This document shows positions 1-64,000 of a stretch of 64,000 nucleotides of DNA, in pieces. Positions within the stretch are counted from its first letter, which is position 1. Each line of letters opens with the position of its first letter. The position numbers and the translations under genes were made by a program. The notes under the pieces were generated by a model, which was not told the origin of the DNA, searched no databases, and saw nothing but the letters and a program-made list of their open reading frames with translations. Origin of the DNA: Tistrella mobilis (GTDB lineage Bacteria; Pseudomonadota; Alphaproteobacteria; Tistrellales; Tistrellaceae); NCBI RefSeq assembly GCF_039634785.1, contig NZ_JBBIAB010000001.1:434001-498000 (forward strand), written 5' to 3'.

Positions 1-1311
<1,311 letters not shown>

Positions 1312-1352
1312 CGGCCCGGCGCACCGATCGCGCGGCGCGCGGCCGCACCCCC

Positions 1353-2495
1353 ATGGCTGCCGAGCGGGTTGCCGCAGCCGACATCGATGCGGTGATCCTG
1401 GATTTCGACGACAACCACCTGCTCGCGCTGCTGGTCGGCGAACATGACGAGCATCTGGTGCGGATCGAAAGCCAGCTTGGCGTGCATATCGTCAGCCGTG
1501 GCAACCGCCTGGCGATCCAGGGCAGTGAAAGTGCCCAGGATGCCGCCGCCGATGTGCTGGACGGCCTTTACCAGCGACTGAAGCGCAACCTGATCGTGAC
1601 GATGGCCGAGGTCGACGCCGCGATCCGCATGGTCACCCAGGCCGCGACCGCGGCGCTCGGCACCGAGGCGGTGGAAATCCCGCCGGCAGAGGCGACCACC
1701 ACGGTCACGCATCCGGCGGCAGGGCGCAGCGGCGATCACGGTGCGCAGGCTGGTGCCTACATCACCGGCGAAGTGGTCATCAAGACCAAGAAAAAGCGCA
1801 TCACGCCCCGGTCCATGCGCCAGGGGGCCTATCTGTCTGCGATCCGCGATCATGATCTGGTCTTCGGCATCGGTCCGGCGGGTACGGGCAAGACCTATCT
1901 GGCGGTGGCCATGGCGGTGGCGCTGTTCCTGGAAAAGAAGGTCGACCGCATCATTCTGTCGCGTCCGGCGGTGGAGGCGGGGGAGCGGCTGGGCTTCCTG
2001 CCCGGCACGCTGGAGGAGAAGGTGAACCCCTATCTCCGCCCGCTCTACGATGCGCTTCAGGACACCCTGCCCGACGACATCGTCGCCAAGCTGATCGAAA
2101 GCGGCAAGATCGAAGTGGCGCCGCTCGCCTTCATGCGCGGCCGCACGCTCTCCAACGCCTTCGTGATCCTGGATGAGGCGCAGAACACCACCGCGGTGCA
2201 GATGAAAATGTTCCTCACCCGCCTGGGTGAGAACAGCCGCATGGTGATCACCGGCGACCTGTCGCAGATCGATCTGCCGGCCGGCACCGTCTCGGGCCTG
2301 TCCGATGCGCTGTCGGTGCTGGGGCGGCTTAAGGAGGTGTCGGTCGTCACCTTCGATGATACCGATGTCGTTCGCCACCCGCTGGTGGCCCGCATCGTGC
2401 GCGCCTATGACGCCCGCGACGAAGCCCGGCGCCGCCCGCGCCGGCAGGCGGAACGCGGCGGCGCCCCTGCAAAGGCCGGGGAGGGCACGGCATGA
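1353..2495 (+). CDS. phoH: PhoH-like ATPase (YbeZ family)
   Basis: P-loop ATPase/putative RNA helicase of the PhoH/YbeZ family, the usual partner of the YbeY endoribonuclease in rRNA maturation and ribosome quality control. An N-terminal KH-like region (about residues 10-70) precedes the ATPase core with Walker A GPAGTGKTYLAVAMAV and Walker B FVILDEAQN. The ATG at 1353 fits the family's N-terminus, but a TTG at 1308 overlapping the miaB stop (TTGA) would add 15 residues and suggest translational coupling; the start is therefore uncertain. The 3' end overlaps ybeY by an ATGA, consistent with joint expression. Confidence 0.94.
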   Translation: MAAERVAAADIDAVILDFDDNHLLALLVGEHDEHLVRIESQLGVHIVSRGNRLAIQGSESAQDAAADVLDGLYQRLKRNLIVTMAEVDAAIRMVTQAATAALGTEAVEIPPAEATTTVTHPAAGRSGDHGAQAGAYITGEVVIKTKKKRITPRSMRQGAYLSAIRDHDLVFGIGPAGTGKTYLAVAMAVALFLEKKVDRIILSRPAVEAGERLGFLPGTLEEKVNPYLRPLYDALQDTLPDDIVAKLIESGKIEVAPLAFMRGRTLSNAFVILDEAQNTTAVQMKMFLTRLGENSRMVITGDLSQIDLPAGTVSGLSDALSVLGRLKEVSVVTFDDTDVVRHPLVARIVRAYDARDEARRRPRRQAERGGAPAKAGEGTA

Positions 2496-3151
2496 TCGAC
2501 CTGCCGCCGCAGGAGGATGGCGACGAGAGCGTGGCAGAGGATGTCGAAACGCTCGCTCTCCTGGGGGGGCGGGTGGAGATCGCCCTGCAGCGCGTCGGGC
2601 AAATCTGGGCCGATCCCTGCTGGGACGAGCCGGCGGCCCGGCTGGACGGGCCGCTGCCCGAGGCGATCGGTCGTCTGGCCGGCGCTTTGCTGACGATGGC
2701 GGCCTCGGATCTGCTCGCACGGGCGGAGGACCGGCTGATCGAGATCTCGGTCACGCTGACGGACGATGCCGCCGTGCGCGAGCTGAACCGTGACTGGCGG
2801 GAGAAGGACAAGCCGACCAACGTCTTGTCCTTTCCCGCAGAGTCCATCGATCCGGAGGATCCGGAGACGATCGATGAGGTTCTCGACATGCTGCCGGCAG
2901 AGGCGCCGCTGATGCTGGGCGACGTGATCGTCGCGGCCGAGACGGTGAAGGCCGAGGCGGCCGCGCAGGGCAAGGCGCCTCGGGCCCATCTGATGCATCT
3001 GATCGCCCACGGCCTGCTGCATCTGCTTGGTCACGACCATGTCGACGACGATCAGGCCGAGCAGATGGAAGCCATCGAGATCCGCTGTCTGGCGGGCTTC
3101 GGCATCCAGGACCCCTATGCCGAGATCGAGGGCGCGCCCGACGCGGACTGA
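2492..3151 (+). CDS. ybeY: endoribonuclease YbeY (16S rRNA 3'-end maturation)
   Basis: Zinc-dependent single-strand endoribonuclease acting in 16S rRNA processing and ribosome quality control. The zinc-binding motif (HxxxHxxxxxH) is in HGLLHLLGHDH in the C-terminal third. The segment NRDWREKDKPTNVLSFP is also typical of the family. At 219 residues it is longer than the usual 150-170, mostly through an acidic N-terminal part and an insertion around VLDMLPAEAP. Its ATG overlaps the phoH stop. Confidence 0.95.
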   Translation: MIDLPPQEDGDESVAEDVETLALLGGRVEIALQRVGQIWADPCWDEPAARLDGPLPEAIGRLAGALLTMAASDLLARAEDRLIEISVTLTDDAAVRELNRDWREKDKPTNVLSFPAESIDPEDPETIDEVLDMLPAEAPLMLGDVIVAAETVKAEAAAQGKAPRAHLMHLIAHGLLHLLGHDHVDDDQAEQMEAIEIRCLAGFGIQDPYAEIEGAPDAD

Positions 3152-3390
3152 GTGCGCGCGAAGGTTGCCCGGCACCATGCGGCCGCCGCGCTGCTGCCGC
3201 GTTCAGATGGACGATTGACGACACCCCCGCCTTCGTTGGAGAGTCTGAGAAGTCGGAGGATCGGGAGGCCGTTCCGGGCAGGGCGGCAATACGATCGACC
3301 GGACCGCAGGGCTGACCTGGGTCCGAGGGCAGGGGCCCCGGGCCCGGATCATGAGGATCCGTCGGCTGGCGGCCCATCGGGCAGGAAGCG

Positions 3391-4299
3391 ATGAGCGACC
3401 AATCTTCGTCTAGACGGCCCCGCTCGGGCGGGGCCGGCAATACTTCCCTGGGGCATCTGCTGATGTCCTGGCTCGGCGGCGGGCGTTCCCGCGACCGGGA
3501 CGAGCTGCGCGAGAGCCTGGTCGAACTGGCCGAGCGCATTGAAGGCGAGGAGGAGGAGCGCGAGGCGCTCGACCCCGCCGAACGCCAGCTGGTGACCAAC
3601 GTGCTGAAACTCGGCGATCTGACCGTCGAGGACGTGATGGTGCCACGCGCGGACATCATCGCCATCGAAATCTCCACACCCATCGATGCCGCCCTCCGCG
3701 CCATGGCCGAGGCGGGGCATTCCCGGCTGCCGGTCTATCGCGGCACGCTGGATGAACTGGTCGGCATGGTCCACATCAAGGATGTGGTCGGGCGTCTGGG
3801 AGAAACCGGCACGCTGGAAAGCCCGGGGCTGGTGCGGGAAGTGCTGTTCGAGGCGCCTTCCAGGCGCGTGCTCGACCTGCTGAACCGCATGCGGACCACC
3901 CGCATTCATCTTGCCATCGTGGTCGACGAATACGGCGGCACCGACGGGCTGGTGACGATCGAAGATCTGGTCGAACAGATCGTCGGCGAGATCGAGGACG
4001 AGCACGACGATCAACAGCAGCCGCGGCTGGAGGAAGTGGAAGACGGCGTCTTCGAGGCCGATGCCCGGCTGGACGTCGAAGAGCTGGAAGCGCGGCTGGA
4101 CCGGGTTCTGGTCGATGACGACGAGGATGTCGACACGCTGGGCGGTCTGGTTTTTGCCCTCACCGGCCGTGTGCCGGCGGCGGGTGAGACCGTCGAGCAT
4201 CCGGCGGGGCTTGTCTTCGAGGTTCTGGATGCCGATCCCCGGCGGATCAAGCGGTTGCGCATCCGCGTGACCGCCCCTGAAGCCACGACGGCAGCGTGA
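3391..4299 (+). CDS. corC: CorC/HlyC-type CBS-domain protein
   Basis: Soluble protein with two CBS domains and a C-terminal CorC_HlyC domain; the family is annotated as hemolysin C or magnesium/cobalt efflux protein. The first CBS unit starts at [11 protein letters not shown] and the second at [12 protein letters not shown], with the typical [20 protein letters not shown] signature. The C-terminal domain occupies roughly residues 210-300. No transmembrane segments are visible, so it is the short soluble form rather than the DUF21-containing form. The start has an AGGAAG ribosome site 3-4 bases upstream. It is followed without a gap by lnt (GTGA overlap). Confidence 0.93.
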
Positions 4300-5942
4300 C
4301 CCTGGCCGATCGGGACCGCCCGGCTGCGGAAGGCCGATTGCACCGCCTCGCCGACCGGATCGGCGGGCTTGGCGTGCGTGCACGTCTGGGACTGGCGGCC
4401 CTGGCCGGCGGCCTGTCGACGGCGGCGCTGCCGCCGGCCGATGCCTGGCCCCTGGGCTTCGTTGCCTTCACCCTGCTTCTGCTGCTGCTCGATGGCGTCC
4501 GCGGCCGGCTCTGGCCGGGTTTCTGGACAGGCTGGGCTTTCGGGCTCGGCCAGTTCGCGGCCGGGCTGTACTGGATCGGCGTCGCCTTCTTCGTCGACGC
4601 GGCGGCCTTCGGCGCGCTGGCCGTGCCCTCGGTTCTGGGGCTGTCGGCCGGACTTGCAATCTTTACGGGGCTGGCCGGCATGGCGCAGGCCCGCGCGGCG
4701 CCGAAGGGCGCCGGGCGGGTATTGTTTCTGGCGGTGGCATGGGTGGCGGCCGAGTGGCTGCGCGGCCATCTGCTGACGGGATTTCCCTGGAATCTGGCCG
4801 GTGCCTCGGTTCTGGCCGTGCCGGCCCTGGCGCAGGGGGCTGCGATCGTCGGTACCTATGGCATGGGCCTGCTTGCCGTCGCCGTCTTTGCAGCCCCGGC
4901 GCTGCTGCTGGTGCGGGAGCCGGGGGACCGCCGGCCGGCGGCGATGACCGGGGGGCTGATTCTTGTGGTGCTGGCGGGCGTCGGCCTGTGGGGCGCCCTG
5001 CGTCTCGAGGCCCATCCGACGGTCATGGTGCCGGGGGTGAAACTCCGCCTTGTCCAGGCCGCGATCGACCAGAAGGAAAAATGGCGCGGCGGGATGAAGG
5101 CGCAGCATCTGCGCACGCATCTGGATCTGACCCGGGGGCCGGGCTTCGACACCATCACCGACGTGATCTGGCCCGAGACGGCCGTCGGCTACTATCCGCA
5201 GCAGGAAGCCGAGGTTCGCGAGGTGCTGGCCCGGGCCGTGCCGCCGGGCGGTCTGCTGATCACGGGCGCCCCCCGTGTGGAATGGACGCCACCGCCGGCC
5301 GGCGCGCCGGCGGGAACGGAACCGCAGCCGCGGGTGTTCAACTCGGTGATGGCGATCGATGATCGGGCGCGGATCGTGGGCGTCTACGACAAGGCACATC
5401 TGGTACCCTTCGGCGAATATGTGCCGCTGCGCGAATTCAACCCCTTCCCGAAGCTTACCGCCGGCAGCATCGATTTCACACCCGGCCCCGGCCCGGCGAC
5501 GCTGGCGCTGCCCGGGCTGCCGCCGGCCAGCCCGCTGATCTGCTATGAGGCGATCTTTCCGGGGGAGGTGACGGCGGGGGCGGCGCCCATGGTCCGGCCG
5601 GGCTTTCTGCTGAACGTCACCAATGACGGATGGTTCGGCCTGACGGCGGGGCCCCATCAGCATTTCGCGTCCGCCCGGCTGCGGAGCATCGAGGAAGGGC
5701 TGCCGCTGGTCCGTGCGGCCAACAACGGCATTTCGGCGATCGTCGATCCGCTTGGGCGGATCATCGCCCTGCTGGAGCTGGACCGCCGGGGCGTGCTGGA
5801 CGGGCCGCTGCCCGCAGCTCTGCCCCCCACGCTTTATGCCCGCCTCGGCGATGCCTCGGCCGCAGTGGCGGGCCTGATCGTTCTGGCGCTCGCCTTCCTG
5901 CCGGGCGGCCTGGGACGGCGTATCCGGCAGAGGGGAAACTGA
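4296..5942 (+). CDS. lnt: apolipoprotein N-acyltransferase
   Basis: Inner-membrane enzyme that N-acylates the N-terminal cysteine of lipoproteins, the last step of lipoprotein maturation. The N-terminal half carries several hydrophobic segments and the C-terminal half is a nitrilase-like domain. The Glu-Lys-Cys triad is visible in DVIWPETAVGYYP (Glu), YDKAHLVPFGEYVPLR (Lys) and LICYEAIFP (Cys). The length of 548 residues is normal, including the final hydrophobic helix. The GTG start overlaps the corC stop, indicating translational coupling. The conserved neighbourhood lnt-phrR-metK supports the call. Confidence 0.96.
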   Translation: MTLADRDRPAAEGRLHRLADRIGGLGVRARLGLAALAGGLSTAALPPADAWPLGFVAFTLLLLLLDGVRGRLWPGFWTGWAFGLGQFAAGLYWIGVAFFVDAAAFGALAVPSVLGLSAGLAIFTGLAGMAQARAAPKGAGRVLFLAVAWVAAEWLRGHLLTGFPWNLAGASVLAVPALAQGAAIVGTYGMGLLAVAVFAAPALLLVREPGDRRPAAMTGGLILVVLAGVGLWGALRLEAHPTVMVPGVKLRLVQAAIDQKEKWRGGMKAQHLRTHLDLTRGPGFDTITDVIWPETAVGYYPQQEAEVREVLARAVPPGGLLITGAPRVEWTPPPAGAPAGTEPQPRVFNSVMAIDDRARIVGVYDKAHLVPFGEYVPLREFNPFPKLTAGSIDFTPGPGPATLALPGLPPASPLICYEAIFPGEVTAGAAPMVRPGFLLNVTNDGWFGLTAGPHQHFASARLRSIEEGLPLVRAANNGISAIVDPLGRIIALLELDRRGVLDGPLPAALPPTLYARLGDASAAVAGLIVLALAFLPGGLGRRIRQRGN

Positions 5943-6248
5943 TGGCGGGCCTTGATGACCCTGGGATGAAAAATGGCCGCTTTCGCGTGTGGCGAGCCTG
6001 ACCGGGGGCATCGGATCGCAGACCGGTTGTTCGGCTACCTGCCGACGCCGTGGCGTCGAAGCCGGCAATCGGGACGTTGGCCACATGTCATCAAAGGCGA
6101 GTAGGGCCTGCAATGCAACCCGGAATGCGCGTTTCGGCCATTGCGATGCCCGCGCCGGGGTTGACCCATGCCATGGCGTGATGTCATCTATCCGCCTGAC
6201 AAACGGGCCGGAATTGAAGGCAGCCGTGAGCAAGGAGGGATGTGACGG
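5943..6248 (+). promoter_or_regulatory. non-coding gap lnt-phrR with a possible phrR promoter
   Basis: This 306-base stretch shows no convincing gene; an open frame starting at 5989 runs out of phase into the phrR start and has no family features. A good -35 hexamer TTGACC (6161-6166) is followed after 17 bases by a weak -10 TCATCT (6184-6189). The ribosome site AAGGAGG (about 6233) lies before the phrR ATG. Confidence 0.4.
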
Positions 6249-6686
6249 ATGGCGACGCGACTGAACCCAATTGATGCCCATGTCGGTGGCCGGGTGCGGC
6301 TTCGCCGCCAGCTCCTGGGGCTTAGTCAGGAAAAGCTGGGACAGCGGGTCGGTCTGACGTTCCAGCAGATTCAAAAATACGAACGCGGGGCGAACCGCAT
6401 CGGCGCGGGACGGCTGTTCCTCATTGCGCATGCGCTCAATGTTCCGGTGTCGTTCTTTTACGAGGATGTCGGAACGGTGACGGCCGAAGAGAGCGCGGAC
6501 GGGATCGACGACGGGTTCGACTGGCTCGTCATGGACGGGCCCGAGGCGCAGACCCTGGCCTTCAACTTCTCCCGCATTCAGGACCCGCGTGCGCGTGCGC
6601 GGCTGGTTGAACTTGCACGGACCATCAGCGATGGCCTCGCGATAGCCTCTCAAAAAAGCACTCTTGATTCCGATGCCGCACCGTGA
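6249..6686 (+). CDS. phrR: XRE-family helix-turn-helix regulator, PhrR/PraR type
   Basis: 145-residue DNA-binding regulator. The helix-turn-helix is at about residues 15-70 with LSQEKLGQRVGLTFQQIQKYERGANRIGAGRL, diagnostic of the alphaproteobacterial PhrR/PraR subgroup. The acidic middle and the C-terminal helix (ARLVELARTISDGLAI) are also typical. In rhizobia members of this group control acid-responsive genes, quorum sensing and biofilm functions, and the gene sits beside metK as here. A strong AAGGAGG ribosome site precedes the ATG. An 8-bp inverted repeat directly after the stop codon may be an operator for this or another regulator. The physiological role in this organism cannot be read from the sequence. 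Confidence 0.88.
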   Translation: MATRLNPIDAHVGGRVRLRRQLLGLSQEKLGQRVGLTFQQIQKYERGANRIGAGRLFLIAHALNVPVSFFYEDVGTVTAEESADGIDDGFDWLVMDGPEAQTLAFNFSRIQDPRARARLVELARTISDGLAIASQKSTLDSDAAP

Positions 6687-6716
6687 AAGTTTCATCTGAC
6701 GACGAAGTTGAAACTT
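6687..6716. repeat. inverted repeat after phrR, upstream of the metK leader
   Basis: Perfect 8-bp arms AAGTTTCA (6687-6694) and TGAAACTT (6709-6716), 14 bases apart. It starts at the base after the phrR stop and precedes the metK leader. It could be an operator or a weak terminator stem; no T-tract follows. Confidence 0.45.
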
Positions 6717-6775
6717 CTGCGTGAATATGTAGGGTGTGGATAGCGCACCCGGCGTAGACGTGGATGTCGCTACAT

Positions 6776-6836
6776 CGTCCGTGGTCGGATTTGTGCCGCT
6801 TGCCGCCACGTTAAACAGTGCGCTAAGTGGGCTTGG
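6776..6836 (+). ncRNA. SAM-II-like riboswitch in the metK leader
   Basis: The stretch reproduces the conserved blocks of the SAM-II (metA) aptamer in order: a 5' P1 arm CGTGG, the GATTTG loop, CCGCTTGC, the pairing arm CCACG, TTAAA and then CGCTAA. The P1 arms (about 6777-6782 and 6806-6810) pair perfectly. It lies about 150 bases upstream of the metK ATG on the same strand, and the product, SAM synthetase, makes the ligand. SAM-II is known in Alphaproteobacteria, usually before metA/metX-type genes. The pseudoknot pairing was judged by eye only. Confidence 0.75.
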
Positions 6837-6983
6837 TGGTGCGCTGTCGCGTTATCTGCCGAGAACCCAGACGCACGGAGTCCATCAGTGGTGCCAGCGC
6901 GGTTCGCCACCCGCGATGGTGCCCGGACCACGGATTCCGATCTCGTGGTCCGTCGTCGGTTCTTGAGGGGTTGAAGACGCGCC

Positions 6984-8153
6984 ATGGCCCGCAGCAACTA
7001 TCTTTTTACCAGCGAATCGGTTTCCGAAGGACATCCGGACAAGATCTGTGACCGGATTTCGGATGCGGTGCTGGATCATCTGCTCGCCGCAGATCCCTAT
7101 TCCCGCGTCGCCTGCGAGACGCTCGCCACCACCAACCGTGTGGTGATCGCGGGCGAAATCCGCTCGCATGGCGACACCGCGCCCGACACGATCGAACGTG
7201 TCGCTCGCGAGGTGATTCGCGACATCGGCTACGAGCAGGACGGCTTCCACTGGAACACGGCGAAGGTCGAGGTGCTGCTGCACGAGCAGTCGGCCGACAT
7301 CGCCATGGGCGTGGATGCCGCCGGCAACAAGGACGAGGGTGCCGGCGACCAGGGCATCATGTTCGGCTATGCCTGCCGCGAGACCGATGCGCTGATGCCG
7401 GCGCCGATCCACTATGCCCACACCATCCTGCGCAACCTGCGCACGGCCCGCCGTTCGGGCGACATCTCGGTGCTCGGCCCCGATGCCAAGAGCCAGGTGA
7501 CGCTGGAATACGTCGATGGCAAGCCGGTGCGCGCGACCTCGATCGTGCTGTCGACCCAGCATCTGGCCTCGGCGTCGCAGGAAGAGGTCCGCGCGGCCGT
7601 CCTGCCGGTCATCGAAGCCTCGCTGCCGGCCGGCTGGATGTGCGACGACGCCGGGCTCTACATCAACCCGACCGGCAATTTCGTGATCGGCGGCCCGGAT
7701 GGCGATGCCGGCCTCACCGGCCGCAAGATCATCGTCGACACCTATGGCGGTGCCGCTCCCCATGGTGGCGGTGCGTTCTCGGGCAAGGACCCCACCAAGG
7801 TCGACCGCTCGGCCGCCTATGCCGCACGCTATCTGGCGAAGAACGTGGTGGCGGCCGGCCTTGCCGATCGCTGCACCATCCAGCTCGCCTATGCGATCGG
7901 CGTGTCGCATCCGCTGTCGGTCTATGTCGACACCTACGGCACCGGCCAGGTCGACGAGGCGAAGCTTGAAAAGGCGCTCCGCGAGGCGATGAACCTGACG
8001 CCCCGTGGCATCCGCGAGCATCTGAAGCTGAACCGGCCGATCTTCGGCCGCACTGCGGCTTACGGCCATTTCGGCCGCGATCCCGAGGCCGATGGCGGCT
8101 TCTCGTGGGAGAAGACCGATCTGGCGGAGACGATCAAGCAGCTTGTGCTCTGA
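6984..8153 (+). CDS. metK: S-adenosylmethionine synthetase
   Basis: Cytosolic enzyme making S-adenosylmethionine from methionine and ATP. All family signatures are present: [18 protein letters not shown] at the N-terminus, [12 protein letters not shown] in the middle, and the glycine-rich [20 protein letters not shown]. The length of 389 residues is standard. SAM feeds several methyltransferases in this window (trmB, ubiE, rlmJ). The ~300-base leader with a SAM-II-like aptamer suggests feedback control. A perfect 13-bp hairpin follows the stop. Confidence 0.98.
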
Positions 8154-8173
8154 TCCCCATTCGTGCGATCAGC

Positions 8174-8203
8174 GGGGCGGCGGCCGGGAACGGCCGCCGC
8201 CCC
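8174..8203 (+). terminator. GC hairpin after metK
   Basis: Perfect 13-bp stem (8174-8186 with 8191-8203) closed by a GGAA loop, 21 bases after the metK stop and followed by GTTGCGTTT. The U-tract is weak, so termination is inferred. Confidence 0.65.
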
Positions 8204-8252
8204 GTTGCGTTTCCGACCCGATCTTCAGCCGCAAGCCGGACCCGTGCCGACG

Positions 8253-8996
8253 ATGACCAGCGCCGACGATACCCGGACCCCCGGGACCGATACCCTGGCG
8301 GATGCCGCCGGTGAAAGCATGGGCCGCCGCCATTTCGGCCGCCGGGTGGGGCGTCCGCTCAAGGCCGGGCGCAGCCGGGCGATGGAAGAGACCCTGCCCG
8401 AACTGGCAATCGCCCTGCCGGAACCCGGGACGCGGCTGGAGCCCGCCGGGCTGTTCGACCGGCCGATGCGCGAAATCGTGGTCGAGATCGGATTCGGTGG
8501 CGGCGAGCATCTGATTGCCCGGGCCGAGGCCGAGCCGGATACCGGCTTCATCGGCTGCGAGCCCTATATCGGCGGCATGTCGGCCTTTCTGGTGGAGCTG
8601 GAGCGCCGTGGGCTGCGCAATGTCCGGGTGCTGGGCGACGATGCGGCGAAACTGCTCGATGCCCTGCCCGATGCCTCGCTGGCCCGGGTCTACCTGCTGT
8701 TCTCGGACCCCTGGCCCAAGCGCCGCCACAACAAGCGCCGCTTCATCCAGACGGAGACGGTGGCGGGGCTTGCCCGCGTGCTGCGGCCGGGCGGGCGGCT
8801 GATCGCCGCCACCGACCATCCCGATCTCTGCGCCTGGACGCTGGCCCATCTTCGCGCCCATCCCGATTTCAGCTGGGAGGCCCGGCGGCCGGGCGACTGG
8901 CAGCGGCGGCCGGACGGGCAGATCGAGACGCGCTACGAAGCGAAGGCCCGTGCCGCCGGGCGTGTGCCGGTCTTCATGAGTTTCCGGCGCGGTTGA
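8253..8996 (+). CDS. trmB: tRNA (guanine-N7-)-methyltransferase
   Basis: SAM-dependent enzyme that methylates G46 in the variable loop of tRNAs. The SAM-binding motif VVEIGFGGGEHL and the family motif VYLLFSDPWPKRRHNKRRF are present. The C-terminal TDHPDLCAWTLAHL also fits. The ATG at 8253 gives 247 residues with a basic, low-complexity N-terminal tail; an upstream in-frame ATG (8163) would run through the metK terminator region and is unlikely. It lies directly downstream of metK, which supplies its cofactor. Confidence 0.95.
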   Translation: MTSADDTRTPGTDTLADAAGESMGRRHFGRRVGRPLKAGRSRAMEETLPELAIALPEPGTRLEPAGLFDRPMREIVVEIGFGGGEHLIARAEAEPDTGFIGCEPYIGGMSAFLVELERRGLRNVRVLGDDAAKLLDALPDASLARVYLLFSDPWPKRRHNKRRFIQTETVAGLARVLRPGGRLIAATDHPDLCAWTLAHLRAHPDFSWEARRPGDWQRRPDGQIETRYEAKARAAGRVPVFMSFRRG

Positions 8997-9048
8997 CCCG
9001 GACCGCAGGGCGGATCTGCAACCGCTGCGCATCCCTGCGCGGGGATGC

Positions 9049-9057
9049 TGTGGATAA
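9049..9057 (-). promoter_or_regulatory. DnaA box upstream of the rimP-nusA-infB operon
   Basis: TGTGGATAA, the exact reverse complement of the consensus DnaA box TTATCCACA, ends five bases before the -35 element of the rimP promoter. I saw no other perfect box in intergenic DNA of the window. A single box suits regulation rather than origin function. Confidence 0.5.
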
Positions 9058-9062
9058 ACCCC

Positions 9063-9090
9063 TTGCGGTTCCGCGACATATGCGTATATT
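9063..9090 (+). promoter_or_regulatory. sigma70-like promoter of the rimP operon
   Basis: TTGCGG (9063-9068), 16 bases, then TATATT (9085-9090). Transcription would start near 9097 and give a leader of about 225 nt before rimP. Confidence 0.6.
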
Positions 9091-9191
9091 GACCAGCGTC
9101 CGCGATTGCGGACCGCCGGCGATCCCGCCAGCGCCCAAGCCGACGAGCCATCCGCCCCGGTGAGGGAGCGGCGAGGTACGTCCGGACGAGG

Positions 9192-9256
9192 GCCCGCCGG
9201 TGGTCGCGGTCACATGCAGCTTCCGCCGGGTGGGCCTTCCAAGCCCGCCTTTTTTT
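9192..9256 (+). terminator. leader terminator with alternative antiterminator pairing (candidate attenuator) before rimP
   Basis: Terminator stem GGTGGGC (9229-9235) with GCCCGCC (9243-9249), 7-nt loop, followed by seven Ts (9250-9256): a classical intrinsic terminator 65 bases upstream of the rimP ATG. An identical copy of the 3' arm, GCCCGCC, lies at 9192-9198 and could pair with 9229-9235 instead, abolishing the terminator. rimP, nusA and infB leaders are known sites of transcription attenuation in other bacteria. The structure is inferred by eye. Confidence 0.6.
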
Positions 9257-9320
9257 ATTGTGCCGCGTCGGACCGCCGCCCCGAGAGGGTTCGCGAGTCG
9301 CCCCGCCACCGGAGGAGCGC

Positions 9321-9815
9321 ATGGACGTCGTTCGTCGTATCACGGAGTTGATCGAGCCGGCCGTCGGCGATCTCGGTTACGAGATCGTGCGGGTGACCTT
9401 TCGTTCCGGCGTCAATGCCACGCTCCAGATCATGGCGGAGCGGGTGGACGGTCAGCCGATGACGGTGGACGACTGCGCCGAGATCAGCCACGTCGTGTCG
9501 GCTCTCCTCGACGTCGAGGATCCCATCACCGAGGCCTATTCGCTGGAAGTGAGTTCGCCCGGCATCGACCGGCCGCTGACCCGGCTGAAGGATTTCGAGC
9601 GGTTCGCCGGCTTCGAGGCCAAGATGGAACTGCGCCGCCCGCATGAGGGGCGCAAGCGTTTCCGTGGCCGGCTGGCCGGCGTGCGCGAAGGCGGTCTGGT
9701 GGCCATCCGCCTCGATGACGGGTCGGAACCGGCCCTGCCATTCGACGAGATTTCGTCGGCGAAGCTCATCCTGACCGATGAGCTCATCGCCGCCGTTCAG
9801 GACAACCGGAGCTGA
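9321..9815 (+). CDS. rimP: ribosome maturation factor RimP
   Basis: Cytosolic factor needed for 30S subunit maturation. Family features are EPAVGDLGYEIVRV near the N-terminus, DDCAEISHVVSALLDVEDPI, and YSLEVSSPGIDRPL. The ATG at 9321 follows a strong GGAGGAG site and gives 164 residues, normal for the family. It opens the rimP-nusA-ylxR-infB-rbfA-truB operon. The long leader with a terminator suggests regulated readthrough. Confidence 0.96.
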   Translation: MDVVRRITELIEPAVGDLGYEIVRVTFRSGVNATLQIMAERVDGQPMTVDDCAEISHVVSALLDVEDPITEAYSLEVSSPGIDRPLTRLKDFERFAGFEAKMELRRPHEGRKRFRGRLAGVREGGLVAIRLDDGSEPALPFDEISSAKLILTDELIAAVQDNRS

Positions 9816-9823
9816 GTGCGCCC

Positions 9824-11383
9824 ATGGACATCAACTTCAACACCGGCCCGGTCCGGCACGAGCTGCTTCAGGTCGCCGATGCGGTTGCCCGCGAGAAGTC
9901 GATCGACCGCGATGCCGTGCTCGAGGCGATGGAGCAGGCCATCCAGACCGCCGGGCGCCGCAAATACGGCCAGGACCACGATATCCGCGCGACCATCGAC
10001 CGCAAGACCGGCGAGATCCGGCTCTATCGCTACACCCAGGTGGTGGACGAGGTCGAGGACGAGGCGACCCAGATGTCGGTGGCCGATGCCCGTCACCGCA
10101 AGCCCGATGCCGCCCCCGGCGATTTCCTGGTCGACCCGCTGCCGCCGATCGATTTCGGCCGCATCGCCGCCCAGACCGCCAAGCAGGTGATCGTGCAGAA
10201 GGTGCGCGAGGCCGAGCGTCAGCGCCAGTTCGACGAGTTCAAGGACCGCGTCGGCGAGATCATCAACGGCATCGTCAAGCGCGCCGAATACGGCAGCGTC
10301 GTGGTCGATCTGGGCCGCGCCGAGGCCGTGATGCGCCGCGACGAGCTGCTCCCGCGCGAGAGCTTCCGTGTCGGCGACCGCGTGCGCGCCTATATCTACG
10401 CCGTGCGTGAAGAGCCCCGGGGCCCGCAGATCTTCCTGTCGCGGACCCATCCGCAGTTCATGGCGAAGCTGTTCGCCCAGGAAGTGCCGGAAATCTACGA
10501 CGGCATCATCGAGATCAAGGGCTGCGCCCGGGATCCCGGATCGCGCGCCAAGATTGCGGTGACCAGCCACGACAGCAGCATCGACCCCGTCGGCGCCTGC
10601 GTCGGCATGCGTGGCTCACGCGTGCAGGCCGTGGTTGCCGAACTGCAGGGCGAGAAGATCGACATCATTCCCTGGTCGCCGGATCCGGCCACCTTCCTGG
10701 TGAATGCCCTGGCCCCGGCCGAGGTCGCCAAGGTGGTGATGGACGAAGACACCCAGCGCATCGAGGTCGTGGTTCCCGACGAGCAGCTGTCGCTCGCGAT
10801 CGGTCGCCGCGGTCAGAATGTGCGCCTGGCATCTCAGCTGACCGGCTGGGATATCGACATCGTGACCGAGACCGAAGAGTCCGAGCGGCGCCAGGAAGAG
10901 TTCCGCGAGCGCTCGCGGCTGTTCATCGAGGCGCTGAACGTCGACGAGGTGATCGCCCAGCTGCTGGTGACCGAAGGCTTCGAGTCGATCGAGGAGATCG
11001 CCTTCGTCGCGGAAGACGAGCTGTCGGGCATCGAAGGCTTCGACCCGGATGTCGCGGCCGAGCTTCAGAACCGTGCCCAGATCTTCCTCGAGGCCCGTGA
11101 TCGTCAGATGGACGACAAGCGCCGCGAGCTGGGCGTGGAGGATGCCGTGGCCGAGATCGACGGCATGACCCCGGTCATGCTGGCGAGCCTGGGCGAGAAG
11201 GGCATCAAGACGCTGGACGATCTGGCCGATCTGGCCGGCGACGAGCTGATCGAGCTTCTGCCCGCCGGCACGATCGACGAGGCGGAAGCGAACCGGATCA
11301 TCATGGCCGCGCGTGCCCATTGGTTCGAGGGCGAGGACGCCCCCGAAGCCGATGCCGCCCCCGCGGGCGACAGCGAGGCCTGA
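9824..11383 (+). CDS. nusA: transcription termination/antitermination protein NusA
   Basis: RNA-polymerase-associated elongation factor controlling pausing, termination and antitermination. Domain order: N-terminal RNAP-binding domain (about 1-125), S1 domain (135-200, with [18 protein letters not shown]), KH1 and KH2 (about 230-345, with [18 protein letters not shown] and [20 protein letters not shown]), then C-terminal acidic repeats (about 365-500, containing [12 protein letters not shown] and [18 protein letters not shown]). 519 residues including the C-terminal repeats is usual for alphaproteobacteria. It starts eight bases after rimP. Confidence 0.97.
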
Positions 11384-11426
11384 GCAGATCGTGGTGGTGC
11401 AGGGCTTGACGGTGGATGAGAACGCG

Positions 11427-12080
11427 ATGACGGACACGGCGGCGGATCTGCCGACCGATGGCGGTCCGCGTGATCGTGCGCCCGAGCGCCGCTGCATTGC
11501 GACCGGACAGAGCGGATCGCCGGACGGCATGATCCGTTTCGTCGTCGCCCCGGGCGGCGAGGTGGTCGCCGACATGGATGGCCGCCTGCCCGGACGGGGC
11601 GCCTGGGTGACTGCCCGGGCCGATCTGCTGGAACAGGCGATCCGCCGGAAGGCCTTTCCCCGGGCCTTCAAGGCGCCGGTGAAAGCCGGTGAAGACCTGA
11701 TCGGGACGGTCGAGCGATTGCTAACCGCCCGGTGTTTGGAATATCTTGGGCTCGGCCGCCGGGCGGGAGCGGTCGTTGCCGGATACGAAAAGGTGCGGGC
11801 CTGGCTCGATGCCGGGACCGTCGGTGCCGTGTCTCTGGCATCTGATGCCGGAGACGTGGCCGTATCCCGCATGGGGGCGCTGAAGGGCGTTCCCGTCGTA
11901 GCGTTGTTGACGCGTGACGAGATGGGCCGCGCTCTCGGACGCGAGAACGCGGTCAACGTCGCAATTGCCGAAGGACTGCTCGCGAAGCGTTTCCTGGCGG
12001 AAGCCGGGCGCCTCGCGGGTTTCAGGGATGCCCCCTACCCTGTCGACCGGGTGTCGGCCGGCTTGAGAGAGAACGGATAA
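11427..12080 (+). CDS. ylxR: YlxR (DUF448) RNA-binding protein fused to an L7Ae-like domain
   Basis: Small RNA-binding protein of the nusA-infB operon. The N-terminal YlxR domain (about 15-90) has [11 protein letters not shown] and [12 protein letters not shown]. It is followed by an L7Ae/L30e-like domain (about 110-200) with [17 protein letters not shown], which corresponds to the separate YlxQ protein of Gram-positives. The start at 11427 is the best supported; GTG codons from 11391 are in frame. YlxR has been implicated in transcription and in RNase P function in other bacteria; the role of the fused form is unclear. Confidence 0.88.
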
Positions 12081-12090
12081 CCGGAGCGAT

Positions 12091-15000
12091 ATGAGCGAGA
12101 CCAACGAGGACGGCCAGAAGAAGGCGCTCAGCCTGTCGGGAGCCGGGCGTCTTGAGCTGAGGAGGAAGCCTGCGGGCGAAGGCGCGCAGGTCCGCCAGAA
12201 CTTCTCGCACGGCCGTTCCAAGACCGTGACGGTCGAGGTCAAGCGCAAGCGGACCGTGTCGGTGCCCGAGCAGGGCGGCCGGGGCGGTTCCGGCGGCGGT
12301 CGCGGACGTGCGCGCGGCGCCGCCGCTGACGGCGGCCTGACGCAGGACGAGCGGGATGTGCGCCTGAGGGCGCTGGAACAGGCGATCCAGGACCAGAAGC
12401 GCCGGGCCGAGGAAGAGGTCCGTCGTGCCGAGGAAGAGGCACGGCGCAAGGTCGAAGAGGAAGCCCGCCGCAAGGTCGAGGAAGAGGCCAGGAAGAAGGC
12501 CGAGGAAGAGGCGCGCAAGGCCGCCGAGGAAGCCGCCCGCAAGGCGGCCGAAGAGGCTGCCCGCAAGGCCGCCGAAGAGGCCGCAGCCGCGGCTGCGGCA
12601 GCCGCCCGGCCCCAGCCGGCGCCCGAGGCCCAGCCCGAGATGCGTGCCGAGCGCCCGCGTGGCGACCGGCCCGATTTCCGCAGCGGTGACCGCCCGGGTG
12701 GCGATCGTCCGCGCGGCGATCGTCCTGCCGGTGACCGCCCGCGCGGTGACCGTCCCGATTTCCGCAGTGGCGACCGCCCCGGTGGCGATCGTCCGCGCGG
12801 CGATCGTCCTGATTTCCGCAGCGGCGACCGTCCGCCGCGGGGTGACCGCCCGCAGGGTGATCGTCCGCGTGGCGATCGGCCTGATTTCCGCAGCGGCGAC
12901 CGCCCCGGTGGCGATCGTCCGCGTGGTGACCGGCCCGATTTCCGCAGCGGCGACCGCCCCGGTGGCGACCGCCCGCGTGGCGACCGTCCCGATTTCCGCA
13001 GTGGCGACCGCCCGGGTGGCGATCGCCCGCGCGGCGACCGTCCGGACTTCCGCAGCGGTGACCGCCCCGGCGGTGATCGTGGCCCCCGGCCCGAGCGGCC
13101 GGCCGGTGCCGGCCGTCCGCCGGCGGGTGGTGCCCCCGTTGCCGCGACGCCGCTGGACGAGGATGCCGAGCGCGCCCGCGCCCGGGCCGCTGAGCGTGCC
13201 CGTGAGCGCAAGGTGGAGCGCGACGAGGAAGAGAGCCGCGCCAAGGCCGCCAGCAAGCGTGCGACGCCGACCCCGCGTACCACCGACGATCGTCGTCGTG
13301 GCGGCAAGGGCGACATCAAGCGTCTGGTCGAAGGCGACGAGAGCGAGCGTCAGCGCAGCCAGGCGGCGATGCGCCGTCAGCGCGAGCGCATGCGCCGGGC
13401 CGGCCGTCAGGCCGAGCCGCAGGCCCGCGTGGTCCGCGACGTCATCGTGCCCGAGGTGATCTCGGTGCAGGAACTGGCGAACCGCATGGCCGTCCGTGGC
13501 GCCGACGTCATCAAGAAGCTGATGACGCTGGGCGTGATGGCGACCATCAATCAGGCGATCGATGCGGACACGGCCGAACTGGTCGCGACCGAATTCGGCC
13601 ACCGGGTGAAGCGGGTTGCCGAGGACGACGTCGAGCTGGGCATCCTGGGTGTCGAAGATACCGATGACGATCTGACCCCCCGGGCGCCGGTCGTCACCGT
13701 CATGGGCCATGTCGACCACGGCAAGACCTCGCTGCTCGACGCGCTGCGCAAGACCGATGTCGTGGCCCGCGAGGCCGGCGGCATCACCCAGCATATCGGT
13801 GCCTATCAGGTCGAGCTCGAGACCGGTGACCACGTCACCTTCCTCGACACGCCGGGCCATGCGGCCTTCACCGCCATGCGTGCCCGCGGCGCCCAGGTCA
13901 CCGACATCGTGGTCCTGGTGGTCGCGGCCGATGACGGCGTGATGCCGCAGACCGTCGAGGCGATCAATCACGCCAAGGCGGCCGGTGTGCCGATCGTGGT
14001 TGCGATCAACAAGATCGACAAGCCGGGCGTGAATCCGGAACGGGTGCGCAACGAGCTGCTCCAGCACGAGCTGGTTCTGGAAGAGCTGGGCGGCGACGTG
14101 ATCGCCGTCGAGGTCTCGGCCAAGACCGGCAAGAACCTGGACAAGCTGCTGGAAGCGATCCTGCTGCAGGCCGAGGTTCTGGAACTGCGTGCCAACACCG
14201 ATCGCGCCGCCCAGGGCGCCGTGGTCGAGGCGAAGCTCGACAAGGGCCGCGGCCCGGTCGCGACCGTGCTGGTCCAGAAGGGCACGCTCAAGACCGGCGA
14301 CGCCTTCGTGGTCGGCAGCCAGTGGGGCCGTGTGCGCGCCCTGATCGACGACAAGGGCCGCAAGGTCGAGGAAGCCGGGCCGTCGGTGCCGGTGGAAATC
14401 CTGGGTCTCCAGGGCGTTCCGCAGGCCGGCGACGAGCTGGTGGTGGTCGAGGACGAGCGCAAGGCGCGCGAGATTTCGGCCTTCCGCTCGGAGCGCGAGC
14501 AGCGCGCCCGTGCCGCAACCGCCCTGGGTGCCCGCGGCACGGTCGAGCAGATGCTCTCCGAGATCTCGGCCGGTTCCAAGAAGGAGCTGGCGGTGCTGGT
14601 CAAGGCCGACGTGCAGGGGTCGCTGGAAGCGATCACCGCCACGCTGGCCAAGCTGGGCAACGACGAGGTCGCGGTGCGCATGCTGCATGGCGCGGTGGGC
14701 GGCATCAACGAGTCGGACATCACGCTGGCACAGGCGAGCAACGCCCTGATCATCGGCTTCAACGTCCGCGCCAACGCCCAGGCCCGCGATCTGGCCCGCC
14801 AGGCCGGTCTGGAACTGCGCTACTACTCGGTCATCTACGACCTGACCAACGACGTGAAGAGCATGCTGGAAGGCATGCTGTCGCCGATCCGTCGCGAGAC
14901 GATCACCGGTCAGGCCGAGATCCGCGAGGTCTTCGCCATCACCAAGGTCGGCAAGATCGCGGGTTGCTCCGTCACCGAGGGCTATGTCCGCCGCGACAGC

Positions 15001-15204
15001 AAGGTGCGCCTGCTCCGCGACGACGTGGTCATCCACGAGGGCTCGCTCAGCTCGCTCAAGCGCTTCAAGGACGATGTCCGCGAAGTGCGGGCCGGCCAGG
15101 AATGCGGTATGGCCTTCGAGAACTATCAGGATCTGCGTGCCGGCGACGTCATCGAGGCCTACGAGGTCGAAGAGATCGCCGCCGAGCTCAAGAGCCCGGT
15201 CTGA
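12091..15204 (+). CDS. infB: translation initiation factor IF-2
   Basis: GTPase that places initiator fMet-tRNA on the 30S subunit and promotes 70S formation. The core is intact: an IF2-N domain (around residue 455), G1 [15 protein letters not shown]3 DTPGHAAF, G4 NKID, domain II and the C2 fMet-tRNA-binding domain (from about 900). The N-terminus is unusual. It has a highly charged alanine/glutamate/arginine-rich coiled coil (about 85-175) and then a proline/arginine/aspartate repeat region (about 185-335) with seven copies of PDFRSGDRP. Such regions are disordered and variable among IF-2s, which explains the length of 1037 residues against 890 in E. coli. Confidence 0.98.
12653..13090 (+). 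repeat. degenerate tandem repeat in infB encoding [18 protein letters not shown]-type units
   Basis: Seven imperfect copies of a ~54-base unit, each with the PDFRSGDRP peptide, separated by GDRPRGDRP spacers of varying number. Synonymous positions differ between copies, so selection on the peptide pattern seems likely. Copy-number change by slippage would be in frame. Confidence 0.85.
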
Positions 15205-15229
15205 GCCGCAGAGCCGGAAACGACCGCGA

Positions 15230-15265
15230 TGCGGGCCGGCCGGGATCCCTCCCGGCCGGCCCGCA
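15230..15265 (+). terminator. perfect 16-bp hairpin between infB and rbfA
   Basis: Arms 15230-15245 and 15250-15265 pair perfectly around a four-base loop. There is no T-run after it, and rbfA follows 40 bases later, so it may be a partial terminator or an mRNA processing/stability element rather than a full stop. Confidence 0.6.
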
Positions 15266-15305
15266 CGCATTCCACCCCCTTCTTTCGATGAACGGCAGGG
15301 AAGCC

Positions 15306-15785
15306 ATGTCCAAACGCGCCCAGGGCGCTGCCGGTCCCAGCCAGCGCCAGCTCCGCGTCGGTGAACAGATCCGCCAGGTGCTGGCGGAGCTGCTGATGCG
15401 CGGCGAGACCCACGATCCTGATCTCGACGGCCGGCCGATCACGGTCAGCGAGGTCCGCATGACCCCGGATCTGCGCACCGCGACCGCCTATGTCTCGCCG
15501 CTGGGCCTGGACAGCGACGGCGCCGACGTGGTGATCAAGGCGCTTGCCCGTTCGGCCTCGACGCTCCAGCGGGGCATCGGCCGGCAGGTGTCGCTGAAAT
15601 TCACGCCCCGGCTGCTGTTCCGGCTCGATACCGGCTTCGACTACGCCGCCCATATCGACCGCCTGCTGGCAAAGCCGGTGATCCGCCGCGATCTCGACGA
15701 CGAGGACGATGCGGCCGGTGATCATGGGGCCGGTGATCATGTGGTCGGTGATCATGTGGTCGGGGATGGCGACCGGGAGGATTGA
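15306..15785 (+). CDS. rbfA: 30S ribosome-binding factor RbfA
   Basis: KH-fold protein that binds immature 30S subunits and helps 16S rRNA 5'-end processing. Family features: QRQLRVGEQIRQVLAELL, ITVSEVRMTPDLRTATAYVSPL, and KFTPRLLFRLDTGFDYAAHIDRLL. The C-terminal tail (from about residue 136) is an acidic repeat, (A/V)GDHx four times, encoded by three 15-base DNA repeats. 159 residues in total. It is followed directly by truB. Confidence 0.95.
   Translation: MSKRAQGAAGPSQRQLRVGEQIRQVLAELLMRGETHDPDLDGRPITVSEVRMTPDLRTATAYVSPLGLDSDGADVVIKALARSASTLQRGIGRQVSLKFTPRLLFRLDTGFDYAAHIDRLLAKPVIRRDLDDEDDAAGDHGAGDHVVGDHVVGDGDRED
15714..15758 (+). repeat. three 15-base tandem repeats at the 3' end of rbfA
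   Basis: Units at 15714-15728, 15729-15743 and 15744-15758 share the core CGGTGATCATG and each contain TGATCA. They encode the acidic GDH repeats of the RbfA tail and lie just before the truB start. Confidence 0.8.
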
Positions 15786-15789
15786 GCGC

Positions 15790-16707
15790 GTGGCACGCCG
15801 ACGCCGTGGCCTGCCGATCGACGGCTGGCTCGCCATCGACAAGCCCGAGGGCATGAGTTCAGCACAGGCGGTCGCGGCCGTGAAACGGCTGACCGGGGCC
15901 GCCAAGGTCGGCCATGCCGGCACCTTGGATCCGCTGGCCTCGGGTGTGTTGCCGATCGCGCTGGGCGAGGCGACCAAGACGGTCGCCCATGCCATGGACG
16001 GCGCGAAGGAATATGTCTTCGACCTCCACTGGGGCGAGGCCCGGGCCACCGACGACCGCGAGGGCGAGGTGCTGGAGACCAGCGATCATCGCCCCGACGC
16101 TGCGGCGATCCGTGCGGCCCTGCCGGATTTCCTGGGTGAGATCGACCAGGTGCCGCCGGCCTATTCGGCGATCAAGCTGGCCGGCCGGCGCGCCTATGCG
16201 CTGGCCCGGGCCGGCGAGGCGCCCGAGATGCCGGTGCGCCGGGTGCGGATCGACGCGCTGGAGCTGCTGACCATCCTGGACGCCGACCATGCCCGCTTCC
16301 GGCTGGCCTGCGGCAAGGGCACCTATGCCCGGGCGGTGGGCCGGGATCTGGCACTGGCGCTCGACACGGTCGGGCATCTGTCGATGCTGAGGCGGACCCG
16401 ATCGGGCGCATTCGGCGAAGCCCATGCAATCACTCTGGAAAAGCTTGAAGCGCTCGTGCATAGTGCCGCGCTCGATACCCATCTGTTTCCGGTCGAGACC
16501 GCGCTGGACGACATCCCGGCGCTGGCCCTGACCGGTCCCGAAGCCGATGCGCTCCGAAACGGGCGCCCGCTCAGGGATATGGCCGTTCCCGAAGGACGAT
16601 TGGTTCGTGCGACGCTCGACGGGCGCCTGGTGGCGCTCGCCCGGGCCGAGGACGGATTGCTTCGTTCGGTGCGCGGCTTCAACCTCGGCGCCACCAGCGC
16701 CGCCTGA
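15790..16707 (+). CDS. truB: tRNA pseudouridine(55) synthase TruB
   Basis: Makes the conserved pseudouridine 55 of the tRNA T-loop. Visible motifs: [17 protein letters not shown], the catalytic aspartate in [22 protein letters not shown], and the C-terminal PUA-like region with [11 protein letters not shown]. The GTG at 15790 is chosen because GGGAGG lies nine bases upstream and the protein then begins with the typical [13 protein letters not shown]. An in-frame ATG at 15766 inside rbfA is an alternative. Confidence 0.95.
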
Positions 16708-16724
16708 TCAAGGAAGGACACCCG

Positions 16725-16994
16725 ATGTCGATCACGAAGTCGCGCAAGACCGAGCTGGTCACCGAATACGCCCGCGGCACCAATGACACCGGTTCGCCGG
16801 AAGTCCAGGTCGCGATCCTGACTGAGCGGATCCGCAACCTGACCGAGCACTTCAAGACCCATGCCAAGGACATCCACTCCCGGCGGGGTCTGCTGAAGAT
16901 GGTCAGCCAGCGCCGCAAGCTGCTGGACTACCTGCGTCGCAACGACGAGGCCCGGTACAAGGAAGTCATCCAGCGCCTGGGTCTGCGTAAGTGA
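16725..16994 (+). CDS. rpsO: 30S ribosomal protein S15
   Basis: Primary 16S rRNA-binding protein of the 30S platform, 89 residues, full length. Signature stretches [35 protein letters not shown] and the basic C-terminus are present. AAGGAAGGA precedes the ATG. It lies between truB and pnp as in most proteobacteria and ends in its own terminator. Confidence 0.98.
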
Positions 16995-17006
16995 TCTGAT
17001 GGCCGG

Positions 17007-17033
17007 AGGGGGGGCGATCGCGTCCCCCCTTTC
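17007..17033 (+). terminator. intrinsic terminator after rpsO
   Basis: Arms AGGGGGG (17007-17013) and CCCCCCT (17024-17030) enclose a loop containing the palindrome GCGATCGC; TTTC follows. It lies 13 bases after the rpsO stop. Confidence 0.75.
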
Positions 17034-17512
17034 GTCATCCGGGGCCACCCTGCGCGCGGGGGTGTGCCTGTCTCGAGCGGATGGATCTGCCGTCCGCGAC
17101 CGCGCGGGAGATGAAGGGGGAGAGGGCCCGCTCCCCGGCCGACGGATCCACCGGGATCCGCCTCTGGTCGAACCGGGCCCCGGCTCGCGGCCGTCATGGG
17201 ATGGCGCGCGGCATGTCGTCGCCGTCGGGGCAGGTGGAGTGATCAGGAACCCCCGACGGAGCATGCGGCCGGTCCGGATCCGTTCCGGATGCGGCCGCGA
17301 TGCGGATCGCCGCCCGGCCGGATGAAGGCCGGGAACGCGCCCCGGAACGAGAACGGGCGCAAGGTCAGGCGGTCCGCCCGCGGGACCCCCGTTCCGGCAA
17401 AGGGCCGGGACGACGGGGATAAACGTGCAGGGATGTCGAAGGCCAGGGTCCGGCGGAGCCCGGCCTGCAACATCCCGGACGCCCCGCCGATGGAATGGAA
17501 GAGAGAGACGAG
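17034..17512 (+). other. long non-coding leader between rpsO and pnp
   Basis: About 480 bases with no credible gene; the open frames here run out of phase into pnp and look like high-GC shadows. A stem-loop at 17265-17298 (arms GCGGCCG/CGGCCGC and CCGGA/TCCGG) is visible. In enterobacteria the pnp leader forms a hairpin cut by RNase III and used in PNPase autoregulation. A comparable role here is inference. Confidence 0.45.
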
Positions 17513-19753
<2,241 letters not shown>

Positions 19754-19782
19754 TCGCGCGGCTCCGCATTCCGTGATATGAC

Positions 19783-19830
19783 GACGCGCCGGCCGGTGGC
19801 TTCCCCTTCAGGAAATCGCCGGCCGGCGTC
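19783..19830 (+). terminator. hairpin after pnp
   Basis: A 12-bp stem (GACG plus CCGGCCGG, with a two-base bulge in the left arm) pairs 19783-19796 with 19819-19830; the loop is ~22 bases. No T-run is present. The remaining 250 bases up to 20081 hold no gene I can support. Confidence 0.45.
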
Positions 19831-20081
19831 GCCATGTCTGCCGACTGCCTTGCCGGTGAGGGCCGCGCTGTGCGGGTGCGGTGCAAAAAACCACGGCGGG
19901 CAGGGCTGGACTTCATGGAAAACCATGGCCAGTTAACCGGCGAACCTGCCCAAAGCCCGGTCTCGAGACCCGGCTGCGGGTGGATCGGTTCGAACGCATC
20001 GGCGCGGATCGGACGGCGGAACCGCCGGCCCGGGCCGCCGCTTTGAACAAAAAGAACGCAAGGACGAGTAGCGGAGGCATC

Positions 20082-21479
20082 GTGAAGCCCTTGAACCCCA
20101 TCCTCCTGTCCGGACGGGAAGTCCTGCCCTTGGTCGAAGGCGGGAAAGGTGTCGCCGTGTCGAACGGCGAAAGCTCCGGCGCGTGGGCTGCAGCCGGCGG
20201 CGTGGGGACGTTTTCGGGTGTGAATGCCGACAGTTTCGACGCCGACGGCCGCCCGATCCCGCAGACCTATTACGGCAAGACCCGCCGCGAGCGTCATGGC
20301 GAGCTGGTGGCCTATGGCATCCGCGGCGGCATCACCCAGGCACGCATTGCCCACGAGCTGGCGGGCGGCGAAGGCCGGATCCACGTCAATGTGCTGTGGG
20401 AGATGGGTGGCGCCGAGACGGTGCTGCAGGGCGTGCTGGAAGGGGCCAAAGGCCTGATCCACGGCGTGACCTGCGGTGCCGGCATGCCCTATCGCGTGGC
20501 GCAGATCGCCGCCGAGCACGGGGTTTATTACTACCCGATCGTTTCGTCGGCCCGCGCCTTCCGGGCGCTGTGGAAGCGCGCCTATCACCGCTTCGCCGAA
20601 TATCTGGGCGGCGTGGTGTACGAGGATCCGTGGCTTGCCGGCGGCCATAACGGCCTGTCGAACGCCGAGGACCCGCGCGAGCCGCAGTCGCCCTATCCGC
20701 GTGTGCGGGAACTGCGCGAGCTGATGAAAGAGATCGGCATCCCCAACGTGCCGATCATCATGGCCGGCGGCGTCTGGTATCTGCGCGAGTGGGAGCACTG
20801 GCTGGACGATCCCGAGGTGGCGCCGGTGGCGTTCCAGTTCGGCACCCGGCCGCTGCTGACCAGGGAGAGCCCGATTTCGGATGCCTGGAAGGAGCGGCTG
20901 CGGACGCTGAAGCCGGGTGATGTCTATCTGCATCGCTTCAGCCCGACCGGATTCTATTCCTCGGCGGTCAACAACGACTTCCTGCAGGAACTCCGTGGCC
21001 GCAGCGATCGCCAGATCGCCTATACCACCGAGCCCGTGGGCGATCACGAGGTGGCGCTGCCGATCGGTGCCCGCGGCCGGCCGGTCTATGTCACCGCCCA
21101 TGATTTCGAGCGTGCCCAGGGCTGGATCGCCGAGGGTCATACCGAAGCGATGAAGACCCCGGACAGCACGCTGATCTTCGTGGACCCCGCCGCGGCGAAG
21201 CAGATCCATATCGATCAGATCGACTGCATGGGGTGCCTGTCGGCCTGCCAGTTCAGCAACTGGGCGGCCAACGAGAAGGGCACCACCGGCCGTCGGGCCG
21301 ATCCGCGCAGCTTCTGCATCCAGAAAACGCTGCAGAACATCGCCCATGGCTCGAATGTCGAGCACGAGCTGATGTTCGCCGGCCACAACGCCTATCGTTT
21401 CGCCGAGGATCCGTTCTATTCGAACGGCTTCGTGCCGACCGTGCGTCAGCTCGTCGAACGCATCCGCACCGGTGACTGA
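20082..21479 (+). CDS. NAD(P)H-dependent flavin oxidoreductase of the nitronate monooxygenase family with a C-terminal cysteine cluster
   Basis: A TIM-barrel FMN protein of the 2-nitropropane dioxygenase/FabK-like superfamily. Typical elements are HVNVLWEMGG, GVTCGAGMPYRVAQIAAEHGVYYYPIVSSARAF, the LAGGHNGLSN loop, and NVPIIMAGGVWY with APVAFQFGTRPLLTRE. Unlike ordinary nitronate monooxygenases it has a C-terminal domain with C382-x2-C385-x3-C389-x22-C412 (IDCMGCLSACQFSNW), which could hold an iron-sulfur cluster or zinc. The GTG start has GGAGG five bases upstream. The 465-residue product is monocistronic, ending in a hairpin. Its substrate is unknown; enoyl reductase or quinone reductase activity is equally possible. 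Confidence 0.75.
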   Translation: MKPLNPILLSGREVLPLVEGGKGVAVSNGESSGAWAAAGGVGTFSGVNADSFDADGRPIPQTYYGKTRRERHGELVAYGIRGGITQARIAHELAGGEGRIHVNVLWEMGGAETVLQGVLEGAKGLIHGVTCGAGMPYRVAQIAAEHGVYYYPIVSSARAFRALWKRAYHRFAEYLGGVVYEDPWLAGGHNGLSNAEDPREPQSPYPRVRELRELMKEIGIPNVPIIMAGGVWYLREWEHWLDDPEVAPVAFQFGTRPLLTRESPISDAWKERLRTLKPGDVYLHRFSPTGFYSSAVNNDFLQELRGRSDRQIAYTTEPVGDHEVALPIGARGRPVYVTAHDFERAQGWIAEGHTEAMKTPDSTLIFVDPAAAKQIHIDQIDCMGCLSACQFSNWAANEKGTTGRRADPRSFCIQKTLQNIAHGSNVEHELMFAGHNAYRFAEDPFYSNGFVPTVRQLVERIRTGD

Positions 21480-21491
21480 TGTGCATCTTCC

Positions 21492-21526
21492 GGCCGGAGA
21501 TCGGGGGGCTTCCCTGGTCTCCGGCC
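21492..21526 (+). terminator. hairpin after the flavin oxidoreductase gene
   Basis: Perfect 9-bp arms GGCCGGAGA (21492-21500) and TCTCCGGCC (21518-21526). The irr -35 element starts at the very next base. Confidence 0.55.
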
Positions 21527-21555
21527 TTGCACTCAGAATGGAACGCACCTAAATT
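21527..21555 (+). promoter_or_regulatory. sigma70-like promoter of irr
   Basis: TTGCAC (21527-21532), 17 bases, TAAATT (21550-21555). It lies 74 bases upstream of the irr ATG. Confidence 0.6.
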
Positions 21556-21628
21556 CCTGGCTAACTGACCGTCCCTACGCGACTTTCCCATGGCGCGTCG
21601 TGGACCTTCAACAAGACGAGAGCCGGGA

Positions 21629-22039
21629 ATGTCCACCAACCGCCCCTATACCGCCGTGCTCGAGAAGCTCAAGGCAGCCGGTCTCCGGCCGACCAAGCAG
21701 CGTCTCGCTCTGGCGCGTCTGCTGCTCGACGGCACCGACCGTCATGTGACGGCCGAAGAGCTGCACCGCGAGGCGCAGGCGGCGGCGCTCCCGGTGTCGC
21801 TGGCCACCGTGTACAATACGCTGCACCAGTTCACCCAGGCGGGGCTGCTGCGCGAGCTGGTCGTCGACAGCGGCCGGTCCTATTTCGACACCAATGTCAG
21901 CCACCATCATCATTTCTTTTATGAAGACGGCGGCCATCTCCAGGACATCCCCGGGGATGCGGTCCAGATCGCCCGTCTGCCCGAACCGCCGGGCGATGCC
22001 TCCATCGCCCGTGTCGACGTGATCATCCGCGTCCGCTGA
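21629..22039 (+). CDS. irr: iron response regulator Irr (Fur family)
   Basis: Fur-superfamily repressor/activator through which alphaproteobacteria sense haem-iron status. The winged-helix part has GLRPTKQRLALARLLLDG and LPVSLATVYNTLHQFTQAGLL. The dimerisation part has the histidine run H92-H95 in SHHHHFFYEDGGHLQDIP, the mark of Irr rather than Fur, which has the cysteine zinc sites. No N-terminal haem regulatory Cys-Pro motif is present, so haem-triggered degradation as in Bradyrhizobium may not apply. 136 residues. An erythrin gene follows 63 bases later, a frequent companion. Confidence 0.88.
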   Translation: MSTNRPYTAVLEKLKAAGLRPTKQRLALARLLLDGTDRHVTAEELHREAQAAALPVSLATVYNTLHQFTQAGLLRELVVDSGRSYFDTNVSHHHHFFYEDGGHLQDIPGDAVQIARLPEPPGDASIARVDVIIRVR

Positions 22040-22102
22040 TGCCCGGCATGGGGGCGCGGGGCGGCGGGGTCACGAACCGGAGAGCCACGGAGCCATCACC
22101 CC

Positions 22103-22606
22103 ATGACCGACCGTTCCGACGACCGTTTCCCGGCCGCCGAACCGCCGCTTGCCGGCACGCGGACCGAGGCCAATCTGATCCGCGCCTTCATGTCCGAGGC
22201 GGCCGCCAACCGCCGCTTCCTCTATTTCGCCCGCCAGGCCGATATCGAGGGCTTCAACGACGTGGCCGCAGTGTTCCGGTCGATCGCCGAGGGCGAGACC
22301 GGGCATGCGCTGGGCCATCTGGAATTCCTGGAAGAGGCGGGCGGTGACCCGGCGACCGGGCTTCCCATCGGGACCACCCCTCAGAACCTCCGCGCCGCGA
22401 TCGCAAGCGAGGAGGAGGACGCCACCGGCGTCTATCCCGAGATGGCCCGCGTGGCCCGCGACGAGGGCCAGATCGAGGCGGCGGAGTGGTTCGAGACCCT
22501 GGCCCGGGCGGAGCGTGCCCATGCGGCGCGGTTCCGGCGCTCGCTCACCAGCCTGGAAGAGATCCTGGACGAGACCGCAGCCGAAGGGGATGACGACGGC
22601 GCCTGA
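22103..22606 (+). CDS. rubrerythrin-type diiron protein lacking the rubredoxin domain (erythrin)
   Basis: 167-residue four-helix-bundle ferritin-like protein. Iron ligands can be seen in pairs: EAAANRRFLYFA and EGETGHALGH in the first half, and EEEDATGVYPEMA and ARAERAHAARF in the second. There is no C-terminal CxxC rubredoxin domain and no membrane segment, so it is not MbfA. Likely role: peroxide reduction or iron handling in the cytosol. Its place behind irr suggests iron-dependent expression. Confidence 0.82.
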   Translation: MTDRSDDRFPAAEPPLAGTRTEANLIRAFMSEAAANRRFLYFARQADIEGFNDVAAVFRSIAEGETGHALGHLEFLEEAGGDPATGLPIGTTPQNLRAAIASEEEDATGVYPEMARVARDEGQIEAAEWFETLARAERAHAARFRRSLTSLEEILDETAAEGDDDGA

Positions 22607-22615
22607 GGCGCCGTC
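22595..22615. terminator. hairpin spanning the erythrin stop codon (probably bidirectional)
   Basis: Perfect 9-bp arms GACGGCGCC (22595-22603) and GGCGCCGTC (22607-22615); the three-base loop is the TGA stop codon itself. The convergent SH3 gene ends at 22622, so it may serve both strands. Confidence 0.5.
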
Positions 22616-22621
22616 GGGCCG

Positions 22622-23221
22622 TCAGTGGAAATCTTCGTCCGGGTAGACGCCCCAGATCTCGTCGCGGCGGATCCAGGCGCGGGTGTTGGCGATGTCCATT
22701 TCGCACCAGTTCCGCTCGCAGGCCATCAGGCGGCCGACCACGCCCGGCTCGGCACGCAGCAGCGGCACGGCGTCCGCTGCCGGGCGGTTGTAGAGCGTGC
22801 GGACCTCCCCCTGGATGATGGCGGTGCGCCGGCCCGACAGCAGGCTCATATGCGCCCAGCCCTCGGCCCCCTCGACATCGCGGATCTTGCGCCAGTTTTC
22901 GTATTCCGCCGTCACCTCGACCGGCAGATCCTTGCGATTGTAGATCGCGGCGACGGGATAGCGGGTGCCGGGGCCGGTGCGGACATTCACCTCGGCCGAG
23001 CGCAGCGACACGAAACGGGGCAGGGGCGGCCGCTCGGCACTGCGGCCGATCCATTTGGCGCCGCCTTCATCCTCGGCCGGGGCATCCTTCGCCTCATCGG
23101 CGGTGGGCGCGTCGGCGGCGCCGGCCGTAAAGAACAGCGCGGCGCCTCCGATCATGGCCAGACAGACGAACAGCGTCAGCAGGAATGCGAAACGGGGGCG
23201 GGCGGTGGTGCGGTCGGGCAT
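22622..23221 (-). CDS. exported SH3-domain protein
   Basis: 199 residues with an N-terminal signal/anchor (ARPRFAFLLTLFVCLAMIGG, about 8-32) followed by an alanine/acidic linker and two bacterial SH3-like units. The first (about 70-130) has the typical LRSAEVNVRTGPGTRYPV and WAHMSLLSGRRTAI; the second (about 135-190) has LRAEPGVVGRLMACERNWCEMDI and AWIRRDEIWGVYPDE. Such proteins are periplasmic and bind peptidoglycan or protein partners. The gene is divergent from the 2-hydroxyacid dehydrogenase, an arrangement often seen in alphaproteobacteria. No enzymatic residues are visible. Confidence 0.8.
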   Translation of the reverse strand: MPDRTTARPRFAFLLTLFVCLAMIGGAALFFTAGAADAPTADEAKDAPAEDEGGAKWIGRSAERPPLPRFVSLRSAEVNVRTGPGTRYPVAAIYNRKDLPVEVTAEYENWRKIRDVEGAEGWAHMSLLSGRRTAIIQGEVRTLYNRPAADAVPLLRAEPGVVGRLMACERNWCEMDIANTRAWIRRDEIWGVYPDEDFH

Positions 23222-23525
23222 GAGAGGGATGGGTCCTGAAGGGCGGGCCTGAAAGCATGGGGGCGGTGCCGGCCGTGGGGTTCCCTTGGGGTCAAGGGCC
23301 CCGGCGGGGCTTTCCAGACCTTACGCCGCAGGGGATCGTCACGCAATCGGTCGGCCGGTTTGTATCGCACCGGCCGATTTGCTAAGAAAGGGGACCGGGC
23401 GGGTGCCGTCGGGCAGGGCGCCAGATGCGGGGCCGTTCCTGCGCCCGGTACAGGACGCCTGGATAATACGCCCCGGGGCCGGACGCTGGGCGGCCGTAAG
23501 GTGGGCGGTCTATGGGAGAGTGTCG
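23222..23525. other. divergent intergenic region, SH3 gene / dehydrogenase gene
   Basis: About 300 bases with no supported gene. It must hold the start regions of both flanking genes, but I could not pick a convincing -35/-10 pair on either strand. GGGAGAG near 23512 serves as the dehydrogenase ribosome site. Confidence 0.3.
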
Positions 23526-24506
23526 ATGGTGAAGCCGAAGCCGGTGGTTGTGGTCACCCGCAAGCTGCCCGAGCAGATCGAGACGCGCATGATGGAGCTG
23601 TTCGACACGCGGCTCAATCATGACGACGTCCCATTCGGGCAGGACAAGCTGATCGAGGCGGTCAAGACCGCCCATGTGCTTGTACCCACGGTGACCGACC
23701 GGATCGATGCCGGCGTGCTCGCCCATGCCGGGCCGCAGCTGCGGCTGATCGCCAATTTCGGCAACGGCACCGACCATATCGATCTCGCCACGGCGCGTCA
23801 GCGCGGTATCACCGTCACCAACACGCCCGACGTGCTGACGGAAGACACCGCCGACATGACCATGGCGCTGATCCTGGCGGTGGCACGGCGCGTGCCGGAA
23901 GGCGAGCGCATGGTCCGCAAGGGTGAGTGGAACGGCTGGAGCCCCACCCACATGCTCGGCCGCCGGATCTGGGGCAAGCGCCTGGGCATCATCGGCATGG
24001 GCCGTATCGGCCGTGCGCTGGCCCGCCGGGCCCGCGGCTTCGGCCTGTCGATCCACTACCACAACCGCAACCGGCTGCATGCCGATATCGAGGGTCCGCT
24101 CGAGGCGACCTATTGGGAAAGCCTCGACCAGATGCTGGCCCGGATGGACATCGTGTCGGTCAACTGCCCGCACACGCCGGCCACCTATCATCTGCTGTCG
24201 GCGCGGCGGCTGAAGCTGCTGAAGAAGGACGCCTATGTCGTCAACACCGCCCGTGGCGAGGTGATCGACGAGGCGGCGCTGACCCGTATGCTGCGCGACG
24301 GCCAGCTGGCCGGTGCGGCGCTCGACGTGTTCGAGCACGAGCCTGCGGTGAACCCCAAGCTGGTCGAACTCGACAACACCGTCCTGCTGCCGCATATGGG
24401 CTCGGCGACGCTCGAGTCGCGCATCGACATGGGCGAGAAGGTGCTGATCAACATCAAGACCTTCATCGACGGCCATACGCCCCCGGATCGGGTGCTGCCG
24501 TTCTGA
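23526..24506 (+). CDS. D-isomer-specific 2-hydroxyacid dehydrogenase (glyoxylate/hydroxypyruvate reductase-like)
   Basis: NAD(P)H-dependent reductase of 2-oxo acids, 326 residues. The Rossmann motif GIIGMGRIGRALARRA is followed by the family signature. The catalytic Arg is in NTARGEVIDE, the Glu in FEHEPAVNP, and the His in LLPHMGSAT. FGNGTDHID in the substrate domain suits the glyoxylate reductase subgroup. The chosen ATG has a GGGAGAG site; upstream in-frame ATGs would give a low-complexity arginine-rich extension. The exact substrate cannot be deduced. Confidence 0.9.
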   Translation: MVKPKPVVVVTRKLPEQIETRMMELFDTRLNHDDVPFGQDKLIEAVKTAHVLVPTVTDRIDAGVLAHAGPQLRLIANFGNGTDHIDLATARQRGITVTNTPDVLTEDTADMTMALILAVARRVPEGERMVRKGEWNGWSPTHMLGRRIWGKRLGIIGMGRIGRALARRARGFGLSIHYHNRNRLHADIEGPLEATYWESLDQMLARMDIVSVNCPHTPATYHLLSARRLKLLKKDAYVVNTARGEVIDEAALTRMLRDGQLAGAALDVFEHEPAVNPKLVELDNTVLLPHMGSATLESRIDMGEKVLINIKTFIDGHTPPDRVLPF

Positions 24507-24558
24507 TGATGGCAGGATCTTGTCAGATCTGAGGTCTGCTGCTATCTTCTGAGCATCG

Positions 24559-24616
24559 ACCCCCGGCTAGTACCCCGTGCACATATAGGGCACGTGACGA
24601 ACCCCGGGGGTATTTT
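24559..24616 (+). terminator. two-tier hairpin after the dehydrogenase gene
   Basis: Outer arms ACCCCCGG (24559-24566) and CCGGGGGT (24604-24611), inner arms CGTGC (24576-24580) and GCACG (24590-24594), followed by ATTTTT. It can terminate transcription of the dehydrogenase gene. Because it ends 30 bases before the NYN gene start, it could also be a structured leader. Confidence 0.5.
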
Positions 24617-24645
24617 TCATACTAAATTTCTACCTGGGGTTGATT

Positions 24646-25370
24646 ATGTCCACGGCTATCCTGATTGATGGCGCCTTCTTTCTCGTGCGACTGAACAGCC
24701 TCTATCACGCATGGCCCGGACTGAGCGACCCGGATCAGGTCGCCACGATCATCCATCGTACCGCCCTCGGGATGCTGAAACAGGGCGAGACGGAGGCGCG
24801 CCGGAACCTGTACCGGATCTTCTTCTATGACTGTCCGCCGCTGCAGAAGCGCGTCACTTTGCCAGTTTCACGGCAGACCCGAAACTATGCGCAGACCGAT
24901 ATGGCGACCTTCGCCTGAGCCTTCATGCGCGATTGAGGGCAAAGCGCAAAATGGCATTGCGGCTGGGAACGTTGAAGGGAGGAACGTCCTGGCGACTGAA
25001 GGCGCCTGCGACCCAGGAACTTCTGAAGGGGCGGCGTGGTTGGGCTTCCCTCACTGATGATGATTTCGAACTGGATCTTCGCCAGAAGGGGGTCGATATG
25101 AGGATCGGGCTCGATATGGCGAGCCTGACACTGAAGAGATTTGTAGATCAGATCATTCTGATCTCGGGTGATGCAGACTTCGTTCCCGCGGCGAAGCTGG
25201 CTCGCCGAGAAGGGGTCGACGTGATTCTCAATCCGCTCTGGAAGCCGATTCCCGAGGATCTCAATGAGCACATTGACGGGCTCAGGAATTATCTTGCCCG
25301 CTACGCGACGCCAGCCGCCGCCGAAGCCGATGCAGTACCATCCGGGGCGGACGATCTGCTGGAAACCTGA
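24646..25370 (+). pseudogene. NYN-domain (LabA/DUF88-like) protein, frameshifted
   Basis: PIN-like NYN-domain protein of a family predicted to be a metal-dependent RNase. The first part (24646-24915) gives MSTAILIDGAFFLVRL with the active-site Asp and FFYDCPPLQKR, then stops. The second part, in another frame from about 24915 on, gives LSLHARLRAKRKMALRLG, the family stretch LTDDDFELDLRQKGVDMRIGLDMASL, and VDQIILISGDADFVPAAKLARREG. One missing base between 24912 and 24913 explains the break: restoring one C gives TTC CGC CTG AGC, i.e. F-R-L-S, and a continuous ~242-residue protein. Either the gene is inactivated or the assembly has an error. Local DNA upstream is more AT-rich than its surroundings. 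Confidence 0.8.
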
Positions 25371-25384
25371 GCAGGCGCCCGCTT

Positions 25385-25840
25385 TCAGATGACCACCAGC
25401 CGCCCCGTGTCACCCAGGATCCGGTAGAGGCTGACCAGGCCGCCCTCTTCGAAGGACAGGTCGTCCCTGAGCGCGGTTTTCTCCAGGCCGATGGCGCGCA
25501 GGCCCATGTCGCAGACCATGAAGCGGGCGCCGAGGTCGCGGCAGGCTTCGATCAGGTCTTCCACGCCGGCGGCGCCGCGGGCGACGAGGCCGGCATTCCA
25601 GCCCGTGGCGTCGCCGGCCACGCCTGCGGCGACAAGGTCGGGGCCGAGCGGGCAGGTCGCCCAGCCCGGCCGTCCATCCGGGGCGGGCGCGCGCAGGCTC
25701 AAAAGGGCGGCGTTGGTGAAGAACAACACCACAGGTTGCGAGATCGCCAGGGCCGCCGCGGCCATGGCCAGGCCATAATGGACACGATTGAGGTGGCCCG
25801 ATTCGAGGATCAGGCCGGTATATGATCTGTCACCGATCAT
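25385..25840 (-). CDS. DsrE-family sulfur-transfer-like protein
   Basis: 151-residue protein of the DsrE/DsrF/TusD-like superfamily. Visible features: HYGLAMAAAALAISQPVVLFFTNAALLSL and ACRDLGARFMVCDMGLRAIGL, where the Cys lies at the position used for persulfide transfer in relatives. It is the last gene of a minus-strand group with moeB/thiF-like and cysK, 12 bases after the former. A role in carrying sulfur to cofactor or thiolation pathways is inferred from context. Confidence 0.75.
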   Translation of the reverse strand: MIGDRSYTGLILESGHLNRVHYGLAMAAAALAISQPVVLFFTNAALLSLRAPAPDGRPGWATCPLGPDLVAAGVAGDATGWNAGLVARGAAGVEDLIEACRDLGARFMVCDMGLRAIGLEKTALRDDLSFEEGGLVSLYRILGDTGRLVVI

Positions 25841-25852
25841 GAACGTGTCCCG

Positions 25853-26668
25853 TCATGCACCATGGGCGCCGAGATCCGTGATGACCGGATGGTCACCACA
25901 GAGCGGGCAGGCCGGATCGGCGGGCAGGCGGACGGTGCGGAAGCGGTTGGAGAGCGCATCCACGATCAGCATCCGGCCGGCAAGACCCTCGCCGATGCCG
26001 GTCAGCTCCTTCACCACCTCCAGCGCCTGGAGCGAGCCGACCATGCCGGCCAGCGCACCGATGATACCCCCCGAGGAACAGCTGGGGATCAGCCCCGGCG
26101 GCGGCGGGGCGGGGTAGAGGCAGCGATAGCAGGGCAGGCGTGGCCCCCCCGAGCGGTGGGCATGCGAGCGGAAGGTGTAGATCTGGCCGTCGAAGCGCAG
26201 GATCGCCGCCGAGACCAGCGTGCGGCCCAGCAGATGGCAGGCATCATTGACCAGGAAGCGGGTGTCGAAATTGTCCGAGCCGTCGGCGACGAGATCATAG
26301 GCGCCGATCAGCGCCGCCGCATTGCCGGCATCGATCCGGCTGTCGTGGATTTCGACCCGGATCTCAGGGTTGAGTGCCCGGATGGCACGGGCGGCGCTTT
26401 CGACCTTCGGCCGGCCGATATCTTCGGTACGATGGATGATCTGGCGCTGCAGATTGCTGAGATCGACCCGATCGGCATCGACGATACCGATCGTGCCCAC
26501 CCCGGCGGCCGCGAGATAGAGGCCGAGCGGCGCCCCCAGCCCGCCGGCGCCGATCAGCAGCACCCGGGCGCGCTTCAGGGCAAGCTGTGCCGTCTCGCTG
26601 AATTCCGGCAGCACGAGCTGGCGGCTGTAGCGTTCGATTTCGGCGTCGGTGAGCTCGATGTCGTCCAC
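25853..26668 (-). CDS. moeB: ThiF/MoeB-family E1-like adenylyltransferase
   Basis: Activates the C-terminal glycine of a ubiquitin-like sulfur carrier (MoaD or ThiS) by adenylation, for molybdopterin or thiamine synthesis. The nucleotide site GAGGLGAPLGLYLAAAGVG, the motif DLSNLQRQ, and the zinc pairs CYRC and CPLC are present, and a cysteine in SCSSGGIIG sits at the MoeB/ThiF transfer position. The GTG at 26668 gives the usual start DDIELTDAEIERYSRQ; the longer open frame upstream is arginine-rich shadow. MoeB versus ThiF cannot be decided without the sulfur carrier gene, which is not in the window. Confidence 0.82.
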   Translation of the reverse strand: MDDIELTDAEIERYSRQLVLPEFSETAQLALKRARVLLIGAGGLGAPLGLYLAAAGVGTIGIVDADRVDLSNLQRQIIHRTEDIGRPKVESAARAIRALNPEIRVEIHDSRIDAGNAAALIGAYDLVADGSDNFDTRFLVNDACHLLGRTLVSAAILRFDGQIYTFRSHAHRSGGPRLPCYRCLYPAPPPPGLIPSCSSGGIIGALAGMVGSLQALEVVKELTGIGEGLAGRMLIVDALSNRFRTVRLPADPACPLCGDHPVITDLGAHGA

Positions 26669-26732
26669 GACGGGCGGGGTTCCGCAGCAGAAGGGGGCGG
26701 CCGCGACGGAAGCGCCGCGGCCGCGGACAGGA

Positions 26733-27707
26733 TCACTCGAGACCGTTGAAGAGATCGGTCGAGAGATAGCGTTCGGCGAAGGAGGGGACGATCGCAACCA
26801 CGGTCTTGCCGGCCATGTCCGGCCGCTGGGCGATCTCGACCGCAGCCGCCACGGCGGCACCCGACGAGATGCCGCAGGGGATGCCTTCGGTCCGCGCCAG
26901 GGTGCGGGCATAGTCGAAGGCGGTCTCGTTGGCGATGGTCAGCACCTCGTCGATCACCGACCGGTCCAGAATCTCGGGCACGAAACCGGCACCGATGCCC
27001 TGGATCTTGTGCGGGCCGGGCAGGCCGCCCGACAGCACCGCGCTGTCCTCGGGCTCCACCGCAACGATCCGCACGTCCGGGTTCTTCTGCTTCAGCACCT
27101 GGCCGATGCCGGTGACGGTGCCGCCGGTGCCGACGCCGGCCACGACCACATCCACCTTGCCGGCGGTATCGGCCCAGATCTCTTCGGCCGTGGTCACCCG
27201 GTGCACGGCCGGGTTGGCCTTGTTGCGGAACTGCTGGAGCATGATCGCATTCGGGTTGCCGTCCACCAGCTCCTGGGCGCGGGCGATGGCGCCCTTCATG
27301 CCCAGCTTCGCCGGCGTCAGCTCAAGTTCGGCGCCCAGCAGTTTCAGCATCTTGCGGCGTTCGATCGACATGCTCTCGGGCATGGCCAGGATCAGCCGGT
27401 AGCCCTTGGCGGCGCAGACGAAGGCAAGCGCGATGCCGGTATTGCCCGAGGTCGGCTCGACCAGAACGGTGTCGGGGCCGATGGCGCCTTCCGCCTCGGC
27501 GGCGGCGACCATCGCGCCGGCAATGCGGTCCTTGACCGAGGCGAGCGGGTTGAAGAATTCGAGCTTGGCCAGAACCTCGCCCTTCACGCCCTTGGCGGCG
27601 CCGAGGCGCGAAAGACGGACCAGCGGCGTATCGCCGATGGTGTCGATGACATTGTCATAGATCCGGCCACGGCCGTGGGTGGGGGTCGGCTGCCAGGTAT
27701 CGGTCAT
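26733..27707 (-). CDS. cysK: cysteine synthase (O-acetylserine sulfhydrylase)
   Basis: PLP enzyme that makes cysteine from O-acetylserine and sulfide. K59 in NPLASVKDR is the PLP lysine. [13 protein letters not shown] and [16 protein letters not shown] are the substrate and phosphate loops. 324 residues, full length. It lies downstream of a Rrf2-type regulator and upstream of sulfur-transfer genes on the same strand. Confidence 0.95.
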
Positions 27708-27759
27708 GTCGACTGCGCTCCTTCGTGGGGCCTGCCTCGGGGCGGGGGCGGCCTTCGCC

Positions 27760-28215
27760 TCAGATCGAGAAATCCATGCGGGTCATGGCTTCGCTGCGGA
27801 TGCCCTGTTCCACGGCGCGCTGACAGAGATCGGCGACGGTGATCCCGTCCAGGCGTTCCATCAGCTCGTCCTGAATGTCCTGCCAGACCGGGCGGACCAC
27901 CTTGTGGCCCAGATCGGACCCGGCCGGATCGGCCATGGGGTCGTCGGTCTTCTCCATGGCACGCACCACGCGGGCAATGTCGCCGATGGTGATCTTGCGC
28001 CGCTCGCGTGCCAGCCGGTAGCCGCCGCGGGGGCCACGCACGCCTTCCAGGATCTCGGCATGCACCAGCTGCTGCATGACCTGTTCGAGATACCGCTGCG
28101 GGATGCCCTGACGGCGGGTGATCTCCTTGCTCTGGACCGGCTCGGCACCGCCGTTGTGGGCGATGTCGACCACGGCTTCCAGCGCGAACAGCAGTTTCTT
28201 CGACAGCCTGAGCAT
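27760..28215 (-). CDS. Rrf2-family transcriptional regulator without iron-sulfur cysteines
   Basis: 151 residues with the Rrf2 winged helix: [36 protein letters not shown] and [14 protein letters not shown]. The three cysteines that bind [2Fe-2S] in IscR (about 92-104) are absent; the only cysteine is near residue 130 (VADLCQRA). This resembles CymR-type members that control cysteine metabolism and bind CysK. Here cysK is the next gene, 52 bases downstream, so a link to cysteine supply is inferred. Confidence 0.85.
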
Positions 28216-28289
28216 GGGCGTTTCCGTTTCGATCCTGTTCGTGAACCCCGGCCTTGCACCACCGTTCCGCGGCAGGCCCGGATCTGTTC

Positions 28290-28748
28290 TCAGTGCCCGG
28301 TGGAGCCGAAGCCGCCGGCGCCGCGGACGGTGTCGTCCAGCGCCTCGACCTCGACCAGGCGGGTGGCGGTGACCGGGGCGATCACCAGCTGTGCGATCCG
28401 CATGCCGCGGGTGATCTCGACCGGCGCATCGCCCAGATTGATCAGCAGGACTTTCAGCTCGCCGCGATAATCGGCATCGATGGTGCCGGGCGCATTGAGC
28501 ACGGTGACGCCCTGAGAGAAGGCCAGGCCCGAGCGCGGCCGTACCTGCCCCTCATAGCCTTCCGGGATCGCCATGGTCAGGCCGGTCGGAACCAGGGTCC
28601 GCCCCCCGGGGGCCAGCATGATCGGCGCGTCGGCCGGCACGGCGGCGGGCAGGTCCAGCCCGGCGGCACCGGCGGTCTTCATCTCGGGGAGCGGCAGGTC
28701 GCGGCCGTGATCGAGGCGGACGACCCCGATCCGGAGGTGGCGGTCCAT
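28290..28748 (-). CDS. dut: dUTP pyrophosphatase
   Basis: Trimeric enzyme that hydrolyses dUTP to dUMP, keeping uracil out of DNA. All five motifs can be followed, including [24 protein letters not shown] with the catalytic Asp, [10 protein letters not shown], and the C-terminal GFGSTG arm. 152 residues. Its ATG overlaps the coaBC stop (TGATG), so the two are translationally coupled. Confidence 0.96.
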
Positions 28749-30022
28749 CAGGCGGAATCCTTGGTGGTGGGCGCTGCGAAGTGATCGGCAATGCGGCGGG
28801 CCAGCCGGTCCGCCACCGCCTGCTTGGTCATGGCGGGCCAGCTGTCGGTGCCGTCGGCATCGATCAGGTGGATGGCATTGTCGTCGCCGCCGAAGGTGCC
28901 GGTGCCGGTCGAAACGTCGTTGGCGACGATCCAGTCGCAGCCCTTGCGCGCCCGTTTGGCACGGGCGTGGTCCAGCACCTGCTCGGTCTCGGCGGCAAAG
29001 CCCACCACCAGGGCCGGGCGCGACGGGCCGGATGCCGAGATGGTGCGCAGGATGTCGGGATTCTCGATCAGCCGGATGTCGGGCGGCAGCGCGCCGCCCG
29101 GCTGCTTCTTCAGCTTCTGCCCGGCTTCGATCGCCGGCCGCCAGTCGGCGACGGCGGCGGCGCAGACGGCGATATCGGCGGGAAGCGCCGCTTCGACCGC
29201 CGCCAGCATCTCGCGGGCGCTTTCGATATGGATGGTGTCGACACCGGCCGGATCGGTAAGGCGGGTCGGGCCGGTGACCAGCGTCACCCGGCAGCCCAGC
29301 GCGGCGAGTGCTGCCGCGATGGCATGACCCTGCTTGCCGGACGAGCGATTGGCGATGTAGCGCACCGGGTCGATCGGCTCGTGCGTCGGGCCGCTGGTGA
29401 CGACGGCATGCCGGCCCGACAGCGGGCCGGGCGCATCGATCAGGGCCGTCCCGGGCCCCGTGAGCGCCGGGCGGCTGTCCTCGGCCAGGGCGGCACGGAT
29501 GGCCTCCACGATCGCCGGCGGCTCTGCCATGCGGCCGGGGCCGAACTCGCCACAGGCCATTTCACCCGCGTCGGGACCGACCGTCAGCACGCCGTCGCGG
29601 CCAAGCTGGTCCAGATTGCGCCGGGTTGCCGGGTGGAACCACATCCGGACATTCATCGCCGGTGCCACCAGCACCCGCTTGTCGGTGGCAAGCAGCAGGG
29701 TGGTCGCCAGATCGTCGGAAATGCCCGCGGCCATCTTCGCCAGGATGTCGGCGGTGGCGGGGGCCACGACCACCAGGTCGGCGGCGCGCGACAGCTGGAT
29801 ATGGCCGATCTCGGTCTCGTCTTTCAGCGAAAAGAGGTCGGTGTGGACCTCCTCGCCCGAGAGCACGGCGAGCGACATGGGGGTGACGAACTCGCCGGCC
29901 GCACGGGTCATCACGACCTTCACCCCGGCGCCCGCTTTGCGGAGCAGCCGGATGAGTTCGAGTGCCTTATAGGCGGCGATGCCGCCGGTGACGATCAGCA
30001 GGATGCGCTTGCCGGTGAGCAC
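28748..30022 (-). CDS. coaBC: phosphopantothenoylcysteine decarboxylase/phosphopantothenate-cysteine ligase
   Basis: Bifunctional coenzyme A biosynthesis enzyme. The N-terminal CoaC flavoprotein domain (about 1-185) has [14 protein letters not shown], the APAMNVRMW motif and the catalytic Cys in [14 protein letters not shown]. The CoaB ligase domain (about 205-415) has [30 protein letters not shown] and [21 protein letters not shown]. 424 residues. A promoter and a palindrome lie just upstream. Confidence 0.96.
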
Positions 30023-30073
30023 CGGACCCTCCGCTTGGGATCCGACGGCTGGCGGGGGCCGTCATGTGGAACC

Positions 30074-30131
30074 TGCGCAATTGCGCAAGGTGTGGTGTGG
30101 TTAAACTAGGCGCCCTGAGGTCGCCGTGCAA
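30074..30131 (-). promoter_or_regulatory. coaBC promoter with downstream palindromic operator
   Basis: Read on the minus strand: TTGCAC (30131-30126), 17 bases, TAGTTT (30108-30103). The expected start is near 30096. The perfect 14-bp palindrome TGCGCAATTGCGCA (30074-30087) then covers roughly +9 to +22, a position suited to repression of coaBC-dut. Confidence 0.55.
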
Positions 30132-30193
30132 GAGACAAGGCGAACCGGCATTTTAACCTGACGATGTTGCGGATGAGATGCGTCCCTGCCCGC

Positions 30194-31708
30194 TCAGCCC
30201 AGGATGAGCCAGAGCAGGGCCACCAGCAGGCCGCCGCCGATCGCGGCCGAAAGCCGGCTGCCGCTCATGATCACCGGGCGCGGCCGTTCGGGATCGCTCA
30301 GGGTTTCCAGCCGATCCATGATCCGGGGCAGGCGCTGTGCCACATGCAGCATCTCGCGCAGGGTGGTCTCGGCGCGGGCGCGGGGGCCCAGATTGGCGGC
30401 CATCCATTCGCGGATCAGCGGCTCCGCCAGCACCCACATATTGGCGCCGGGGTCCAGCAGTCGGGCCATGCCTTCCGCCTGGACCATCGTCTTCTGGAGC
30501 AGCAGCAGCTGGGGTTGCGTCTCCATCTGGAAGGTGGACGTCACCTGGAACAGCTGGGCGAGCAGCCGGCCGATCGAGATCTCGTTCTGGGGCTTGCCCA
30601 GGATCGGCTCGCCGATCGAGCGGGCAGCCTGGGCAAAGAGCGGCCGCGACTGGTCGGGGGGGACGAAACCGGCCGCAAAATGCACGTCGGCCACCGCATC
30701 GTAGTCGCGGGTCAGGAAGGCGCGCAGCATCTCTGCCAGATAAAGCCGCGACTGGCGGTCCAGCCGGCCCATGATGCCGAAATCGACCACGGCGATGCGA
30801 CCGTCAGGCAGGATGAACAGGTTGCCCGGATGCATGTCGCCATGGAAGAAGCCGTCGCGGAACACCTGCAGGAAGAAGACCCGGGCGGCATTCGCCATGA
30901 TTTCGCGCCCGTCGAGGCCTGCGGCCTTAAGTGCTGCGGTGTCGTCGGCACGCACGCCGCCGGTGATCCGCTCCAGCGTCATCACCCGGGCGGCGGTGCG
31001 CATCCAGTCGATCTCGGGCACCATGAAGCCGGCATCGCCCTCGAAATTCTCGCGCAGCTCCTGGCCTGCCGCCGCTTCCATTCGCAGGTCGGTTTCAATC
31101 GCCACCACTTCCGACAGGGTGCGGACCACCTCGACCGGTTTCAGCCGGCGGCTGCCGGGCAGCAGGCGCTCCAGCCAGCGAGCGATCCAGGCGAAGAGGG
31201 CGAGGTCGGTGGCGAGCGCGCGCTCCACCCCCGGACGCAGCACCTTGACCGCAACCTCGCGGCCGTCGGTGGTCTCGGCGAAATGGACCTGGGCGACCGA
31301 GGCCGCCGCCACCGGCACGTCGTCGAACTGCGCGAAGAGGTCGCTGACCGGCCGTTCGAAAGATTGTTCGATGATCCGCCGCGCATCCGCCCCCGGGAAG
31401 GGCGGCAGCCGATCCTGCAGCCGGGCCAGATCGCGCGCCACGGTTTCGCCGATCAGGTCGGCGCGGATCGACAGCACCTGGCCGAGCTTCACGAAACTGG
31501 GGCCGAGGGCGGTGAGCGCCCGGGCCAGCCTTTCGCCTTCCGCCAGCTCGCGCAGGTCGCGCCGGGTCAGGCGCCGGGCGGTCCGGCCGGCAAACCCCGC
31601 CGCCGGATGCTGGGTCGCCAGCTGCTCGAGCGGGAAGAGCGCGCCGTGACGGGCGAGGACATAGCCGATGCGCGAAAGCCGCAGCAGGTGGCGCAGGGTC
31701 GAGAACAT
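30194..31708 (-). CDS. ubiB: ubiquinone biosynthesis atypical kinase UbiB
   Basis: ABC1/ADCK-family membrane-associated protein needed for ubiquinone synthesis, probably as an ATPase organising the pathway. The KxGQ motif in SFVKLGQVLSIRADLI and the alanine-rich nucleotide loop AAASVAQVHFAET are visible, as is DMHPGNLFILPDGRIAVVDFGIMG. The C-terminus ends in a hydrophobic anchor (SRLSAAIGGGLLVALLWLIL). 504 residues. Located directly downstream of ubiE on the same strand. Confidence 0.95.
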   Translation of the reverse strand: MFSTLRHLLRLSRIGYVLARHGALFPLEQLATQHPAAGFAGRTARRLTRRDLRELAEGERLARALTALGPSFVKLGQVLSIRADLIGETVARDLARLQDRLPPFPGADARRIIEQSFERPVSDLFAQFDDVPVAAASVAQVHFAETTDGREVAVKVLRPGVERALATDLALFAWIARWLERLLPGSRRLKPVEVVRTLSEVVAIETDLRMEAAAGQELRENFEGDAGFMVPEIDWMRTAARVMTLERITGGVRADDTAALKAAGLDGREIMANAARVFFLQVFRDGFFHGDMHPGNLFILPDGRIAVVDFGIMGRLDRQSRLYLAEMLRAFLTRDYDAVADVHFAAGFVPPDQSRPLFAQAARSIGEPILGKPQNEISIGRLLAQLFQVTSTFQMETQPQLLLLQKTMVQAEGMARLLDPGANMWVLAEPLIREWMAANLGPRARAETTLREMLHVAQRLPRIMDRLETLSDPERPRPVIMSGSRLSAAIGGGLLVALLWLILG

Positions 31709-31735
31709 GGGGGTCCGATCGGGAGGGGCGGGCGC

Positions 31736-32548
31736 TCAGACGTTCCAGGCCGAGTGCAGGGCGGCGATGCCGCCGGACAGCAGCCGCACCTTGACCTGGC
31801 GGAAGCCGGCGTCCGCGATCATCCCGGCGAAGCGGTCGGCGCTCGGGAATTTGCGGATGCTTTCGGCGAGGTAACGATAGCTCGCGGCATCGCGCGCGAC
31901 CACCCGGCCCACCTGCGGCAGCACCTTGAAGGAATAGAGATCGTAGAGCCGGTCGAGCACCGGCGCCTGCACTTGAGAGAATTCCAGGCACATGAACCGG
32001 CCGCCGGGCTTCAGCACCCGCCGCGCCTCGGCAAGTGCCGCCGGGATGTCGGCGACGTTCCGGATGCCGAAAGCGATGGTATAGACATCGACCGAGGCCG
32101 ATCTGACCGGCAGCACCTCGGCATTGCCCGCCACCCAGTCGATGCCGTCCAGGATGCCGCGATCGACCGCGCGGTCGCGGCCGACCTCGAGCATCGCAGG
32201 CGTCAGGTCGCAGACCGTCACCCGGGCCGGCGGCAGCTGGGCGGCTGCGGCACCGGCATTGCGCCGGGCGCGATCGATGAAGCGGAAGGCGATGTCGCCG
32301 GTGCCGCCGGCCACGTCGAGCAGGTGCTGGCCGGGCCGCGGCGCCAGCCAGTCCATCATCGCGTCCTTCCACAGCCGGTGGACGCCGCCGCTCAACAGGT
32401 CGTTCATCAGGTCGTAGCGCCGGGCGACGCTGTCGAACACGCCGCGCACCATGCGGCGCTTCTCACCGACCGTGGTGCTGGTGAACCCGAAATCGGCAGG
32501 GCGCTCGTCGCCGGCGTGCCGGCCGGCGGGCTCGTCGATCACTGACAT
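31736..32548 (-). CDS. ubiE: ubiquinone/menaquinone C-methyltransferase UbiE
   Basis: SAM-dependent C-methyltransferase of quinone synthesis. The family start [36 protein letters not shown] and SAM motif [16 protein letters not shown] are present. [19 protein letters not shown] and [23 protein letters not shown] are signature segments. The ATG at 32548 is chosen because the longer frame upstream overlaps the divergent mutM. 270 residues. A RegB/RegA redox system that senses the quinone pool is at the right end of the window. Confidence 0.96.
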
Positions 32549-32627
32549 CGCTCGTCCTCGGAACCTTCGGGTGCGGGTGCGCGAGGGAACATAGCGCGGG
32601 CGGGGGCATTGCGCTACCCTCGCCCCC

Positions 32628-33491
32628 ATGCCAGAGCTGCCCGAAGTCGAAACCGTGCTCAGGGGCATCGCCCCCAGGATGATCGGACGCCGCCTCGCCG
32701 AGGTCGAGGCGCGGCGCCCGGATCTGCGTCGCCCGCTGCCCGCCGGTTTCGTGCAGCGGCTGACGGGGCGTGCCGTGATCGCGGCGGATCGTCGCGCCAA
32801 ATATCTGCGCCTGCACCTTGAGGGGGGCGAGACGCTGATCGTCCATCTGGGCATGTCGGGCCGGCTGGTGATCGAGGATGCGCAGCCGCCGGTCGCCTTC
32901 CGTCACGGCCCCTCGATCGCGGTGGCGGATGCGCCCCATACCCATGTCGTGTTCCGCCTGGACGACGGCACCCGGATCCTGTTCGCCGATCCGCGCCGCT
33001 TCGGGCTGATGGACATCGCCGCCACCGACGATCTGGACGCCCATGACCTCTTCGCCCATCTGGGACCGGAGCCGCTCGGCAACGGTTTCTCGGGGCCCTA
33101 TCTCGCCCGGGCCTTCGAGGGGCGGCGGGCCCCGGTGAAGGCGCTGCTGCTGGATCAGCGCGTGGTGGTGGGGGTCGGCAACATCTATGCAAGCGAAAGC
33201 CTGTTCGAGGCCGGCATCCACCCGGCCCGTGCCGCCGGCACCCTGTCGGGCGAGGATTGCGACCGGCTGGCGGCGGCGGTGCGCGCGACGCTCGACCGGG
33301 CGATCACCGCCGGCGGCTCCACCCTCAGGGATTTCGTCGGTGCCTCGGGCGAACTCGGCTACTTCCAGCACAGTTTCCGGGTCTATGACCGGGCCGACGC
33401 CCCCTGTTCGCGGGAGGGCTGCGACGGTACCATAGAACGCGTCGTTCAATCGAACCGTGCCACCTATTTCTGTTCCCGGTGTCAGGCATGA
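32628..33491 (+). CDS. mutM: formamidopyrimidine-DNA glycosylase (Fpg/MutM)
   Basis: Bifunctional glycosylase/AP lyase that removes 8-oxoguanine. The N-terminal PELPEVETV supplies the catalytic Pro and Glu. The helix-two-turn-helix region has [17 protein letters not shown]. The C-terminal zinc finger has two CxxxxC/CxxC pairs (CSREGC and CSRC). 287 residues. Divergent from ubiE with an 79-base gap; its stop overlaps the next start. Confidence 0.97.
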
Positions 33492-33916
33492 CCGTTTTCC
33501 GGACCATGATCGTCCTTGCGGCGCTCGCGATCGCCGGCCCCATGACCATCGGTCTCAGCCCGGTTGAGGCCGCCGACACCGAGTTCCTGGGCCAGGTCGA
33601 AGATCTGCCGCTGGCCCCGGGGCTCGCCGAGGACGCGGGGGGCTTTACGTTTGACAAGCCCGACGGGCGTATCGTAGAGGCTTACGCAGTCGGTCGTGTG
33701 ACCGGTGCACAGGTGATGCGCTTCTACCGCGACGCCCTGCCCCAGCTGGGCTGGCGCGAGGTCGGGGGTGCCGCTGCCGCATCCGGTGCCGGCGCCGGTA
33801 TCGCCGCCTTCACCCGCGGGGCCGAGCGCCTGACGATCGACACGGCCGAGCAGTCCTCCGGCCGTCTGGTCGTGCATTTCGTGCTGGCACCTGCAGAGGG
33901 TGCTGCGCGCCCCTGA
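33488..33916 (+). CDS. small exported protein of unknown function downstream of mutM
   Basis: 142 residues. A signal peptide (about 1-29, hydrophobic [16 protein letters not shown], likely cut after VEA) precedes a soluble domain with the pattern [17 protein letters not shown] and [14 protein letters not shown], the latter typical of small periplasmic proteins found beside fpg and crotonase genes in alphaproteobacteria. The ATG overlaps the mutM stop (ATGA), implying co-translation. No catalytic motif is visible. I do not assign a function. Confidence 0.75.
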
Positions 33917-34064
33917 CAGCCAGGCTCCCGCCCCTGCCGGGAGGCCGCCGGGCGTCGGGACGTCAGTCTTCATCGACCGGCTTCGGGACCAGGCAGGCGG
34001 CGAAGGATCCCGCATCCGCCGCCCCGGTGAAGCCGGCGCGGGATCGCGGAGGGAGCAGACCCAC

Positions 34065-34838
34065 ATGTCCTACAAGAACATCCTGGTCGACACGCGCGGC
34101 GCCGTCGGGCTGATCCAGCTCAACCGGCCCAAGGCGTTGAACGCGCTCTGCGCCGAACTGATCGAGGAGCTGAACGCGGCGCTCGACGCCTATGAGGCGG
34201 ATCCCGAGATCGGCGCGATCGTGCTGACCGGCAGCGAGAAGGCCTTTGCGGCCGGCGCCGACATCAAGGAGATGCTGCCCAAGTCCTTCCAGGACGTCTA
34301 CATGGAGGACTTCATCTCGCGCTGGGAGCGGGTGACCCGCTGCAAGAAGCCGGTGATCGCGGCGGTGTCGGGCTATGCGCTCGGCGGCGGCTGCGAGCTG
34401 GCGATGATGTGCGATTTCATCCTGGCGGCCGAGAATGCGAAATTCGGCCAGCCCGAGATCAATCTCGGCACCATTCCGGGCTCGGGCGGCACCCAGCGCC
34501 TCACCCGATTCGTCGGCAAGTCCAAGGCCATGGAAATGTGCCTGACCGGCCGGATGATGGATGCCGAGGAAGCCGAGCGTGCGGGGCTGGTCAGCCGGAT
34601 CCTGCCGGTGGCAGAGCTGCTCGACGAGGCGCTGAAGGTCGCCCAGGCGATCGCCGCCAAGTCCCTGCCCTCGGTGATGATGGCCAAGGAGGCGGTCAAT
34701 GCCGCCTACGAGACCACGCTGACCCAGGGCGTGCGCTTCGAACGCCGGCTGTTCCATTCGAGCTTTGCGCTCGAGGATCGCCGCGAGGGCATGACCGCCT
34801 TCTCGGAGAAGCGCGAGCCCCAGTTCAAGAACCGCTGA
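34065..34838 (+). CDS. enoyl-CoA hydratase (crotonase family)
   Basis: 257-residue crotonase, probably hydrating trans-2-enoyl-CoA in fatty-acid beta-oxidation. The oxyanion-hole stretches [14 protein letters not shown] and [14 protein letters not shown] are present. [19 protein letters not shown] carries the second catalytic Glu region. The ATG is preceded by GGAGGGAG. It ends in a strong hairpin. A narrower substrate assignment is not possible by reading alone. Confidence 0.92.
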
Positions 34839-34844
34839 CCGCAT

Positions 34845-34880
34845 CCCGCCGACCGGCGCTGACCGGTGCCGGTCGGCGGG
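34845..34880 (+). terminator. 13-bp hairpin after the enoyl-CoA hydratase gene
   Basis: Arms 34845-34857 and 34868-34880 pair perfectly around a 10-base loop. There is no T-run. Confidence 0.6.
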
Positions 34881-34951
34881 AATCGCAGTGGTTGCACGAC
34901 AACGGCCGACGGCGTTCCGGCCGGAGCGCTTTCGGCTTTGCCGATAACGTC

Positions 34952-34980
34952 TTGACTCAATCGTGGACCGCACCTATCGT
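34952..34980 (+). promoter_or_regulatory. rpsT promoter
   Basis: TTGACT (34952-34957), 17 bases, TATCGT (34975-34980), giving a leader of about 45 nt before the rpsT ATG. Confidence 0.7.
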
Positions 34981-35031
34981 CCGCGGCCTGAGTTTCCCCT
35001 TATCCCGAACGTATCCGAAGGGCCGACCCTG

Positions 35032-35301
35032 ATGGCCAATCATGTCTCCGCCGAGAAGCGTATCCGTCGCAACGCGCGCCGGGCCGAAATCAACGGCGCT
35101 CGTATCAGCCGCATCCGCACCTTCGTGAAGAAGGTCGAAAAGGCCCTTGCCCTGGGCGACAAGGATGCCGCCGTCGCCGCTTTCGCCGTCGCCGAGCCGG
35201 AACTGCGTCGCGGCGTGAACAAGGGCGTGCTGCACGGCAACACCGCCTCGCGCAAGATCTCGCGCCTCAGCGCGCGCGTGAAGGCGCTGTCGCAGGCCTG
35301 A
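35032..35301 (+). CDS. rpsT: 30S ribosomal protein S20
   Basis: 16S rRNA-binding protein of 89 residues. Family features: N-terminal [17 protein letters not shown] and the C-terminal [20 protein letters not shown]. The ATG at 35032 is the conserved start; the longer open frame crosses the promoter. rpsT upstream of dnaA is a common alphaproteobacterial arrangement. Confidence 0.97.
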
Positions 35302-35401
35302 GCCCGCAGCGGTCCGGCGCCCGATCGTGGCTGAAACTCCGGAAGCCCGGAGGTGACAGCCAGAGTCTTCGGCATATGGTCGCAGGCAGCCCGACATCCT
35401 T

Positions 35402-35438
35402 CGACGCACGGCATGCGATCTCCGCATGCCGTGCGTCG
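35402..35438 (+). terminator. perfect 16-bp hairpin after rpsT
   Basis: Arms 35402-35417 and 35423-35438 pair without mismatch around a five-base loop, 100 bases after the rpsT stop. No T-run follows on the plus strand. Confidence 0.6.
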
Positions 35439-35852
35439 TCGTGTCGGGATTGATGCATCGCGTCAAAAGATCGCGTTCGCATTTCGGACCCGTTGCCAGC
35501 CGCCCGGGCCGGGGCTAGTCTAGGCCCCATCGAATGCAGGTCCGTCCCCACAGCGGCCGAGCGTACCGGAGGTTCCGGACCGGATGCCCGATCAGGCAAC
35601 CGATCCATCGAATCCAAGGCATGCTCGCCGGCGGTTTCGACCGACCTGTTTCCCAAGCCTTTCGAAGAGCGGATGTGGACGGCGCGTCGTTCGATGCATG
35701 GACATCGAATGATGACGCAGAGGCTTTGTCCGCAGGCGGCCCCAGGGCCTGACCATGCGGATCCCGTGGCCCCGGGCCATGCGCGTGCCCTTTGCCTGCC
35801 GCGTCCCCCATCCCTTCGTCCTGATCTGCCAGAGGAGCCACGAGGCGACGCC
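35439..35852 (+). other. non-coding stretch between rpsT hairpin and the rhodanese gene
   Basis: About 410 bases with no supported gene. The open frames here are arginine/serine-rich shadows. I looked for clustered DnaA boxes (TTATNCACA) and AT-rich repeats because dnaA lies 500 bases downstream, and found none, so I see no origin here. Confidence 0.4.
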
Positions 35853-36323
35853 ATGGCCAGCACCGACGACATCCGCCGCAACGCATCGGCCCGCACGGGC
35901 GCCCAGGCCGGCTATGCCGGCGACGTCACGCCCGAGGAGGCGTGGGCCTTTCTGGAGCAGCAGCCCGACGCGGTTCTGGTCGACGTGCGCACCCGCGAGG
36001 AATGGATGTTCGTGGGCCTGCCGCTGCTCCAGCCCCTGGGCAAGGAGCCGCAGCTGATCTCGTGGCAGGTCTGGCCGCAGATGGCGCCCAACCGCGACTT
36101 CACCAATGCGCTGGCCGAGGCCGGCGTCGGCCGCGAGCAGCCGGTGCTGTTCCTGTGCCGCAGCGGCGCCCGGTCGCGGGCTGCTGCCATCGCGGCCACG
36201 GCCGCGGGCTATGAGACGGCATTCAACATTGCAGGCGGGTTCGAGGGGGATGTCGGCCCCGACGGGCATCGCGGTACGGTCAACGGCTGGAAGGCGGCGG
36301 GGCTGCCCTGGTTCCAGAACTGA
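35853..36323 (+). CDS. rhodanese-like domain protein
   Basis: Single-domain sulfurtransferase-like protein of 156 residues. [20 protein letters not shown] opens the domain and [13 protein letters not shown] carries the active-site Cys in a CRSGARS loop. [11 protein letters not shown] and the C-terminal [12 protein letters not shown] complete the fold. The six-residue CRSGARS-type loop suits sulfur or small-anion transfer. The ATG at 35853 matches the domain onset with a short Ala/Thr-rich lead. Substrate unknown. Confidence 0.88.
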
Positions 36324-36387
36324 CCCGACCGTCCGTCACCGCCGTGTCGTGGCCCGAGAGGGGGCGGCGCGGTTGCCGTTCGTCCGC

Positions 36388-37965
36388 ATGAAGCCGGACG
36401 ACCCCCGCCAACTCCGACTGCCGCTGCCCATGACCTCGGTTTCCGATCCTGCTGACTTCGCCGAATATGAGGCACAATGGGCCCGTGTGCGCGACTCGCT
36501 CCGTACCGAGTTCGGTGATGCCGCCTTCTATTCCTGGTTGAAGCCGCTGGCTCTCGCTTCGGTCGCCGATGGCCGGGTGACGATCCAGGTGCCGACCCGC
36601 TTCATGCGCGACTGGGTGGTGTCGCATTATGCCGACCGCATCCGCGTGCTGTGGTCGTGGGAGAATCCGGCCGTGCGCCGGGTCGACATTGCCGTGGCCG
36701 GCGTGAAACCCGCGGCCGCAGAAGCGCCGGCACAGCCGGCCCCCCGGCCTGCGGAGGTGGTGGATCTGCCACCGGTGCCGATGGCCGTGCCGACGCCCAT
36801 GGCCTCCAGGTCCGCTGCTGCCGCCGCCCCGGTGCGGGCTGCGGCACCGCGTGCGGCCACCGCGGCGGCGCCTGCGATCGTCATCGCCGACGCCGATGCC
36901 GAGGCGGAAGCGGGCAGCCGTGCGGCAGAGCGGATCGATCAGTGGTCGGCCGGGCTGGACCCGCGCTTCACCTTCGACAATTTCGTCTGCGGCAAGCCGA
37001 ACGAACTGGCCCATGCGGCGGCGCTTCGTGTCGCCGAAAGCGAGACGGTGCAGTTCAACCCGCTGTTCCTCTATGGCGGCGTCGGTCTGGGCAAGACCCA
37101 TCTCATGCATGCCATCGCCTGGCATATCCGCGGCCGCAATCCGCGCCGCAAGGTCGTCTACATGTCGGCCGAAAAGTTCATGTACGAGTTCATCCGGGCG
37201 TTGCGCTACAAGGACACCATGGCGTTCAAGGAGCAGTTCCGCTCCGTGGATGTGCTGATGATCGACGACGTGCAGTTCATCAGCGGCAAGGACTCGACCC
37301 AGGAAGAGTTCTTCCACACCTTCAATGCGCTGGTCGACCAGAACCGTCAGATCGTGGTCTCGGGCGACCGCTCGCCCTCCGATCTGGATGGCATGGAAGA
37401 GCGGCTCCGCTCCCGCCTCGGCTGGGGCATGGTCGCCGATATCCACCCCACCACCTATGAACTGCGGCTCGGCATCCTGCAGCAGAAGGCGGATCAGCTG
37501 GGGGCGGTGGTGCCGGTGAAGGTGCTGGAATTCCTGGCCCATAAGATCGCCTCCAATGTCCGCGAGCTGGAGGGCGCCCTCAACCGCGTCGTCGCCCATG
37601 CGACCCTGGTCGGCCGGGCGATCACGCTGGAGACCACCCAGGAAGTCCTGCAGGATCTGCTGCGCGCCAATGAGCGCCGGCTGACGATCGAGGACATCCA
37701 GAAGCGGGTGGCCGAGCATTTCAACATCCGGGTCTCGGACATGCATTCCGCCCGGCGGTCCCGCGCGATCGCGCGGCCGCGGCAGGTGGCGATGTATCTG
37801 GCAAAGCAGCTCACCCAGTCGAGCCTGCCCGAGATCGGCCGCAAATTCGGCGGCCGCGACCACACCACGGTCATGCACGCGGTCAAGAAGGTCGAGGAAC
37901 TGGCCGGTCAGGATGCCGGTTTCTCCGACGATATCGAGCTGCTGCGCCGGATGCTGGAGAGCTGA
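36388..37965 (+). CDS. dnaA: chromosomal replication initiator DnaA
   Basis: AAA+ protein that opens the chromosomal origin. Domain I begins at [22 protein letters not shown] long Ala/Pro-rich domain II covers about 110-190. Domain III (AAA+) has [23 protein letters not shown] and [24 protein letters not shown]. Domain IV has the DNA-binding signature [19 protein letters not shown]. The start is uncertain: ATG 36388 has no clear ribosome site, TTG 36373 lies eight or nine bases after GAGAGGGG, and ATG 36430 would remove the N-terminal QLRLPLP. With 36388 the protein is 525 residues. dnaN, recF and gyrB follow. Confidence 0.96.
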
Positions 37966-38028
37966 GCCGGGGGCATCCACGCCGCCCCGTCCGTGCGGTC
38001 CGCATCCCGGTGACATCTGCCGTTACAC

Positions 38029-38057
38029 TGGCTTCGCGCGCAGGCGGGCGGTATACT
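38029..38057 (+). promoter_or_regulatory. possible dnaN promoter
   Basis: TGGCTT (38029-38034), 17 bases, TATACT (38052-38057), in the 207-base gap before dnaN. The -10 is good and the -35 is weak. Confidence 0.45.
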
Positions 38058-38172
38058 CCTAGCCCCTGACGGGGCCAGAGTCCGGAACCGTCTCCGGGGG
38101 TCGTCACCGCCCTCTCAGATCTGCCGGCCGGGCATGCCCCAAGCCGATCGACAGCCCTCACCGGGAGCGCAC

Positions 38173-39294
38173 ATGAAGCTGACCATCGAACGCGCCGCCC
38201 TGCTCCGCGCGCTGACCCACGTGCAGAGCGTCGTCGAGCGCCGCAATACGATTCCGATCCTGGCCAATGTGCAGGTCGAGGCGGAAGCCTCGGGCCGGCT
38301 GCGCCTGACCGCCACCGATCTGGATCTGTCGGTGGTGGAGGATGTGCCGGCGACGGTGGGACAGCCGGGGCGGACCACGGTGCCGGCGCACACCCTGCAC
38401 GACATCGTCCGCAAGCTGCCCGACGGCGCCGAGGTCGAACTGGCGCTGGATGCCGCCAAGGGCCAGGTGAAGCTGACCGCCGGTCGCTATGCGTCGGCGC
38501 TGTCGGTGTTGCCGGCCGAGGATTTCCCCGAGATCGCCGAGGGCAACCTGCCCTTCGCCTTCTCGCTGCCGGCCGATGAGCTGAAGCGGCTGATCGACAA
38601 GACCCGCTTCGCCATTTCGACCGAAGAGACCCGCTATTACCTGAACGGCATCTATCTGCATGTGGCCGAGGGGCCGGATGGCCGGCGGCTGCGTGCGGTC
38701 GCGACTGATGGTCATCGTCTGGCCCGCGTCGAGGCGGATGTGCCGGAGGGTGCCGCCGGCATGCCCGGCGTGATCGTGCCCCGCAAGGCGGTCGGCGAGC
38801 TGCGCAAGCTGGTCGACGAGGTCGATGCCGAGGTGTCGGTGGCGCTGTCGGAAACCAAGATCCGTTTCGTCTTCGGCGACGTGGTCCTGGTCTCGAAGCT
38901 GATCGACGGCTCGTTCCCGGATTACGAGCGGGTGATCCCGGCCGGCAACGACAAGATGGTGCGGATCGACTGCAAGCCCTTCGCGGCTGCGGTGGATCGT
39001 GTCGCCACGATTTCGAGCGAGAAGTCGCGCGCCGTGCGGTTCTCGCTCACCGACGGCCGGCTCGATCTTGCCGTGACCAGCCCGGATAACGGCTCGGCGA
39101 GCGAAGAGCTGACGGTCGACTACGAGGGCCAGCACATCGATATCGGCTTCAATTCGCGCTATGTGCTCGATGTGGCCGGCCAGATCGACGGCGATCTGAT
39201 GGAGCTGGCGATCGCTGACGGAGCCTCGCCGGTGGTGATCCGCGATACGGCGGATGCCGGTGCGCTCTATGTGCTGATGCCGATGCGGATTTGA
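38173..39294 (+). CDS. dnaN: DNA polymerase III sliding clamp (beta subunit)
   Basis: Ring-shaped processivity clamp, 373 residues made of three repeated domains. Signature stretches: MKLTIERAALLRALTHVQSVVERRNTIPILANV, FPEIAEGNLPF, and the C-terminal YVLMPMRI that lines the partner-binding cleft. GGGAG precedes the ATG. recF follows, possibly with an overlapping TTG start. Confidence 0.97.
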   Translation: MKLTIERAALLRALTHVQSVVERRNTIPILANVQVEAEASGRLRLTATDLDLSVVEDVPATVGQPGRTTVPAHTLHDIVRKLPDGAEVELALDAAKGQVKLTAGRYASALSVLPAEDFPEIAEGNLPFAFSLPADELKRLIDKTRFAISTEETRYYLNGIYLHVAEGPDGRRLRAVATDGHRLARVEADVPEGAAGMPGVIVPRKAVGELRKLVDEVDAEVSVALSETKIRFVFGDVVLVSKLIDGSFPDYERVIPAGNDKMVRIDCKPFAAAVDRVATISSEKSRAVRFSLTDGRLDLAVTSPDNGSASEELTVDYEGQHIDIGFNSRYVLDVAGQIDGDLMELAIADGASPVVIRDTADAGALYVLMPMRI

Positions 39295-39359
39295 TCACGC
39301 CCAACCCCACCGATTTCCCGGAGCCCACCGCCGGCGCTGCGTCTCTGCGGCCGGGGGTG

Positions 39360-43074
<3,715 letters not shown>

Positions 43075-43099
43075 AGCGCCGTATCTTGCTTCGCCTCCA

Positions 43100-43129
43100 T
43101 TGCCTCCTCGCCCGGATTGCTCCTATATT
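43100..43129 (+). promoter_or_regulatory. promoter of the ribbon-helix-helix/membrane protein pair
   Basis: TTGCCT (43100-43105), 18 bases, TATATT (43124-43129), 30 bases before the ATG of the first gene. Confidence 0.55.
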
Positions 43130-43158
43130 TCAGAGTGATCCGGGCAAAGGAGGTCGGG

Positions 43159-43368
43159 ATGAGCGTCAAACTGAATCTGATCCTGTCGGACGACCTCGGC
43201 CGCGAAATCGATCAGGCGGCAAGGGAGAGCGAGACCGACCGGAGTGAGATTTTCCGGAAGGCGCTCCAGCTGTATCTGGCGGCCCGGGAGGGCAAGCGGC
43301 GCGGATTGAAGCTCGGGCTCATTGAACCCGGATCTGAGCGCGTCGAGACTGAGATCGTCGGATTGTGA
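43159..43368 (+). CDS. ribbon-helix-helix (CopG-type) DNA-binding protein
   Basis: 69-residue protein. The beta strand VKLNLILSDDLG is followed by two helices, EIDQAARESETDRSEIFRKALQLYLAA: a standard RHH fold. The C-terminal RRGLKLGLIEPGSERVETEIVGL is conserved in my recollection of homologues sitting next to the same small membrane protein. The ribosome site AAAGGAGG is nearly perfect, so it is strongly translated. Its stop overlaps the GTG start of the next gene. It could be an antitoxin-like autoregulator or a dedicated repressor. Confidence 0.82.
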   Translation: MSVKLNLILSDDLGREIDQAARESETDRSEIFRKALQLYLAAREGKRRGLKLGLIEPGSERVETEIVGL

Positions 43369-43631
43369 ACACGATTGATCTCGATCGTCCTCCGTCGGGG
43401 CACAGGCTCGACGTGAAGATTTCTCCTGACGAAGCGGCCGGTGAGCGCCAGGTGCGTCTGTTCAAGGACGTCACCCTGTTTTTGATGGCCGCAGGCTTCG
43501 TCATTCTCATCATCGTCTTTTGCTTTTTGACGGTGACGTCGGTTGCTGCGTCTGTCGACGAGAAGAAGTGGGCGATGTCGGTTCTTTCTGCCGCAGCAGC
43601 CGGGTTGATCGGTTATCTCATTCGCAAATGA
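43365..43631 (+). CDS. small two-helix membrane protein
   Basis: 88 residues: a soluble acidic/basic N-terminus (about 1-35, HRLDVKISPDEAAGERQVRLFK), a strong transmembrane helix (about 36-60, FLMAAGFVILIIVFCFLTV), a short loop with DEKKWAM, and a second hydrophobic helix (about 70-88, VLSAAAAGLIGYLIRK). The GTG start overlaps the preceding RHH stop, so the two are co-translated. Function unknown. A toxin, a stress-induced membrane protein and a membrane anchor for the RHH protein are all conceivable; nothing in the sequence decides. Confidence 0.7.
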   Translation: MNTIDLDRPPSGHRLDVKISPDEAAGERQVRLFKDVTLFLMAAGFVILIIVFCFLTVTSVAASVDEKKWAMSVLSAAAAGLIGYLIRK

Positions 43632-43665
43632 AGCGGGGCCGCGGGTGCGGAGCTGCTCACCTGCG

Positions 43666-44481
43666 TCAATCGAACCGGAACGCTGAAACCGTCGTCTCCA
43701 TCACCCGGTCGGAAAAGATCTTCCGGCCCCGTCCTTCGGGTGCTGCACCCGCCGCGACCATGAGCGGGATCAGGTGCTCTTCCGCCCGGGGCGGGTGGCA
43801 GAGCCGTGCCGCCGGGGCGTCCGCCCATTCTGTCAGCGCCGTATGGCGGGTGGCGGGGGCCGCCTCCACCGCACCGGTCAGCCAGGCGTCGAAGCTGTCG
43901 GAGACCGGGCCGAAGCGGGGATCGCCATAGCCGCGCATGTTGTGGAAGCTCATGCCGCTGCCCAGGATCAGCACACCCTCGTCACGCAAGGCGCCAAGGG
44001 CGGCACCGGCGGCGAGATGGCTGGCCGGATCCAGATCATTGCGGATCGACAGCTGAACCACCGGCAGGTCGGCATCGGGGGCCGCGAGCAGCAGCGGGAT
44101 GAACATGCCGTGATCGAAGCCGCGCGCAGGGTCGACATGGGCGGCGAGGCCGGCTGCCCCCAGCAGGTCGACCACCCGGCCGGCGAGCGCGGGATCGCCC
44201 GGCGCCGGATAGCGCAGCTGGTAGGTATGTGGTGGAAACCCGTAATAGTCGTAGATCAGCTCCGGCGCCGCGGCACCGGTGACGGCAAAATCGTCGGTCA
44301 TCCAGTGGGCGGAGACCATCAGGATCGCCCGCGGTCGCACCGGCAGCCCCCGGATCAGCCCGCGCAGAAAATCGCCCATGCGGGTCCAGGTGTCGCGGGG
44401 CGTCCAGTCCATGAAGAAGCAGGGGCCGCCGCCATGGGGGATGTAGATTGCGGGCATGGGCGCGGTTGCGGCCTGGCTCAT
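43666..44481 (-). CDS. extradiol ring-cleavage dioxygenase, DODA type
   Basis: 271-residue class III extradiol dioxygenase-like protein (LigB/DODA/YgiD group). Metal and catalytic histidines lie in IYIPHGGGPCFF, LMVSAHWMTDD, FDHGMFIPLLL and SGMSFHNMR. PELIYDYYGFPPHTYQLRYPAPGDPALA is a typical stretch. It is monocistronic and convergent with the RHH/membrane pair. E. coli YgiD acts on L-DOPA in vitro; the physiological substrate here is unknown. The ATG at 44457 is an alternative start. Confidence 0.88.
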   Translation of the reverse strand: MSQAATAPMPAIYIPHGGGPCFFMDWTPRDTWTRMGDFLRGLIRGLPVRPRAILMVSAHWMTDDFAVTGAAAPELIYDYYGFPPHTYQLRYPAPGDPALAGRVVDLLGAAGLAAHVDPARGFDHGMFIPLLLAAPDADLPVVQLSIRNDLDPASHLAAGAALGALRDEGVLILGSGMSFHNMRGYGDPRFGPVSDSFDAWLTGAVEAAPATRHTALTEWADAPAARLCHPPRAEEHLIPLMVAAGAAPEGRGRKIFSDRVMETTVSAFRFD

Positions 44482-44722
44482 GGGGGTGTCCTCCGGCTGG
44501 GGTTCGATGCCGAGTATGCGTCCGCCGGCTGATCCGGCAAAGTCGCATGAAGGTCACGACCTGGAACAGGCCGTTCCACGTAGTGTCCGCAAATACCGTG
44601 CCCCTGTTCCCGTCCCGTTCCGAGACCCGCCGTCCATGCGCCGAGCTTCAGTTCCCGTCCGTCGTGATCCCGTGCTGTCGTCGGCTGCCGTCGAGGCCCC
44701 GGGAGAGGATGGCCCGTTTCTG

Positions 44723-46825
44723 ATGGCCGAGCGCCGCACCTCTGGTGGTGGAGCCAGGCCATCGGGCAGCGGCGGCGGGCGTCGTGGTACGGGGCGTCGT
44801 GGGACAGGGAAGGGGGGATCCGGTGACGGCGGCAGCCGGCCGCCGCGGCGCTGGTTGCGCCGGGCAGGCATTGCGCTCGGCGTGGTTGCCCTGATTTTCG
44901 CCGGCTATATCGCCTGGGTGCTGCGGGACCTGCCCTCGCTTGACGAGCTGAACAAGCCCGCGGCGGAGCCGGGTATCACCGTGCTGGCCCGCGACGGAAC
45001 CGCGATCGCCGTCTATGGCCGGCTGACCGGCCGCCAGATCACGGTCAACGATCTGCCGCCGGCCCTGGTCGAGGCGGTGCTGTCGACCGAAGACCGGCGG
45101 TTCTACGACCATCCGGGCATCGACATCTTCGGCATCGGCCGCGCGGTCTATGCCAATCTTTCGGCCGGCCGGGTGGTGCAGGGCGGCAGCACCATCACCC
45201 AGCAGCTGGCCAAGATGCTGTTCCTGACCCCGGAACGCTCTTTCGAACGCAAGCTGCGCGAAGCGGTGATGGCGCTCCGCCTGGAAGCGGTCTACGACAA
45301 GAACGAGATCCTGGCCCGCTATCTGAACCGCGCCTATTTCGGCGCCGGGGCCTATGGCATCGATGCGGCGGCACGGCGCTATTTCGACAAGCCGGTCGAG
45401 GAGCTTGATGTCGGCCAGTCGGCGATGCTCGCGGGCCTTCTGCAGGCGCCGTCGGCCTATGCGCCGACATCGGCGGCCGAGCGGGCCGAGCGGCGGATGA
45501 GGGCGGTGGTCCAGAACCTGGTCGATGTCGGCTATCTGACGCCGGAGGCGGCGAAAGAGGTGCGGGTGCCGAAGCTTGCCCCCTCGGCCCGGGCGACGGT
45601 GGGGGCCACCAACCGGCGCTGGTTCGCCGATTGGGTGCTGGACCAGCTTTCGGCCCATCTGGAACCCACCACCCGCGATATCGTGGTCCGCACCAGCCTG
45701 GATGCGGAGTTGCAGAGTGCGGCCGAATCGGCCGTGAGCGAGGTTCTGGCCGCCGACGGGCCGAAGCTCAAGGCCGGCCAGGGGGCCTTTGTGGCGGTGG
45801 CGCCCGATGGCGGCGTGCTCGCGATGGTCGGTGGCCGGGACTATCGTGCCAGCCAGTTCAACCGGGCGACCCAGGCCTGGCGCCAGCCCGGATCGACCTT
45901 CAAGCTGTTCGCCTTTCTGGCGGCGCTGGAAGCGGGCTGGGAGCCGAACACCCTGGTGCTGGACGCACCGGTGACGGTGGACGGCTGGTCGCCTGCGAAT
46001 TTCGAGCCGGACTATGCGGGCGAAGTGCCCCTGGTCCAGGCGGCCGTGCGCTCGCTCAACACCGCGACCGTACGGGTGGCGGAAGAGGTCGGGCGCGACC
46101 GGGTGATCGCGACCGCCCGCCGTCTGGGCCTGTCGGGCGACCTGCCCAGGGTTCCGAGCGTGACCCTGGGGACGGGGTCGGAGAACCTGCTGGAGATGAC
46201 GGCGGCCTATGCGGCGCTAGCCAATCAGGGGCGCCCGGTTCAGCCCTGGGCGATCGAGGAGGTGCGGGCAGCCGACGGAACCGTGCTCTATCAGCGCGCC
46301 GCGCCGGAACCGGCCGAACCGGTGCTGTCTGCCCACACGGTCCAGGCGATCAACGCCATGCTGGTCAAGGCGGTGGAGACCGGCACCGGCCGCGCCGCGC
46401 AGCTGCGCGGTGCCGTGATCGCGGGCAAGACCGGCACGACCCAGGATTACCGCGATGCCTGGTTCATCGGCTATACCGGCGCGGTCGCGGCGGGGGTCTG
46501 GGTCGGCAATGACGATGATGCGCCGATGCGCGGCGTGACCGGCGGCCGGTTGCCGGCCAAGATCTGGGCACGCGCGATGTCGGAAGGGGGCGGCCGGATG
46601 ATGCTGGTGCCGCCGCCGGTTCTGGACATCAGGGCGCCGGCACCGGTGGTGCCGCCGTCGGATGACCCGCTCTCGCGCCTGCTGCGCGGCCTGTTCGGCG
46701 AGGAGAGCGCCACCCCTGCCCCGCCCGGGCAGCCGTCGGCGCAGCAGCCGGCGCGCCCGGCACCCTCTCAGCCCTCGCGGCTGTCCAATCCGCCGGCCTA
46801 TCCCGGAGAGCGCTTCGACCGCTGA
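44723..46825 (+). CDS. class A penicillin-binding protein (PBP1a type)
   Basis: Bifunctional peptidoglycan glycosyltransferase/transpeptidase. A basic Gly/Arg-rich cytoplasmic tail (1-45) precedes one transmembrane helix (AGIALGVVALIFAGYIAWVL). The GT51 domain has the catalytic Glu in STEDRRFYDHPGID and GGSTITQQLAK. The transpeptidase has SxxK in QPGSTFKLFAFL, SLN in AAVRSLNTATVR and KTGTTQDYRDAWF. The C-terminus is Pro/Gln-rich and probably disordered. 700 residues. The ATG at 44723 is chosen because the upstream frame overlaps the divergent dioxygenase gene. Confidence 0.94.
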   Translation: MAERRTSGGGARPSGSGGGRRGTGRRGTGKGGSGDGGSRPPRRWLRRAGIALGVVALIFAGYIAWVLRDLPSLDELNKPAAEPGITVLARDGTAIAVYGRLTGRQITVNDLPPALVEAVLSTEDRRFYDHPGIDIFGIGRAVYANLSAGRVVQGGSTITQQLAKMLFLTPERSFERKLREAVMALRLEAVYDKNEILARYLNRAYFGAGAYGIDAAARRYFDKPVEELDVGQSAMLAGLLQAPSAYAPTSAAERAERRMRAVVQNLVDVGYLTPEAAKEVRVPKLAPSARATVGATNRRWFADWVLDQLSAHLEPTTRDIVVRTSLDAELQSAAESAVSEVLAADGPKLKAGQGAFVAVAPDGGVLAMVGGRDYRASQFNRATQAWRQPGSTFKLFAFLAALEAGWEPNTLVLDAPVTVDGWSPANFEPDYAGEVPLVQAAVRSLNTATVRVAEEVGRDRVIATARRLGLSGDLPRVPSVTLGTGSENLLEMTAAYAALANQGRPVQPWAIEEVRAADGTVLYQRAAPEPAEPVLSAHTVQAINAMLVKAVETGTGRAAQLRGAVIAGKTGTTQDYRDAWFIGYTGAVAAGVWVGNDDDAPMRGVTGGRLPAKIWARAMSEGGGRMMLVPPPVLDIRAPAPVVPPSDDPLSRLLRGLFGEESATPAPPGQPSAQQPARPAPSQPSRLSNPPAYPGERFDR

Positions 46826-46836
46826 CGGCCTGCGGC

Positions 46837-48057
46837 TCAGACCGGCCGGTTGGGCCGGTGGACCAGCAGGCGGTTGGCGGTGAGCGCGATGGCGGCGAGC
46901 ACCAGGATGGTGCCGGCGATCGGGATCGGCGTGCCGTCGGCAAGCGGCGCCGTGGCCGCCGCGACGATGCCGCCCGTGGTCATCTGGGTGCTGCCGATCA
47001 GCGCACTGGCGGTGCCGGCCATATGGGGATAAGGCAGGATGGCCGCGGTAAAGGCCTGGGGCAGGGCGAAGCCCGCACCGGCAAGCAGGAAGGCGGCGCC
47101 GGCCGTGACACCGAGGGCGGTGTCGGTGCCGGTCAATGTCTGGGCCAGCATGACCAGACCGCCGGTTGCCATCAGGCCGAGCCCGATGGTCAGCAGGCGC
47201 AGCGAGCCGAGCCGCATGACCAGCCGCCCGCCGATGCCGGCGCCCGCCACATAGCCGGCGACCGCCAGCCCGAAATACAGGCCGAAACGTTCGGGCCGGA
47301 TGCCGTAGCCCTCGATCAGCAGCACCGAGGAATTCGACACCCAGGCGAAAAGGGCGCCAAAGGCCGAGCAGGTGCAGATGCCGAGACCGACGAAGCGGCG
47401 GTCGTGGAGCAACTCGCCCATCGCTCTCAGGATCGCGACCGGCCGGATCCGGCTGAGATCGCGATTGGTGATCGGCTCCGGCAGGATGGTGACGGCGCTT
47501 GCGATCAGCAGGATGCCGATCACACCAAGGGCGGCGAAATTGCCGCGCCAGCCGAACAGCACCTCGATCTGACCGCCGATCATCGGCGCCACCATGGGGG
47601 CGAGTGCGGTTGCCGAGGTGATGGAGGCGAAAATCGATCCTGCGCGTTCGGGCGGAAACAGATCGCGGACCAGGGCGCGGCCGATCACGGCCCCGGCACA
47701 GGCGCCGGCCCCCTGCAGCACCCGGGCCATGACCAGCTGGTCGATGGTCGCGGAATAGAGACAGAGAACCGAAGCCACCACCTGCACCGTCATGCCGGCG
47801 ATCAGCACCGGCCGGCGGCCCAGCGCATCCGAGACGGGGCCATAGACCAGCTGGGCGAGGGCCAGCCCCCACATATAGCCGGTCAGGGTCAGCTGCGCGG
47901 TTGCGGCATCCGCGCCCAGATCCCGCCCCATCGCCGGCAGCGAGGGAAGATAGAGATCGGTCGAGAGCGGCCCGAGGGCGGTCAGCGCGATCAGAACCAG
48001 GGTGATACCGCGGCTGGGGGCGGCACCGCGGCCGGGGCCGGAGGTGGGGAAGGACAT
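46837..48057 (-). CDS. Bcr/CflA-type MFS drug efflux transporter
   Basis: 12-helix major-facilitator of the drug/H+ antiporter Bcr/CflA group, 406 residues. STDLYLPSLPAMGRDLG in the first loop, LAQLVYGPVSDALGRRPVLIAGM (the MFS motif A region) and QGAGACAGAVIGRALVRDLF are typical. The ATG at 48057 is preferred to an upstream in-frame start at 48177, which would translate straight through the palindrome at 48159-48175. The palindrome's position suggests control by a TetR-like repressor. Likely substrate: a hydrophobic drug or metabolite. Confidence 0.88.
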   Translation of the reverse strand: MSFPTSGPGRGAAPSRGITLVLIALTALGPLSTDLYLPSLPAMGRDLGADAATAQLTLTGYMWGLALAQLVYGPVSDALGRRPVLIAGMTVQVVASVLCLYSATIDQLVMARVLQGAGACAGAVIGRALVRDLFPPERAGSIFASITSATALAPMVAPMIGGQIEVLFGWRGNFAALGVIGILLIASAVTILPEPITNRDLSRIRPVAILRAMGELLHDRRFVGLGICTCSAFGALFAWVSNSSVLLIEGYGIRPERFGLYFGLAVAGYVAGAGIGGRLVMRLGSLRLLTIGLGLMATGGLVMLAQTLTGTDTALGVTAGAAFLLAGAGFALPQAFTAAILPYPHMAGTASALIGSTQMTTGGIVAAATAPLADGTPIPIAGTILVLAAIALTANRLLVHRPNRPV

Positions 48058-48158
48058 TGCGGCGATGCCGATCGGAAGCGCGTGGAGACCTGCCAGCTTA
48101 TAGGCCGTCGGGCGGTGCCGGCCAAGAGGGACGCCTCGATCGCCAGGATCGCCATAGA

Positions 48159-48175
48159 GTCTCGCTTTGTGAGAC
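48159..48175. promoter_or_regulatory. inverted-repeat operator upstream of the MFS pump
   Basis: GTCTCG-CTTTG-TGAGAC: six-base arms with a five-base spacer, fully symmetric, about 100 bases upstream of the pump start. The same architecture occurs at 52011-52027 and 52174-52190. A half-conserved copy (GTCTCGCCTTG, 48200-48210) lies 41 bases away, about four helical turns. Confidence 0.65.
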
Positions 48176-48216
48176 ACATTTCACCGGACAGGATTTCACG
48201 TCTCGCCTTGAAGAAT

Positions 48217-48402
48217 ACTCATGCATGACATCCGCCGCTCTGATGCCAGAATAGTGTCAGCAGTGCTGACGTGTCCGTCCGAAAATAAGAGCGGGATTAC
48301 AGTGGGTTGTGACATATAAGCGGGACCGCGGCCGTCCGGATGCGCCCGAGACAGGTTGTTGCGTGCTGGGCGTGTCCGTCATTCTATGGTGACATGTTGT
48401 CC
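48217..48402. other. central part of the MFS/citrate synthase intergenic region
   Basis: No gene is seen in the 519 bases between 48058 and 48576. Besides the operator above and the promoter below it holds a perfect inverted repeat GTCAGC-AGT-GCTGAC at 48256-48270, probably another protein-binding site. The stretch is more AT-rich than average. Confidence 0.45.
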
Positions 48403-48450
48403 CGCGATAATCGCGAATAAATTGACGGACCGCTGCCTGCGGAGTTATAT
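48403..48450 (+). promoter_or_regulatory. citrate synthase promoter with adjacent palindrome
   Basis: TTGACG (48422-48427), 17 bases, TTATAT (48445-48450). The 13-bp palindrome CGCGATAATCGCG (48403-48415) ends six bases before the -35, a place typical for an activator. The leader to the GTG start would be about 120 nt. Confidence 0.65.
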
Positions 48451-48576
48451 CTCCCCCACATGTTGAGGCCCGGACGCAGGGGCCCCCCGGAAATCCGACG
48501 TCCGCCCCAGCGGGCGGCGCCGGCAGCGAGGGACTCCGCCGACGGAGCGCGCCCCGTAGCTGGAGAGGATTTGAGC

Positions 48577-49674
48577 GTGACGATCAATGCAGGTCTCGAA
48601 GGGATTGTCGTCGCCGAGACGGATCTGTCGCTTGTCGACGGCAAGAACGGCTATCTGGTCTATCGCGGGAACTGGGCCAAGGATCTCGCGATCTCCCGCA
48701 CCTACGAAGATGTGGTTCACCTGCTGTGGCGCGGCCACCTGCCTGACGAACGCGAGAGCGAGGCCTTCCGCGCCGAACTGGCGGCCCGCCGCAAGCTTCC
48801 CGACTATCTGAAGACGATCATCCGGGCGCTGCCGCCCGAGACCGACACCATGAGCGTGCTGCGCACGGCGACCTCGGCGATCGGCGATCGCAGCTTCGCC
48901 TGGCCCCCCACTTTCGAGCAGGCCTCGGAGATCCTCGCCAAGGCGCCGACGATCATCGCCTATCGCAATGCGCTGAACACCGGCCGCGATCCGATCGAGC
49001 CGGATGAGAGCCTCGGCCATGCCGAGAACTATCTCTATATGCTCCATGGCGAGAAGCCGACCCGCGTCCACACCCGCGCGCTCGACGCCTATATCATCCT
49101 GACCGCGGAGCACGGGCTCAATGCCTCGACCTTCACCGGCCGGGTGATCACCTCGACCCGTTCGGACATCGCGTCGGCGATCACCGGTGCGATCGGCGCG
49201 CTGAAGGGCCCGCTTCATGGCGGCGCGCCCTCGGAAGTCGACACGATGCTCGAGGAGATCGGCACCAAGGAGAATGCCGAGCCCTGGCTGCGCCAGCAGA
49301 TCGAGGCCGGTGAGCGTCTGATGGGCTTCGGCCACCGGGTCTACAAGACCATGGATCCGCGCGCCGTGGCACTCCGCCAGGTGTCGGACAGCTTTGCCGG
49401 CGAAGATCCCTGGTTCGACCTCTCGGTCCATGTCGAGGAGACCGCGGTCCGGCTGCTGTCGGAATACAAGCCCGGCCGCAATCTCTATCCGAATGTCGAG
49501 TTCTGGGCGGCGGCGGTGCTGCGCGGCGTGCGCATCCCGACCGACCTTTATACCCCGACCTTCGGGCTGGCGCGCATGGCCGGCTGGTCGGCGCATATCC
49601 TGGAACAGGCCGACAAGAACCGCCTGATCCGGCCCGAATCGACCTATGTCGGCGAGATGCCCAAGGCGTCCTGA
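48577..49674 (+). CDS. citrate synthase family protein
   Basis: Condenses oxaloacetate with an acyl-CoA; 365 residues, the short form shared by citrate and 2-methylcitrate synthases. Catalytic His stretches: LKGPLHGGAPSEV and GFGHRVYKTMDPRA; the aspartate region is in VLRGVRIPTDLYTPTFGLARMAGWSAHILEQ. GVRIPTDLYTP is nearer to the PrpC-like group, but no prp genes are present, so citrate synthase is kept general. The GTG at 48577 follows GGAGAGG at a good distance; the N-terminal GLEGIVVAETDLSLVDG is typical. Confidence 0.9.
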   Translation: MTINAGLEGIVVAETDLSLVDGKNGYLVYRGNWAKDLAISRTYEDVVHLLWRGHLPDERESEAFRAELAARRKLPDYLKTIIRALPPETDTMSVLRTATSAIGDRSFAWPPTFEQASEILAKAPTIIAYRNALNTGRDPIEPDESLGHAENYLYMLHGEKPTRVHTRALDAYIILTAEHGLNASTFTGRVITSTRSDIASAITGAIGALKGPLHGGAPSEVDTMLEEIGTKENAEPWLRQQIEAGERLMGFGHRVYKTMDPRAVALRQVSDSFAGEDPWFDLSVHVEETAVRLLSEYKPGRNLYPNVEFWAAAVLRGVRIPTDLYTPTFGLARMAGWSAHILEQADKNRLIRPESTYVGEMPKAS

Positions 49675-49698
49675 CGACCTCTGGCGCCTCGATGCAGA

Positions 49699-49731
49699 AC
49701 GGCCGGTCGCCCCCTCGGGGCGGCCGGCCGT
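49699..49731 (+). terminator. 15-bp hairpin after citrate synthase (probably bidirectional)
   Basis: Arms 49699-49713 and 49717-49731 pair with a single G-T wobble around a three-base loop; CTGTTTATG follows. The convergent rlmJ ends at 49776. Confidence 0.7.
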
Positions 49732-49775
49732 CTGTTTATGGCGACCTTTTTTATGACGACCTTTGTGGTGGCCGG

Positions 49776-50663
49776 TCAGTCGCGCGGCAGAGCGCTCACG
49801 CGCCAGTGGCCGGGGCGCTTCGGATCTGCCGCCAGCCTGCGGGCGCACCAGTCCAGCAGATCGGCCATGCCCTCTTCCACCGGCCAGGCGGGGTTGACCG
49901 CGATCAGCCCGGTGGTGGTCATCCCGTCCGAGGTGCTGCCGGGGGGCAGGATCGACAATTCGGCGCGCAGGCCTTCCACATGGGGCGGCAGGGCGCGGCC
50001 GATCCTCCGTGCCAGATCTTCGGCGGCCTCGGCCCGCTTCACCGGGTACCAGATCAGATAGCTGCCGCTGGCCCAGCGTTCGATCGCGGCCTCCATGGCG
50101 CGGGCCAGACGATCGAACTCGTCCACCTCTTCGAAAGGCGGGTCGATGATGGCGAGGCCGCGCCGTTCCCCCGGCGGCAGGCAGGCTTTCAGCACGCCGT
50201 AGCCGTCGTGGCGCAGCACTTCGATCCGCGGGCCCGGGCGCGGGGCGCGGGCGCCCAGCACCCGTTCCAGCCGTGCACGCACCGGATCGACGGTCTCGGC
50301 TGCGATCAGCCGGTCGCCCGGACGCATGGCAAGGGCGGCAATGAGGGGAGAGCCGGGATAGCGCCGGCGCGTGCCCACGGCACCGCGACCGTCATCCACC
50401 GCATCCAGCGCCCGGCGCAGCCCGGCAATCAGGGCCGGTTCGTCCGGGGCCGGTCGGTCGGGGATGCGGAAGATGCCGCCGCGGGCCTCGCCGCTGCGCA
50501 GGCTTTCGGGGGCCTCCAGGTCGTAGAGCCCTGAGCCGGCATGGGTATCGATCACCACGAAGGGCTTCGACTTGCGGGCCAGATGGGCGACCGTGGCGGC
50601 CAGCGCCGCGTGCTTGACGATGTCGGCAAAATTGCCGGCGTGGAAGTCGTGGGCGTAGTTCAT
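49776..50663 (-). CDS. rlmJ: 23S rRNA (adenine(2030)-N6)-methyltransferase RlmJ
   Basis: SAM-dependent methyltransferase for A2030 of 23S rRNA. The family start MNYAHDFHAGNFADIVKHAAL, SAM-site region VVIDTHAGSGLYDLE and catalytic motif AIIDPPFEEVDEF are present. 295 residues, normal length. Convergent with the citrate synthase gene. Confidence 0.95.
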   Translation of the reverse strand: MNYAHDFHAGNFADIVKHAALAATVAHLARKSKPFVVIDTHAGSGLYDLEAPESLRSGEARGGIFRIPDRPAPDEPALIAGLRRALDAVDDGRGAVGTRRRYPGSPLIAALAMRPGDRLIAAETVDPVRARLERVLGARAPRPGPRIEVLRHDGYGVLKACLPPGERRGLAIIDPPFEEVDEFDRLARAMEAAIERWASGSYLIWYPVKRAEAAEDLARRIGRALPPHVEGLRAELSILPPGSTSDGMTTTGLIAVNPAWPVEEGMADLLDWCARRLAADPKRPGHWRVSALPRD

Positions 50664-50753
50664 GCCTGGGGCGGGCCTGTTCTGGAAATGCCATGGGCGA
50701 TCACCGGATGGTGACCGCCCCGGCGTCTTTCGACAAGGCCTGCCTGGCCGGGA

Positions 50754-51971
50754 TCAGCCCTGCGCGGTCTGGGTCGGCTTCGAGAAATGCACATCTTCGG
50801 GCTTCAGCCCATAGAAGCGCATCGCATTGGGGCCGAAGATCAGATCCTTGTGCGCATCGGGCACGTCGTCGCGCTCGCGGATCGAGCCGAAGGCTTCACC
50901 CAGCTTGCCGCCGGCATAATGGGTGTGCGGGAAGTCTGCGGCCCCCAGAATGCGATCGGCGCCGATCAGATCGACGAAGGCCGGCAGGTTGGCCTCGTCA
51001 CCCTCGACGGTGAAGTAGATCTCACGCTCGCGCAGATAATCGATCGGGGCCTTTTCCGCCGGCCAGACCTCGGCCGCGGGCGTCACCCGCCACTTGTCCA
51101 TCCGGTCGAGCACGGTGGGGAACCAGCTGGCGCCACCTTCCAGGAAGCCGACCTTCAGCGACTTGAAGCGATCGAGAATGCCGCCGCCCAGGAAGCTGAA
51201 GAAGCCGAAGACGATGGTCATCTCGAAATTCAGGATGAAGGCTGCGGCCGGGCTGTCGAGGCCTTCGCCGATGCCGTCATGGGCCCAGCCGACATGGACG
51301 CAGATCGGCAGGCCGACCTCTTCCGCCGCCGCCCAGACCGGATCGAACCGGCGATCATGCAGCAGAACCGATCCGACCGTGCCCAGCACCATCAGCGAGG
51401 TCGCCCCCAGCGCCTTGGCACGATGCACTTCCTTCACCGCCTGATCGGGCAGGCGCATCGGCAGAAGGGCCGCCCATTTCAGCCGGGTCGGCTTCTTGGC
51501 ACAGGTTTCGGCCATCCAGCTGTTATACGACCGCATCAGCGCCGCCTCGAACAGCGGATCACGGGTCAGCGGCTGGAGGAAAAGTGTCGAGTAGATCGTC
51601 GCGACGTCCAGCTGGATCTCGTCCATCTTCGCGCAATAGGCGTCGACGTCGAGAATGCCCTGGATGGCGGTGCTGACCGGCTTCAGCTTCGCATAGTCGG
51701 TGACGATCGGGCTGGCATGACAGGACGCCTGATAGCCCTGCATCTTGGGCCGCATCTCGCCGTCGATCAGCCAGGCATAGTTGCGCTGGGTCCGATGGGC
51801 GATCATGTCGCCGATATGGACGATCTTGGGCCGCCGGTGCCAGTAGGCGCGGTCCAGATGATCAAAGATGCCGTCATGATCCTCGATATGAGAATCGGCA
51901 TCGATGAAGGGGTGTTTCTTCTCGGCCGACGCGAAAGCGCCACGCCGGTTCGGAACGGACTGATAGGTCAT
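50754..51971 (-). CDS. amidohydrolase-2 family metal-dependent hydrolase
   Basis: 405-residue TIM-barrel protein of the ACMSD/amidohydrolase-2 family. Metal-site elements: FIDADSHIED near the N-terminus, ICVHVGWAHDG in the middle, VGFLEGGASWFPTVLDRMD, and the final Asp in ILGAADFPHTHYAG. The HxH of strand 1 is replaced by DSH, as in many decarboxylase/hydrolase members of the family. Substrates in the family include aromatic acids and their ring-cleavage products. The two GTCTCG-type inverted repeats upstream, shared with the MFS pump, suggest inducible control. Substrate not predictable. Confidence 0.85.
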   Translation of the reverse strand: MTYQSVPNRRGAFASAEKKHPFIDADSHIEDHDGIFDHLDRAYWHRRPKIVHIGDMIAHRTQRNYAWLIDGEMRPKMQGYQASCHASPIVTDYAKLKPVSTAIQGILDVDAYCAKMDEIQLDVATIYSTLFLQPLTRDPLFEAALMRSYNSWMAETCAKKPTRLKWAALLPMRLPDQAVKEVHRAKALGATSLMVLGTVGSVLLHDRRFDPVWAAAEEVGLPICVHVGWAHDGIGEGLDSPAAAFILNFEMTIVFGFFSFLGGGILDRFKSLKVGFLEGGASWFPTVLDRMDKWRVTPAAEVWPAEKAPIDYLREREIYFTVEGDEANLPAFVDLIGADRILGAADFPHTHYAGGKLGEAFGSIRERDDVPDAHKDLIFGPNAMRFYGLKPEDVHFSKPTQTAQG

Positions 51972-52010
51972 CGGGCTGCTCCGCCGTGCTGCCTGCCTGA
52001 AATGGCAAAT

Positions 52011-52027
52011 GTCTCGTTCTGCGAGAC
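52011..52027. promoter_or_regulatory. inverted-repeat operator upstream of the amidohydrolase gene
   Basis: GTCTCG-TTCTG-CGAGAC, perfect six-base arms, 40 bases upstream of the amidohydrolase start. It differs from the site at 48159-48175 at only three positions. On the minus strand TTGGCT, 16 bases, TATCAC lies just upstream and could be the promoter. Confidence 0.65.
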
Positions 52028-52173
52028 GATTTCGGGCGATCCACCATTGCGTGATATTGGCCGCCCCGTCCTAGCCAAAAATGAGCACCGCAAACCGGCT
52101 TGTCAATTTTTGCGATCTATTCCACCAGAAATAATCGCCGGAGCCGCGATCCTTCCGGCTTTCGGCGGCAAAT

Positions 52174-52190
52174 GTCTCGTTTCATGATAC
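52174..52190. promoter_or_regulatory. second copy of the inverted-repeat operator
   Basis: GTCTCG-TTTCA-TGATAC. Fifteen bases (GGCAAATGTCTCGTT) are identical to the copy at 52011, while the second arm is weaker. It lies between the divergent amidohydrolase and leuA-like genes. Apart from these sites and the repeat at 52266-52287, the 642 bases 51972-52613 hold no gene I can support. Confidence 0.55.
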
Positions 52191-52265
52191 TTGCGGGGAT
52201 GAATTGCTCGTGGAGGTTGAGAAAACGGGTTGCCGGTTAGATAGCGATGTTTTAGGGTCTTCCAA

Positions 52266-52287
52266 CTGACGGTAGATAATCCGTCAG
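52266..52287. promoter_or_regulatory. inverted repeat over a possible -10 upstream of the leuA-like gene
   Basis: CTGACGG-TAGATAAT-CCGTCAG: perfect seven-base arms flank GATAAT, a plausible -10 element for the plus-strand operon whose first gene starts at 52614. No good -35 accompanies it, which would suit an activated or repressed promoter. Confidence 0.5.
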
Positions 52288-52613
52288 GATAGTCATCGGT
52301 GGGAACGATCGCCAGCAGCATCGCACCGGCACAAAGTCGGGCGAGATCGCGCCGGAAGAGACGGCGGCAGGCGACGGAACCAGGGCAAGTGGCGCAGGCG
52401 ATGCGGCGGGCAAGCCGGCTTTGTCTGCGAAGCGGGGCAGTCGCGAACGGGGGGCCGGCAGGGCCAGGACCTGTCGGCGTGAAGACGCAGACCGGATGTG
52501 AAGTGCTGAGCGGCAGCCGCCGCCATGCGCCGTGGGTGATCCATTGCCCGCAATCCGGTGTGAGGATCAGCCCTGACGGCACGCGACCTGTTCCTTCGAA
52601 GGGAGCATGTCCG

Positions 52614-53819
52614 ATGCATCATGATCTTCCGACCGTCGCGGCCAGCGGGTTTCGGACAGCCAGACTGGTTGACGCCTCTCTTGCCGACGGCCGCGGTGCC
52701 ACGGCACCGACGGCGGAGCGGCTGGACATTCTGCTGGCCCTCGACGATCTGGGCATCGATGCGGCGCTGATCGGTTATCCGGCAGCCCGGCCCGCCGATC
52801 TGGCGCTGCTGGAGGCCAGTCGCGCACGCTGTCGGCAGCTGACCCGCATGGTCTGCACCGCGCTTGCCGATGCGCCGGTCCTGGCGGATCTGCTGGGCCG
52901 GGGCGGGCCGACGGAAAACGGGCCGCCGATCGAGGTCGTGCTGGAATGCGGCACCGATCCGCGTCTGGCCGAGGGTGCGGATCCGGTGGCGCTGCTGACC
53001 GGTGCGATCATCCGTCTGGCACCCCGGGCACCCGTCTGGGTAGAGCTTGCGGCGATTGCTGCAGCCGCTCCCGAAATGCTGCGGAGCCTGGTTCATGCCG
53101 CTCTTGCGGCCGGCGCCCGGGGGCTGATCCTTGCCGATACCACCGGCCGGATGCTGCCGGCCGAGACGGCGGCCACGATCGGCATGTTGCGGGCGATCAC
53201 CGGCCCGACGATCCCGGTGATCGTGGCACCGGCCGACGATCTGGGCCTTGCCACCGCGAATGCGCTGGCCGGGCTTGCCGCCGGCGCCGATGGGGTGCTG
53301 GGCGCCATCGGCGGCTTGGGGGAGCGCGCCGGTCTGGTGCCGATCGAGGAGGTCGCGACCGCCATCCGCTACCGCCCGGATCACGTCCGACTGGATCACG
53401 CCATCGATCTCGCGGCCCTGGTCCGTACGGGCATGACGATCGCGGAAAGGCTTTCGGTCGATCTGGGGCGCAACAAGGCGCTGCTCGGCGACTATGTCTT
53501 CGGAACGGCTGCCGGGCTGCATCAGCACGGGCTGCTCAATCATCCGATCACTTACGAATATCTCGACCCGGCGGATTTCGGCCGCGAGCGGCGGATCCTG
53601 ATCGGTCGCCATTCGGGGCGTGCAGTGCTGCGCGCCCGGCTGACCGAGGCCGGGATCAATCTGGATCCGGCAGGGCTGGAGGCCGTCTATCAGGCGGTGA
53701 TGCGCAGCGCCGATCCCGAACGGTTCAACGACACGGCCGAGCTGGTCGCGCTCCACCGCCGGCTTTCGGCCGGGGATGCGGTGGCAGGCCCTGTCGCCCA
53801 CGTCAGTCAGGGGGCATGA
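52614..53819 (+). CDS. LeuA/homocitrate-synthase-like protein lacking catalytic residues
   Basis: 401-residue member of the DRE-TIM metallolyase superfamily. It aligns by eye along its length with 2-isopropylmalate/homocitrate synthases: GYPAARPADLALLEA, LILADTTGRMLPAETAA, GADGVLGAIGGLGERAGLVPIEEV and GLHQHGLLNHPITYEYLDP...IGRHSGR. Key residues are missing. The N-terminal motif normally DTTLRDGEQ reads DASLADGRG (Arg to Ala24), and the HxHND metal motif reads A205-P-A207-D-D. Metal-dependent Claisen condensation therefore looks impossible. It may be a pseudoenzyme, a binding partner or an enzyme of changed chemistry. AAGGGAG lies ten bases before the ATG; the longer open frame upstream covers the regulatory region. 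Overlaps the next gene by ATGA. Confidence 0.78.
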   Translation: MHHDLPTVAASGFRTARLVDASLADGRGATAPTAERLDILLALDDLGIDAALIGYPAARPADLALLEASRARCRQLTRMVCTALADAPVLADLLGRGGPTENGPPIEVVLECGTDPRLAEGADPVALLTGAIIRLAPRAPVWVELAAIAAAAPEMLRSLVHAALAAGARGLILADTTGRMLPAETAATIGMLRAITGPTIPVIVAPADDLGLATANALAGLAAGADGVLGAIGGLGERAGLVPIEEVATAIRYRPDHVRLDHAIDLAALVRTGMTIAERLSVDLGRNKALLGDYVFGTAAGLHQHGLLNHPITYEYLDPADFGRERRILIGRHSGRAVLRARLTEAGINLDPAGLEAVYQAVMRSADPERFNDTAELVALHRRLSAGDAVAGPVAHVSQGA

Positions 53820-54517
53820 GGACGATGGAAGTAGCGCTTGGCGTACCCGATGACGAGGTCGTCGACGATGCCGAGGTGGATCATGTGCTGGGGGTCATCC
53901 GCGGCGGCGGCCTGACCCTGCTCAAAGCCAATATCGGTTACGGGCTGATCGGCCATACCGAACGGTCGATCCGCCGGATGTACGAGGTGAAGGGTCGGCC
54001 GCTGACCAACCCCTGCATCACCATCGGCAGCATCGATGTGCTGCGTGACCTGGTGATCATGGAGGATCCCCGGCTGCTGGACTGGATCGCCGAGGTGTCG
54101 GAGATGACGACGCTGGCGGTGATCAACCGGCTCAACCCCGACAGCCGGCTGTTTGCAAAGCTGACGCCTCATGTCCGTCGGCAGTGCAGCGAGAACGGCA
54201 CGGTCGCGACCTTCATCCGGACCGGCGCGTTCATCGAACAGCTGGTCGAGAAGGCGCTGGCCGAAGACATCCTGCTGGTCGGATCCTCGGGCAACATCTC
54301 GTCCACGGGTAATCGCTATACCTTCGCCGACGTCCAGCCGCAGGTTCTGGAGGGCGTGGATTTCTGGCACGAGAAAGGTGACGCCAAGTATCTCAACGAC
54401 CAGAAACTGGCGACCAGCATCGTCAACCTGACCAACTTCACCTTCCGCCGCAAGGGCGTGAACCACGAGTACATCGCGGCCAGCCTCGACGCCTTCAGAT
54501 CGCGAACCGGCCTCTGA
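53816..54517 (+). CDS. Sua5/YciO/YrdC-like protein
   Basis: 233 residues with the YrdC fold. GGGLTLLKANIGYGLIGHTE corresponds to the nucleotide entry region, K59-G-R61-P with NP to the KxRP...NP motif, and VGSSGNISSTGNRYTF to the SxN loop. Sua5/YrdC enzymes make threonylcarbamoyl-AMP for tRNA t6A37, and related domains carbamoylate other substrates. Coupled to a LeuA-like gene and a diiron-oxidase-like gene, this copy is probably a specialised paralogue rather than the housekeeping TsaC. The C-terminal ~80 residues (FWHEKGDAKYLNDQKLATSI) are not standard for TsaC. Confidence 0.75.
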   Translation: MRTMEVALGVPDDEVVDDAEVDHVLGVIRGGGLTLLKANIGYGLIGHTERSIRRMYEVKGRPLTNPCITIGSIDVLRDLVIMEDPRLLDWIAEVSEMTTLAVINRLNPDSRLFAKLTPHVRRQCSENGTVATFIRTGAFIEQLVEKALAEDILLVGSSGNISSTGNRYTFADVQPQVLEGVDFWHEKGDAKYLNDQKLATSIVNLTNFTFRRKGVNHEYIAASLDAFRSRTGL

Positions 54518-54627
54518 GATCGGGCCGGTCTCTGACGTCGGTCGTGCGACGGCGACACGGGATGCAGTTTCCAGGGACATGGACAAGTCGGCCCGCCCGC
54601 GGCGGGCTTTCGGAAGGACGATGACGC

Positions 54628-55308
54628 ATGTCGGAATATTTTGAGGAGTTCGACCGGATCATCCAGGCCAACAAGTATTCACGCCACTCCTTCGTGAAGG
54701 AGATCGAGGCGGGCCGGGTGACGCGCGAACAGATGAAGCGCTGGGCGATCCAGAAGTATCATCAGGTCTATCTGCAGAACAGCTGCTACAGCGGCATTCA
54801 CGCAAACAGCTGGCACGAGGACGTCCGCGCCTTCGAAATGGAGCAGCTGATCGCCGAGGAAACCGCAATCGCCGATGGGTCGGACAGCCATTACAACCTG
54901 ATGAAGCGCTTCGCGCTGGCGCTCGGGGCGACCGAGGCCGAGATCCGGGAGACCCCGGTGGCGCCGGAAGTCTGGGATTTCGTGACCTATCTGGTCGGCC
55001 ACTGCCGGAACAATCATTTCGTCTATGGCATCCTGGCGATCTATGTGAACGAAAGCCAGACCTCGGAAAGCGCGATGAAGATGTATCGGGCGCTCAAATC
55101 CGGCTTCCAGCTGGATGATCGTGCGCTCGAATGGTTCACCGTTCATGGTGAAGCCGATATCGAGCATTCGTCGCACGCCAAGGATCTGATCGTGAAATAC
55201 GCCCACGAGGCGCCGAACTTCGAATGGCGCGGCCGGCAGGTGGTCGAGACGGGGTCGAAGATGTGGACCAAGCTCCACGACTTCTACTACGGCCTCGTCA
55301 CCGGCTGA
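54628..55308 (+). CDS. heme-oxygenase-like diiron oxidase (PqqC/TenA/CADD-like)
   Basis: 226-residue all-helical protein annotated in relatives as PqqC-like or TenA-like. Unlike PqqC and TenA it has a complete set of likely iron ligands: E77/E78, H88, E142, H173, D177 and H180, with the HxxxDxxH spacing of heme-oxygenase-like diiron oxidases such as CADD and UndA. These enzymes perform oxidative C-N/C-C chemistry in natural-product and cofactor pathways. AAGGA precedes the ATG; the gap to the yrdC-like gene is 110 bases with no visible terminator, so it probably belongs to the same transcript. Substrate unknown. Confidence 0.78.
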   Translation: MSEYFEEFDRIIQANKYSRHSFVKEIEAGRVTREQMKRWAIQKYHQVYLQNSCYSGIHANSWHEDVRAFEMEQLIAEETAIADGSDSHYNLMKRFALALGATEAEIRETPVAPEVWDFVTYLVGHCRNNHFVYGILAIYVNESQTSESAMKMYRALKSGFQLDDRALEWFTVHGEADIEHSSHAKDLIVKYAHEAPNFEWRGRQVVETGSKMWTKLHDFYYGLVTG

Positions 55309-55322
55309 GACCGGGCCGGGTT

Positions 55323-55358
55323 CCGCCGCGGCGGCGTCGGGGGAGGCCGCCGCGGCGG
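55323..55358. terminator. 13-bp hairpin between convergent genes
   Basis: Perfect arms 55323-55335 and 55346-55358 around a ten-base loop, between the diiron-oxidase-like gene and the ABC permease end (55370). Probably works in both directions. Confidence 0.6.
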
Positions 55359-55369
55359 ATGCCGGATCG

Positions 55370-56155
55370 TCAGGATGTCGCCGGGCTTTTGCCACGCCGC
55401 TTCATCGCCGCCATGGCCAGGGCGACCAGGATCGTGCCGACGATGAAGACGAAGGCCGCGGCGGCGATCGCCGGGCTGATGTTCTCGCGGATGGTCGAGA
55501 ACATCTGCCGGGCGAGGGTGCGCTGATTGGGTCCGGCGACGAACAGGGTGAGGACCACCTCGTCGAGCGAGGTGGCGAAGGCCAGCACCGCACCCGAGGC
55601 AACCCCGGGCATGGCCAGCGGCAGGGTCACCCGCCGGAAGACGGTGACCGGCGAGGCGCCCAGGCTGAGAGCGGCGAGTTCAACCCGCCGGTCGATGCCG
55701 GCGAGCGCACCGGTGACGCTGACCACCACGAAGGGGATCGCCACCACCGCATGGGCGACGATGACGCCCAGATAGCTGCTGGCGATGCCGAGCCGGACGA
55801 ACAGCACCTGCATGCCGACCCCCAGCACCACGGCAGGCACGACCATGGGCAGCAGGAACAGCGTCCGGGCGATGCCGGCGAAGGGCAGGCGGCGGTTGCG
55901 CAGACCGAGCGAGGCGGCGGTGCCGAGCACGGTGGCCAGCAGGGTCGCCCCGGTGCCGATGATCAGGCTGTTCACGATGGAGCGCTGCCAGACCGCCGCC
56001 GTCGCCAGTTCCTCGAACCAGCGGGTGGAGAATTCCGGGATCGGATAGGTCAGGAAGACGCTGGAGGTGAAGGCGAGCGGCAGGATCGCCACAAGCGGCG
56101 CCACCAGGAAGATCACCACCGCAAGCGCATAGAGCAGTTTGAATGCCTTGGGCAT
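55370..56155 (-). CDS. polyamine-type ABC transporter permease (PotC-like)
   Basis: Inner-membrane permease of 261 residues with six hydrophobic segments. The cytoplasmic EAA loop, which contacts the ATPase, is in ELAALSLGASPVTVFRRVTLPLAMPG. The first helix is KLLYALAVVIFLVAPLVAILP. It is the last gene of a four-gene importer (binding protein, ATPase, two permeases) transcribed on the minus strand and starts six bases after its partner permease. Confidence 0.92.
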   Translation of the reverse strand: MPKAFKLLYALAVVIFLVAPLVAILPLAFTSSVFLTYPIPEFSTRWFEELATAAVWQRSIVNSLIIGTGATLLATVLGTAASLGLRNRRLPFAGIARTLFLLPMVVPAVVLGVGMQVLFVRLGIASSYLGVIVAHAVVAIPFVVVSVTGALAGIDRRVELAALSLGASPVTVFRRVTLPLAMPGVASGAVLAFATSLDEVVLTLFVAGPNQRTLARQMFSTIRENISPAIAAAAFVFIVGTILVALAMAAMKRRGKSPATS

Positions 56156-56161
56156 GGGCTG

Positions 56162-57337
56162 TCAGCTCCTTCCCGTGGCAGGGTCGGCCGAAAGCCGGCC
56201 ATAGACCGCATAGAGCAGCAGGGTGACCACCAGCAGCACCAGGCCGAGCGCGCCGGCCATGCCCCAATTGGCTGAACCCGTGGCATAGAAGGCGATGACC
56301 GAGCTGATCATCTGGTCGCCGGGGCCGCCGATCAGGGCCGGGGTGATGTAGTAGCCGATGGCCGTCATGAACACGAGCAGCGCGCCCGAGGCGAGGCCGC
56401 GGAAGGCGAGCGGGAACACCACACGCAGGAAGGCCCGGAGCGGGTTGGCACCCAGAGAGGCTGCGGCCGGCACCAGGTTTCTGGGAATGGCGATCAGCAC
56501 GCTGTAGATCGGCAGCACCATGAAGGGCAGCAGGACGTGGGTCATGGCGATCACCACGCCCAGGCGGTTGAAGATCATCGGCACCGGCGCGCCGACGATG
56601 CCGAGGCCGAGCAGCAGATCGTTGATCAGCCCCTTTTCCTGCAGGATCACGAACCAGGCCGCAGTGCGCACCAGCAGAGAGGTCCAGAGCGGCAGCAGCA
56701 CGGCGGCGAGCAGCAGATTGCGCTTCCAGCCCTCGGCCGCCGCGATCAGCATGGCATATGGAAAGCCGATCAGGGCGCAGGCGATGGTCACCAGGGCGGC
56801 GATCCAGAAGGTGCGCAGCATGATCACCCGGTTGGCCGAAGCCTCGTCGGCCATCGACACCACCTCGCCCGCGGCGTCGCGCTTCAGATCGACGGCGGCG
56901 AGCAGGTGACGATCCGTATAGGGGGAAAGCGCGCCGGCGATCGCCTGCCAGTAGCGGGGTTGATCCCATCGGCGGTCGACCTCGGCCAGGTCGGCCGGCA
57001 TGTCGCCATCCTCGATCGCCCGGATCGTCTTCGACATCAGGGTGCGGAAGCCCGACTGGGCGCTGTTCAGCCGGCGGACCATGTCGCCGACCGCCTGGGT
57101 GTCGGTCGCCGCCGTCAGATCCTCGACGATGGCCGCCTTCATCTCGGGCGTCGGCGGCGACTGACGATCCCAGTCGGCGGCGACCTCGGCGGTGCGGGGC
57201 AGAATGCGCAGCACCGCCGGATCCGACACCGCCTGCGACATCATCGTGGCCAGCGGCCAGAGGAAGAAGATGCCCAGGAAAAGCAGCAGCGGCGCCAGCA
57301 GCAGCGCTGCGGCGCCCTTCGACCCGCCGCCGCTCAT
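56162..57337 (-). CDS. polyamine-type ABC transporter permease (PotB-like) with large periplasmic insertion
   Basis: 391 residues, about 100 more than E. coli PotB. The first helix (LLLAPLLLFLGIFFLWPLATMM) is followed by a polar segment of about 120 residues (about 35-155, rich in Asp/Ala/Arg) before the remaining helices begin at MLRTFWIAALVTIACALIGF. The insertion lies in what should be the first periplasmic loop. The EAA loop is in VPAAASLGANPLRAFLRVVFPLAF. Its ATG overlaps the ATPase gene by four bases. Confidence 0.9.
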   Translation of the reverse strand: MSGGGSKGAAALLLAPLLLFLGIFFLWPLATMMSQAVSDPAVLRILPRTAEVAADWDRQSPPTPEMKAAIVEDLTAATDTQAVGDMVRRLNSAQSGFRTLMSKTIRAIEDGDMPADLAEVDRRWDQPRYWQAIAGALSPYTDRHLLAAVDLKRDAAGEVVSMADEASANRVIMLRTFWIAALVTIACALIGFPYAMLIAAAEGWKRNLLLAAVLLPLWTSLLVRTAAWFVILQEKGLINDLLLGLGIVGAPVPMIFNRLGVVIAMTHVLLPFMVLPIYSVLIAIPRNLVPAAASLGANPLRAFLRVVFPLAFRGLASGALLVFMTAIGYYITPALIGGPGDQMISSVIAFYATGSANWGMAGALGLVLLVVTLLLYAVYGRLSADPATGRS

Positions 57338-58404
57338 GGGGCGATGACCCGGCAGTCGGCCGGGCGGAATTCGGCGAAAACCTCAGTTCCGGGCGCCCAT
57401 TCGCGCGATTTGCGGTCGAGCCGGACGGTGAAGCCATGCGCCCCGCCGTCCAGCTGCACCCTCAGATGGTCACCCTGATAGATGCAGTCGGCGACCCGGG
57501 CCGCCAGGCTGTTGCCGGTGCCGCCCGGGCGCTCCGCCAGCTCGATCCGTTCGGGGCGGATCGACAGCAGAACCTCCTGGCCGGGGACGACCGGTTCGGC
57601 GACCGCGGCGACGACATGGCCGCCGGCGGCCAGGGCGATGCGGGCCTCGGCCCCCGCGCTGTCTTCGACCCGGCCCTCGGCGAGATTGGTCTCGCCGATG
57701 AATTCGGCCACGAAGCGGGTGCGGGGTTCGTCGTAGATTTCGCGCGGCGAGCCGATCTGCTCGATCCGGCCGTGGTTGAACACCGCGATCCGGTCGGACA
57801 TCGTCAAGGCTTCGGACTGGTCATGGGTGACGAAGACGATGGTCAACCCCAGCCGGTTGTGCAGGGCGCGGATGTCGAGCTGCATCTGTTCGCGCAGCTG
57901 CTTGTCGAGCGCGCCCAGCGGCTCGTCCATCAGCACCACCCGGGGTTCGAAGACCAGCGCGCGGGCAAGGGCCACACGCTGCTGCTGTCCCCCGGAAAGC
58001 TGAGACGGTCTGCGATCGGCCAGCGCCGAGAGCTGGACCATGTCGAGCACCCGCGCCACCCGCTCGGCAATCTCGGCGCGGCCGGTGCCGCGCATCTGCA
58101 GCGGAAAGGCGATGTTCTCGCCCACGGTCATGTGGGGGAACAGGGCATAGCTCTGAAACACCACGCCCATATTGCGGCGATGGGGCGGCAGGTCGTTGAT
58201 CGGCTGACCGTCGAGCAGGATGGTGCCGGCCGTGGGGTTTTCGAAGCCGGCCAGCATCATGAGCAGGGTGGTCTTGCCCGAGCCGGATGGCCCGAGCAGG
58301 CTGACGAATTCTCCCTCGGCAATATCGAGGGTCAGGTCGTTGACGACCGTCAGGGCTCCGTACGACTTGCTGATGCCGTCGAAGCGGATGCGAACGTTTT
58401 CCAA
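57334..58404 (-). CDS. polyamine-type ABC transporter ATPase (PotA-like)
   Basis: 356-residue ATP-binding subunit. Walker A LLGPSGSGKTTLLMML, signature LSGGQQQRVALARALVF, Walker B VVLMDEPLGALD and the H-loop FVTHDQSEA are intact. A C-terminal TOBE-type regulatory domain (about 240-356) has LSIRPERIEL. The family imports polyamines, Fe3+, thiamine or 2-aminoethylphosphonate, so substrate remains open. Confidence 0.94.
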   Translation of the reverse strand: MENVRIRFDGISKSYGALTVVNDLTLDIAEGEFVSLLGPSGSGKTTLLMMLAGFENPTAGTILLDGQPINDLPPHRRNMGVVFQSYALFPHMTVGENIAFPLQMRGTGRAEIAERVARVLDMVQLSALADRRPSQLSGGQQQRVALARALVFEPRVVLMDEPLGALDKQLREQMQLDIRALHNRLGLTIVFVTHDQSEALTMSDRIAVFNHGRIEQIGSPREIYDEPRTRFVAEFIGETNLAEGRVEDSAGAEARIALAAGGHVVAAVAEPVVPGQEVLLSIRPERIELAERPGGTGNSLAARVADCIYQGDHLRVQLDGGAHGFTVRLDRKSREWAPGTEVFAEFRPADCRVIAP

Positions 58405-58516
58405 CAGCGTCCTCCAGCTCTGACCGGGTCGGCGCTGAGGCGGGCGAAGGATCGTGCGGGGGAACGATGCCGCGCCGGGCGGGTGTCGCCACCCGCCCCT
58501 CGCGCCGGTCGCGGGC

Positions 58517-59572
58517 TCAGCGCGCCAGCCAGGCGTTGAAGCGCCGGGTCAGTTCCTCGGAATTGTCGATCCAGAAATCGACGTCGAGCGGGATGGCATC
58601 GGCGATATTGGCCGGCGCCGTCGGCAGGTCGGCTGCGTATGTCGGATCGACCATGGCGGCCGCTTCCTTGTTCGGCAGACCATAGGCAATCGTCGCCGGC
58701 AGCTTGATCATGTTCTCGGGCGCGCTTGCGAAGGCGATGAAGTCCTGGCCGGCTGCCGCGTTTTCGGCACCCTTCAGAACCACCCAGCTGTCGATGGCAT
58801 AGATGCTGCCCGGCCAGACCACCTTGAACTGCTTGCCTTCGGCCTTGTTGATGGCGGTGATGCGCCCGTTATAGGCCGTCGTCATCGCCACCTCGCCCGA
58901 GGCGAGCAGCTGCAGCGGCTGGGCGCCGGCTTCCCACCAGACCAGGTTGGGCGAGAGCTCATCCAGCTTCTTGAAGGCGCGATCCACCCCTTCGGGCGTG
59001 CCGAGCACATCGTAGATCTCGTCCTTCGGGACGCCGTCGGCGAGCAGGGCGAATTCGAGCGTATACTTGGCGCCCTTGCGCAGGCCCCGCTTGCCCGGGA
59101 ACTTTTCGACATTCCAGAAATCGGCCCAGGTCTTGGGGCCGTCGGCGAGCTTCGCGCCGTCATAGGCGATGGCGGTGCTCCAGACGATGGCGCCCACGCC
59201 GCAATCGCTGCCCGACTGGGCCAGGAACTTGTCCTTGCCGCCGAGTTTCGCCCAGTCGATGGTCTCGTAAAGCCCGTCGGCGCAGCCCAGCGCCAGTTCC
59301 TCGGCCTCCACCTGAACCACGTCCCAGTTGGGCGCGCCGGCCTTCACCTTTGCCTGCAGCACGCCATAACCGCCATCCCACGATTCGTCCAGCAAGGGCT
59401 TGCCGGTCTTGGCGGCGAAGGGCTTGAAATAGATCTCGCGCTGCGCGTCCTGATAGTTTCCACCCCAGGAAACCACGGTCAGATCCCGGGCGAGTGCCGG
59501 TTGACTTGCGGCGATGCAGATGCCCGCCAGAAATACACCACCGGCCCCGATGTTCCGGAATACGCTCTTCAT
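58517..59572 (-). CDS. periplasmic substrate-binding protein of the polyamine-type ABC importer
   Basis: 351 residues with a signal peptide (about 1-28, GAGGVFLAGICIAASQPALA, cleavage before RDLTVVSWGG). The family 1 extracellular-binding pattern TVVSWGGNYQDAQREIYFKPFAAKTG and the later FWNVEKFPGKRGLRKGAKYTLEFALLADGV resemble spermidine/putrescine-binding PotD/PotF-like proteins. It is the first gene of the importer set. The facing diiron-oxidase-like operon could act on its substrate, but that is only a positional suggestion. Confidence 0.9.
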   Translation of the reverse strand: MKSVFRNIGAGGVFLAGICIAASQPALARDLTVVSWGGNYQDAQREIYFKPFAAKTGKPLLDESWDGGYGVLQAKVKAGAPNWDVVQVEAEELALGCADGLYETIDWAKLGGKDKFLAQSGSDCGVGAIVWSTAIAYDGAKLADGPKTWADFWNVEKFPGKRGLRKGAKYTLEFALLADGVPKDEIYDVLGTPEGVDRAFKKLDELSPNLVWWEAGAQPLQLLASGEVAMTTAYNGRITAINKAEGKQFKVVWPGSIYAIDSWVVLKGAENAAAGQDFIAFASAPENMIKLPATIAYGLPNKEAAAMVDPTYAADLPTAPANIADAIPLDVDFWIDNSEELTRRFNAWLAR

Positions 59573-59805
59573 AGGAACAGCCTCCCCTGGCTTCCCTGGT
59601 CTTGCCCCCTTCTCAGGATGTCCTCACACCAGAATCCCCAACGTCGTTGCGACGACTGTGAGTGCAGCCTGAGCGTCATAATTGCTGCATCTTTTCCGGC
59701 GCACCGCAACATCTTTTGATGGCATGTCGACGAGTGGACAGCCTGCCGCAGCGGTATGCAGAGGGGCCGGCACCGGCCGGGTCACCCTCCCGGCCGCTCT
59801 CCGGG

Positions 59806-60681
59806 TCACTCTCCGGAGGCGAGCAGACGGCCGTCGCGGCGGGCGGCGCGGGTCGCGCGGGTGAAGGCCACCGCTGCCATCACGACCAGCACGCCGTCCA
59901 GCGCGAAGGCCCATGCCAGATGGCGCCAGGGAATGGTGCCGTCGATCAGCACCTGACGCATGCCTTCGAAGATATGCGCGGAGGGCAGGACCCAGGCGAC
60001 CGGCTGCAGCCAGCCGGGCAGCACCTCGATCGGGTAATAGATACCCGAGATCGGCTGCAGCACGAAGATCGCCGCCCAGGCCAGCCCCTCGGCACCCAGC
60101 CCGACCCGGAGCAGCAGGCTGGCCACCATCAGCCCGATCGACCAGCCCATGATCATCAGCGCCGCCAGGAAGGGCAGCAATGGCCAGCCGAGGGTGAAAA
60201 TGTCGTAATGATAGAGCGGCCAGGCCAGCGCCGCCGCGGCCCCCGTGCCGATCGCGACCCTTATGCCCGCGACCGTCAGCATGGCGGCGATCATCTCCCA
60301 GGGGCGGAGCGGGCTGACGAAGAGGGTGGCGAGGTTGCGGGCCCAGATTTCTTCGAGCAGGGCGAGGTTGACGCCCAGCTGCGAGCGGTAGAGCACCTCC
60401 CAGAGCAGCAGGCCCGAAAGCAGGGTGCCGGCGGCCTGGGCCAGCCAGTCGGTGCGCTCGGTCAGGAAAAGGGTGATGAACCCCCAGAGCAGCATCTGCA
60501 TCGTCGGCCAGTAGACGATCTCGACCAGCCGGGCCCAGGAACTGAACAGCAGGCGCAGATGGCGCAGCACCAGCGCCTGGATGCGCTGCAGGGAAGCGGC
60601 GGTGCCGGTGAGCCGCTCGGGCGCCTCGCTCAACGCCGCCTCCATCGCGGCGGTGGGCGGCATCATCCGTTCGTGGTTCAT
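59806..60681 (-). CDS. ABC-2 type transporter permease
   Basis: 291-residue membrane protein with about six hydrophobic segments, including WPTMQMLLWGFITLFLTERT and YPIEVLPGWLQPVAWVLPSAH. This is the NodJ/DrrB-like exporter permease family. It overlaps the ATPase gene start region by four bases (ATPase 60678-61430), so the two make one exporter. Transported substrate unknown. The 233 bases between it and the binding-protein gene include two direct repeats CATCTTTT (59688-59695, 59710-59717). Confidence 0.88.
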   Translation of the reverse strand: MNHERMMPPTAAMEAALSEAPERLTGTAASLQRIQALVLRHLRLLFSSWARLVEIVYWPTMQMLLWGFITLFLTERTDWLAQAAGTLLSGLLLWEVLYRSQLGVNLALLEEIWARNLATLFVSPLRPWEMIAAMLTVAGIRVAIGTGAAAALAWPLYHYDIFTLGWPLLPFLAALMIMGWSIGLMVASLLLRVGLGAEGLAWAAIFVLQPISGIYYPIEVLPGWLQPVAWVLPSAHIFEGMRQVLIDGTIPWRHLAWAFALDGVLVVMAAVAFTRATRAARRDGRLLASGE

Positions 60682-61430
60682 GCCCCCTCCGCAGGCTGCA
60701 TCTCGGGCGACCGGGCGACGTCGAGGAAGACGTCTTCCAGGCTGGCACGGCCGTAGCGGGTCAGGAGCTCCGCGGGCGTGCCGTCGTCGACCACCCGGCC
60801 GGTGCGCATCATCAGCACCCGATGGGCCAGCCGCTCCACCTCGCCCATATTGTGCGAGGCGAGCAGAATGGCGGCGCCCGACAGTTCGCGGAACCGTTCC
60901 AGCAGCCCGCGCAGCCGGTCGCCGGTATCGGGGTCGAGCGAGGCGGTCGGCTCGTCGAGCAGCAGCAGCTCCGGCCGGTTCAGCATCGCCTTGGCGAGGG
61001 AAACCCGGGTCTTCTGCCCGGCCGAGAGCCGCCCGGTCGGGCGGTCGAGCAGGGCGTCGAGGTCGAAGGCGGCCGAGATCTCGCGCACCCGTCGCGCCGG
61101 ATGGGCAATGCCGTAGAGCCGGGCATAGACATCAAGATTCTGGCGCACGGTCAGCCGGTGGGGCAGGTCGACATAGGGCGAGGAGAAATTCATCCGCGGC
61201 AGGGCCCGCTTGCGATCGCGGGTCATGTCCTCGCCGAACAGCCGGATCCGGCCGGCGGTCGGGATCACCACACCCAGGATCATCGACATCGCCGTGGTCT
61301 TCCCGGCGCCGTTTCCGCCGAGAAGTGCAACGGTTTCGCCACGCCGGACGGTGAAATCGAGGCCGGCGACCGCCTCGACGGTGCCGTAGGTCTTGCGCAG
61401 GTGCTCGACGGCAAGGACGATCTCGGTCAT
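60678..61430 (-). CDS. ABC transporter ATP-binding protein (NodI/DrrA-like)
   Basis: 250-residue ATPase. Walker A LLGGNGAGKTTAMSM, signature LSAGQKTRVSLAKA, Walker B LLLLDEPTASLD and the switch histidine in LLASHNMGEVERL are present. The pattern PRMNFSSPYVDLPHRLTVRQNLDVYARLYG fits the exporter subgroup that includes NodI and DrrA. Coupled to the ABC-2 permease. Confidence 0.93.
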   Translation of the reverse strand: MTEIVLAVEHLRKTYGTVEAVAGLDFTVRRGETVALLGGNGAGKTTAMSMILGVVIPTAGRIRLFGEDMTRDRKRALPRMNFSSPYVDLPHRLTVRQNLDVYARLYGIAHPARRVREISAAFDLDALLDRPTGRLSAGQKTRVSLAKAMLNRPELLLLDEPTASLDPDTGDRLRGLLERFRELSGAAILLASHNMGEVERLAHRVLMMRTGRVVDDGTPAELLTRYGRASLEDVFLDVARSPEMQPAEGA

Positions 61431-61579
61431 GGATACGCCGTTCGGCCGGTGGGGCTCAGGAAAGGGTGCAAACCCTGTCGGGCCTGCAGGCTGTTCGATC
61501 GAAGGTGGTCCGGTGCCGGCCGGGGGTCAAGCGCGACGGCCGGCGACCCGGGCCCCGTCCGCCTGAACTGGAGCCATCC

Positions 61580-62080
61580 GTGAGCCGTCTCGACAGTTTC
61601 ATTCGCCGCCTGACCGCCCAGCGTGCCTGCCTGGATCGTGCCGCGGAGATCATCCGCGATCTCGACGGGCCGGTGCTGGAGCTGGGGCTCGGCAATGGCC
61701 GCACCTACGACCATCTGCGCAGCATCCTGCCCGACCGGGAAATCTTCGTGTTCGAGCGCAAGGTCGCGGCCCATCCGGATTGCATCCCCGACGACGCCCA
61801 TCTGATTTCGGGGGACCTGGCAGAGACCCTGCCACGCGCGGCCGAACGCATCCCGGCGCCCGCCGCCCTGGCCCATGCCGACATCGGCAGTGGCGATGCC
61901 GAGGCGACGGCCCGGAACGCCGCCCGTGTGGCGGCGGCGCTGCCGGTTCTGCTGGCGCCCGGTGCGGTGGTGGCGGCCGATCAGCCGCTCGACGACCCAA
62001 GGCTCCGGCCGATCGACCTGCCCGAGGGCGTGGCACCCGGGCGCTATCACCTCTATCTCAGGGTCGAGGTGCCGGAATGA
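61580..62080 (+). CDS. class I SAM-dependent methyltransferase-like protein
   Basis: 166 residues with the SAM-binding motif VLELGLGNGRTYDHLR and the acidic strand end FVFERKVAAHPDCIPDDAHLISGDL. ALAHADIGSGDAEATARNAARVAAALPVLLAPGAVVAADQPL makes up the second half. The protein is small and the substrate is unknown. A GTG start at 61580 with GGAG upstream is chosen. Its stop overlaps the regB start (ATGA), a linkage that suggests a role with the redox regulators. Confidence 0.75.
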   Translation: MSRLDSFIRRLTAQRACLDRAAEIIRDLDGPVLELGLGNGRTYDHLRSILPDREIFVFERKVAAHPDCIPDDAHLISGDLAETLPRAAERIPAPAALAHADIGSGDAEATARNAARVAAALPVLLAPGAVVAADQPLDDPRLRPIDLPEGVAPGRYHLYLRVEVPE

Positions 62081-63426
62081 GTGCGGCCGGCCCCACGCTT
62101 CCGCCGGCCGGCAGCCTGCCGCCGGGCATGGGATCCCCCGATGGCGGGCGGGTGCGTGCCCATACCCTGGTCACCATCCGCTGGCTGGCGATCGCCGGGC
62201 AGCTGGCGGCGATCATGCTGGTGTCGCAGGGGCTCCGCTTCCCGCTGCCTTTGCTGGAATGCGTGGCCGCGGTGGGGGCCTCGGCCCTGCTCAACCTTGC
62301 CACCACCCTGGCGCGGCCGGCGAATGCCCGGCTGACCGACGGCCAGGCGGCGCTGTTCCTGGCCTTCGACGTCTGTCAGCTGGCGGTGCTGCTGCAGCTC
62401 ACCGGCGGTCTGGCCAATCCCTTCTCGGTGCTGGTGCTGGCCCCGGCCACGATCAGTGCGACCATCCTGTCGGTGCGCTCTACCGTGGTGCTGGCCGGCA
62501 TGTCGCTGATTGCGGTGACCATGCTGGCGGTCTGGCATCATCCGCTGCCCTGGGACGGCGAGGGCGGACCTCTCGCCCTGCCACCGCTTTATGTCGCCGG
62601 GGTCTGGGCGGCGCTGGTCCTGAGCCTGCTGTTCCTGACCGTCTATGCCGCCCGGGTCGCGGCCGAGGCCCGGCGGATGTCGGATGCGCTTTCCGCCACC
62701 CAGATCGCCCTGTCGCGGGAGCAGCAGCTTTCGGCGGTGGGGGCGCTTGCGGCGGCGGCGGCCCATGAACTCGGCACGCCGCTCGGCACCATCGCCATCG
62801 TCGCCCGCGAACTGGAGCGCGATCTGGGCCCCGACGGTCCGCAGGCCGAGGATCTGGCGCTGCTGGTTTCGGAAAGCGCCCGCTGTCGCGAGATCCTGGC
62901 CCGGCTGGCGCGGGCCCCCGAACAGGCGAGCCCCGCCTTCAAGCGCCTGGGCCTGCCGGAACTGCTGGAGAGTGCGGCAGCACCCTATCGGCGCAGTTCC
63001 GGCCCCGAGATCGTGGTCGAGATCGACCCCGGATCCGATCGTGCGCAGATGCCCGATGCGGCGCCCGTGCCCGAACTGCTCCACGGCCTGGGCAATCTGG
63101 TCGAGAACGCCTCTCAGTTCGCCGCCGGCCGGGTAACGCTTTGGCTGGGCTGGGATCCGCGCTATATCACGATCGAGGTGCGCGACGACGGCCCGGGCTT
63201 CCCGGCGGATCTGCTGCCCTGGATCGGCGAGCCCTACATGTCCACCCGCCGCGAGGCGGGGCGCATGGGGCTCGGCGTGTTCATCGCCAAGACCCTGCTG
63301 GCCCGCACCGGCGCCGATGTCCGTTTCGCCAACCGGCCCGAGGGCGGAGCCGTGGTCAGCCTGCGCTGGTCGCGTTCTGCCCTGGCGGGCGGCGGCAAGG
63401 GTGCCGCCAGACCGGTGTCGTTCTGA
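62077..63426 (+). CDS. regB: redox-sensing histidine kinase RegB/PrrB/ActS
   Basis: 449-residue membrane sensor kinase controlling photosynthesis, respiration, nitrogen and carbon fixation genes in alphaproteobacteria. Six hydrophobic helices (about 28-205) include the quinone-binding heptapeptide G110-G-L-A-N-P-F116. The phospho-accepting histidine is H230 in AAAAHELGTPLG. C270 in SARCREIL lies exactly 40 residues later, the same distance as between His225 and Cys265 of Rhodobacter capsulatus RegB, whose cysteine is redox-active. Kinase boxes: LVENASQF (N), EVRDDGPGFP (G1) and MGLGVFIAK (G2). regA follows. Confidence 0.93.
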   Translation: MSAAGPTLPPAGSLPPGMGSPDGGRVRAHTLVTIRWLAIAGQLAAIMLVSQGLRFPLPLLECVAAVGASALLNLATTLARPANARLTDGQAALFLAFDVCQLAVLLQLTGGLANPFSVLVLAPATISATILSVRSTVVLAGMSLIAVTMLAVWHHPLPWDGEGGPLALPPLYVAGVWAALVLSLLFLTVYAARVAAEARRMSDALSATQIALSREQQLSAVGALAAAAAHELGTPLGTIAIVARELERDLGPDGPQAEDLALLVSESARCREILARLARAPEQASPAFKRLGLPELLESAAAPYRRSSGPEIVVEIDPGSDRAQMPDAAPVPELLHGLGNLVENASQFAAGRVTLWLGWDPRYITIEVRDDGPGFPADLLPWIGEPYMSTRREAGRMGLGVFIAKTLLARTGADVRFANRPEGGAVVSLRWSRSALAGGGKGAARPVSF

Positions 63427-63477
63427 ATGCAGCCTGCCGCTGCTGCGGGTCCGTATCGCAAGAGGAAATGCCGTCCC

Positions 63478-64000
63478 ATGTCCACGCCGCCACATGTCGA
63501 TGCGGAAGATGCCGATCTGATCGACCTCGCCGCCGCAGCCCCCGAAGACCGCGTGCTGATGATCCTGGATGACGATGCGCCGTTCCGGCAGCGCCTGGCC
63601 CGGGCGATGGAGCGCCGCGGTTTCGACGTCCATGCCGCCGGCTCGGTCGCCGAGGCGCGCGACCTGCTCACCAGCCTGCGGCCCGCCTTTGCCGTGCTCG
63701 ACATGCGCCTGGACGATGGCAGCGGCCTGGATCTGGTGCCGGCCCTGCGGGACCGGCGCGAGGACGCCCGGATCGTGATGCTGACCGGCTATGGCAACAT
63801 CGCGACCGCGGTGGCGGCGGTGAAGGCCGGTGCGCTCGACTATCTGGCCAAACCCGCCGATCCGGACGATCTGGAGCGGGCGCTGCTGTCGCGGTCGGGG
63901 GTTCTGCCGCCGCCGCCCGAGCATCCGATGTCGGCCGATCGCGTGCGGTGGGAGCATATCCAGCGGGTGTTCGAGCAGTGCGACCGCAACGTCTCCGAGA
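63478..64000 (+). CDS. regA: response regulator RegA/PrrA/ActR (3' truncated by window edge)
   Basis: DNA-binding partner of RegB; 174 residues visible, with the C-terminus cut by the window end. Receiver domain: acidic pair LMILDDDAPF, phospho-acceptor D75 in AVLDMRLDDGSGL, Thr in MLTGYG, and K125 in YLAKPAD. A proline-rich hinge (LPPPPEHPMSADRVRWEH) leads to the Fis-like helix-turn-helix beginning IQRVFEQCDRNVSE, the RegA signature. AGAGGAA lies about ten bases before the ATG. Confidence 0.93.
   Translation, partial: MSTPPHVDAEDADLIDLAAAAPEDRVLMILDDDAPFRQRLARAMERRGFDVHAAGSVAEARDLLTSLRPAFAVLDMRLDDGSGLDLVPALRDRREDARIVMLTGYGNIATAVAAVKAGALDYLAKPADPDDLERALLSRSGVLPPPPEHPMSADRVRWEHIQRVFEQCDRNVSE

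Follow-up and report, generated by a model that had tools for sequence, protein, structure and literature searches.

We analyzed a window of 64,000 nucleotides of DNA from Tistrella mobilis, and the genes relevant to this study are listed in Table 1. Three consecutive genes on the plus strand encode a LeuA-like pseudoenzyme, a diverged member of the YrdC/Sua5 family (YrdC1), and a predicted CADD-like oxidase of the haem oxygenase fold (HDO). The first two overlap by ATGA (53816-53819) and a gap of 110 bases precedes the third, an arrangement reported in the first-pass annotation and confirmed by the open reading frame (ORF) coordinates. That annotation delimited the unit as 52614-55308 and thereby left out the gene of a predicted amidohydrolase-related dinuclear oxygenase (ARO), which is part of the conserved core described below; it is divergent from the LeuA-like gene, with 642 bases between them. 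The three plus-strand genes contained no stops, and dN/dS values between G000 and G002 were 0.080 (LeuA-like), 0.045 (YrdC1), and 0.032 (HDO). Long ORFs are also present antisense to the LeuA-like and YrdC1 genes; the plus-strand reading was adopted because it is supported by homology and dN/dS. A promoter scan of 51900-55500 detected no sigma-70-type site.

Table 1. Position and family assignment of the window genes
Gene or feature	Position	Strand	Characteristics
LeuA-like pseudoenzyme	52614-53819	+	401 aa; HMGL-like + HCS_D2; metal-site residues lost
YrdC1, diverged YrdC/Sua5-family protein	53816-54517	+	233 aa; PF01300 (Sua5_yciO_yrdC)
HDO, CADD-like haem-oxygenase-fold dimetal oxidase (predicted)	54628-55308	+	226 aa; without sacrificial Tyr/Lys
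ARO, predicted amidohydrolase-related dinuclear oxygenase	50754-51971	-	PF04909 (Amidohydro_2); ligands D26, H28, H226, E278, D346, H349
Citrate/2-methylcitrate-synthase-like protein, tentative member	48460-49674	+	44% identity to G300 L040:580-1701
Facing neighbor: polyamine-type ABC importer with two permeases, an ATPase, and a binding protein	55370-59572	-	Pfam/NCBIfam

Conservation of the gene set

The HDO type was found in 5 genomes of a 385-genome sample of the class, namely, three Tistrella genomes, G367 (8.3e-63), and G300 (2.0e-53), the next genome following at 2.5e-16; all five also contain the ARO. The YrdC1 and HDO genes adjoin in Tistrella, G300, and G367, and YrdC1, HDO, and ARO lie together in stretches L021 and L022 and, spread over two contigs, in L025/L026. 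The second copy in G367, an assembly of 280 contigs, is split across two contigs. The branching of the clade of HDO-linked AROs, (G367a,(Tistrella,(G300,G367b))), is that of YrdC1. The conserved core thus consists of YrdC1, HDO, and ARO and is present in three alphaproteobacterial genera. It is not the LeuA-YrdC-CADD triad of the first-pass annotation, of which the YrdC1-HDO pair stood and the LeuA-like protein did not: close relatives of the latter occur in 3 of 336 class genomes, all of them Tistrella (E <= 7e-244; next, 4.5e-39). Among the stretches viewed, the only other LeuA near a YrdC1-HDO pair is that of G300, which has intact residues and is 28% identical to the Tistrella protein, and none was present in the 19 kb of L021. 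The L025 contig begins inside a LeuC-LeuD gene, and the region upstream lies outside the contig.

In L021, the genes YrdC1, HDO, ARO, MFS, and YrdC2 follow one another on the same strand, separated by 27, 8, 47, and 17 bases; YrdC2 is a second YrdC-family protein. Tistrella has a second locus, unlinked to the window genes, at which YrdC2 (G000:C16:14637-15335) and an MFS gene are 10 bases apart; this YrdC2 is 45% identical to the G300 copy, and the MFS protein is 47% identical to the L021 copy. These data are best explained if the window holds one half of the gene set and YrdC2 and MFS form the other half, located elsewhere in the Tistrella genome. YrdC1 as a query against genome contigs retrieved, besides Tistrella, a 37% stretch of an archaeal metagenome-assembled genome (MAG). 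On plasmids, HDO and YrdC1 had only relatives of about 24 to 26%; the contexts of two of these were examined, that in Caballeronia, in which no YrdC or ARO was named, and that in Variovorax, described below.

Two neighbors were considered as further members. (i) The polyamine-type importer, to which the first-pass annotation had linked the pathway, was rejected, as it is not conserved with the unit: the G367 stretches contained no match, and the sole match in G300 was between its ATPase and another ABC ATPase (31%). (ii) The G300 homolog of the citrate-synthase-like protein adjoins the MFS homolog, and no such gene was found in the G367 stretches; since citrate synthases are well conserved, this match is suggestive only.

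Active sites of the encoded proteins

In LeuA enzymes, an Arg is catalytic, and a His-x-His motif and an Asn bind the metal. Arg21, His210, His212, and Asn246 of Neisseria meningitidis LeuA correspond to Ala24, Ala205, Ala207, and Leu241 in G000 and G002, so the designation "degenerate LeuA" was correct. The Tistrella protein has lost the metal site and yet is under purifying selection, a combination that we consider uncommon for a LeuA relative.

HDO matches the Pfam families Haem_oxygenas_2 and TENA_THI-4, and its top NCBIfam match is TIGR04305 (fol_rel_CADD), with 109.2 bits at a cut-off of 200. It is 42% identical to the homologs in L021 and L022. Residues E77, H88, E142, H173, D177, and H180 align, in 3 of 3 complete members, with the CADD metal ligands. 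According to section 4 of a review (PMC13108848), a set of three His and three carboxylate dimetal ligands characterizes the HDO superfamily. The role of Tyr as a sacrificial residue in CADD-type p-aminobenzoate (pABA) synthases is described in PMC11965152. In the three complete HDO members, the sacrificial Tyr27 of CADD is replaced by Val23, Val, and Thr and the sacrificial Lys152 by Met152, Met, and Val; Tyr43 is replaced by Trp. HDO is therefore not a CADD-type pABA synthase, and strict CADD chemistry is excluded by the loss of these residues. A noncanonical pABA synthase serving folate synthesis would agree with the nearest solved structures, which are 4-aminobenzoate synthase chains including CT610 (E values of 4.5e-27 to 2.7e-23), but we consider it extremely improbable in view of the three replaced residues, which are retained as Tyr, Tyr, and Lys in the G214, G722, and G470 proteins. 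Single-sequence structure predictions of HDO (pLDDT 40) and YrdC1 (pLDDT 32) were set aside.

ARO is 42 to 43% identical to the HDO-adjoining gene product in L021, L022, and L026, and its top match in the Protein Data Bank (PDB) is PtmU3. The ligand set DxH, H, E, and DxxH (Table 1) is present in 10 of 10 aligned sequences, with PtmU3 having identical letters at all six positions; the metal ligands of LynB7 are described in PMC10127204. Since all six ARO-type ligands are kept, the locus pairs two predicted dinuclear oxygenases of different folds. An ACMSD-type decarboxylase was disfavored because Glu278 and His349 replace a His and a Phe of ACMSD. The HDO-linked AROs, including the Tistrella copy, form a single clade (support, 92/93). 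ARO relatives that are 38 to 45% alike were found in G031, G161, and G335, with HDO and YrdC absent alongside; AROs are thus not specific to this gene set. A further line of reasoning, in which the ARO type would be diagnostic of the five HDO genomes (E <= 2.2e-202; next, 3.6e-126), was abandoned together with a figure of about 3e-7, because the profile had been built from those same sequences and the G031, G161, and G335 relatives are pairwise nearly as alike. An adjoining Rieske reductase (AibG type) helps to find AROs but is not strictly required. No Rieske protein was present among the 10 Tistrella proteins and 10 further proteins checked, and the electron donor could be encoded elsewhere.

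YrdC1 matches PF01300 with 34.5 bits (cut-off, 25.1) and keeps KGR (59-61) and SGNIS (158-162), the PTxT pattern being missing. The KxR (K59-G-R61) and SxN (S158-G-N160) motifs, which have functional roles in YrdC proteins, are invariant in 4 of 4 YrdC1 sequences and preserved in YrdC2 as well. YrdC1 (a clade of four sequences; support, 95/88) and YrdC2 form distinct clades, both separate from the Sua5 proteins of the same genomes. These proteins could be extra tRNA t6A enzymes that neighbor the other genes by chance. The TIGR00057 scores of YrdC2 (125.8 in G300, 135.8 in G367, and 121.2 in Tistrella), which reach or approach the cut-off of 123.2 for threonylcarbamoyladenylate synthases, would fit this idea; it is nevertheless very improbable, given that a Sua5-type gene is also present in 6 of 6 genomes searched, that YrdC1 reaches just 20.6 bits in Tistrella (36.5 in G300, also far below the cut-off), and that the linkage recurs in three genera.

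Proposed pathway and comparison with known systems

We consider it somewhat probable that the set forms a conserved small-molecule pathway in which the YrdC enzymes activate an amino-acid-like substrate, HDO and ARO modify it, and the MFS protein exports the product. The chemistry that we infer would be as follows. (i) YrdC2, the closer of the two to threonylcarbamoyl-AMP synthase, would fix CO2 onto an amine, followed by adenylation. (ii) YrdC1 might make or use a similar carbamoyl-type intermediate. (iii) HDO and ARO would carry out two O2-dependent steps. (iv) Export of the product would be by the MFS protein, which some clusters supplement with an HlyD-type adaptor. (v) In G300, LeuA and a LeuC-LeuD fusion probably supply a homologated acid precursor; in Tistrella, metal-dependent condensation by the LeuA relative is hardly possible, and the protein may serve as a subunit with a binding or scaffold role. 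The first-pass idea of an undescribed small-molecule pathway is plausible, and the evidence is compatible with oxidation of an amino acid activated by carbamoylation or adenylylation. Several points count against the proposed pathway: no nonribosomal peptide synthetase or carrier-protein gene was noticed adjoining the core, AROs also occur apart from the set, no Rieske protein was present among the 10 Tistrella proteins, the ARO gene is divergent and the YrdC2-MFS locus unlinked in Tistrella, and the second G367 copy is split across contigs.

The main rival is catabolism: the YrdC proteins would activate an imported nitrogen compound, which might be, for example, a cyclic amide, a ureido compound, or a branched amino acid, and HDO and ARO would degrade it oxidatively, with MFS as a resistance or overflow pump. 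In a clade sister to YrdC1, the G754 gene lies beside a D-hydantoinase, isochorismatase-type amidases, and an SBP_bac_8 binding protein, a context of ureido/cyclic-amide chemistry that also counts in favor of the pathway proposed above. The neighbors of the Variovorax gene include tripartite-transporter receptors and the genes for LeuC, LeuD, and a methylisocitrate-lyase-like protein. The importer faces the Tistrella genes, and AibH1H2, an ARO described as acting on 2-aminoisobutyrate, has a degradative role in the use of this compound. We regard catabolism as possible but less likely, since genes of the export type (MFS or HlyD) adjoin YrdC2 in L021, L022, L026, Tistrella, and Skermanella, the importer does not accompany the unit in G300 and G367, and the characterized HDOs are, according to the review cited above (PMC13108848), mainly biosynthetic. 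Returning to biosynthesis and export, a more detailed version is put forward as speculation: a novel class of natural-product pathway, in which the two YrdC enzymes use CO2, ATP, and an amino acid to build a linkage of the ureido or carbamoyl type, the two dinuclear oxygenases, whose folds (haem-oxygenase-like and TIM-barrel) are unrelated, remodel the product sequentially, and the metal-dead LeuA relative acts in Tistrella as a substrate-binding subunit.

Few substrates are known for HDOs and AROs, both of which are recent dinuclear oxygenase families; of more than 10,000 HDO members, about a dozen have been validated according to section 4 of PMC13108848. A recurring set of one HDO, one ARO, and two extra YrdC proteins provides a defined pathway to test and could reveal YrdC chemistry beyond tRNA and the known carbamoyltransferases, and an HDO clade close to CADD without the self-sacrificed residues bears on the origin of the CADD reaction. 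Such a gene set seems not to have been described in the literature matches listed from one library (including the best 15 of 299 and the best 15 of 77), none of which joins YrdC with an HDO or ARO.

Comparison with known systems shows the following. (i) The Tistrella LeuA-like protein has the HMGL-like barrel and HCS_D2 in common with the LeuA/NifV homocitrate-isopropylmalate synthases, whereas its metal and catalytic residues are replaced. (ii) ARO has the same six-ligand set as PtmU3, AibH2, SfbO, and LynB7/BarH; unlike these, its partners are HDO and two YrdC proteins, with no Rieske neighbor seen. (iii) HDO resembles the self-sacrificing pABA synthases CADD and NePabS in fold family (by sequence), the six dimetal ligands, and its best PDB matches (1rcw, 8va9, and 9pj4). 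It differs in the missing sacrificial Tyr and Lys and further active-site Tyr, in scoring below the TIGR04305 cut-off, and in four additional residues that separate the first Glu ligand from the first His ligand, a feature also of G722 and hence not unique. (iv) YrdC1 and YrdC2 share PF01300 and the KxR and SxN motifs with the TsaC/Sua5/YrdC threonylcarbamoyl-AMP synthases, YrdC2 lying near the TIGR00057 cut-off; YrdC1 differs in lacking PTxT and scoring far below this cut-off, and both are additional to the genome's own Sua5.

Genes that accompany HDO

The three plus-strand genes claimed by the first-pass annotation, encoding a LeuA-like protein, a diverged YrdC-like protein (YrdC1) and a CADD-like haem-oxygenase-fold oxidase (HDO), were found in the window, as were the ATGA overlap of the first two and the 110-base gap before the third. 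The window spans G000:C1:434001-498000, and its YrdC1 is 99.6% identical to the copy encoded on a T. mobilis KA081020-065 contig.

Coordinates of window genes and related loci, with dN/dS between the Tistrella genomes G000 and G002 (same genus)
Feature	Coordinates	Strand	Family	dN/dS
LeuA-like gene	52614-53819	plus	HMGL-like, HCS_D2	0.080
YrdC1	53816-54517	plus	Sua5_yciO_yrdC	0.045
HDO	54628-55308	plus	Haem_oxygenas_2 and TENA_THI-4	0.032
ARO	50754-51971	minus	PF04909	0.017
Further ORF matched in L021	33900-34838			
Second HDO relative in G000	L002 (G000:C1:68161-68760)			
Upstream of G300 LeuA-like gene	L022:14924-18401			
Skermanella mucosa pSM-2	L051:7603-23230			
Pantoea alhagi plasmid	L050:13968-17101			
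Variovorax paradoxus CP063167	L053:8315-17557			
G754 sister-clade YrdC loci	L037:11934-13297 and 15018-16487; L038:6321-18628			
G335 PF04909 pair	L083:9737-12493			

At E ≤ 1e-12, HDO matched 13 of the 385 class-sample genomes. Five were set apart from the rest, namely, three Tistrella genomes and one each of two further alphaproteobacterial genera, G367 (8.3e-63), which also has fragments of a second copy, and G300 (2.0e-53); outside these five, no match was better than 2.5e-16. In L021 (G367 contig 139) and L022 (G300), a YrdC-like gene 40 to 41% identical to Tistrella YrdC1 lies immediately upstream of HDO, and a PF04909 gene lies immediately downstream, 42 to 43% identical to the Tistrella ARO gene, which is oriented divergently to the triad. 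The second G367 copy, split between two contigs, comprises a LeuC-LeuD fusion, YrdC and the HDO start (L025), and the HDO end, a PF04909 gene, a second YrdC and an HlyD-like gene (L026). We compared 53 script-chosen window ORFs with these stretches (E ≤ 1e-20), adding the triad genes by hand because, for LeuA and YrdC, the script had taken antisense shadow ORFs instead. YrdC1, HDO and the PF04909 gene were matched in L021, plus one further ORF, and in the G300 stretches, plus a citrate-synthase-like gene and an ABC ATPase; L025/L026 matched YrdC1, the PF04909 gene and the YrdC1 shadow ORF. Beyond YrdC1, HDO and the PF04909 gene, little of the window is common to the other clusters.

Conservation of the proposed triad thus holds for the YrdC-like gene, found beside HDO in G300 and G367, but not for the LeuA-like gene, whose close relatives were detected in Tistrella alone (3 of the 336 genomes sampled from the class). 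The label "degenerate" proved apt, since the catalytic Arg, His-x-His and Asn are replaced by Ala, Ala-x-Ala and Leu in both G000 and G002; despite these losses, the low dN/dS indicates that the gene is not in pseudogene decay. Its next-best matches are 33 to 34% identical (133 to 135 bits), with Neisseria meningitidis LeuA not far below (111 bits). The G300 LeuA is intact and 28% identical, and the match to L022 (6.7e-10) is weaker than the threshold of the ORF comparison. The G300 cluster reads LeuA-like, LeuC-LeuD fusion, FAD monooxygenase, YrdC1, HDO, ARO, YrdC2, HlyD-like; upstream are possible extra members, namely, a sulfotransferase, a B12/radical-SAM protein and a prephenate-dehydratase-like protein.

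Specificity and spread of the gene set

A PF04909 profile built from the HDO-type genera retrieved 10 of the same 385 genomes at E ≤ 1e-60, including all five HDO-type genomes, which scored best. As the profile derives from those genera, these E values are no independent proof, and ARO as an exact marker of the five genomes was dropped as partly circular. Relatives in G031, G161 and G335, beside which neither HDO nor YrdC1 relatives were found, show 38 to 45% pairwise identity, nearly matching the HDO-linked copies (41 to 45% among themselves, except the close pair G300/G367b at 79%). In a ten-sequence tree, however, the four HDO-linked copies form one clade (92/93), and its branching, (G367a,(Tistrella,(G300,G367b))), is identical to that of YrdC1. 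Together with gene order, this argues that YrdC1, HDO and ARO move together. G335 carries two same-strand PF04909 homologs about 500 bases apart, 38 and 41% identical to G300 ARO and retaining all six dinuclear ligands; the 20-kb stretch yielded no HDO or YrdC relative.

Among 398 phylum-sample genomes, the HDO type and YrdC1 occurred in G000 only, with weaker matches in G214, G722, G470 and G567. Most near kin lack the set: only one of 14 G300-family genomes has YrdC1, and HDO occurs once among 43 genomes from the G300 order and once among 9 from the G367 order; in the G367 family, the YrdC1 search also matched G754, via sister-clade proteins. This patchiness among near kin suggests horizontal transfer.

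YrdC2, proposed export and the catabolic alternative

In L021 the order is YrdC1-HDO-PF04909-MFS-YrdC2, all in the same orientation and separated by 27, 8, 47 and 17 bases. An alignment of YrdC2, a second YrdC paralog, that held no Tistrella row retrieved a relative in all three Tistrella genomes (~1e-82), elsewhere in the genome. In the G000 and G002 stretches it adjoins an MFS gene 47 to 49% identical to that of L021; close to the G300 cluster, L040 contains a less similar MFS relative (32%). In G754, which lacks the HDO type, only a Sua5-type match was obtained. The Sua5 rows stand apart from both YrdC1 (4 rows; support, 95/88) and the YrdC2 group, one of whose 6 rows is a Pantoea relative (support, 95/93).

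We propose that YrdC2, and perhaps YrdC1, would convert bicarbonate, ATP and an amine into a carbamoyl-adenylate type intermediate, after which HDO and ARO would act in turn, with the MFS protein as the putative exporter. The main rival is a catabolic rather than a biosynthetic/export pathway. At one G754 locus, a protein of the YrdC1 sister clade adjoins an isochorismatase-type amidase, and a D-hydantoinase scoring 605.8 bits against a cut-off of 393.25 is close by; at another, such a protein lies near Hydantoinase_A and Hydantoinase_B genes. These neighbors fit ureido or cyclic-amide chemistry, a possible YrdC role, and a catabolic setting as well. HlyD and MFS genes accompanying the Skermanella YrdC2 relatives fit export instead. 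The pathway with export remains the best explanation; dropping ARO as an exact marker left its weight unchanged because gene order and matching branching carry the argument.

Further YrdC contexts were recorded. (i) One G754 sister-clade gene overlaps the amidase gene, and the other is also near biuret-amidohydrolase-like genes. (ii) On S. mucosa pSM-2, YrdC2-HlyD-MFS adjoins ketosynthase, ACP, reductase, two LeuC-type genes and one LeuD gene, possibly a further biosynthetic cluster with the same export cassette. (iii) On a mobilizable plasmid of P. alhagi, the genes after a YrdC2 relative encode a hypothetical protein and a putative PEP-binding protein. (iv) V. paradoxus has two tandem YrdC genes with LeuC, LeuD, an acyl-CoA ligase, a methylisocitrate-lyase-like gene and two tripartite-transporter receptors.

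Comparison with known oxygenases

Among solved structures, a four-sequence PF04909 profile matched PtmU3 best (1.1e-28), with 6m1w/8ful-type and 8sm9/8sm7 chains next and ACMSD after them. The available text of PMC10811679, the source of 8SM6-8SM9, calls proteins of this kind amidohydrolase-related dinuclear oxygenases and gives their ligands as three carboxylates and three histidines; those of LynB7 are D11, H13, H197, E252, D320 and H323 (PMC10127204, available text). Tistrella ARO has D26-x-H28, H226, E278 and D346-x-x-H349, kept in 10 of 10 aligned sequences, itself included, whereas ACMSD has His and Phe in place of E278 and H349. ARO is therefore a predicted dinuclear oxygenase. Being general to this PF04909 branch and not only to HDO-linked copies, the six ligands are no marker of the gene set; His351 occurs only in the four HDO-linked copies of the ten.

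No paper joining YrdC with HDO or ARO was among the literature matches listed, and the available body text of PMC13108848, a review on HDOs, contains none of "YrdC," "amidohydrolase" and "gene cluster." All parts come from known families, and their combination looks new.

The G214, G722 and G470 relatives (L027, L047 and L049) retain both Tyr and the Lys of CADD and are likely pABA synthases of other proteobacteria; G000 also holds a distant second HDO relative (23% identical). The first-pass designation of HDO as CADD-like stands insofar as all six CADD ligands are conserved. In contrast, Tyr27 is replaced by Val/Val/Thr, Tyr43 by Trp and Lys152 by Met/Met/Val in the three complete members, which rules out a CADD-type pABA synthase; the roles of the sacrificial residues, Tyr27 and Lys152, are described in the available part of PMC11965152, whose essential Tyr41 corresponds, in our own reading, to CADD Tyr43. 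With ligands kept and sacrificial residues replaced, the sequences indicate that HDO is a clade near CADD that operates without self-sacrifice.
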